This document shows positions 1 through 33,754 of a stretch of 33,754 nt of DNA, piece by piece. This DNA comes from an uncultured Romboutsia sp. (GTDB lineage Bacteria; Bacillota; Clostridia; Peptostreptococcales; Peptostreptococcaceae), in assembly GCA_904418825.1 (NCBI GenBank), contig CAJFPU010000009.1, positions 1 to 33,754 of the forward strand, in the 5' to 3' direction. Below the pieces are notes generated by a model. It did no database searches and was not told where the DNA came from. It saw nothing but the letters and a program-made list of their open reading frames with translations. How positions within the stretch are numbered: the first letter of the stretch is position 1; every line of letters begins with the position of its first letter. A program made the position numbers and the translations under genes.

Positions 1-486
1 TACACTCAATTTGATAAAAAAATAGATGGAGAATTGGCAATGCACTTAATGAGTGTACAAGCTATAAAAGGTGTAGAAATAGGTATAGGATTTGATGTAG
101 CAAGTAATCCTGGTTCTTTTGTTATGGATGAAATATATTATGATAGTCAAAATGGAATAAAAAGAAAAACTAATAAATTAGGTGGTATAGAAGGTGGAAT
201 GACAACTGGAGAAGAAGTCATTATAAGATGTGCAATGAAACCTATTCCAACTTTATATAAACCACTTAAATCTGTAAATATAAATACATTAGAAAGTTTC
301 AGTGCTAGTATAGAGCGTTCAGATAATTGTGCTGTACCAGCATGTAGTGTAGTTTGTGAAAATGTAGTTGCATTTGTTATATGTAAATACTTCTTAGATA
401 AAATAGGTGGAGATAATTTAAATGATTTAAAATCAAACTATAATTCATATATAAAAAGGTTAGGTGATAGAGGATGGAAAAAATAA
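1..486 (+). CDS. aroC: Chorismate synthase, C-terminal part (cut by window start)
   Basis: This is the last step of the shikimate pathway: 5-enolpyruvylshikimate-3-phosphate loses phosphate to give chorismate, with reduced FMN as cofactor. The frame is open from base 1, so the first ATG at position 34 is internal and the true start lies upstream. The visible 161 residues carry the family blocks AMHLMSVQAIKGVEIG, LGGIEGGMTTGE and ERSDNCAVPACSVV, all typical of the C-terminal half with its FMN and substrate contacts. About 55-60% of a usual ~360-residue enzyme is missing to the left. The stop overlaps the start of aroB by 13 bases, so the two are translationally coupled in one operon. Confidence 0.95.
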   Translation, partial: YTQFDKKIDGELAMHLMSVQAIKGVEIGIGFDVASNPGSFVMDEIYYDSQNGIKRKTNKLGGIEGGMTTGEEVIIRCAMKPIPTLYKPLKSVNINTLESFSASIERSDNCAVPACSVVCENVVAFVICKYFLDKIGGDNLNDLKSNYNSYIKRLGDRGWKK

Positions 487-1613
487 TAAATGATGTTTGT
501 AATATAGTAATAGATAATAGCTATAAAAATTTTATGCCATCAGTTTATGAATTTAATAATAAGGATATTGAAGATTTATCTAAAATTAATATAAATGAAA
601 TATATGATGAAGTGTTAATTATAAGTGATGAAAATGTATATAATCATCAAATTGATAACTTTATAAATAATATAAAAGCAAAGATAGTATATGAATATAT
701 AGTTTTAGCAGGAGAAGATTCAAAATCATTATCAGTATATGAAGAAATAATTAAGTATTGTATAAAAATAAATTTATCTAGAAAATCACTAATCATAGCA
801 TTAGGTGGTGGAGTAGTAGGTGATTTAGCAGGTTTTGTAGCATCTACATATATGAGAGGAATTGACGTTTGTCAAATACCAACAAGTTTACTATCACAAG
901 TAGACTCATCAGTTGGAGGTAAAACAGGTATAAATATAGGTAATTTTAAAAATATAATAGGAACTTTTTATCAGCCTAAGTTTACTTATGTAAATATAGA
1001 TGCTTTAAAAACATTGCCCAATAAAGAATTTATATCAGGAATGGCAGAAGTTATAAAATACAGTATAATATATGATTATGACTTTTTAGATTATTTAATA
1101 AATAATAGTGAAAATATTTTAAATAAAGATAATGAAACACTACATTATGTTGTTAGAAAGTGTATAGAAATAAAAGCAGATATAGTTTCTAAAGATGAAA
1201 AAGAAAGTGGACTTAGAAAAATATTAAATTTTGGTCATACATTTGGGCATGGAGTTGAAAAACTTTGCAAAATAAGTCATGGTGAAGCTGTAAGTATTGG
1301 TATGAATATGGCATTTAAATTATCACTAGAAAAAGGATATATAGATAAAAGCTATTATGATAAGTATATAAAAGTATGTGAGAAATTTAATTTACCTTTA
1401 AAGTTTAATATATCATTATATGAAGATGAAATCACTGAAGAAATTAAAGTAAATATAAACAAAGAAATACTTGAAATAATGAAAAATGATAAAAAAAATA
1501 GCTTTGGAAAAATTAATCTAATATTACCAATAGGCTTTGGTAAAGTTAAAATTATAAATGACATAGATGAAGATAAAATATTAAATATAATAAAGGGGGT
1601 AAATAATGCTTAG
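474..1613 (+). CDS. aroB: 3-dehydroquinate synthase
   Basis: The enzyme cyclises DAHP to 3-dehydroquinate using NAD+ and a divalent metal, the second step of the shikimate pathway in the cytosol. The 379-residue protein shows the NAD-binding run GGGVVGDLAGFVAS and a metal site read as Glu192 (in MAEVIKYS), His255 (in GHTFGH) and His269 (in SHGEAV), matching the family's Glu/His/His triad. The ATG lies inside the end of aroC, with an AGGTG about 10 bases before it. The gene overlaps aroA by 8 bases at its other end. The order aroC-aroB-aroA in one overlapping unit means the three proteins are made together. The length is slightly above the usual 340-365, due to a longer N-terminus and C-terminal tail. 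Confidence 0.95.
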   Translation: MEKIINDVCNIVIDNSYKNFMPSVYEFNNKDIEDLSKININEIYDEVLIISDENVYNHQIDNFINNIKAKIVYEYIVLAGEDSKSLSVYEEIIKYCIKINLSRKSLIIALGGGVVGDLAGFVASTYMRGIDVCQIPTSLLSQVDSSVGGKTGINIGNFKNIIGTFYQPKFTYVNIDALKTLPNKEFISGMAEVIKYSIIYDYDFLDYLINNSENILNKDNETLHYVVRKCIEIKADIVSKDEKESGLRKILNFGHTFGHGVEKLCKISHGEAVSIGMNMAFKLSLEKGYIDKSYYDKYIKVCEKFNLPLKFNISLYEDEITEEIKVNINKEILEIMKNDKKNSFGKINLILPIGFGKVKIINDIDEDKILNIIKGVNNA

Positions 1614-2865
1614 AGGAAGCTTCGAACTTATAGGAGATAAATCCATATCTCATAGAGCGGTGATGTTTTCTTCTATATCTAAAGGACATAATAAAATAAG
1701 CAATTTCCTAATGGGAGAAGATTGTTTAAGTACAATATCCTGCTTTAGAAAAATGGGTGTAGATATACAAATAGATGGTAAGGATGTATATGTTAAAGGA
1801 AATGGGTTATACGGATTAAAAAGACCAAAAGAAATATTAGACGTAGGAAATTCAGGAACTACGATAAGGCTTATGATGGGAATACTAGCAGGAAATAAAT
1901 TTAATGCAACTTTAATTGGAGATAATTCTATAGCTAAAAGACCTATGAAAAGAGTAACAGATCCATTAAGACTTATGGGGTGTAATATAGAAGGAAATGA
2001 TGATGCTAATTATACACCTATAAAAATATATGGTGGAAATTTAAAAGCTATAGATTATCATATGCCTGTTGCATCAGCTCAAGTAAAATCTGCTTTAATA
2101 CTTGCTAGTCTTTATGCAAATGATACTAGCTTTATATATGAAAAGATAAAAAGTAGAAATCATACAGAAATAATGTTAAAGTCATTTGGTGCAGATATAA
2201 ATGTAGAAAATTTAAAAATAAGTGTAAATCCAGTAAATGAGCTATTTAGCCAAGATATATATGTACCTGGGGATATATCATCAGCAGCATTTATAATAGT
2301 TTCAGCACTAATAACTGAAGGTTCAGAAGTTGTTATAAAAAATGTAGGCCTAAATGAAACTAGAACTGGAATAATAGATGTAGTTAAAAATATGAACGGA
2401 AATATAGAAATAATAAATGAAAGATTAGTTGGTGGAGAATTAGTAGGTGATTTATTAGTTAAATATACTAAAGATTTATGTGCAACTACAATAGATAAGA
2501 ATATAATTCCAAGATTAATAGATGAAATTCCAGTAATAGCTATACTTGCTACACAAGCTGAAGGTACTACTATAATAAAGGATGCACAGGAGCTTAAAGT
2601 AAAAGAAAGTAATAGAATAAAGGCAATGGTAGAGAATCTAAAAATATTAAGTGCTGATATAGAAGAATTAGAAGATGGAATGATTATAAAAGGAAAAAAT
2701 AAATTAAATGGTGGAAAAATAGAAACATTTAAAGATCATAGAATAGCAATGGCATTTTCAACTTTAAATTTAATATGTGATGAAAAAATAATATTAGATG
2801 ATGAAAATTGTATAAACGTATCATTTCCAGGATATTTTGATCTTATAAAAAAATTAACAATATAA
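1606..2865 (+). CDS. aroA: 3-phosphoshikimate 1-carboxyvinyltransferase (EPSP synthase)
   Basis: This enzyme joins phosphoenolpyruvate to shikimate-3-phosphate to make EPSP. Visible motifs in the 419 residues are GDKSISHRA near the N-terminus (Lys12, Ser13), GNSGTTIRLM, the catalytic aspartate region LIDEIPV (Asp306), KESNRIKAM and DHRIAMAF. The start at 1606 is firm: an in-frame TAA sits at 1600-1602 and a GGGGG ribosome site precedes it inside the end of aroB. This leaves an N-terminus some 10 residues shorter than in many homologues, so the first beta strand is trimmed, but the catalytic lysine is kept. It is the last gene of the aro unit visible here; no strong GC-rich terminator follows. 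Confidence 0.95.
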   Translation: MLRGSFELIGDKSISHRAVMFSSISKGHNKISNFLMGEDCLSTISCFRKMGVDIQIDGKDVYVKGNGLYGLKRPKEILDVGNSGTTIRLMMGILAGNKFNATLIGDNSIAKRPMKRVTDPLRLMGCNIEGNDDANYTPIKIYGGNLKAIDYHMPVASAQVKSALILASLYANDTSFIYEKIKSRNHTEIMLKSFGADINVENLKISVNPVNELFSQDIYVPGDISSAAFIIVSALITEGSEVVIKNVGLNETRTGIIDVVKNMNGNIEIINERLVGGELVGDLLVKYTKDLCATTIDKNIIPRLIDEIPVIAILATQAEGTTIIKDAQELKVKESNRIKAMVENLKILSADIEELEDGMIIKGKNKLNGGKIETFKDHRIAMAFSTLNLICDEKIILDDENCINVSFPGYFDLIKKLTI

Positions 2866-2969
2866 TAGTATATTATAAAATATATAAAGTATAAAAATAG
2901 ATTAAAGTTAACAAAATAAAATGGTAATATTCTTGATAATTATATTGAATTATAAAGAATATATATAAT

Positions 2970-2997
2970 ATTTTATTAGTTAAAAGACTAATAAAAT
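2970..2997. repeat. Perfect 11-bp inverted repeat after aroA
   Basis: Bases 2970-2980 pair fully with 2987-2997 around a 6-base loop. The stem is almost all A/T and no T run follows, so it is a weak terminator at best. It lies about 105 bases after the aroA stop and just upstream of the pduL promoter. It may help end the aro transcript or be a chance AT-rich palindrome. Confidence 0.3.
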
Positions 2998-3000
2998 CAT

Positions 3001-3029
3001 TTGATTTATTGTTAAATATTATATATAAT
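3001..3029 (+). promoter_or_regulatory. Promoter of pduL, sigma-A type
   Basis: TTGATT at 3001-3006 and TATAAT at 3024-3029 are 17 bases apart, placing transcription start near 3036 and leaving a 30-base leader with the ribosome site AGGAGG at 3052-3057. The match is by eye to the housekeeping consensus; the -35 box differs at two positions. Confidence 0.55.
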
Positions 3030-3065
3030 GTATCATGTATACAAAATAACTAGGAGGAATTTAAC

Positions 3066-3635
3066 ATGAAATTACCAATAGCATTATCTAATAGACACGT
3101 TCACTTAAGCCAAGCAGATATAGAAACGTTATTTGGTGCAGGACATGAGTTAACTCATTTTAAACCATTATCTCAACCAGGACAATATGCTTGTGAAGAA
3201 AAAGTTGATTTAGTAGGACCTAAAGGTACTATAAAAGGAGTTAGAGTTTTAGGACCAGCTAGACCTAGTACACAAGTTGAAATATCTTTAGCAGATGGAT
3301 TTGCTTTAGGAATAAAAGCTCCAATAAAAGAATCTGGTGATATAGCAGGAACTCCAGGTGTTAAATTAGTAGGACCAGCAGGAGAAGTAGAATTATCAGA
3401 AGGTGTTATAGTTGCTTCTAGACATATACACATGAGCTTAGAAGATGCAGCTAGATTTGGTGTAGAGGATAAGCAAATAGTAAAAGTTAGAACTTTTGGA
3501 CCAAGAGCAGTAGTATTTGAAAACGTATTAGTAAGAGCTAATGCTAACTTTGCATTAGAAATGCATGTAGACGTTGAGGAAGGAAACGCTGCAGGTGTAA
3601 GAAATGGTGAAGAAGTAGAATTAATAGCTGAATAA
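3066..3635 (+). CDS. pduL: Phosphate propanoyltransferase / phosphotransacylase PduL
   Basis: PduL enzymes move an acyl group between CoA and phosphate (acetyl-CoA or propanoyl-CoA to the acyl phosphate) and are unrelated in fold to Pta. The 189-residue protein has two tandem barrel halves, each opening with a zinc-ligand histidine pair: RHVHLS (His11, His13) and RHIHMS (His120, His122). A further histidine sits at EMHVD (His167). It begins directly at the first barrel, without the N-terminal extension that sends microcompartment PduLs into shells, and no shell genes are nearby, so it is probably free in the cytosol. A strong AGGAGG site and use of C-ending codons such as AAC and CAC suggest good expression. 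Its closeness to PFOR suggests acetyl phosphate formation from PFOR-made acetyl-CoA (inference). Confidence 0.92.
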   Translation: MKLPIALSNRHVHLSQADIETLFGAGHELTHFKPLSQPGQYACEEKVDLVGPKGTIKGVRVLGPARPSTQVEISLADGFALGIKAPIKESGDIAGTPGVKLVGPAGEVELSEGVIVASRHIHMSLEDAARFGVEDKQIVKVRTFGPRAVVFENVLVRANANFALEMHVDVEEGNAAGVRNGEEVELIAE

Positions 3636-3642
3636 CTATATA

Positions 3643-3679
3643 AATAAAAGAACGGATTGTAAAATCCGTTCTTTTATTT
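3643..3679. terminator. Bidirectional terminator between pduL and the HxlR gene
   Basis: A 13-bp perfect stem (3646-3658 with 3663-3675, loop GTAA), extendable by A/T pairs, has T runs on both strands. It serves pduL on the plus strand and the convergent regulator on the minus strand, whose stop codon lies within the right arm. Confidence 0.85.
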
Positions 3680-4036
3680 TGCAAAGTTTTTTTCATATTC
3701 AATTCCGTAATCATACATTTGTTCAAGTAAAGGTATCATTTTTTTACCCAGATCAGTTAAGCTATATTCAACTTTAGGTGGAACAACAGGAAAAACTTCT
3801 CTATGTATAAGTCCATCTTCTTCTAAACTTCTAAGTTGATTAGTTAGCATTTTTTGTGTAACATCAGGTAATTTTCTTTTTATTTCACTAAATCTAAGCT
3901 CTCCACTACTTAAATACCAAAGGATAAGTATTTTCCACTTACCAGAAACTAATCTATGAAATAAAGTCATAGGACATGTTTCATATTTTAAACAACGTTT
4001 TGACATATGACATTTACTATGAGAATTTAAGACCAT
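3674..4036 (-). CDS. HxlR-family winged-helix transcriptional regulator
   Basis: HxlR/MarR-like dimeric repressors such as YodB and HypR sense electrophiles or oxidants through a conserved cysteine and bind AT-rich palindromes. The 120-residue protein has the family pattern: the early Cys-Pro before the first helix (ETCPMTLFHRLVSGKWK), the recognition region RFSEIKRKLPDVTQKMLTNQL and the wing with PPKVEYSLTDLGKKM. The start is taken at ATG 4034-4036, since AGGTG lies 7 bases before it; an upstream in-frame GTG at 4051 would put this ribosome site inside the gene. Operator-like inverted repeats lie about 70-95 bases upstream, pointing to autoregulation. Its target is unclear, because the DNA on the far side holds only a gene remnant. 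Confidence 0.88.
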   Translation of the reverse strand: MVLNSHSKCHMSKRCLKYETCPMTLFHRLVSGKWKILILWYLSSGELRFSEIKRKLPDVTQKMLTNQLRSLEEDGLIHREVFPVVPPKVEYSLTDLGKKMIPLLEQMYDYGIEYEKNFAK

Positions 4037-4103
4037 GTGTAGACACCTCACATTTTTATTTTATAAAGCTAGTATATCATAAGTTTGGTATATAAAACCA
4101 TAT

Positions 4104-4132
4104 ATAGTATATAAAAGTATACTATGTATACT
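4104..4132. promoter_or_regulatory. Overlapping inverted repeats, likely HxlR operator
   Basis: ATAGTATA at 4104-4111 pairs with TATACTAT at 4118-4125 across 6 bases, and AGTATA at 4116-4121 pairs with TATACT at 4127-4132 across 5 bases, so three half-sites of one motif overlap. HxlR regulators such as YodB use similar TACT/AGTA palindromes (family knowledge). The site is upstream of the regulator on its own strand and could also serve a plus-strand promoter that read into the now decayed region. Confidence 0.5.
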
Positions 4133-4333
4133 CTAAGTTTCTACATATAAAAAAAGTGCCTACTTGTTAAAATTGAATCAAAGATATATTATTAATTTGT
4201 AAATTATAGTAAATAATATGCTGTTCTTTTATTAAAAACAAATATTACTATAAAATAAGCTTATATAAATAACATAATATGGTAAATAAAAGTGTAAATA
4301 TATAAAGAAAAAGCTATAAAAGGAGAAGTTGTA
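4133..4333. other. Gene-poor region between HxlR operator and deoC remnant
   Basis: No open frame with a ribosome site is seen. The stretch is very AT-rich and contains no strong hairpin. It presumably holds the promoter that once drove the deoC remnant; I cannot place a convincing -35/-10 pair. Confidence 0.4.
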
Positions 4334-4405
4334 ATGAACAAAAAAATAGCTAGTATAATAGATCATACATTATTAAAAGTTACAGCAATTAAAGAAGGCT
4401 ATTAA
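4334..4405 (+). pseudogene. deoC: Remnant of deoxyribose-phosphate aldolase (first 23 codons)
   Basis: An AGGAG at 4321-4325 precedes ATG 4334, which opens a 23-codon frame ending in TAA. Its residues IASIIDHTLLK are the characteristic N-terminus of DeoC aldolases, in which the DHTLLK block begins the first barrel strand. After about 18 residues the similarity stops and no continuation of DeoC is seen in any frame of the following 300 bases. I read this as a deletion remnant that kept its translation signals. A genuine small peptide is possible but less likely. Confidence 0.65.
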
Positions 4406-4714
4406 TATTAATTAAAATTTAATGCTTAAGTAATAAATTTATGGGTATTTAATATATATATATATGTTAGATTTAAAAATAATTGAAATTATAAAATAAA
4501 AAGTAGAATTAAATTAGCTTACATTATTGTTTATACTCAATAATAAAGAAGGAGTCTATAAAAAATAGTAGAATACCTTCTTTATTATGTGAATTATAAC
4601 ATAATATTTATATGTATATGAAATTACATTAATTTATAGTGTATTCATTATACATTATAGCTTGACATTTAATATTGAAACTACATAGGAGTAATATTAA
4701 GGAGGATACACATT
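4406..4714. other. AT-rich leader region upstream of PFOR
   Basis: No gene is visible. It holds a short TA repeat near 4455, the hairpin at 4541-4587 described separately, and a TTGACA hexamer at 4662-4667 without a good -10 box at normal spacing. A strong AAGGAGG at 4699-4705 precedes the PFOR start at 4715. A promoter for PFOR must lie here or just upstream, but I cannot fix it. Confidence 0.4.
4541..4587 (+). repeat. 12-bp perfect hairpin in the PFOR upstream region
   Basis: TAATAAAGAAGG at 4541-4552 pairs with CCTTCTTTATTA at 4576-4587; the 23-base loop can form an inner TCTA/TAGA pair. No T run follows outside the stem, so it is not a classic terminator. It may be a terminator left from the lost deoC gene or a leader structure of the PFOR mRNA. 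Confidence 0.4.
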
Positions 4715-7700
4715 ATGGCTAAATTCATGAAAACAGTTGATGGAAATACAGCTGCTGCACACGTTGCATATGCATTTACTGACGTAGCTGCTATATTCCC
4801 TATAACACCATCATCTACAATGGCAGAAGTAGTTGATGAATGGGCAGCTCAAGGAAGAAAAAATATATTTGGACAAAAAGTTAATGTTGTAGAAATGCAA
4901 TCAGAAGCTGGTGCTGCTGGAGCATTTCATGGTTCATTACAAGCAGGTGCTTTAACAACAACATTTACTGCATCTCAAGGTTTATTATTAATGTTACCAA
5001 ACATGTATAAGGTTGCAGGAGGATTACTTCCAGGTGTATTCCACGTAAGTGCTCGTGCTCTTGCATCTCAAGCATTATCTATATTTGGTGACCATCAAGA
5101 TGTTATGGCAGCAAGACAAACTGGATGTGTATTATTAGCTTCAGGTTCTGTTCAAGAAGTTGCTGATATAGCACCAGTTGCACATTTAGCTGCAATAGAA
5201 GGTAAATTACCTTTCATACATTTCTTCGATGGATTTAGAACATCACATGAAATACAAAAAGTAGAATTATTAGAATATGATGATTATGCTTCATTATTAA
5301 ACATGGAAGCTGTTAAAGAATTCAGAGATAAATCATTATCTCCAAACCACCCAGTAACTCGTGGTACAGCTCAAAATGATGATATATACTTCCAAACAAG
5401 AGAAGCATCAAATAAATATTATCAAAATATAATACCTGTAGTAGAAAAATACATGGCTAAAATGTCTGAATTAACAGGAAGAGAACATGGATTATTCAAT
5501 TACTATGGAGATGAAAATGCAAAGAATATAATAGTAGCTATGGGATCTGTTACAGAAACTATAGAAGAAACTATAGATTTCTTAAATGCTAAAGGTGGAA
5601 GCTATGGTTTAGTTAAAGTTCATTTATATAGACCATTCTCAAATGAACATTTATTAAAAACTATACCACAATCAGCTGAAAGAATATGTGTACTTGATAG
5701 AACTAAAGAACCAGGTTCAACAGGTGAGCCATTATACTTAGATGTACGTAATGCATTCTTTGATATGGAAAAATCACCAATGATAATAGGTGGAAGATAC
5801 GGATTAGGTTCAAAAGATGTTACTCCTACTGATATAAAAACTGTATTTGATAACTTAACATCAGAAAAACCTAAAAACAACTTTACATTAGGTATAGTTG
5901 ATGATGTAACTAATACATCTTTAGAAACAACAGAAAACATAAAGATAGCTACACCAGGAACTGTAAGATGTAAGTTCTGGGGATTAGGATCTGACGGTAC
6001 AGTTGGAGCTAATAAGCAAGCTATAAAAATAATAGGAGATAACACAGATAAGTATGCTCAAGCTTACTTTGCATATGACTCTAAAAAATCTGGTGGTATA
6101 ACAATGTCTCACTTAAGATTTGGAGATACTCCTATAAGAGCTACTTACTTAATAGATGAAGCTGATTATATAGCTTGTCACAACCAATCATATGTTAATC
6201 AATATGATTTATTAAAAGGACTAAAAGATGGTGGTACATTCGTACTTAACACTATATGGTCTCAAGAAGAGTTAGAACAACATTTACCAGCAAAAATGAA
6301 GAAATTCATAGCTGAAAATAATATAAACTTCTATACAGTTAATGCTACTAAGATAGCATCTGAAATAGGTCTTGGAAACAGAATAAATATGATAATGCAA
6401 TCAGCATTCTTCAAGTTAGCTGAAATAATACCTGAAACTGAAGCTATAGAATACTTAAAAGATTCTATAAAGAAAGCTTACGGTAAAAAAGGTGAAAAAG
6501 TTGTTAATATGAACTTTGAAGCTGTTGAAGCTGGTATGAATGCTTTAGTTAAAATAGAAGTTCCATCTAATTGGGCTAATGCTGAAGAAGTTGAAACATC
6601 TTTAGATTCAGATGAACCAGATTTTATCAAAAATATATTAAGACCTATGAATGCGCAAGAAGGTAACAGCTTACCAGTAAGTGCATTTAATGGATTAGAA
6701 GATGGTACATTCCCAGCAGGTACTGCAGCATATGAAAAGCGTGGAGTAGCAGTTAATGTTCCAGAGTGGATAACTGATAATTGTATACAATGTAACCAAT
6801 GTGCATATGTATGTCCTCATGCATGTATAAGACCAGTTTTAGTAAATGAAGAAGAAGCAAGTAATGCTCCAGAAAGCTTCAATACTAAAAAGGCTATAGG
6901 TAAAGGATTTGAAGGATTACAATATAGAATGCAAGTAAGTCCAATGGACTGTACAGGATGTGGAAACTGTGCTGATATATGTCCAGCTAAGCAAAAAGCT
7001 TTAGTTATGAAGCCTCTTGACACTCAAGAAGTAGAAATAGAAAACTGGGCATTTGCAGCTGATACTACTAAAGTTTCTCCTAAAGGAGATATAATGGCAC
7101 CAACTACAGTTAAGGGAAGTCAATTTAGACAACCACTTATAGAGTTCTCAGGAGCTTGTGCAGGATGTGGAGAAACTCCATACATCAAGTTAGTTACTCA
7201 ATTATTTGGAGATAGAATGATGATAGCAAATGCTACAGGATGTTCTTCAATATGGGGAGGATCTGCTCCATCAACTCCATACACTGTTAACCATGAAGGT
7301 AAAGGTCCATCTTGGGCAAACTCATTATTCGAAGACAATGCTGAATTTGGATACGGAATGATGTTAGCTGTTAAGCAAATAAGAAATAAAATAGCAGAAA
7401 ATATGCAAACTCTATTAACTATGGATATATGTGAAAGTGCTAAAGAAGCATTTAATGCATGGTTAGAAGTTAGAAACGATGGAGAAGCTTCTAAAGCTGC
7501 TAGCCAAAGAGTATTAGAAGTTATATCAAACACTTGTGATTGTGCAAATGAAGAAGTTAAAACTTTAATTTCTGAAATAAAAGAAAGAGCTGATTACTTA
7601 GTTAAGAGATCTCAATGGATACTTGGAGGAGATGGATGGGCTTATGACATCGGTTACGGTGGATTAGATCACGTTCTTGCTTCAGGTGAAGATGTAAACG

Positions 7701-8257
7701 TACTTGTATTTGATACAGAAATTTACTCAAATACAGGAGGTCAAGCTTCTAAATCAACTCCAGTTGCTGCAATGGCTAAGTTTGCTGCTGCTGGTAAGAG
7801 ATCTAAGAAGAAAGACTTAGGTATGATGGCTATGAGCTACGGAAACGTATATGTTGCTCAAGTTGGTATGGGTGCAGATAAGAACCAATTAATGAAGGCT
7901 ATAATAGAAGCTGAAAAGCATGATGGACCATCATTAATAATAGCTTACTCTCCATGTATATCTCATGGAATAAAAGAAGGTATGGGTAGATCTCAAGCTA
8001 ATATAGAAAAAGCTGTTAAAGCTGGATATTGGCATTTATACAGATATAACCCACAATTAAAAGCTGAAGGAAAGAATCCTTTCACTTTAGATTCTAAAGA
8101 ACCAACTGAAAGTTTCAGAGAATTCTTAATGGGTCAAGTAAGATATGCTGCAATAGCTAAGCAATTCCCAGATGTAGCTGAAGAATTATTCACTATGGCT
8201 GAAGAAAATGCTAATGAAAGATATAACAACTATAAGAGATTAGCTGAAAATTTTTAA
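4715..8257 (+). CDS. nifJ: Pyruvate:ferredoxin (flavodoxin) oxidoreductase
   Basis: The homodimeric single-chain enzyme oxidises pyruvate with CoA to acetyl-CoA and CO2 and passes electrons to ferredoxin, the central energy step in clostridia. Domains in order in 1180 residues: N-terminal pyrimidine-binding domain (about 1-250), domain II (about 260-400), the gamma-type domain (about 415-610), and a two-cluster ferredoxin domain with Cys690/693/696/700 and Cys746/749/752/756 in CxxCxxCxxxCP form. The thiamine diphosphate domain follows, with CAGCGETPY (Cys815, Cys818) for the third cluster and GDGWAYDIGYGG near 972. Length is usual for clostridial PFOR. Codon use is rich in TTC, AAC and CAC compared with neighbours, as expected of a very highly expressed gene. 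It stands alone, bounded by a strong terminator. Confidence 0.97.
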   Translation: MAKFMKTVDGNTAAAHVAYAFTDVAAIFPITPSSTMAEVVDEWAAQGRKNIFGQKVNVVEMQSEAGAAGAFHGSLQAGALTTTFTASQGLLLMLPNMYKVAGGLLPGVFHVSARALASQALSIFGDHQDVMAARQTGCVLLASGSVQEVADIAPVAHLAAIEGKLPFIHFFDGFRTSHEIQKVELLEYDDYASLLNMEAVKEFRDKSLSPNHPVTRGTAQNDDIYFQTREASNKYYQNIIPVVEKYMAKMSELTGREHGLFNYYGDENAKNIIVAMGSVTETIEETIDFLNAKGGSYGLVKVHLYRPFSNEHLLKTIPQSAERICVLDRTKEPGSTGEPLYLDVRNAFFDMEKSPMIIGGRYGLGSKDVTPTDIKTVFDNLTSEKPKNNFTLGIVDDVTNTSLETTENIKIATPGTVRCKFWGLGSDGTVGANKQAIKIIGDNTDKYAQAYFAYDSKKSGGITMSHLRFGDTPIRATYLIDEADYIACHNQSYVNQYDLLKGLKDGGTFVLNTIWSQEELEQHLPAKMKKFIAENNINFYTVNATKIASEIGLGNRINMIMQSAFFKLAEIIPETEAIEYLKDSIKKAYGKKGEKVVNMNFEAVEAGMNALVKIEVPSNWANAEEVETSLDSDEPDFIKNILRPMNAQEGNSLPVSAFNGLEDGTFPAGTAAYEKRGVAVNVPEWITDNCIQCNQCAYVCPHACIRPVLVNEEEASNAPESFNTKKAIGKGFEGLQYRMQVSPMDCTGCGNCADICPAKQKALVMKPLDTQEVEIENWAFAADTTKVSPKGDIMAPTTVKGSQFRQPLIEFSGACAGCGETPYIKLVTQLFGDRMMIANATGCSSIWGGSAPSTPYTVNHEGKGPSWANSLFEDNAEFGYGMMLAVKQIRNKIAENMQTLLTMDICESAKEAFNAWLEVRNDGEASKAASQRVLEVISNTCDCANEEVKTLISEIKERADYLVKRSQWILGGDGWAYDIGYGGLDHVLASGEDVNVLVFDTEIYSNTGGQASKSTPVAAMAKFAAAGKRSKKKDLGMMAMSYGNVYVAQVGMGADKNQLMKAIIEAEKHDGPSLIIAYSPCISHGIKEGMGRSQANIEKAVKAGYWHLYRYNPQLKAEGKNPFTLDSKEPTESFREFLMGQVRYAAIAKQFPDVAEELFTMAEENANERYNNYKRLAENF

Positions 8258-8270
8258 TTAAATATAGTTA

Positions 8271-8311
8271 AATAATAAAGGGTGGACGAATTTTGTCCAT
8301 CCTTTTATTAT
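8271..8311 (+). terminator. Terminator of the PFOR gene
   Basis: The arms 8271-8287 and 8295-8311 form a long stem with a GTGGAC/GTCCAT core (one G-T pair), a 7-base loop and a T-rich descending arm. Confidence 0.85.
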
Positions 8312-8356
8312 AAATATGATAAAATATATAGTAGCAATACTATTTGGAGGTGTTAA

Positions 8357-10312
8357 ATGAAAAATATTGAAAAAGAGCTTAAATATTTAAAAGTATTATC
8401 AAAACAATATCCAAGTATATCAAAAGCGAGTACAGAGATTATAAACTTAGAAGCTATTCTTAACCTTCCTAAAGGAACAGAACATTTTATAAGTGATATA
8501 CATGGAGAGTATGAACAATTTGTACATATACTTAAAAATGGATCAGGAGTTATAAAGAGAAAAATAGAAGAATTATTTTCAAATAGTATAAGAGATAGTG
8601 AAAAAAAGACACTAGCAACTTTAGTATATTATCCTGAGCAAAAATTAGAATTAATAGAAAAAGAAGAAGATAATATAGATGATTTTTATAGAATATATAT
8701 ATATAGATTAGTTGAGCTATGTAAATATGCATCAAGCAAGTATACTAAATCTAAAGTAAGAAAGCTTCTTCCAGAAGATTTTAAATATATAATAGAGGAA
8801 CTTTTAAATGAAAATGTAGAACAAGTACATAAACAAAACTATTATAAAAGTATAGTAGAGACTATTATAAGTATAGATAGAGCAAAAGAATTTATAATAG
8901 CTATATCTAAAGTTATACAAAAGTTAGTTGTAGATAGACTTCACATAGTTGGAGATATATATGATAGAGGTCCTAGACCGGATATAGTTATAGATACATT
9001 GATGGATTATCATTCAGTAGATGTACAATGGGGAAATCATGATATATTATGGATGGGTGCAGCAAGTGGAGAAAAAACTTGCATAGCAAATGCTCTTAGA
9101 ATATCTGCTAGATATTCTAATTTAGATATTATAGAAGATATATATGGAATAAATATATTGCCACTTGCAACATTTTCATTAGAAACTTATAAAGATGATC
9201 CTTGTACATGCTTCATGCCAAAAGGAGAAGAAATATCTACTAAACAAAAATCTCTAGTAGCAAAAATGCATAAGGCAATAAGTATTATACAATTTAAACT
9301 TGAAGGTGAAATAATTAATAGAAGACCTGAATTTGAAATGAATCATAGATTGCTTTTAAATAAAATAAATTATGATGAAGGTACTATAAATATAAAGGGA
9401 AAAGATTATAAATTAAAAGATAATAATTTCCCTACTATTGATAAAAATAATCCTTATAAATTAACTAAAGAAGAAAAAATCGTAATTGAAAAATTAGTTT
9501 CTTCATTTAAAAATAGTGAAAAATTACAAAAACATGTATCATTTTTATTTTCGAAAGGAAGTATCTATTTAGTTTCTAATGGAAATTTATTAATACATGG
9601 ATGTGTACCTTTAAATGAAGATAAGAGTTTTATGAAAATGAAACTTCAAGGTAAAGAATATAGAGGTAGAGAATTAATGGACAAAATGGAGACTCTATCA
9701 AGAGAAGGATATTTCTTTAAAGATAAAACAAAACAAAAACAATATGGAATGGATATTATGTGGTACTTATGGACTGGTCAATGTTCTTCTTTATTTGGAA
9801 AAGATGACATGACTACTTTTGAAAGGTATTTTATAGAAGATAAAGAAACTCATAAAGAAAATAAGAATCCATACTTTACATTAAGAGAAGATGAAGATAT
9901 CTGTAACAAAATATTTGATGAATTTGGATTAGATATAAATGAATCTCATATAATAAATGGACATGTTCCAGTTGAAAGTAAAAATGGAGAAAGTCCTATC
10001 AAATCAAATGGAAGGGTAATAGCTATAGATGGAGGATTTTCAAGAGCGTATCAAAAGAAAACTGGTATAGCTGGATATACTTTAATATATAACTCACAAA
10101 ATTTACAGTTGATATCTCATGAACCTTTTACATCAACTGAAGAAGCTATAGTAAATGAAAGTGATATATTATCAACTACAATGTTGGTAGAGCATAAATT
10201 AAGTAGAAAAACTGTAAAAGATACTGATGCAGGAAAAAAATTATTAGATGAAGTAAAAGATTTAAAATTACTTTTAATGGCATATAAAAAAGGTATTATA
10301 AAAGAAGTATAA
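8357..10312 (+). CDS. fbp: Fructose-1,6-bisphosphatase class III
   Basis: It removes phosphate from fructose-1,6-bisphosphate to give fructose-6-phosphate, the committing step of gluconeogenesis in Firmicutes. The 651-residue protein has the metallophosphoesterase pattern of class [13 protein letters not shown] near residue 45, [12 protein letters not shown] near 195, [11 protein letters not shown] near 223 and INGHVPV near 532. Length agrees with B. subtilis Fbp (about 670). GGAGG at 8346-8350 fixes the start. It is monocistronic by layout: a terminator precedes it, and a new promoter begins just after its stop. A small inverted repeat (8328-8333 with 8338-8343) abuts the ribosome site and may tune translation (weak inference). 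Confidence 0.95.
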
Positions 10313-10341
10313 TTTAGGTAGGAAATTGTTTTTTATGACTA

Positions 10342-10370
10342 TTGACATGAAAATATAATTAATATAAAAT
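10342..10370 (+). promoter_or_regulatory. Promoter of the PTS antiterminator operon
   Basis: A perfect TTGACA at 10342-10347 and TAAAAT at 10365-10370, 17 bases apart, place the transcript start about 35 bases before the antiterminator target RNA, the normal layout for such operons. Confidence 0.6.
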
Positions 10371-10413
10371 AATAAATATAATTAAAAATATCTATTTATT
10401 ATTTTAATAAAAT

Positions 10414-10442
10414 GGATTGTTACTGATAGAGCAGGCAATACC
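10414..10442 (+). promoter_or_regulatory. RNA antiterminator (RAT) upstream of the glcT-like gene, LicT/SacT class
   Basis: The 29-base element starts GGATTGTTACTG and ends GCAGGCAATACC, which is the classic target bound by BglG/LicT-family proteins. Its last three bases are the first of the terminator's left arm, so protein-bound RAT and terminator exclude each other. The sequence class is that of bgl/sac operons rather than that of ptsG. Confidence 0.88.
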
Positions 10443-10490
10443 TAAGTTAAGGAGTATTTTTTGTACCTTAATTTAGGTATTTTTATTTTT
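10440..10490 (+). terminator. RAT-controlled leader terminator ahead of the glcT-like gene
   Basis: ACCTAAGTTAAGG (10440-10452) pairs with CCTTAATTTAGGT (10466-10478, one G-T or mismatch pair inside), followed by a T-rich run to 10490. It overlaps the RAT by three bases and should stop transcription unless the antiterminator protein is active. Confidence 0.85.
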
Positions 10491-10505
10491 AGGGGGCTAG
10501 AGAAA

Positions 10506-11357
10506 ATGGTGACCATAAAGAAAATATACAACAATAATGTTATTTTAGCACTTGAAAATGGTAGTAAGAAAGAAGTAATCTTAACAGGATGTGGGATTGG
10601 ATTTAAAAAGAAGCCAAATGATATTGTTGATGAAAATAAAATTGAAAAGAAGTTTGTTATACAAGATGAAAGTTTTGAAAGTAAAGTAAATAAATTAGCA
10701 AATGAGATACCAGAAGAGATTTTTGGGGTAAGTAGTACAATAATAGAGTATGCAGAGAAAAAATTAAATACTACATTAGATGAGTATATTTATATATCTT
10801 TAACAGATCATATATCTTTTGCACTAAAAAGATATAAAGAAAATACACCAATAAAAAATGAATTGTTATCTGAGCTTAGAAGAATTCATAAAAAAGAATA
10901 TGAAATAGGAAGATGGGCTCAAGAATATATAAATAAAACTTTTAATGTGAATTTTTCAATAGATGAAGCAGGATTTATAGCTATGCATATTATAAATGCA
11001 AACTATAGAGAATCTACTAATAAATCTTATTTAATGATGAATATAATAAATCAAATACTTGATATAATAAAAAAATATTACGATATAGAATTTATAGAAG
11101 ATGAAATTAATTTTGATAGATTATTAACTCATTTAAAGTTTTTTGCAAAGAGACTTATAGATAAAAAAGAATCTATAGATACTAATAATAGTTTATTAGA
11201 AGTTGTAAAAATACAATATAAAGAAAGTTATAATTGTGCAAAACAAATAAAATCATTTATAGAGGAAAATTATACTTATAAAGTAAATGATGATGAAATA
11301 TTATATTTAATATTACATATAAATCGAGTAGTATCAGTTATAAATTTTAATAAATAA
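10506..11357 (+). CDS. glcT: BglG/LicT-family transcription antiterminator, GlcT-like
   Basis: The protein binds RAT RNA in PTS leaders and prevents termination when sugar is present; PTS phosphorylation of its PRD histidines switches it. The 283 residues show an N-terminal RNA-binding domain (about 1-58, with NNNVILAL and TGCGIGFKKKPND) and two PRDs (about 70-175 and 180-283) holding conserved histidines in LTDHISFAL, MHIINA, THLKFFAKR and LILHINR. The start at 10506 follows AGGGGG at 10491-10496; a longer frame from 10461 would begin inside the terminator and is rejected. The RNA-binding domain looks closer to GlcT than LicT, but its own leader carries a LicT-class RAT, so the exact subtype is open. 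IIA and IICB glucose genes follow. Confidence 0.9.
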   Translation: MVTIKKIYNNNVILALENGSKKEVILTGCGIGFKKKPNDIVDENKIEKKFVIQDESFESKVNKLANEIPEEIFGVSSTIIEYAEKKLNTTLDEYIYISLTDHISFALKRYKENTPIKNELLSELRRIHKKEYEIGRWAQEYINKTFNVNFSIDEAGFIAMHIINANYRESTNKSYLMMNIINQILDIIKKYYDIEFIEDEINFDRLLTHLKFFAKRLIDKKESIDTNNSLLEVVKIQYKESYNCAKQIKSFIEENYTYKVNDDEILYLILHINRVVSVINFNK

Positions 11358-11431
11358 GCATTATAAAGTTATGTATAGTGTTTAATTTAATATAATATAT
11401 TATAAATAATAATTAAAAGGAGATAAATAAT

Positions 11432-11935
11432 ATGAGTTTTTTTAAAAATTTATTCAAAGGAAAAAAAGAACAAGATGTAAAAAAAGAACAAATAGTACCA
11501 TTAACTAATGGAGAATTAGTTAATATATCTCAAGTTCCAGATGAAGTTTTCTCAAGTAAAATGATGGGTGATGGATTTGCTATGAAAACAAAAGATGGAA
11601 TAATAGTATCACCAGTAGAAGGAACAATAGTAACAGTATTCCCAACTAAGCATGCTGTAACTATAAACTCTGTAGATGGAAGAGAAGTACTAATACATTT
11701 AGGTGTAGATACAGTTTCTTTAAAAGGTGAAGGATTTGAAACTTTCGTACAAGAAAATCAAGAAGTTAAAGTTGGAGATAAGTTAGTTAAAATGGATGTA
11801 GAATTTATAGAAAAGAATGCAAAATCTTCAATGCCAATAGTAGTATTTACTAATTTATCAGAAGGAGAATCAGTTAAATTAGTAGAAGGAGAAGTTAAAG
11901 CAGGAGAATTAAATAAGATAGAAATTGTAAAATAA
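11432..11935 (+). CDS. crr: PTS glucose-type IIA component
   Basis: The soluble IIA protein carries phosphate from HPr to the IIB domain of the glucose permease. The 167 residues hold the family's two active-site histidines, His74 (PTKHAV) and phosphoacceptor His89 (LIHLGVDT), and the DGIIVSPVEGTI strand. A Lys/Gln-rich stretch of about 20 residues follows a short MSFFKNLF start, like the membrane-touching N-terminus of E. coli IIA-Glc. Here IIA is a separate protein, whereas in Bacillus it is fused to IICB. It lies 74 bases after the antiterminator gene with no clear terminator between, so it is probably in that operon; AAGGAG precedes the start. Confidence 0.94.
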   Translation: MSFFKNLFKGKKEQDVKKEQIVPLTNGELVNISQVPDEVFSSKMMGDGFAMKTKDGIIVSPVEGTIVTVFPTKHAVTINSVDGREVLIHLGVDTVSLKGEGFETFVQENQEVKVGDKLVKMDVEFIEKNAKSSMPIVVFTNLSEGESVKLVEGEVKAGELNKIEIVK

Positions 11936-11942
11936 TACTCCA

Positions 11943-11956
11943 TGAAAATGTTTTCA
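11943..11956 (+). promoter_or_regulatory. cre-like site for CcpA upstream of ptsG
   Basis: TGAAAATGTTTTCA is a perfect palindrome that agrees with the cre consensus TGWAANCGNTNWCA at every fixed base but one, having TG in place of the central CG. It lies directly after the IIA stop and upstream of a TTACAT/TATATT promoter-like pair (11964-11969, 11986-11991), a placement that would suit CcpA control of ptsG. Identification is by consensus only. Confidence 0.45.
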
Positions 11957-12014
11957 AAAAATGTTACATAAAACTTTTAATGTGATATATTTTAAATATA
12001 AAATGAATTCATAT

Positions 12015-12042
12015 AGTGTGTTACTGGTTATGCAGGCATGAG
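12015..12042 (+). promoter_or_regulatory. RNA antiterminator (RAT) upstream of ptsG, GlcT class
   Basis: The element contains GTGTTACTG-like and GCAGGCATGAG blocks, the pattern of the GlcT target in B. subtilis ptsG leaders. Its 3' end enters the left arm of the following terminator. The common core with the first RAT is TGTTACTG and GCAGGCA, but flanks and loop differ. Confidence 0.85.
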
Positions 12043-12091
12043 CTAAATAATTTATAATTACTTTTTTACTATAAATTATTTAGCTTTTTTT
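12041..12091 (+). terminator. RAT-controlled leader terminator ahead of ptsG
   Basis: AGCTAAATAATTTATA at 12041-12056 pairs perfectly over 16 bp with 12070-12085, followed by a run of seven T. It overlaps the RAT end and lies about 90 bases before the ptsG start. Confidence 0.9.
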
Positions 12092-12178
12092 ATTATAATA
12101 ATAGTTATGATAATTAAATAAAATATTAATGTATAACCAGATAATATAAAATTAAAAAATAATAGGGAGGAAAGAGAA

Positions 12179-13837
12179 ATGCTTCAATATTTACAAAGAA
12201 TTGGTAAAGCTATAATGCTTCCAATAGCAGCACTACCGGTTGCAGGTATATTACTTGGAGTTGGGGGATCATTAATAAATATAGCAGCACTTGAAAATGC
12301 ACCAGCTATATACCAACCATTAATTGATTTTGTTAATATTCCAGTAATAACTATAATATTAACAATAATGCAAGGTGTAGGTAATATAGTATTTGGAAAT
12401 TTACCAATATTATTTGCAGTAGGTACTGCAGTAGGTCTTGCTAAGCAAGATAAAGGTACAGCTGCTCTTGCTTCTGTATTTGGTTTCTTAATAATGAATG
12501 AGGTTATAAGTGTATTATTAAGCATAGGTGCTACACCATTAGGTACTTTAATTTCAGGTGATGTACCAGCACAATATACACAATATGTAACTACTACATT
12601 AGGTATATTTACTCTTAACATGTCGGTGTTTGGTGGTATTATAACAGGTATAGTAACATCTACATTACACAATAAATACTATAATATACAATTACCAGCA
12701 GTTATAGGATTCTTCTCTGGATCAAGATTTGTTCCAATAGTAGTATCTTTAGCTATGGCAGTTGTGGGTGCATTACTTGCTTATATATGGCCATTTGTTC
12801 AAGATACAATAGCAGTAATAGCATTATTTGTTAAAAATGCAGGACCAATAGGAACATTTTTATATGGGCTAATAGAAAGAGCTTTAATACCGTTTGGTCT
12901 TCACCATATATTCTATACACCATTTTGGTATGGGTCATTTGTCGATGGGCAAGTATTAATAGATGGAACTTGGCAAACAATTCAAGGTGCTAACTATGCT
13001 TATTTTGCTCAATTAGGGAATATGCAAAGTATAGTTGGTGCAGATGCAAATACTATGTCAACTATAGTTTCTGGAACAACAAGATTTATGGCTGGTAAAT
13101 TCCCATTCATGATGTTTGGACTTCCAGCTGCAGCATTAGCAATGTATCATACAGCTGTTCCTAGTAAGAAAAAAATTGTTGGAAGTTTATTAGTATCAGC
13201 AGCAGTTACAGCTTTCTTAACAGGTATAACTGAACCATTAGAATTTACATTCTTATTTGTTGCACCAGTATTATATGTTGTTCATTGTATAATGGCAGGT
13301 TTATCATTCTTCTTAATGGATATACTTAATGTATTTATAGGTATGACATTCTCAGGAGGATTAATAGACTTTACTTTATTCGGGATACTTCCTGCAGGAG
13401 CTGGAGTTCCAACAAACTGGATAAGAGCAATATTAGTAGGAGCTGGATATTCAGTAGTTTATTACTTCTTATTTAAAACTTTAATAATTAAGTTAAACTT
13501 AAAAACTCCAGGTAGAGAAGGTGAAGATGAAGAAACTAAGCTTTACTCTAAAGCAGATTTCCAAGCTGCTAAAGGTTTAGATGGAAAAGATGAAATAGTA
13601 CAAAAAGCTCCAGAAGTTTTAGCTGCATTAGGTGGAGAAGAAAATGCTATATCAATAGATGCATGTATAACTAGACTTAGAGTTGAAGTTAAAGATAAAT
13701 CAAAAGTAGATAAAGAGAAGTTAAAAGCTTTAGGTGCAGTAGGCGTTGTTGAAGTGGGTAATGGAATACAAGCGATATTTGGTGCTAAAGCAGATGCTTA
13801 TAGACATGAAATAAATAGAATATTAGGAAGAAGCTAA
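12179..13837 (+). CDS. ptsG: PTS glucose-specific IICB permease
   Basis: This membrane protein takes up glucose and phosphorylates it. IIC covers about residues 1-440 with many hydrophobic spans and the glucose-family blocks TTRFMAGKFPFMMFGLPAA and TGITEPLEFTFLFVAP, nearly as in E. coli PtsG. The linker LKTPGRE leads to IIB (about 475-552) with the phosphorylated Cys496 in ACITRLR. No IIA is fused; the separate IIA gene lies upstream. Expression is set by the RAT/terminator switch in its leader and perhaps by CcpA. The ribosome site GGGAGG lies before 12179. Substrate assignment to glucose rests on the close match to PtsG rather than NagE or MalX types. Confidence 0.95.
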   Translation: MLQYLQRIGKAIMLPIAALPVAGILLGVGGSLINIAALENAPAIYQPLIDFVNIPVITIILTIMQGVGNIVFGNLPILFAVGTAVGLAKQDKGTAALASVFGFLIMNEVISVLLSIGATPLGTLISGDVPAQYTQYVTTTLGIFTLNMSVFGGIITGIVTSTLHNKYYNIQLPAVIGFFSGSRFVPIVVSLAMAVVGALLAYIWPFVQDTIAVIALFVKNAGPIGTFLYGLIERALIPFGLHHIFYTPFWYGSFVDGQVLIDGTWQTIQGANYAYFAQLGNMQSIVGADANTMSTIVSGTTRFMAGKFPFMMFGLPAAALAMYHTAVPSKKKIVGSLLVSAAVTAFLTGITEPLEFTFLFVAPVLYVVHCIMAGLSFFLMDILNVFIGMTFSGGLIDFTLFGILPAGAGVPTNWIRAILVGAGYSVVYYFLFKTLIIKLNLKTPGREGEDEETKLYSKADFQAAKGLDGKDEIVQKAPEVLAALGGEENAISIDACITRLRVEVKDKSKVDKEKLKALGAVGVVEVGNGIQAIFGAKADAYRHEINRILGRS

Positions 13838-13841
13838 TATT

Positions 13842-13876
13842 AAAAAGGTATGAAATTTTAAATTTCATACCTTTTT
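13842..13876. terminator. Bidirectional terminator between ptsG and the AraC gene
   Basis: AAAAAGGTATGAAATTT (13842-13858) and its exact complement (13860-13876) form a 17-bp inverted repeat with A and T runs at its ends. The stop codon of the convergent AraC gene overlaps its edge. Confidence 0.85.
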
Positions 13877-14753
13877 AAGTATCTGACATAGAATTTTCAA
13901 AATTATAAGTTTTAGAGTTATAATTACTTGGAGAAACACCATAAGCCTTTTTAAATGCTCTTACAAAACTAGAATAATCATTAAATCCACATTTAGAGCA
14001 TACAGTACTCATACTAAATCCATCAGATATAAGAGACCTTGCAAGTATGAGTCTTTTTTGAATAACATAACTATGAATAGAGCTTCCTATTTGATTTTTG
14101 AATTTTCTCATAAGATAATATTTACTTATAAAAAATTCTGAAGCTATAGTATCTATAGATAAATCATTTTCTAAATTAGAGTTTATATAATTTAAAACGC
14201 CCTCTATTGTTTTATCATATTGAATATCTTCGATATCTCTATTTTTATCGCTATTTAAAAACAATCTATTCATTAAAACCATCAATTGAATAAATAATGA
14301 TTCTTTTAAAATTTCACTTCCAAACTCATTACTATTATCACAGTTTTTTATATCTTGAATTAGATTTTTTATATTTTCAATTGATTTCATATTTAATCTA
14401 AGTAGATTATAATTATTTTTCATTGCTTCTTCAAAGCATTTAAGTAAATTATTATTACCCTGAGCATATTTTGCAATGAAATCAGGATTTAGCCAAATAA
14501 CTATACGCTCATAGTACTTATCAGCGTTTACCACTGGTTTATGAATTTCATTTTTATTTACAAATAAAATATCCCAAGGTTTTAGGATATAAGATTTGCC
14601 TTCTATATAATAAGTTAAATCTCCATCAATTAAAATGACTATTTTACTAAAATCATGATGATGATATTCAAATTTAATATCTTTCTTATCTTTTATATGG
14701 AATATTTTAAAATTATCATTTAAGTAACCAATTTTATTAGTTATATCTTTCAT
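13875..14753 (-). CDS. AraC-family transcriptional regulator with cupin sensor domain
   Basis: The 292-residue protein has an N-terminal cupin-like ligand domain (about 20-150, with FEYHHHDFSKIVILIDGD and KPWDILFVNKNEIHKP) and a C-terminal double helix-turn-helix (about 185-285, with IASEFFISKYYLMRKFK and CGFNDYSSFVRAFKKAYGVSPSNY). Such proteins usually activate sugar or stress genes. It is convergent to ptsG and divergent from murE; the two divergent -35 boxes are only 13 bases apart, so its binding could affect both. AGGTGG precedes the start. The ligand is not predictable from sequence; closeness to ptsG suggests carbon use but this is only position. Confidence 0.9.
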   Translation of the reverse strand: MKDITNKIGYLNDNFKIFHIKDKKDIKFEYHHHDFSKIVILIDGDLTYYIEGKSYILKPWDILFVNKNEIHKPVVNADKYYERIVIWLNPDFIAKYAQGNNNLLKCFEEAMKNNYNLLRLNMKSIENIKNLIQDIKNCDNSNEFGSEILKESLFIQLMVLMNRLFLNSDKNRDIEDIQYDKTIEGVLNYINSNLENDLSIDTIASEFFISKYYLMRKFKNQIGSSIHSYVIQKRLILARSLISDGFSMSTVCSKCGFNDYSSFVRAFKKAYGVSPSNYNSKTYNFENSMSDT

Positions 14754-14775
14754 AGCCCACCTGCCTTTAGATTAA

Positions 14776-14804
14776 ATTATAGAGCATTATTTACAATATA
14801 ACAA
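14776..14804 (-). promoter_or_regulatory. Promoter of the AraC-family gene
   Basis: On the minus strand TTGTTA (plus-strand 14799-14804) and TATAAT (14776-14781) are 17 bases apart, close upstream of the AraC start. Confidence 0.55.
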
Positions 14805-14817
14805 GCATTTTAAACGA

Positions 14818-14846
14818 TTGACATAGTAAATTTTGAACAATATAAT
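14818..14846 (+). promoter_or_regulatory. Perfect-consensus promoter of murE
   Basis: TTGACA at 14818-14823 and TATAAT at 14841-14846 match the sigma-A consensus exactly with the ideal 17-base spacer. It fires away from the AraC promoter, about 70 bases before the murE start. Confidence 0.85.
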
Positions 14847-14913
14847 AAAAGGTATAAAAAAATTAGCTATATAATATATATAAATTAATATAAGTATTTG
14901 GAGGATAAAATAA

Positions 14914-16368
14914 ATGATATTAAATGATTTATTAAATGGATTAGATATAATTAATATAACTGGAAATTTAAATATAGATATAACTAATATAGCATATGAT
15001 TCAAGAAAAGTTGAAGAAAATACTTTATTTATATGTATAAAGGGATTTAATTCAGATGGTCACAAATATATAGAAAGTGCTATAGAAAAAGGTGCTAAAG
15101 CATTTTTAGTACAAGAAGATATAAATATAGAAGGATATACTTTTATAAAAGTAGAAGATACTAGAGCATCTATGGCAAAAGTTGCTGATAATTTTTATGG
15201 TAATCCATCAAGTGAATTAGGTGTTATAGGAGTTACAGGAACTAATGGTAAAACAAGTATAACAACTTTCTTAAGTGAAATATTAAGTTTAAATAATAAA
15301 AAAGTAGGTCTTGTAGGAACTATAAAGATATTTGATGGTGATAAAGAAGTTGAATCTAGTTCAACAACTCCTGAAAGTATAGATTTACAAAAGCATTTTA
15401 GAACTATGGTTGATAATGGATGTGATTACTGTGCGATGGAAGTATCATCTCATTCATTAGTGTTAAATAGAGTAGATGAGACAGAATTCAAATTAGGAAT
15501 ATTTACAAACTTAACTCCAGACCATTTAGATTTTCATAAAGATTTAGAAGATTATAGAAATGCAAAAGAAAAATTATTCCATAAAACAACTACGGCAAAT
15601 ATAATAAACATAGATGATGAAGGTGGAGCTAAGATATATGAAAATATAAAATCTTTAAATATACCTTGCTATACTTATGGAATAGATAATAAAGCAGACT
15701 TTATGGCAAAAGATATAAAGATAGATGCAAGTGGAGTATCTTATACACTAGTAACTCCAACATATGAACAAGAAATATTTGTACCAGTACCAGGTAAATT
15801 TACAGTATATAATACTTTAGCAGTTATAGCAGCTTGTTATATGTTAAATATACCTAAAGAAATAGTTAAAGAAGGTTTAAGAAAAACTAAAGGTGTTGCA
15901 GGAAGATTTGAAACAATAACTAATGATAAAGGAATAAGTGTTATAGTTGACTATGCACATACACCAGATGCCTTAGAAAACATATTAAATACTGCAAAAG
16001 GATTTGCTAAATCTAATATAATAACTGTATTTGGATGTGGTGGAGATAGAGATACAACAAAGAGACCTTTAATGGGAGCAATAGCACAAAGATTATCAGA
16101 TATATGTATAGTAACTTCTGACAATCCAAGAACTGAAGATCCAGAACTTATAATAGAAGATATATTAAAAGGATTAGATAATAATAAAGAAAACTATAAA
16201 GTAGTTATAGATAGAAGAGAAGCTATAAAGGAAGCTATAGAAATGGCTCAAAAAGATGATATAGTAATTATAGCTGGAAAAGGACATGAAAATTATCAAA
16301 TTTTAGGAAAAGTTAAGCATCATTTTGATGATAAAGAGATAGCACAAGAATTTTTAAGCAATAAATAG
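14914..16368 (+). CDS. murE: UDP-MurNAc-tripeptide synthetase, meso-diaminopimelate-adding type
   Basis: MurE adds the third stem-peptide residue to UDP-MurNAc-L-Ala-D-Glu in the cytosol. In the 484 residues the ATP loop GTNGKTS starts at Gly109, the middle domain shows EVSSHSLVLNRV and FTNLTPDHLDFH, and the C-terminal domain shows VDYAHTPDALENIL. The specificity motif DNPR at 403-406 is that of meso-diaminopimelate ligases, not lysine ones. MurE usually sits in the division and cell-wall cluster next to murF; here it is some 14 kb before murF and has its own consensus promoter. Only 19 bases separate it from the following symporter gene, so the two are likely co-transcribed. Confidence 0.95.
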   Translation: MILNDLLNGLDIINITGNLNIDITNIAYDSRKVEENTLFICIKGFNSDGHKYIESAIEKGAKAFLVQEDINIEGYTFIKVEDTRASMAKVADNFYGNPSSELGVIGVTGTNGKTSITTFLSEILSLNNKKVGLVGTIKIFDGDKEVESSSTTPESIDLQKHFRTMVDNGCDYCAMEVSSHSLVLNRVDETEFKLGIFTNLTPDHLDFHKDLEDYRNAKEKLFHKTTTANIINIDDEGGAKIYENIKSLNIPCYTYGIDNKADFMAKDIKIDASGVSYTLVTPTYEQEIFVPVPGKFTVYNTLAVIAACYMLNIPKEIVKEGLRKTKGVAGRFETITNDKGISVIVDYAHTPDALENILNTAKGFAKSNIITVFGCGGDRDTTKRPLMGAIAQRLSDICIVTSDNPRTEDPELIIEDILKGLDNNKENYKVVIDRREAIKEAIEMAQKDDIVIIAGKGHENYQILGKVKHHFDDKEIAQEFLSNK

Positions 16369-16387
16369 AATCAAGGGAGAAAGAAGT

Positions 16388-17641
16388 ATGAAATCATTTT
16401 GGAACAATTATAAGTCATCTCTAATATTATTAAGTGCAATAATATTAGGAGGAATAATAGGAGTATTTATGGGTCCAGAGGCTGTAGTATTTAAGCCAGT
16501 AGGAGATTTATTCTTAAACTTATTATTCATGACATTAGTACCATTAGTATTTTTCAGCGTTACATCAGCTATATCTAATATGGGTGAGATGAAAAGACTT
16601 GGTAAAATATTAAAGAATATAGTTATAGTATTCGCAACGACAGCAATAATATCTGGTATTATAGCTATGATAGGGGTTCTTATAATGAATCCTACAAAAG
16701 GATTAAACTCAGATATGTTTGCTAGCTTAATGGCAACTGCTACAGATCATACAAGTGGAGAAAAAGTTAGCTTATTGCAACAACTTGTAAATACTGTAAC
16801 AGTAACTGACTTTAAAGATTTATTATCAAAATCTAATATGTTACAACTTATAATATTCTCTATATTAGTAGGTATAGCAACTGCTATGGCTGGAGAAATA
16901 GCAAAACCTATAGCTAACTTTGTTGAAGCTGGAGCAGCAGTTATGATGAAGATAGTAAATATAATAATGTATATAGCACCAATAGGACTTGGATGTTATT
17001 TTGCATCAGTTATAGGTGAATTAGGACCACAAATACTTTCAGGATATGCTAAGGTATTTATATTATATCTAATATTAACAGCTATTTGTTACTTTGGATT
17101 ATTCACATTATATGCTTATGTAGCAGGTGGAAAAGATGGTGTTAAAACATTTTGGAAAAATGCTATAGCACCAACAGTTACAGCTCTAGCAACTTGTTCA
17201 AGTGCAGCATCAATACCTGTAAATTTAGACTCAACTAAAAAGATGGGTGTACCACAAGATATAGCAGAAACTGTTATACCACTTGGAGCAAATATACACA
17301 AAGATGGTTCTGTAATAGGTGGAGTTTTAAAGATAACATTCTTATTTGGACTATTTGGAAAAGATATGACAAGTTTATCAGCAATTGCTTCAATTCTTGT
17401 AGTATCATTCTTAGTTGGAGCAGTTATGGGTGCAATACCTGGTGGAGGAATGATGGGTGAAATGTTAATATTAAGTGTATATGGATTTTCACCAGAAGTA
17501 CTTCCTATAATAGCAGTTATAAGTACTATAATAGATGCACCAGCAACTGTATTAAACTCTACTGGAAATACAGTTTGTTCTATGGTAGTGTCAAGACTTG
17601 TTGAAGGTAAGGATTGGTTAAAAAATAAAATAAATAATTAA
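16388..17641 (+). CDS. Dicarboxylate/amino acid:cation symporter (DAACS/SLC1 family), substrate unclear
   Basis: The 417-residue membrane protein has the elevator-transporter pattern of GltPh: FLNLLFMTLVPLVFFSV in the N-terminal part, the serine-rich hairpin loop TCSSAASIPV, PLGANIHKDGS, GAIPGGGMMGEM and the last core helix DAPATVLNSTGN. In that helix the arginine that binds the acidic side chain in glutamate carriers (R397 of GltPh) is Ala386, and D405 is Asn394. This argues against glutamate/aspartate and for a neutral or different substrate (inference from residue positions). It is the second gene of the murE unit and is followed by a strong terminator. The link to murE may be functional or only historical. 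Confidence 0.88.
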   Translation: MKSFWNNYKSSLILLSAIILGGIIGVFMGPEAVVFKPVGDLFLNLLFMTLVPLVFFSVTSAISNMGEMKRLGKILKNIVIVFATTAIISGIIAMIGVLIMNPTKGLNSDMFASLMATATDHTSGEKVSLLQQLVNTVTVTDFKDLLSKSNMLQLIIFSILVGIATAMAGEIAKPIANFVEAGAAVMMKIVNIIMYIAPIGLGCYFASVIGELGPQILSGYAKVFILYLILTAICYFGLFTLYAYVAGGKDGVKTFWKNAIAPTVTALATCSSAASIPVNLDSTKKMGVPQDIAETVIPLGANIHKDGSVIGGVLKITFLFGLFGKDMTSLSAIASILVVSFLVGAVMGAIPGGGMMGEMLILSVYGFSPEVLPIIAVISTIIDAPATVLNSTGNTVCSMVVSRLVEGKDWLKNKINN

Positions 17642-17645
17642 TATA

Positions 17646-17674
17646 TAAGAGTGCATTTTGCACTCTTATTTTTG
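17646..17674 (+). terminator. Terminator of the murE-symporter unit
   Basis: TAAGAGTGCA (17646-17655) pairs with TGCACTCTTA (17659-17668) over a 3-base loop, followed by a T run. Confidence 0.88.
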
Positions 17675-17767
17675 TGTTAAATTTCATTAATAATATATAT
17701 TGATTCGTGTGAAGGAATATAGTAAATTTAAATTTGATAAAAATAAATATTATTTAAGGAGTAACGC

Positions 17768-19426
17768 ATGGACAAAGGGACTATATTTTTGCAATTACTT
17801 GAAAAATCCAGTTTAACGATAGTATTATTTATAATAATTACTAAAATTCAAGGGTTTAAGTATATATTTCAAAAGGAAAATTATAAACTAAAGGACTTAT
17901 TTATTATATCATTAATATTTACAGCTCTTGCCATACTTGGTACATATAATGGAATAAATGTACAAGGATCTTTAGCAAATACGAGAATAATAGCTATTGT
18001 ATCAGGTGGAGTTTTATTTGGTCCATTAGTTGGCATAACTTCAGGTATTATATCTGGTTTTCATAGATATATAACAGATATTGGCGGTATAACGGCTTTT
18101 CCGTGTTTTATATCTTCTATATTTGCAGGGTTGCTATCTGGATTTTTTTATAAAAAAATTAGTAGTAAATATAAATGGATATATGGAATAGCATGTGGAG
18201 TAATATCGGAGAGTTTTTCTATGTGTTTAATATATTTATTATCAAAACCTCACAATATTGCTATTGGAATAATAAAAAAGATTTATATACCAATGATTGT
18301 TGGTCAAATTAGTATAGGTTTTTTGATATCCATAGTTGATGCTATAAAAAAAGAAAAAGAAGAAGTAGCTGCTATGCAGTCGAAGTTAGCCTTAGATATT
18401 GCTAATAAGACATTACCTTATTTTAGATCGATAAATGAAAAGTCTTTAGAAAAAATATGCAGGATAATAAGAGATAAAATAAAATCAGATGCAGTTAGTA
18501 TAACTGATAGAAATGAAGTGTTGGCATATGTTGGAGTGGGAGAAGAAGCATTTAAATCTCCTCATACAGAAATTAGTAATATAACTAGGTGTTCTATTAG
18601 AGAAAATAAAATTTTAAATATACAAGTTAAAGAAGAAGAAAGCTCAATAAGTGAAAAAGTGAATTTAAAGACAGCTATGATTATTCCATTAATAGATTCT
18701 AAGGGAGTAATTGGAACATTAAAGATTTATTATACTAAGAAATATGATATGAGTCACTCTAAAAAATCTTTGGCTATAGGTTTATCACAAATTATTTCTA
18801 CACTTATGGAAATATCAAAAATAGAAAAGATAGAAAAAGAAAAGAAAAAAGCAGAGATCAAAGCTTTGCAAAGACAAATTAATCCACACTTTTTATTTAA
18901 TGCATTAAATACTATAACTTCATTTATTAGAATTAATCCTGATAAAGCAAGAAATCTTATTATAAATTTATCTACATATATGAGATATAATTTAGAAGTA
19001 AATGATAATTTAATAGATATAAATAAAGAATTAGAGCAAGTAAAAGCATATGTAGAAATAGAAAAAGCAAGGTTTGGAGATAAACTTACAGTTTTATATA
19101 ATATAGATGATAATATAGATGCTAAAATTCCTAGTCTTATAATACAGCCACTAGTTGAAAATGCAATAATACATGGAATAAGAAAAAATGGAGGATGTGG
19201 AACTGTAGTTATTGGAGTTAAAAAAGAAGATGGATATACTAAAGTATGGGTAGAAAATGATGGTATAACTATAGATTTTGATATAATAGAAAGAGTGTAT
19301 AGTGGGAAGATGCCTGAAAATAAAATAGGACTTTACAATGTACATCTAAGATTAAAATTAATATACGGACAAGGTTTAAATATATATAGATTAGAACCTG
19401 GAACTAGAATGGAATTTTATATATAG
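17768..19426 (+). CDS. lytS: LytS/BtsS-type sensor histidine kinase, probable pyruvate sensor
   Basis: It is a membrane sensor that phosphorylates the LytTR regulator encoded next. In 552 residues: a multi-helix 5TMR_LYT domain (about 12-195), a GAF-like domain (about 215-350), a short coiled stretch, the His-kinase block with phosphoacceptor His374 in INPHFLFNAL and an ATPase domain with PLVENAIIHGI near 457. Residues reported as needed for pyruvate binding in E. coli BtsS (R72, R99, C110, S113, recalled from the literature) have likely counterparts here: R73, R100, C113 and S116, in ANTR, HRY and PCFIS. AAGGAG precedes ATG 17768. The gap to the regulator gene is 10 bases. Lrg-type control is the alternative, but no lrgAB is present. 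Confidence 0.92.
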   Translation: MDKGTIFLQLLEKSSLTIVLFIIITKIQGFKYIFQKENYKLKDLFIISLIFTALAILGTYNGINVQGSLANTRIIAIVSGGVLFGPLVGITSGIISGFHRYITDIGGITAFPCFISSIFAGLLSGFFYKKISSKYKWIYGIACGVISESFSMCLIYLLSKPHNIAIGIIKKIYIPMIVGQISIGFLISIVDAIKKEKEEVAAMQSKLALDIANKTLPYFRSINEKSLEKICRIIRDKIKSDAVSITDRNEVLAYVGVGEEAFKSPHTEISNITRCSIRENKILNIQVKEEESSISEKVNLKTAMIIPLIDSKGVIGTLKIYYTKKYDMSHSKKSLAIGLSQIISTLMEISKIEKIEKEKKKAEIKALQRQINPHFLFNALNTITSFIRINPDKARNLIINLSTYMRYNLEVNDNLIDINKELEQVKAYVEIEKARFGDKLTVLYNIDDNIDAKIPSLIIQPLVENAIIHGIRKNGGCGTVVIGVKKEDGYTKVWVENDGITIDFDIIERVYSGKMPENKIGLYNVHLRLKLIYGQGLNIYRLEPGTRMEFYI

Positions 19427-19436
19427 GGGAGATATT

Positions 19437-20186
19437 ATGAAGGCAATTATAGTAGAAGATGAATTTCCAGCAAGAGAAGAATTAAAGTATTTTATAAAGA
19501 ATTTTAGTAAGATTGAAATACTAAATGAGTTTGATAATGGAGTAGAAGTATTAAAATTTATACAGGAAAATGTAGTAGATGTAATATTTTTAGATATAAA
19601 TATTCCATTATTAGATGGAATGCTACTTGCGAGAACTATAAATAATTTTAAGGTTAAGCCTAAAATAGTATTTATAACAGCATATAAAGAACATGCCGTA
19701 GATGCATTTGAACTAGAAGCTTTTGATTATATATTAAAGCCATACTCTGATGATAGGATAATATCTATGTTAAATAAACTAGAAAAAAGCTACTCTAGTA
19801 ATATAAGTATAGATAACAAGTTAGAAGAAGAAAAAAAGTTTGTTCAAAAATCAAAAGCTTCAAGTATTAGTTTATGGAAAAATGATAAGTTAAGAGTAGT
19901 AAATATAAAAGATATATATTACTGTGAAGCTAGAGAAAGAGAAACTATAGTATATACAAAAGATAGTGAATATATCGTAAAAGAATCTATAAAAGAATTT
20001 GAAAAAAATTTAGATACAAACCTATTTTTTAAAACACACAGGTCTTATATAGTAAATATATCCAAGATAAATGAAATAATACCTTGGTTTAATAATACGT
20101 ATAAATTAAAGTTAGATGATATAAATTCAGAAATACCTGTTAGTAGAAGTAAAATTAAAGATTTTAGAATAATTATGAACATATAA
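19437..20186 (+). CDS. lytT: LytTR-family response regulator
   Basis: The cytosolic partner of the preceding kinase. Of its 249 residues, about 1-115 form a receiver with the acidic pocket VEDE (6-9), phosphoacceptor Asp53 in FLDINIPLLDG, FITAY and the KPY lysine; about 140-245 form a LytTR DNA-binding domain (YYCEARERETIVYT, FFKTHRSYIVNI, IPVSRSKIKDFR). LytTR proteins bind direct repeats spaced two helical turns apart; such a pair, with a 21-base period, lies immediately after this gene and before cstA. GGGGAG precedes ATG 19437. No terminator is seen between it and cstA, so some read-through is possible. Confidence 0.94.
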   Translation: MKAIIVEDEFPAREELKYFIKNFSKIEILNEFDNGVEVLKFIQENVVDVIFLDINIPLLDGMLLARTINNFKVKPKIVFITAYKEHAVDAFELEAFDYILKPYSDDRIISMLNKLEKSYSSNISIDNKLEEEKKFVQKSKASSISLWKNDKLRVVNIKDIYYCEARERETIVYTKDSEYIVKESIKEFEKNLDTNLFFKTHRSYIVNISKINEIIPWFNNTYKLKLDDINSEIPVSRSKIKDFRIIMNI

Positions 20187-20221
20187 ATGCATTTAATGTA
20201 GTAAATAATGCATTTCATGTA
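20186..20221 (+). promoter_or_regulatory. Two-copy direct repeat, probable LytTR operator of cstA
   Basis: AATGCATTTAATGTA at 20186-20200 and AATGCATTTCATGTA at 20207-20221 differ at one base and are spaced 21 bases start to start, two turns of the helix. LytTR regulators bind such tandem repeats. The core GCATTTCAT is the same as 9 of 10 bases of the E. coli YpdB site (GGCATTTCAT, two copies with an 11-base gap), as I recall it. The second copy ends exactly where the -35 box would be for the TATAAT at 20245, which lacks any -35 match, as at an activator-dependent promoter. Confidence 0.7.
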
Positions 20222-20244
20222 AAAAAACTAAATTAAACACAAAA

Positions 20245-20250
20245 TATAAT
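20245..20250 (+). promoter_or_regulatory. -10 box of the cstA promoter, no -35 match
   Basis: TATAAT at 20245-20250 lies 57 bases before the cstA start. At normal spacing the -35 position (20222-20227) reads AAAAAA, so activity likely needs the regulator bound at the adjacent repeats. Confidence 0.5.
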
Positions 20251-20306
20251 GTATCATACTAAATGAAATAATAATTGATACTTAAATTAATAAAGGAGAA
20301 GACGGT

Positions 20307-21740
20307 ATGATAACATTTATATCTTGTTTAGCAATTTTAATAATTGGCTACTTTGTTTATGGAACATATGTAGATAAAAACGCAAAGTTAAGCGATGACA
20401 ATCAAACACCAGCAGTTAGATTAGAAGATGGTGTTGACTATATGCCAATGCCTTGGCATAAAGTATTTTTAATACAATTTTTAAATATAGCAGGTACAGG
20501 ACCGATATTTGGGGCAATAATGGGAGCATTATTTGGTCCAGTAGCATTTTTATGGATAACATTTGGTACAATATTTGCAGGTGGAGTACATGATTATTTA
20601 TCAGGTGTTATATCTATGAAGCATGATGGTACTTCTGTTTCTGAAATAGTTGGAATATACTTAGGTAATGGAATGAAAAATGTAATGAGAGTATTCTCTG
20701 TTATACTATTGATATTAGTTGGTACAGTTTTCGTAACATCTCCAGCAGGTTTATTGACATCTATGACAGGAGTTGATAAAAATATATGGGTTGTTTTAAT
20801 AATAATATACTATATAATTGCTACAGTTTTACCGGTAGATAAAGTTATAGGTAAAATATATCCAATATTTGGAGCATCTTTATTATTTATGGCGATAGGT
20901 TTAGCAGGAGCTATGGTAATAGGTCACTTTAATGGAAGTATGGTAATGCCTGAAATGACATTACAAAATTTACATCCAAGTGGATTATCTATATTTCCAT
21001 TCTTATTTACAACAATAGCTTGTGGAGCTTTATCAGGATTCCATGCAACTCAATCGCCTATGATGGCAAGATGTATACATAGAGAAAGTGAAAGTAAAAA
21101 AGTATTCTATGGAGCAATGGTTGTAGAAGGTATAGTTGCTTTAATATGGTGTGCAGTTACTATAGCATTCTTTGGAGAAAGTGGAGTTATTCAATCAGCT
21201 CTTGATAGCTTCGGAGGTCAATCTGGGGTTGTAGGTCATATATCTAAAGAGTTATTAGGACCAATTGGTGCAATACTTGCAGTACTTGGTGTTGTTGCTT
21301 GTCCTATAACAAGTGGAGATACAGCATTTAGAAGTGCTAGACTTACAATAGCTGATGCATTTAATATAAAGCAAGAAGGATTATTAAGTAGATTTAAATT
21401 AGCAACACCATTATTTATAGTTTGTATATTCTTAACTACTATAGACTTTAACATAATATGGAGATACTTTGCTTGGTCTAACCAAACATTAGCTACTATA
21501 TTCTTATGGACAGCAACAGTATATTTAATAAAAAATCAAGCTAATTATTGGATAACTTTATTACCTGCAACATTTATGAGTTCTGTGTGTGTGTCTTACA
21601 TATTACAAGCGCCAGAAGGATTTAGATTAAATGCTATGTTCTCTAATGGAGTAGGTGTAGTTTCTGCAGTATTATTATTTGTACTATTTATGTTAAATAA
21701 AAATAAATTTTTAAATAAAGATTCTAAAAATATAGCTTAA
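20307..21740 (+). CDS. cstA: CstA-family carbon starvation protein, probable pyruvate/small-acid transporter
   Basis: CstA/BtsT proteins are many-helix membrane transporters; BtsT of E. coli takes up pyruvate and CstA pyruvate and possibly peptides. The 477-residue protein has the family blocks FLIQFLNIAGTGPIFGAIMG, FGTIFAGGVHDYLSG, GFHATQSPMMARCI and CPITSGDTAFRSARL, and is of the short clostridial type (the E. coli proteins are about 700 residues), ending with a short charged tail. AAGGAG precedes the start. The kinase and regulator directly upstream, with operator repeats in between, mirror BtsS-BtsR control of btsT, so pyruvate uptake is the best guess; substrate is not shown by sequence alone. 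Confidence 0.9.
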   Translation: MITFISCLAILIIGYFVYGTYVDKNAKLSDDNQTPAVRLEDGVDYMPMPWHKVFLIQFLNIAGTGPIFGAIMGALFGPVAFLWITFGTIFAGGVHDYLSGVISMKHDGTSVSEIVGIYLGNGMKNVMRVFSVILLILVGTVFVTSPAGLLTSMTGVDKNIWVVLIIIYYIIATVLPVDKVIGKIYPIFGASLLFMAIGLAGAMVIGHFNGSMVMPEMTLQNLHPSGLSIFPFLFTTIACGALSGFHATQSPMMARCIHRESESKKVFYGAMVVEGIVALIWCAVTIAFFGESGVIQSALDSFGGQSGVVGHISKELLGPIGAILAVLGVVACPITSGDTAFRSARLTIADAFNIKQEGLLSRFKLATPLFIVCIFLTTIDFNIIWRYFAWSNQTLATIFLWTATVYLIKNQANYWITLLPATFMSSVCVSYILQAPEGFRLNAMFSNGVGVVSAVLLFVLFMLNKNKFLNKDSKNIA

Positions 21741-21751
21741 CAAAATAAATT

Positions 21752-21785
21752 AAAAGGTAAACTCATTAGAGTTTATCTTTTTTTT
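21752..21785 (+). terminator. Terminator of cstA
   Basis: AAAAGGTAAACTC (21752-21764) pairs with GAGTTTATCTTTT (from 21769) over a 4-base loop with one G-T pair, followed by a long T run. Confidence 0.88.
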
Positions 21786-21937
21786 ACATATCAATAAAGG
21801 GAGTAGATTATCAAATAAGTGAATATAGATTAGTTCAATTAATATTTAAGCATTTTGAGAAATCAGTAAATAAAAAATGAGTAAATTTTTAAAAGAATAT
21901 TTGAGTAAATAAAATTTAAAACTTTAGATATTAAGAT

Positions 21938-21971
21938 GAAAAAAAGGATAGGTAAATTTACACCTATCCTT
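21938..21971 (-). terminator. Terminator of ychF (minus strand)
   Basis: AAGGATAGGT at 21944-21953 and ACCTATCCTT at 21962-21971 form a 10-bp stem just beyond the ychF stop; on the minus strand a run of T follows. Confidence 0.85.
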
Positions 21972-21976
21972 ATATA

Positions 21977-23074
21977 TTATACGTTAAATCTGAATAATAT
22001 AACGTCTCCATCTTTAACTACATATTCTTTACCTTCTAGTCTAACTAATCCCTTTTCTTTAGCAGCAGTCATAGTACCAACTTGTACTAAATCATTAAAT
22101 GCTATAGTTTCCGCTCTAATGAATCCTCTTTCTATATCAGAGTGTATTTTACCACCAGCTGCAGGAGCTTTAGTACCAACTTTTATAGTCCAAGCTCTAA
22201 CTTCTTGAGGTCCAGCAGTTAAGTAAGATATAAGACCTAATAATGCATAAGAAGATTTTATTAATTTATCAAGACCAGATTGCTCAAGTCCTAATGTTTC
22301 TAAGAATTCTTTCTTTTCTTCTTCAGTATCAAGTTCAGCTATTTCTGCTTCTATTTGAGCACAAACAACAACAACTTCAGCATTTTCAGTAGCAGCGAAT
22401 TCTCTTACTTTAGCAACATATGCATTGTTTTCACCTTCATCAGCTAAGTCATCTTCACTTACATTTGTAGCATATATTACAGGCTTTGATGTAAGTAAGT
22501 TTAATGAATCAACGAAAGCTTTTTGATCTTCATTAAAGTCCATAGTTCTAACACATTTACCATCTTCTAAAACTGCCATTATTTCTTTTAAGAATTCAAC
22601 TTCAGCAGCTACAGATTTATCAGCTTTAGCAGCTTTAGTTGATTTTTGTATTCTTCTATCTAATATTTCTATGTCAGAGAATATTAATTCTAAGTTTATA
22701 GTTTCTATATCTCTTAAAGGATCAACAGAACCATCAACATGAACTACATTTCCATCTTCGAAACATCTAACAACGTGAACTATAGCATCAACTTCTCTTA
22801 TATGAGATAAGAATTTATTTCCTAAACCTTCACCTTTAGAAGCTCCTCTAACAAGTCCAGCTATATCGCAGAATTCTATAGCTGTAGGAACTATTTTTTT
22901 TGAGTCATATAATTCTCTTAACTTTTCTAATCTCTCATCTGGAACAGAAACAACACCAACGTTTGGCTCTATTGTACAGAAAGGATAGTTTGCAGATTCT
23001 GCACCTGCTTGCGTTATTGCATTAAATAGTGTACTTTTACCTACATTTGGTAAACCAACTATACCTAATTTCAT
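21977..23074 (-). CDS. ychF: YchF-family ribosome-associated ATPase (Obg-like)
   Basis: YchF/OLA1 proteins are translation-factor NTPases that prefer ATP over GTP and bind ribosomes. The 365-residue protein starts MKLGIVGLPNVGKSTLFN with the nucleotide loop at about 7-14, has DIAGLVRGASKGEGLGNKFL as its switch II region, the altered base-recognition motif NVSED in place of NKxD (which gives ATP preference), a helical middle and a C-terminal TGS domain with IRAETIAFNDLV and KEYVVKDGDVILFRF. The start is set at 23074, as homologues start here and AGAGG lies 9 bases upstream; an 8-residue longer frame from 23098 is less likely. It is monocistronic, divergent from the next gene. Confidence 0.95.
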   Translation of the reverse strand: MKLGIVGLPNVGKSTLFNAITQAGAESANYPFCTIEPNVGVVSVPDERLEKLRELYDSKKIVPTAIEFCDIAGLVRGASKGEGLGNKFLSHIREVDAIVHVVRCFEDGNVVHVDGSVDPLRDIETINLELIFSDIEILDRRIQKSTKAAKADKSVAAEVEFLKEIMAVLEDGKCVRTMDFNEDQKAFVDSLNLLTSKPVIYATNVSEDDLADEGENNAYVAKVREFAATENAEVVVVCAQIEAEIAELDTEEEKKEFLETLGLEQSGLDKLIKSSYALLGLISYLTAGPQEVRAWTIKVGTKAPAAGGKIHSDIERGFIRAETIAFNDLVQVGTMTAAKEKGLVRLEGKEYVVKDGDVILFRFNV

Positions 23075-23196
23075 ATATATCGTCCTCTCTTTTGTCAATT
23101 TTATTTATAAATTTAAACAATTTATTAAGTATTAAAATAGACTTAATAAGCTAAATTATCAAGTTTTATTTAATTATTTTGTAGACATACATTTTA

Positions 23197-23226
23197 ATTA
23201 TACAACATATATATAATAGATGTAAA
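23197..23226 (-). promoter_or_regulatory. Possible ychF promoter
   Basis: On the minus strand TTTACA (plus-strand 23221-23226) and TATAAT (23197-23202) are 18 bases apart, about 120 bases before the ychF start. Confidence 0.4.
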
Positions 23227-23298
23227 CTATACAATTAAGTTAATACAAATAACAGAGACTTATTTAAAAAAGTTAATTTTTATAGTGAGGTTGATTTT

Positions 23299-24408
23299 AT
23301 GTTACTTTCAATAATTTTATTTTCATCTTTAGCATTTAGCTTTATATTAAAAGGAAGTTATGAAAACATATTTATAGTTTTAGCTACAATGTCATTTTAT
23401 AAGCAAGTAATAGTAAATAAAAATTATAAAAGTTTAATTTATGGAGTTTTGATTTCATTTATTGGAGTAAACTTGGTTATATCTTTTATATTTAAAGATT
23501 ACATAGTAATAAAAGAGGTACAACCAGTGAAAGAAAAAGAAGAAACTTTAGTTTTGTTAGTATCAGAAGGTGAAAATAAAAACTATAATATAAAGGAACG
23601 TTCAACTCAAATTTACTATGAGGAAGGTTATAAAGGCATGATTACTGGAATAAGTAATTTATACAATTATAAAAGTTACTATAGTAAATTAGGATTTAGT
23701 GAATTTAAGCATAAAGCAGAAGAGATAGCAGAAAAGCTAAGACATAGCTTAGGTAACGGTTATAGAGTGGTTAATTCATATATGTACTCGAAACCTTATT
23801 TTGAATACTCAGTAGAATCAATTATAGAACAAGGATATAAAAAAATAATAATATGTCCTTTATTTATGACAGAAGGAACTGATTATGAAGTTTTTATGAA
23901 TAGATATGAACAATTAAATCTTACATCTATGAATATAGCAGATGTTGAAGTTTTAGAACCGTTTTATAATGCAAATAATTTAGCTCAACTATATAAAGAT
24001 GAAATTTTAAAAAATATAAGAAAATCAGAAGAAGATAGTGGAGTATTACTTATTGGCTTACATAATAAAAATAATTTAGAGCAAGATATTTTATTTAGAG
24101 AAAAGATAAAGAAATATATAGAAGATTCAGAAAATGATATAGATATTCAAATAAAATTACCTCTTCTAGAAAACAATAAAAAAGATATAATTAAATCAGG
24201 AGAAGAATTGTTAGAATATGGAATAAAAACTCTATATGTTGTTGCTCCAACATCTACGATAGATACCATGTATACTAGACATCTAGTAAATAGCATACTA
24301 GAAGAATTAGATATGGGAGATACTAAATTTTACTATATAGATCCACCAGATAAAATAAATACTTTAGTTGATACCCTTTATACCAAGATAATACTTATGC
24401 AAATTTAG
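23299..24408 (+). CDS. Membrane-anchored ferrochelatase-like protein of unknown role
   Basis: The 369-residue protein begins with three hydrophobic spans (about 2-17, 23-34, 46-65), followed by a soluble domain that by eye follows the whole HemH layout: YRVVNSYMYSKPYFEYSVES, QGYKKIIICPLFMTEGTDY, VEVLEPFYNANNL, LLIGLHNKNN, YGIKTLYVVAPTSTID and a final YYIDPP segment. His255 sits where the catalytic histidine of ferrochelatase (H183 in B. subtilis) lies, but the catalytic glutamate (E264) position appears to be Tyr325. The loop between spans 2 and 3 is lysine-rich, so the positive-inside rule puts the soluble domain outside the cell (inference). No heme or cobalamin gene is near. GTGAGG precedes the start. 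A CbiX-type sirohydrochlorin chelatase is the alternative; chelatase activity is doubtful. Confidence 0.7.
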   Translation: MLLSIILFSSLAFSFILKGSYENIFIVLATMSFYKQVIVNKNYKSLIYGVLISFIGVNLVISFIFKDYIVIKEVQPVKEKEETLVLLVSEGENKNYNIKERSTQIYYEEGYKGMITGISNLYNYKSYYSKLGFSEFKHKAEEIAEKLRHSLGNGYRVVNSYMYSKPYFEYSVESIIEQGYKKIIICPLFMTEGTDYEVFMNRYEQLNLTSMNIADVEVLEPFYNANNLAQLYKDEILKNIRKSEEDSGVLLIGLHNKNNLEQDILFREKIKKYIEDSENDIDIQIKLPLLENNKKDIIKSGEELLEYGIKTLYVVAPTSTIDTMYTRHLVNSILEELDMGDTKFYYIDPPDKINTLVDTLYTKIILMQI

Positions 24409-24866
24409 TTTAAATTTATATTAATCACTAAATTTATTATTTTAGAATATAAAATAGATTTAATTATAATACTTAGAAGTTTTTAAATAAATATTATTAA
24501 AATTTACATATATATATAAATTTAGAGAAAGAAGAGTTAAATAAGTATCATAATATATTTTATAACCCGGGAAATATGTCATTGTTTGTTGTAGAAATTT
24601 TATAATTTTACAAAATATTAGATAGTTTATGAAAAGATAGTGATAATATTGTTATAAGATTAAATAATAGAATAGAAAAATATAAAAAAGTATAATATGT
24701 CAATAATAAGTATATTATATAATATTATATATACAGTTTAAAAAGATAAAATAAACAATATTTAAATATATATATAAATATAAAATAAAAAATAGTAAGA
24801 AAGATTAGTTTCATAAAATAGAAAAAAATAAATTATGCGATTTTTATAGAAAGTACACTAAATAGC
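24409..24866. other. 458-base region without an intact gene
   Basis: Very AT-rich DNA with many stops in all frames. The only coding-like part is 24501-24715, described separately. No tRNA, no repeat array and no strong hairpin are seen before the one at 24867. Confidence 0.5.
24501..24715 (+). pseudogene. Possible decayed gene fragment
   Basis: One frame reads 35 codons from 24501, including EKEELNKYHNIFYNPGNMS, then goes on through TAA and TGA stops with KDSDNIVIRLNNRIEKYKK. Residue make-up looks protein-like, unlike the flanking sequence, and a CCCGGG stands out in the AT-rich surround. No family is recognised and no ribosome site fits, so this may be chance. Confidence 0.2.
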
Positions 24867-24905
24867 AAAATAAAAGTAGAATTATTACAATTCTACTTTT
24901 ATTTT
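24867..24905 (+). terminator. 17-bp hairpin upstream of the PHP phosphatase gene
   Basis: Bases 24867-24883 pair perfectly with 24889-24905 over a 5-base loop, and the right arm is T-rich. It would end any transcript from the region to the left. The -35 box of the next promoter lies in its loop and right arm. Confidence 0.65.
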
Positions 24906-24913
24906 GTTATAAT
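24885..24913 (+). promoter_or_regulatory. Promoter of the phosphatase-lgt-rsmH unit
   Basis: TTACAA at 24885-24890 and TATAAT at 24908-24913 with a 17-base spacer. It overlaps the hairpin, so in the DNA the same bases serve both as terminator and as -35 box. Confidence 0.5.
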
Positions 24914-24949
24914 ATTATAATAAAAATTATATATATGGAGGGAGTACAT

Positions 24950-25729
24950 ATGATAGATATTCATTGTCATGTTGTTCCAAATATTGATGATGGGGCAAAA
25001 GATTTAGAAGATGCTTTAGAAATGGCTAGAATTGCATATAATGAAGGTATAAGAAAGATAGTTAATACATCTCATTATCATCCTAGCTTTGAATATAAAA
25101 AAGGAAATGAACTTCTTGAAGATATAAAAGAGTTTAATAACATACTTAAATCAAATAATATAAATATAGAAATATATATAGGAAATGAACTTTATTATAG
25201 TGAAGATATGATAGATATTATAGAACAAAAAGAGTTTTATACATTGAATAATAGTAAATACTTATTAATAGAATTTCCACCGATTAGATTTCCTAAAAAC
25301 TTAGTAGATATAATATATGAAATCAAGATAAGAGGCTATATACCAATATTAGCTCATGTTGAACGATACAAGGAAGTACAGGAAAATGTAAACTTAATTT
25401 ATGATTGCATAAATGAAGGAGCTTTAATTCAAGTTAATTCATCAAGTATAATTGGTAAAAATGGAAAAGAGGCCAAAAGAGTAAGTCAAATATTACTAGA
25501 TAATAATATGGTACATTTTATAGCTACAGATGCTCATAGTAGTCAAAGGAGAAGACCTATGATTAAAGAGACCTATGATTATGTATGTAGCAAATATGGA
25601 GATAAAACTGCTGAGATCTTATTTATTGAAAACCCAAGTAAAGTAATATTAAATGAAGATATAAATATAAAGTCTCCTATAAAATATAATAAGCCTAAGG
25701 GTTTTTTACAAAAATTATTTAAAAAGTAG
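24950..25729 (+). CDS. PHP-type tyrosine-protein phosphatase, CpsB/YwqE family
   Basis: These manganese-dependent phosphatases reverse tyrosine phosphorylation by capsule-type BY kinases. The 259 residues show the PHP metal motifs DIHCHVVPNIDDG at the N-terminus, TSHYHP near 40, a glutamate in IGNELYYS, LAHVERY near 135 and TDAHSSQRR near 195. The start is set at ATG 24950: the GGAGGGAG ribosome site at 24937-24944 covers an earlier in-frame ATG at 24935, so that one cannot be used well. No BY kinase or polysaccharide genes are near, and lgt follows after 11 bases, so it is an orphan of its usual setting. The C-terminus ends in a basic tail, GFLQKLFKK. Confidence 0.88.
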   Translation: MIDIHCHVVPNIDDGAKDLEDALEMARIAYNEGIRKIVNTSHYHPSFEYKKGNELLEDIKEFNNILKSNNINIEIYIGNELYYSEDMIDIIEQKEFYTLNNSKYLLIEFPPIRFPKNLVDIIYEIKIRGYIPILAHVERYKEVQENVNLIYDCINEGALIQVNSSSIIGKNGKEAKRVSQILLDNNMVHFIATDAHSSQRRRPMIKETYDYVCSKYGDKTAEILFIENPSKVILNEDINIKSPIKYNKPKGFLQKLFKK

Positions 25730-25740
25730 GAGGTATAGGA

Positions 25741-26490
25741 ATGGATAAGGTTGCATTTAGTATATTTGGAATAGATGTTATGTGGTATGGAATACTTATG
25801 GCATTAGGTATGATATTAGGAACAATAATAGCATTAAAAGAAGCTAAAAGAGTTGGAATAAGTGAAGATAGTGTCCTTGATTTAGCTATAATAGCTATAC
25901 CTATGGGACTTCTTGGTGCTAGATTATATTATGTATTATTTAATTGGGATTTTTATTCTAACAACCCCTCACAAATACTTAATTTTAGAGGAGGAGGTAT
26001 GGCAATACATGGTGCATTAATTGCAGGTTTACTTACAGGATATATTTTTACTAAAGTTAAGAAAATTAATTTCTTAAAAATGGCAGATGCTGTTATGATA
26101 GGTATGCCTCTTGCACAATCTATTGGAAGATGGGGAAACTTTATTAACCAAGAAGCTCATGGTGGGCCAACTAATTTACCATGGGGTATTATGGTAAATG
26201 GGGAAAAAGTACATCCAACGTTTTTATATGAATCTATATGGGATGCATTAATATTTATATTTTTATGGATATTTAGAAAGAAAAAGAAATATGATGGACA
26301 AATTATAGTATACTATATAGGTCTTTATTCTATAGGTAGATTTTTCATAGAAGGACTTAGAACTGATAGTCTAATGATAGGATCATTAAAAATGGCACAA
26401 GTTATAAGTTTGATTGGTGTTATTGGTGCTATAATTGTACATATATATTTATCAAAACAAGAAAATAATAGAACAAAAGAAGAAAAATAA
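25741..26490 (+). CDS. lgt: Prolipoprotein diacylglyceryl transferase
   Basis: Lgt attaches diacylglycerol to the lipobox cysteine of prolipoproteins in the cytoplasmic membrane. The 249-residue polytopic protein has the family motifs [13 protein letters not shown] with His90 (H103 in E. coli) and [14 protein letters not shown] with Arg130, Asn133 and Asn136 in the signature, plus [19 protein letters not shown] near the end with the conserved arginine pair. AGGAGG at 25728-25733 overlaps the stop of the gene before, so the two are tightly coupled, and rsmH follows after 13 bases. The gene is not commonly linked to rsmH outside this group. Confidence 0.95.
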
Positions 26491-26503
26491 GGAGAGAACT
26501 AAA

Positions 26504-27439
26504 ATGGAATTTCATCACGTGTCCGTACTCTTAGATGAGTGCATTGAAAACTTAAATATAAAGCCTGACGGAGTATATGTAGACTGCACTATGGGAGGAG
26601 CAGGACACTCTAAAGAGATAGTTAAGAGGCTATCAGATAAAGGACTTTTTATAGGCTTTGATCAAGATAAAAATGCAATAGCTACTGCGAAGGAAAGATT
26701 GAGTGAATATAGTGATAGAGTTAGATTTATTCATAGCAACTTTGAAAATATAAAGGAAGAATTAGCCAAAATAGGAGTTTATAAAATAGATGGTGTACTT
26801 GCTGATTTAGGAGTATCATCTCATCAATTAGATGAAGCAGATAGAGGATTTTCATATATGCAAGATGCTCCTCTTGATATGAGAATGGATGTAAGATGTG
26901 ATTTTTCTGCATATGATGTTGTTAATACATATAGTGAAGAAGAGTTATTTAAAATAATAAAAGATTATGGTGAAGATAATTGGGCTAAACGTATAGCTAA
27001 ATTTATAGTAGAAGAAAGGCAAGAAAAAACAATAGAAACTACAGGTGAACTTGTAGAGATTATAAAAAAGGCAATACCTAAAAAAGCAAGAATAGATGGT
27101 CCTCATCCTGCAAAAAGAACTTTCCAAGCTATAAGAATAGAAGTTAATAATGAGCTTGGAGTAATAACTAAGATGATAGATGATGCTGTTTCTATAATGA
27201 ATGAAGGCGGAAGAGTTTGTATAATAACGTTCCATTCATTAGAAGATAGAATAGTAAAAAATGAATTTAGAGACTTAGCATTAGATTGTGTATGTCCATC
27301 ACATTTACCGATATGTCAATGTGATAAAGAATCACTTGTAAAAGTTATAACTAGAAAGCCAATACTTCCAAGTAAAGAAGAAATAGAGTTAAATCCAAGA
27401 TCAAGAAGTGCTAAATTAAGAGTAGCAGAAAGAGTATAA
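26504..27439 (+). CDS. rsmH: 16S rRNA (cytosine-1402-N4)-methyltransferase
   Basis: RsmH (MraW) methylates N4 of C1402 in the ribosomal P site, using S-adenosylmethionine. The 311 residues show the start [10 protein letters not shown], the SAM-binding [12 protein letters not shown] (about 25-37), [51 protein letters not shown] and the C-terminal [14 protein letters not shown] longer frame from 26435 runs into lgt, but GGAGAG at 26491-26496 and family alignment fix the start at 26504. RsmH normally follows mraZ at the head of the division cluster; mraZ is absent here and lgt takes its place. A strong terminator separates it from ftsL. Confidence 0.95.
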
Positions 27440-27462
27440 TTAAAATATTTAAAATAATAAAG

Positions 27463-27507
27463 AAGGTTATGTAAAAGAATTTAATTTTTTACATAACCTT
27501 TTTTATT
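27463..27507 (+). terminator. Terminator after rsmH
   Basis: AAGGTTATGTAAAA (27463-27476) pairs perfectly with TTTTACATAACCTT (27487-27500), followed by a T run. It isolates rsmH from the division genes downstream. Confidence 0.85.
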
Positions 27508-27883
27508 GATTAAAAAGTTATTTCACAAAATCTTTTCAGATAATCTATAAATAAGTAAATATGTTAGTTAGTTTAGTAATAAAACCTAATTTTATATTTT
27601 GAATTATTGATATTTATAAGGATAAAATGAATATCTTAGGTAATAAAAAATTGTAACATCAATAAGCATATATTGTTATAGAAATGAATTAATTTATTTA
27701 TACATTGTTTGAAAAAATCGAAATTTACACTATAAGCAAAAATATATAATAAATTGTAATATAGTTTTGAAAATTTTTAGATTTTAATGAAGTATTATGT
27801 TTTAATTTTTCTAAAACTTCTAAAAGGGAGATTTAATATTTATCACAAATATATAACTAATTAGAATATATAGAGGTGGGTAA
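27508..27883. other. 376-base region upstream of ftsL
   Basis: No gene is seen; the longest frame with a ribosome-like site is a 9-codon one near 27627 that I do not call. The stretch presumably holds the ftsL promoter(s); a candidate is listed separately. AGAGGTGGG precedes the ftsL ATG. Confidence 0.5.
27709..27736 (+). promoter_or_regulatory. Possible ftsL-PBP promoter
   Basis: TTGAAA at 27709-27714 and TATAAG at 27731-27736, 16 bases apart, would give a leader of about 140 bases. A second pair, TTTACA at 27724 and TATAAT at 27745, has a short 15-base spacer. Sporulation sigma factors are also possible for a spoVD-type operon; I see no clear match. Confidence 0.3.
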
Positions 27884-28240
27884 ATGAATAAAAATAATAG
27901 AGTTAGAAATATAAATGAATATAAAAAAGAAAAGAAGAATAAATATAAAAAGAAGCAGGTTAAAAAAATAAAAAAATCAATAATTAGATTTGCATTATTT
28001 TTATTTTGTTTTTTAATAATTATTGTTAATATATGTGGCCACTCAATTATAGGTAATCTTAAATATGATATATATTATTTAAGAAAAGAACTTAGAGAAG
28101 AAGAAATAAGACTAAATGAGCTAAAAGCTAATATAGATACAAATACTTCTATAAGAGAAATTGAAGTAAGAGTAAAAGAAAAACTTAATATGGATTATCC
28201 TAAGCAACATCAAATTAGATATATTGAAATAGAAAGTTAA
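27884..28240 (+). CDS. ftsL: FtsL/DivIC-like septum protein
   Basis: The 118-residue bitopic membrane protein has a lysine-rich cytosolic N-terminus (about 1-31), one membrane span (about 32-52) and an outer coiled-coil part (about 60-105, IYYLRKELREEEIRLNELK) ending in IREIEVRVKEKLNMDYP, the layout of FtsL and DivIC. Such proteins scaffold the septal PBP. Placement directly before a class B PBP, 15 bases apart, is the standard ftsL position and supports this name; sequence alone would not tell FtsL from DivIC. AGGTGGG precedes the start. Confidence 0.8.
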   Translation: MNKNNRVRNINEYKKEKKNKYKKKQVKKIKKSIIRFALFLFCFLIIIVNICGHSIIGNLKYDIYYLRKELREEEIRLNELKANIDTNTSIREIEVRVKEKLNMDYPKQHQIRYIEIES

Positions 28241-28255
28241 AAAGGGGGAATATTA

Positions 28256-30235
28256 TTGAAACAAGTAAAACGAATGAGTAAAAAAAGAGTAGTACTCGTT
28301 CTTATATTAGCATGTATTTTATTTTTAGCACTTACGTTTAGAACTGGGTATCTTCAGATTATAAAAGGAGATTGGTTAAGTACTAAAGCTATTGATCAAC
28401 AAACAAGAGAAATACCAATAGAGCCTAAAAGAGGAACTATATACGATAGAAATATGAAAGAACTAGCTGTAAGTGTTACAAAATATACAGTATGGTGTAA
28501 GCCAGTAGAAGTAAAGGACAAAGAATCTACGGCAAAACAAGTAGCTGAAATATTGGATAAAGAATATGATGACGTGTATGAATCAATATCAAAAAAGAAT
28601 ATGGCATTAGTAAAAATAGAAAGATGGATAGATGATGAGAAGGCAAGTAAAATAAGAGAAGCTAAAATATCAGGTATATGGGTAGCTGAAGATAACCAAA
28701 GATACTATCCATATGGAAACTTTGCATCTTATGTTTTGGGTCATACATCAGCAGATTCTGAAGGTATAGCTGGAATTGAAATGCAATATAATAAGCATTT
28801 AAAAGGAACATCAGGAAAGCTTATTATAAGTACTGATGCATCAGGTAGAGAGATTCCACAAGGTTTAGAAAAGTACTATGAACCAGTACAAGGAAATGGT
28901 TTAATATTAACAATTGATGAAGTTATACAGCACTATACTGAAAAAGCTGTTCAGAAAGCATATGAATTAAATAATGCTAAAAGAGTAACTGTAGTATCTA
29001 TAGATCCTAAAACTGGTGATATATTATCAATGGCATCAAAGCCTGATTATGATCCAAATGATTCAAGAACACCAATTTATCCATACTATCAAGAAGAACT
29101 TGATAAATATGATGATAAAAACAAAATAAAAGGGTACTATCAAATGTGGAGAAATCCAATTGTAAGTGATACATATGAACCAGGTTCTACATTTAAATTA
29201 ATAACATCATCAGCTGGAATAGAGGAAAATGTAGTAAAAGAAAATGATAAATTCACTTGTAATGGAAGTTTAACAATAGGTGGAAGAAGGATAAAATGTT
29301 GGAGACACTATAGACCACATGGTGAACAAACATTTGCACAAGGTGTACAAAATTCTTGCAACCCTGTATTTATGACTGTTGCAGAACGATTAGGCGTATC
29401 TAAGATGTATGATTACATAGAAGCTTTTGGTTTTATGGAAAAAACAGGAATAGATTTACCTGGAGAAGCTAAAGGAATACTTTATAATGAAAAAAATGTT
29501 GGACCAGTTGAACTTGCAACAATATCTTTTGGTCAATCTATATCAGTAACACCAATGCAGCTTATAAGGGCAATTTCTACAATTGCAAACGATGGAAAAA
29601 TGATGCAACCAAGGGTTGTGAAAGGATACACTGATAATAAAGGTAATGTAATAGAAGAAATTAAACCTAAAATGGTAAGGCAGGTAGTTTCAGAAGATAC
29701 AGCTGATAGAATTATGAAAGTAGCAGAAACAGTTGTTAGTGAAGGTGGAGGTCATACAGCATATATACCAGGATATAGAATAGGTGGAAAAACTGGTACA
29801 GCTCAAAAAGTTGTAGATGGTAAGTATGCTCAAGGAAAATATATATGTTCATTTATGGGAATAGCACCTTGTGATGATCCTCAGATAGTAGTTCTTGCAA
29901 TAGTAGATGAGCCAACAGGAGTTAGTGCATTTGGTAGTACAACAGCAGGTCCTATAATTAAAGAAATAATGAATGATGTATTACCATATTTAGGTGTAGA
30001 ACCTATATATACTGAAGAAGAAAAGAAAGAATTACAAAAAAATCAAGTAGTAGTACCAGATGTTAGAAATTTAGCTATAGAAGATGCTGTTAAAATATTA
30101 GAAGAAAGTAAATTAAAAGCTAATTTAGATCCAGATATAGAAATTCCAGAAGGTTCAAAAGTATCAGATATGTTCCCAAAACCAGGAGTTAAAGTAGATG
30201 AAAACTCAAGTATAATGTTATATTTTAATAATTAA
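28256..30235 (+). CDS. spoVD: Class B penicillin-binding protein, SpoVD-like, one PASTA domain
   Basis: A transpeptidase that cross-links peptidoglycan outside the cell. In 659 residues: a basic N-terminus, one span (about 12-29), a dimerisation domain starting RGTIYDRNMKELA, the transpeptidase domain with Ser311-TFK (SxxK), Ser367-CN (SxN) and Lys512-TGTA (KTG), and a C-terminal PASTA domain (about 598-659, VVVPDVRNLAIEDAVKIL). The start is TTG at 28256, 7 bases after AAGGGGG; an ATG at 28274 would leave poor spacing. One PASTA domain, not two, and overall length resemble SpoVD, the spore-cortex PBP, rather than PBP2B, so it may act in sporulation rather than vegetative division. A terminator follows. 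Confidence 0.9.
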   Translation: MKQVKRMSKKRVVLVLILACILFLALTFRTGYLQIIKGDWLSTKAIDQQTREIPIEPKRGTIYDRNMKELAVSVTKYTVWCKPVEVKDKESTAKQVAEILDKEYDDVYESISKKNMALVKIERWIDDEKASKIREAKISGIWVAEDNQRYYPYGNFASYVLGHTSADSEGIAGIEMQYNKHLKGTSGKLIISTDASGREIPQGLEKYYEPVQGNGLILTIDEVIQHYTEKAVQKAYELNNAKRVTVVSIDPKTGDILSMASKPDYDPNDSRTPIYPYYQEELDKYDDKNKIKGYYQMWRNPIVSDTYEPGSTFKLITSSAGIEENVVKENDKFTCNGSLTIGGRRIKCWRHYRPHGEQTFAQGVQNSCNPVFMTVAERLGVSKMYDYIEAFGFMEKTGIDLPGEAKGILYNEKNVGPVELATISFGQSISVTPMQLIRAISTIANDGKMMQPRVVKGYTDNKGNVIEEIKPKMVRQVVSEDTADRIMKVAETVVSEGGGHTAYIPGYRIGGKTGTAQKVVDGKYAQGKYICSFMGIAPCDDPQIVVLAIVDEPTGVSAFGSTTAGPIIKEIMNDVLPYLGVEPIYTEEEKKELQKNQVVVPDVRNLAIEDAVKILEESKLKANLDPDIEIPEGSKVSDMFPKPGVKVDENSSIMLYFNN

Positions 30236-30259
30236 ATGTAATATATAATTAGAAATACC

Positions 30260-30288
30260 TTCAAAAATATATAAATATAGTATATAAT
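30260..30288 (+). promoter_or_regulatory. Possible murF promoter inside the cluster
   Basis: TTCAAA at 30260-30265 and TATAAT at 30283-30288 with a 17-base spacer. The transcript would start near 30295 and run straight into the hairpin at 30311. Confidence 0.45.
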
Positions 30289-30310
30289 TATTAAGTTGAT
30301 ATTTACAAAT

Positions 30311-30348
30311 GGGGGCAATGTATAGATATTTATACATTGCCTTTTATT
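30311..30348 (+). terminator. Terminator or attenuator between the PBP gene and murF
   Basis: GGCAATGTATA (30314-30324) pairs perfectly with TATACATTGCC (30331-30341), three further G-T pairs extend the base, and a T-rich run follows. It ends the ftsL-PBP transcript and also lies in the leader of the promoter at 30260. Confidence 0.8.
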
Positions 30349-30391
30349 AAGATAAATATATTTAGAAATTAAAAGATAAGGAGGATTGAGT

Positions 30392-31765
30392 ATGAACAAT
30401 TTAACAATATTAGAACTAGTAACTGCTACAAATGGAAAGTTAGTAATTGGGAATGAAAATAACACTATAAATGATATAGTTATAGATAGTAGAAAAGCAA
30501 ATAAAGATAATGTATTTGTTGCCGTAATAGGAGAAAATTTAGATGGTCATCAATTTATGCAATCAGCGTATGAAAATGGATGTAAAACATTCATAAAAAA
30601 TGCAAGTAGTGGCATAAAATTAAATAGTTCGGACATAAATTTAATAGAAGTAAAAGATACTCAAATAGCATTAGGTGATATTGCTAAATATTATAAAGAA
30701 AAATTTGATATACCTTATATAGGAGTAACAGGTAGTGTAGGAAAAACAACGACAAGAGATATGATATATGCTGCAGTTTCTTCAAGATTTAATACATTAA
30801 AGAATCAAGGAAACTTAAATAATCACTTTGGAGTTCCTTTAACTTTATTTAATTTAGATGATTCTTATGAATGTGCAGTCATAGAAATGGGTATGTCTCA
30901 CTTTAAAGAAATAGAATATTTAGCTAATATAGTAAATCCTAAAATAGGAGTTATATCTAATATAGGTTTATCTCACATTGAAAACTTAGGATCACAAGAA
31001 GGGATACTAAAAGCAAAAATGGAAATAACAACTAATTTTAATGAATCAGATATTTTAGTTGTTAATGGAGATGATAAATTTTTAGGAACTTTAAAGAACA
31101 AAAATCTTAACTATAAATTAAAAACATTTGGATTTAACAAAGATAATGATATATACTGCAAAAGCTATACAATGAATGAAGAAAATTTAACTTTTGTATG
31201 TTATATAGATGGAAAAGAAGAAGAAATATTTATACCTACAGTAGGAGAACATAATATATACAATGCAATGGCAGCGATATTAGTAGGTAGAGAATTAAAT
31301 ATATCTTTAGAAGATATAAAATGTGGATTAAAAAACTTTAAGGCAACTAAAATGAGATTAGATATAATAAAAAATAATAAAATGACAATAATTAATGATG
31401 CATATAATGCAAGTCCAGATTCTATGGAAGCTGCACTGAAAATACTTGGCAGATATGAAAATAGAAAAGTAGCTATACTTGGAGATATGTTTGAAATGGG
31501 AGAACATGCTGAATATGGTCATCGTTTAGTAGGAAAGTATGCTATGGATAACACAGATTTATTAATAGCTATAGGTAAAGATGCAAAATTTATGTGTCAG
31601 GAAGCTATATCATTAGGATTTAATAAAAATAATATACATCATTTTAATACAAAAGAAGAAGCTATAGAAAAAATAGATGAACTTATACAAGAAGAAGATG
31701 TAGTTTTAGTTAAAGCATCTAGAGGTATGGAATTAGAAAAAATAGTAGAATATCTTAATAAATAA
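30392..31765 (+). CDS. murF: UDP-MurNAc-tripeptide:D-Ala-D-Ala ligase
   Basis: MurF adds D-Ala-D-Ala to the UDP-MurNAc-tripeptide, completing the soluble wall precursor. In the 457 residues the ATP loop GSVGKTTTRD starts at Gly114, with NLNNHFGVPLTLF, VIEMGMSHFKEI, VGEHNIYNAMAA, INDAYNASPDSMEAAL and LGDMFEMGEHAE all typical of MurF. The start is ATG 30392, 7 bases after AAGGAGG; a TTG at 30386 overlaps the ribosome spacer and is rejected. mraY follows after 41 bases, and murE is absent from its usual place just upstream. Confidence 0.95.
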   Translation: MNNLTILELVTATNGKLVIGNENNTINDIVIDSRKANKDNVFVAVIGENLDGHQFMQSAYENGCKTFIKNASSGIKLNSSDINLIEVKDTQIALGDIAKYYKEKFDIPYIGVTGSVGKTTTRDMIYAAVSSRFNTLKNQGNLNNHFGVPLTLFNLDDSYECAVIEMGMSHFKEIEYLANIVNPKIGVISNIGLSHIENLGSQEGILKAKMEITTNFNESDILVVNGDDKFLGTLKNKNLNYKLKTFGFNKDNDIYCKSYTMNEENLTFVCYIDGKEEEIFIPTVGEHNIYNAMAAILVGRELNISLEDIKCGLKNFKATKMRLDIIKNNKMTIINDAYNASPDSMEAALKILGRYENRKVAILGDMFEMGEHAEYGHRLVGKYAMDNTDLLIAIGKDAKFMCQEAISLGFNKNNIHHFNTKEEAIEKIDELIQEEDVVLVKASRGMELEKIVEYLNK

Positions 31766-31806
31766 TCACAAAAGAGATAGCCAACAATGGAGAGGAGATA
31801 TATATT

Positions 31807-32775
31807 ATGTTAGGAATAACAGAACTTACTTACACAGCATTGATTTCGTTTCTAATAGTAGTTATACTAGGTCCTATATTTATACCTATGTTAACTAAAT
31901 TTAAATTTGGTCAAACGGTAAGAAACGATGGACCAAAAACACATTTAGCTAAAAATGGAACACCTACAATGGGTGGAATACTAATGATAGTAGCTATACT
32001 TATAACAGGACTTACGAGAAGTAAAGTAGGACCAGATATGGTTATAGGTCTTATATGTATATTTGGATTTGGGTTAATAGGTTTTATAGATGATTTTATA
32101 ATAATAAAAAAGAGAAGATCATTAGGACTTAAGCCTTGGCAAAAAATAGTAATGCAGTTTGGTTTAGCTTTATATGTAGCTAATTATCAATATACTGCAT
32201 CAGCAAGCGCCCCTCAACTTATGATACCATTTACAGATATTGCAATAAACATAGGTCCATTATATGTTCCTATAATGGTATTTGTAATAGTTGGAACAGT
32301 TAATGCAGTTAATTTAACAGATGGTTTAGATGGATTAGCATCAGGAATAACATTAATAGTATCTACATTCTTTATGCTACTAGCATCTTATTCAGGGGTT
32401 GCAAATACAGAAGTTGCTGTATTGGCAGCAGCTACTATTGGAGCTTGTTTAGGATTTTTAGGATTTAATGCATATCCTGCAAGGATATTTATGGGAGATA
32501 CTGGTTCGATGGCTTTAGGAGGAGCAGTTGTTGCTTTTGCTATATTAACAAATAGTGTACTTTTAATACCATTAGTTGGAGGTATATACTTTGCAGAAGC
32601 TATATCTGTTATACTTCAAGTAGCATCATTTAAATTAACAGGAAAAAGAATATTTAAAATGGCTCCTATACATCACCATTTTGAACAATGTGGATGGCCT
32701 GAAACTAAGGTAGTATTTACATTCTGGATAGTAACTGTAGTACTTGCTTGGATAGGTATTATAGCAATATTCTAA
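31807..32775 (+). CDS. mraY: Phospho-N-acetylmuramoyl-pentapeptide transferase
   Basis: MraY moves phospho-MurNAc-pentapeptide to undecaprenyl phosphate, making lipid I at the inner membrane face. The 322-residue, about ten-span protein shows the three family signatures: KTHLAKNGTPTMGGIL, the Asp pair D95-D96 in GFIDDFIIIKKRR, NLTDGLDGLASG from Asn169 and the APIHHHFE triad His289-291. GGAGAGGAGA precedes the ATG. murD follows after 17 bases, so mraY is mid-operon. Confidence 0.97.
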   Translation: MLGITELTYTALISFLIVVILGPIFIPMLTKFKFGQTVRNDGPKTHLAKNGTPTMGGILMIVAILITGLTRSKVGPDMVIGLICIFGFGLIGFIDDFIIIKKRRSLGLKPWQKIVMQFGLALYVANYQYTASASAPQLMIPFTDIAINIGPLYVPIMVFVIVGTVNAVNLTDGLDGLASGITLIVSTFFMLLASYSGVANTEVAVLAAATIGACLGFLGFNAYPARIFMGDTGSMALGGAVVAFAILTNSVLLIPLVGGIYFAEAISVILQVASFKLTGKRIFKMAPIHHHFEQCGWPETKVVFTFWIVTVVLAWIGIIAIF

Positions 32776-32792
32776 TTCTGGGGGTGTAAACT

Positions 32793-33754
32793 ATGAATCT
32801 AAAAAATAAAAATATTTTATTAGTAGGTTTAGCTAAAACTGGTATATCTACAATTAAACACTTGAATAAATTAGGTGCAAAAGTAGTTGTAAATGATATA
32901 AAAGATAAAGATAAATTAAAAGGTATACTAGATGAACTTTCTGATTTAAATAATGTAGAATATATATTAGGATATCATCCTGAAAATGTTGATGATATAG
33001 ATATGGCAGTTGTATCTCCAGGAGTACCATTAGATTTACCTTTTATATTAAAATTAAAATCTAAAAATATAGAGATAATAGGTGAAGTAGAATTAGCTTA
33101 TAGACTTTCTCAAAACCCTATGTTTATAGGTATAACAGGAACTAATGGAAAAACAACTACAACATCATTAGTTGGAGAAATATTTAAAAAGGCTAATATA
33201 GATACCTACATAGTTGGAAATATAGGAAATCCTGTAATAGATACAGTAGATACTGCTAATAAAAACTCTGTATTAGTTACAGAATTAAGCAGTTTTCAAC
33301 TTGAAAGCATAGATACTTTTAAGCCTCATGTAAGTGCAATATTAAACTTTACAGAAGATCATTTAAATAGACATCATACTATGGAAGCTTATATGGAAGC
33401 TAAGGCTAGAATATTTAAAAATCAAGATGAAAAAGATTTTTGTATATTAAATTATGATAATGAAGATGTAAAATCTTTATCAGATAATGTGGAAGCTAAA
33501 AAAATATTCTTTTCTAGGAAAAAAAGTTTAGATTGTGGAATATATTTAGATGAAGACAACAATATAATAATAAATATAGATAAAAAAATTAAACTTTTAA
33601 ATAAAGATGAACTTAGTCTTCCTGGAAACCATAATTTAGAGAATTGCATGGCAGCTGCAGCAATAGCGTATGTATCTAATATAGATATAGATGTTATAAG
33701 AGAAGTATTAAAAACTTTTGCTGGAGTAGAACATAGACAAGAGTTTGTAAGAAA
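32793..33754 (+). CDS. murD: UDP-MurNAc-L-Ala:D-Glu ligase (cut by window end)
   Basis: MurD adds D-glutamate to UDP-MurNAc-L-Ala. About 320 residues are visible and the frame is open to the last base. Seen in order: the N-terminal UDP-binding domain (LLVGLAKTGISTIKHL, VVSPGVPLD), the ATP loop GTNGKTTTTS from Gly116, ELSSFQLESI, FTEDHLNRHHTMEAY, LPGNHNLENCMAAAA and FAGVEHRQEFV. The missing part is the C-terminal domain, about 130 residues. GGGGGTG at 32780-32786 gives the start. In related genomes spoVE/ftsW and murG would be expected next. Confidence 0.95.
   Translation, partial: MNLKNKNILLVGLAKTGISTIKHLNKLGAKVVVNDIKDKDKLKGILDELSDLNNVEYILGYHPENVDDIDMAVVSPGVPLDLPFILKLKSKNIEIIGEVELAYRLSQNPMFIGITGTNGKTTTTSLVGEIFKKANIDTYIVGNIGNPVIDTVDTANKNSVLVTELSSFQLESIDTFKPHVSAILNFTEDHLNRHHTMEAYMEAKARIFKNQDEKDFCILNYDNEDVKSLSDNVEAKKIFFSRKKSLDCGIYLDEDNNIIINIDKKIKLLNKDELSLPGNHNLENCMAAAAIAYVSNIDIDVIREVLKTFAGVEHRQEFVR

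Follow-up and report, generated by a model that had tools for sequence, protein, structure and literature searches.

The tandem repeat lying between a LytTR response regulator gene and a cstA-family transporter gene is very probably the operator of this regulator, an activator of the YpdB/PyrR type, and the locus would represent a PyrSR-type system that activates cstA. It was found in a window of 33,754 nucleotides (the whole stretch of DNA that we have analysed) of a Romboutsia closely related to R. timonensis, whose regulator is 99% identical to that of locus L040. The assignment is built on the orthology of the regulator, the identity and spacing of the putative operator, its conservation, its co-location with cstA, also where cstA lies far from the regulator gene, and a -10 element that keeps its distance to the repeats, all of them read from sequence. 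The features concerned are as follows.

17768–19426, forward strand: gene for a LytS-type sensor histidine kinase, PyrS/YpdA-like (Pfam 5TM-5TMR_LYT and His_kinase)
19437–20186, forward strand: gene for a LytTR response regulator, YpdB/PyrR orthologue (Pfam Response_reg and LytTR)
20186–20200, forward strand: operator half-site 1, AATGCATTTAATGTA, footprint kept in relatives
20207–20221, forward strand: operator half-site 2, AATGCATTTCATGTA, containing the exact GCATTTCAT, kept in relatives
20245–20250, forward strand: TATAAT, the earlier -10 proposal, at offset 35 and outside the conserved register
20252–20257, forward strand: TATCAT, a candidate -10 that keeps the conserved register, at offset 42 counted from the G of GCATTTCAT in half-site 2
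20307–21740, forward strand: cstA-family transporter gene, the likely target (Pfam CstA, 1.1e-61)

In the mechanism that we propose, the LytS kinase would sense extracellular pyruvate and phosphorylate the regulator at D53. Two regulator molecules would then sit on one side of the helix, bound at half-sites spaced by 21 bp (i.e., two helical turns), and would bring RNA polymerase to a promoter with a -10 element and no -35 box. Once cstA is switched on, pyruvate or a related substrate may be taken up.

The two copies agree in 14 of 15 bases and start 21 bp apart, and half-site 1 overlaps with its first base the stop codon of the regulator gene (20184–20186). The sequence-only reading of this DNA had described two near-identical 15-base repeats with a 21-base period between the regulator gene and cstA, and both the repeats and their placement hold. 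It had also stated that the repeats contain the YpdB target sequence, which is exactly true of copy 2, while copy 1 reads GCATTTAAT. Within the window alone, the repeat is weak evidence and only mildly surprising, since the 120-bp intergenic stretch from the regulator to cstA has a G+C content of 20% and an equally similar pair of 14-mers occurs in 8 of its 400 dinucleotide shuffles. These shuffles are what speaks for a chance repeat in AT-rich intergenic DNA, an explanation that we regard as almost negligible, as the sequence, the 21-bp spacing, and the distances to the stop codon and to the -10 element are conserved across families. Pattern searches of the whole genome point in the same direction. 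Only 0.004 occurrences of the YpdB-type site GCATTTMAT-N12-GCATTTMAT are expected in the 2.31-Mb genome, and it was found once, at the window site. When up to three mismatches to GCATTTCAT-N12-GCATTTCAT are allowed, the window site shows one mismatch and all other places in the genome show three.

The reference for this comparison is the yhjX promoter of E. coli. A fragment of it to which YpdB bound in surface plasmon resonance includes GGCATTTCATTCCGTTCTGATGGCATTTCATGCC, where GGCATTTCAT occurs twice at a period of 21 bp; yhjX is activated by YpdB and is the target of the pyruvate-responsive PyrSR system (PMC4847170). We have located the YpdB site upstream of yhjX in the E. coli genome, and the earlier reading was right about this target: yhjX carries GGCATTTCATTCCGTTCTGATGGCATTTCAT, both in this sequence and in Table 1 of PMC4847170. 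The likeness in spacing claimed there also stands, the period being 21 in both cases. The window tandem matches the YpdB/PyrR operator core at 17 of 18 positions, with the first G of the 10-mer GGCATTTCAT replaced by T, and its two direct copies of a half-site variant at a 21-bp period, placed upstream of a transporter gene promoter (that of cstA, with an in-register -10), make it a putative operator of the yhjX type. The two systems have in common the half-site GCATTTCAT, its period and tandem orientation, a -10 candidate 42 bp past the last half-site, and the LytS/LytTR architecture. In contrast to E. coli, the target in the window is cstA and adjoins the regulator gene, and the half-sites end in GTA rather than TCC or GCC. 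A third, upstream half-site is a feature of E. coli yhjX, where we observed CATTCATTCC preceding the pair of half-sites already known for YpdB by 21 bp (L135).

The regulator itself shows 54% identity to E. coli YpdB (PyrR) and 30% to BtsR, with which it shares only 22% in the DNA-binding domain. In the maximum-likelihood tree, it forms one group (87/97) with YpdB and all the regulators linked to CstA or YhjX, while BtsR and other LytTR proteins fall outside. That is, a protein with receiver and LytTR domains and D53 is orthologous to YpdB and not to BtsR. Two other identities were considered and rejected: LytR-type (NCBIfam NF010684, 171 bits against a cut-off of 375) and BtsR-type (NF008677, 146.5 bits against 246, BtsR lying outside the clade). 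When aligned with AgrA, whose H169 and N201 we take to be the DNA-contact residues of the AgrA-DNA structure, the regulator has T170 and R202 at the matched positions; T170 is T in all clade members, and R202 is R in all of them except L132, which has K. The motif PWFNNTY is almost invariant in the clade, and BtsR shows V, R, and LEDNGQA at the T170, R202, and PWFNNTY positions, respectively.

Aligned with E. coli PyrS, the kinase shows 49% identity, and with BtsS 32%. The residues with which BtsS binds pyruvate are R72, R99, C110, and S113 (PMC10653868), and R73, R100, C113, and S116 of the window kinase align with all the four, the last being T in PyrS. This pocket, together with the 5TM-5TMR_LYT domain, makes the kinase a predicted pyruvate sensor of the LytS type. 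On the other hand, the window CstA belongs to the broader Pfam CstA family and scores only 105 bits against the cut-off of 1188 for the pyruvate/proton symporter (NCBIfam NF011590); with a score so far below the cut-off, pyruvate is a candidate substrate only. CstA proteins were originally described as peptide transporters (PMC12632267), and the operator might serve the window regulator in response to another small carboxylate or a peptide-derived cue, with CstA importing, e.g., peptides. We consider this unlikely, though it deserves some weight, since the kinase keeps the pyruvate contacts and yhjX, on which a pyruvate-responsive system acts, is under the control of orthologous operators.

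Other known pairs resemble the predicted pyruvate-responsive system in part. BtsS/BtsR of E. coli is a pyruvate-responsive LytS/LytTR pair which controls the CstA-family transporter gene btsT, as is predicted for the window, whereas the BtsR site, of the ACCGCTTA/ACCACTCA type in the btsT/yjiY fragment, is unrelated to that of the window (PMC4847170). S. aureus LytSR-lrgAB and B. subtilis LytST-ysbA (pftAB) are Firmicute LytS/LytTR pairs tied to pyruvate uptake (PMC12632267), with a transporter family unlike that in the window.

We have examined the region behind the regulator in relatives, at loci picked by regulator similarity and not by the motif, except for a few duplicates fetched by pattern. 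After removal of duplicate flanks, 33 cstA-linked loci, 57 yhjX-linked loci, and 26 loci without a following transporter were left, and the 120 bases 3' of each regulator stop were scored with the E. coli core alone (GCATTTCAT-N12-GCATTTCAT). The mean best match out of 18 is 15.0 for the cstA-linked loci, 14.9 for the yhjX-linked loci, and 9.3 for those without transporter, against about 10, 10, and 9 in shuffles. Taking no more than 2 of 200 equally good shuffles as significant (p<=0.01), a tandem site is found in 29/33, 46/57, and 0/26 Firmicute loci, respectively, counts which do not represent independent events as the loci are phylogenetically related. In 4 of the cstA-linked and 11 of the yhjX-linked loci, the E. 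coli motif falls below significance, being diverged or displaced. Half-site 1 mostly starts two bases past the regulator stop, in Romboutsia, Paenibacillus, and Neobacillus alike. The same period emerges without any motif: when the first 12 bases are compared with the bases at a distance d downstream, the agreement peaks at d = 21 with 8.3 (cstA) and 7.8 (yhjX) of 12, the means being 3.7 and 3.3, and no 21-bp peak appears in the 26 loci without transporter. Overall, the scan of orthologous loci, which the sequence-only reading had named as the test able to refute it, finds the site kept before cstA and yhjX across Firmicutes. In addition, 391 Clostridia genomes drawn separately yielded 18 further regulator loci from other families, with some species repeated from the earlier set; YhjX or CstA-family genes follow there, and many of these loci have recognisable, more diverged sites.

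The yhjX-linked PyrSR-like loci of Bacilli and Clostridium (L045–L118) share with the window the operator position two bases past the stop, the spacing, and the -10 distance, and differ in controlling a YhjX-type MFS transporter. Many of the Bacillaceae among them (within L047–L113) carry a cre-like box (TGAAAACGATTTC type, CcpA) over the -35 region straight after the operator, about 11–25 bp past the start of half-site 2, which suggests catabolite repression on top of the predicted pyruvate operator. Such a box is absent from the operator region of the window.

Behind the regulators without an adjacent transporter (L012, L013, L016, L017, L027, L028), no site was found on the 3' side. A site that belongs to the target gene would be expected before remote cstA genes. 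Sites matching 16 of 18 positions lie about 150–170 bp before remote cstA genes in G014, G015, and G029, where they had been predicted blind (3/3), and sites matching 17–18 of 18 lie before those in G026, G027, G028, and G030, although these latter four of the seven first came from the pattern search itself. Another match to the pattern, L039, falls within coding sequence and was put down to chance. For each of the seven promoters, none of 300 shuffles matched the observed score. In 24 control cstA promoters without the site, belonging to paralogues (about 44% identity) or to 75%-identical copies unlinked to the regulator, the scores are 10–13. One genome (G048) was considered as a natural case of a lost regulator, having a cstA without the site and no regulator found, and was rejected because 2339 of 3301 bases are masked as N. 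As this region of the congener where lytST would lie (L181, G048:C1:1987200-1990500) consists mostly of N, the absence of the regulator is not readable as loss.

The presence of the site before remote cstA genes and its absence behind regulators without an adjacent transporter also bear on whether the repeat could be a terminator of the regulator operon or some RNA element, and not a site to which a protein binds. In favour of this, half-site 1 takes the form of GCACTTTATGTGC followed by T8, which is hairpin-like, in some relatives (L076, L121). We find it very improbable for the window, as 20187–20306 holds no terminator-like site, the RNA folds no better than shuffles (z -0.87), and no Rfam match was obtained. 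As an observation apart, half-site 1 lies within GCACTTTATGTGC followed by a T run in L076, L121, L125, and L128, and may double there as a weak terminator of the regulator operon.

The promoter lies at a nearly constant distance from the protein-binding site proposed here. At regulator-linked loci, the best -10 is found 42 bp past the G of half-site 2 in the cstA group and 41 bp past it in the yhjX group, and E. coli yhjX has the candidate TATGGT at offset 42. In the remote cstA promoters, a -10-like hexamer stands at 62–63 in 6 of 7, and a weaker third half-site (5–7 of 9 positions) stands at +21 in all seven; the distance from the last half-site to the -10 is therefore again 41–42 bp. As this register is conserved, the -10 of the window is probably TATCAT, at offset 42, rather than TATAAT, at offset 35, though both hexamers are conserved within the genus. 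The earlier reading had the repeats ending exactly at the missing -35 box of TATAAT. Its arithmetic is right, since a 17-bp spacer puts the -35 position at 20222–20227 (AAAAAA), straight after copy 2; the register favours TATCAT instead, which would probably leave about 7 bp between the end of half-site 2 and the -35 position.

A LytTR operator placed ahead of a promoter that lacks a -35 box fits activation, and YpdB activates yhjX; both observations argue against a bound operator that acts as a repressor site. That the site mainly serves a different regulator might be considered as well, since the genome encodes a second LytTR protein (G000:C12). The tree places this protein (L224) in the outgroup, and we judge it quite improbable that the site is repressing or chiefly belongs to another regulator.

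With the site taken as an activator operator of the adjacent regulator, the transporter behind it is CstA in Peptostreptococcaceae and other Clostridia and YhjX in Bacilli and Clostridium. The sequence and spacing shared with the E. coli site suggest that distant bacteria use one recognition code to control different transporters. In a tree with long outgroup rows, sampled by similarity to the query, the enterobacterial branch is nested in the YhjX-linked group of Bacilli, with the enclosing branches at 100/100 and 98/84, which suggests a transfer of enterobacterial YpdAB from Bacilli. A further case comes from G030, where three 21-bp repeats stand between a second, diverged regulator (L133, at 49% identity) and the cstA that goes with it. 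These repeats, in the first 60 bases past the stop (G030:C1), are (A/G)(C/T)A(C/T)TTAGTTCC, of the CATTTAGTTCC type, the changed repeat being CATTTAGTT against the standard GCATTTCAT; AATGTATCAT of the window recurs there 41 bp past the third repeat. It looks like this operator has changed together with its regulator, in a single case. We are slightly more inclined to accept than to doubt the joint picture, in which the operator has been kept in Firmicutes with differing transporters, enterobacterial YpdAB came from Bacilli, and L133 is a natural switch of specificity.

Binding of the YpdB motif and its conservation in gamma-proteobacteria have already been published (PMC4847170, PMC5552118), the comparative study of motif conservation having looked in that class (PMC5552118). 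Our literature search, of partial coverage, yielded no account of this operator in Firmicutes or ahead of cstA, and no description of the yhjX-linked PyrSR-like loci of Bacilli and Clostridium. What appears to be new is the spread of the predicted operator in Firmicutes, the exchange of YhjX and CstA behind it, and the paralogue with a changed operator. They make it possible to look for PyrSR-type operators beyond gamma-proteobacteria by a rule drawn from sequence, predict cstA as a PyrSR-type target in gut clostridia, and supply naturally occurring regulators and operators of both the standard and the changed kind. With such a series, the DNA code of LytTR proteins, which is poorly understood, can be probed directly.

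Elsewhere in the window, a gene of the sodium:dicarboxylate symporter family (16388–17641) lies immediately 5' of the kinase gene and is followed by a terminator-like hairpin (17645–17669), and an open reading frame at 23299–24408 shows weak similarity to ferrochelatase/CbiX over part of the protein only.
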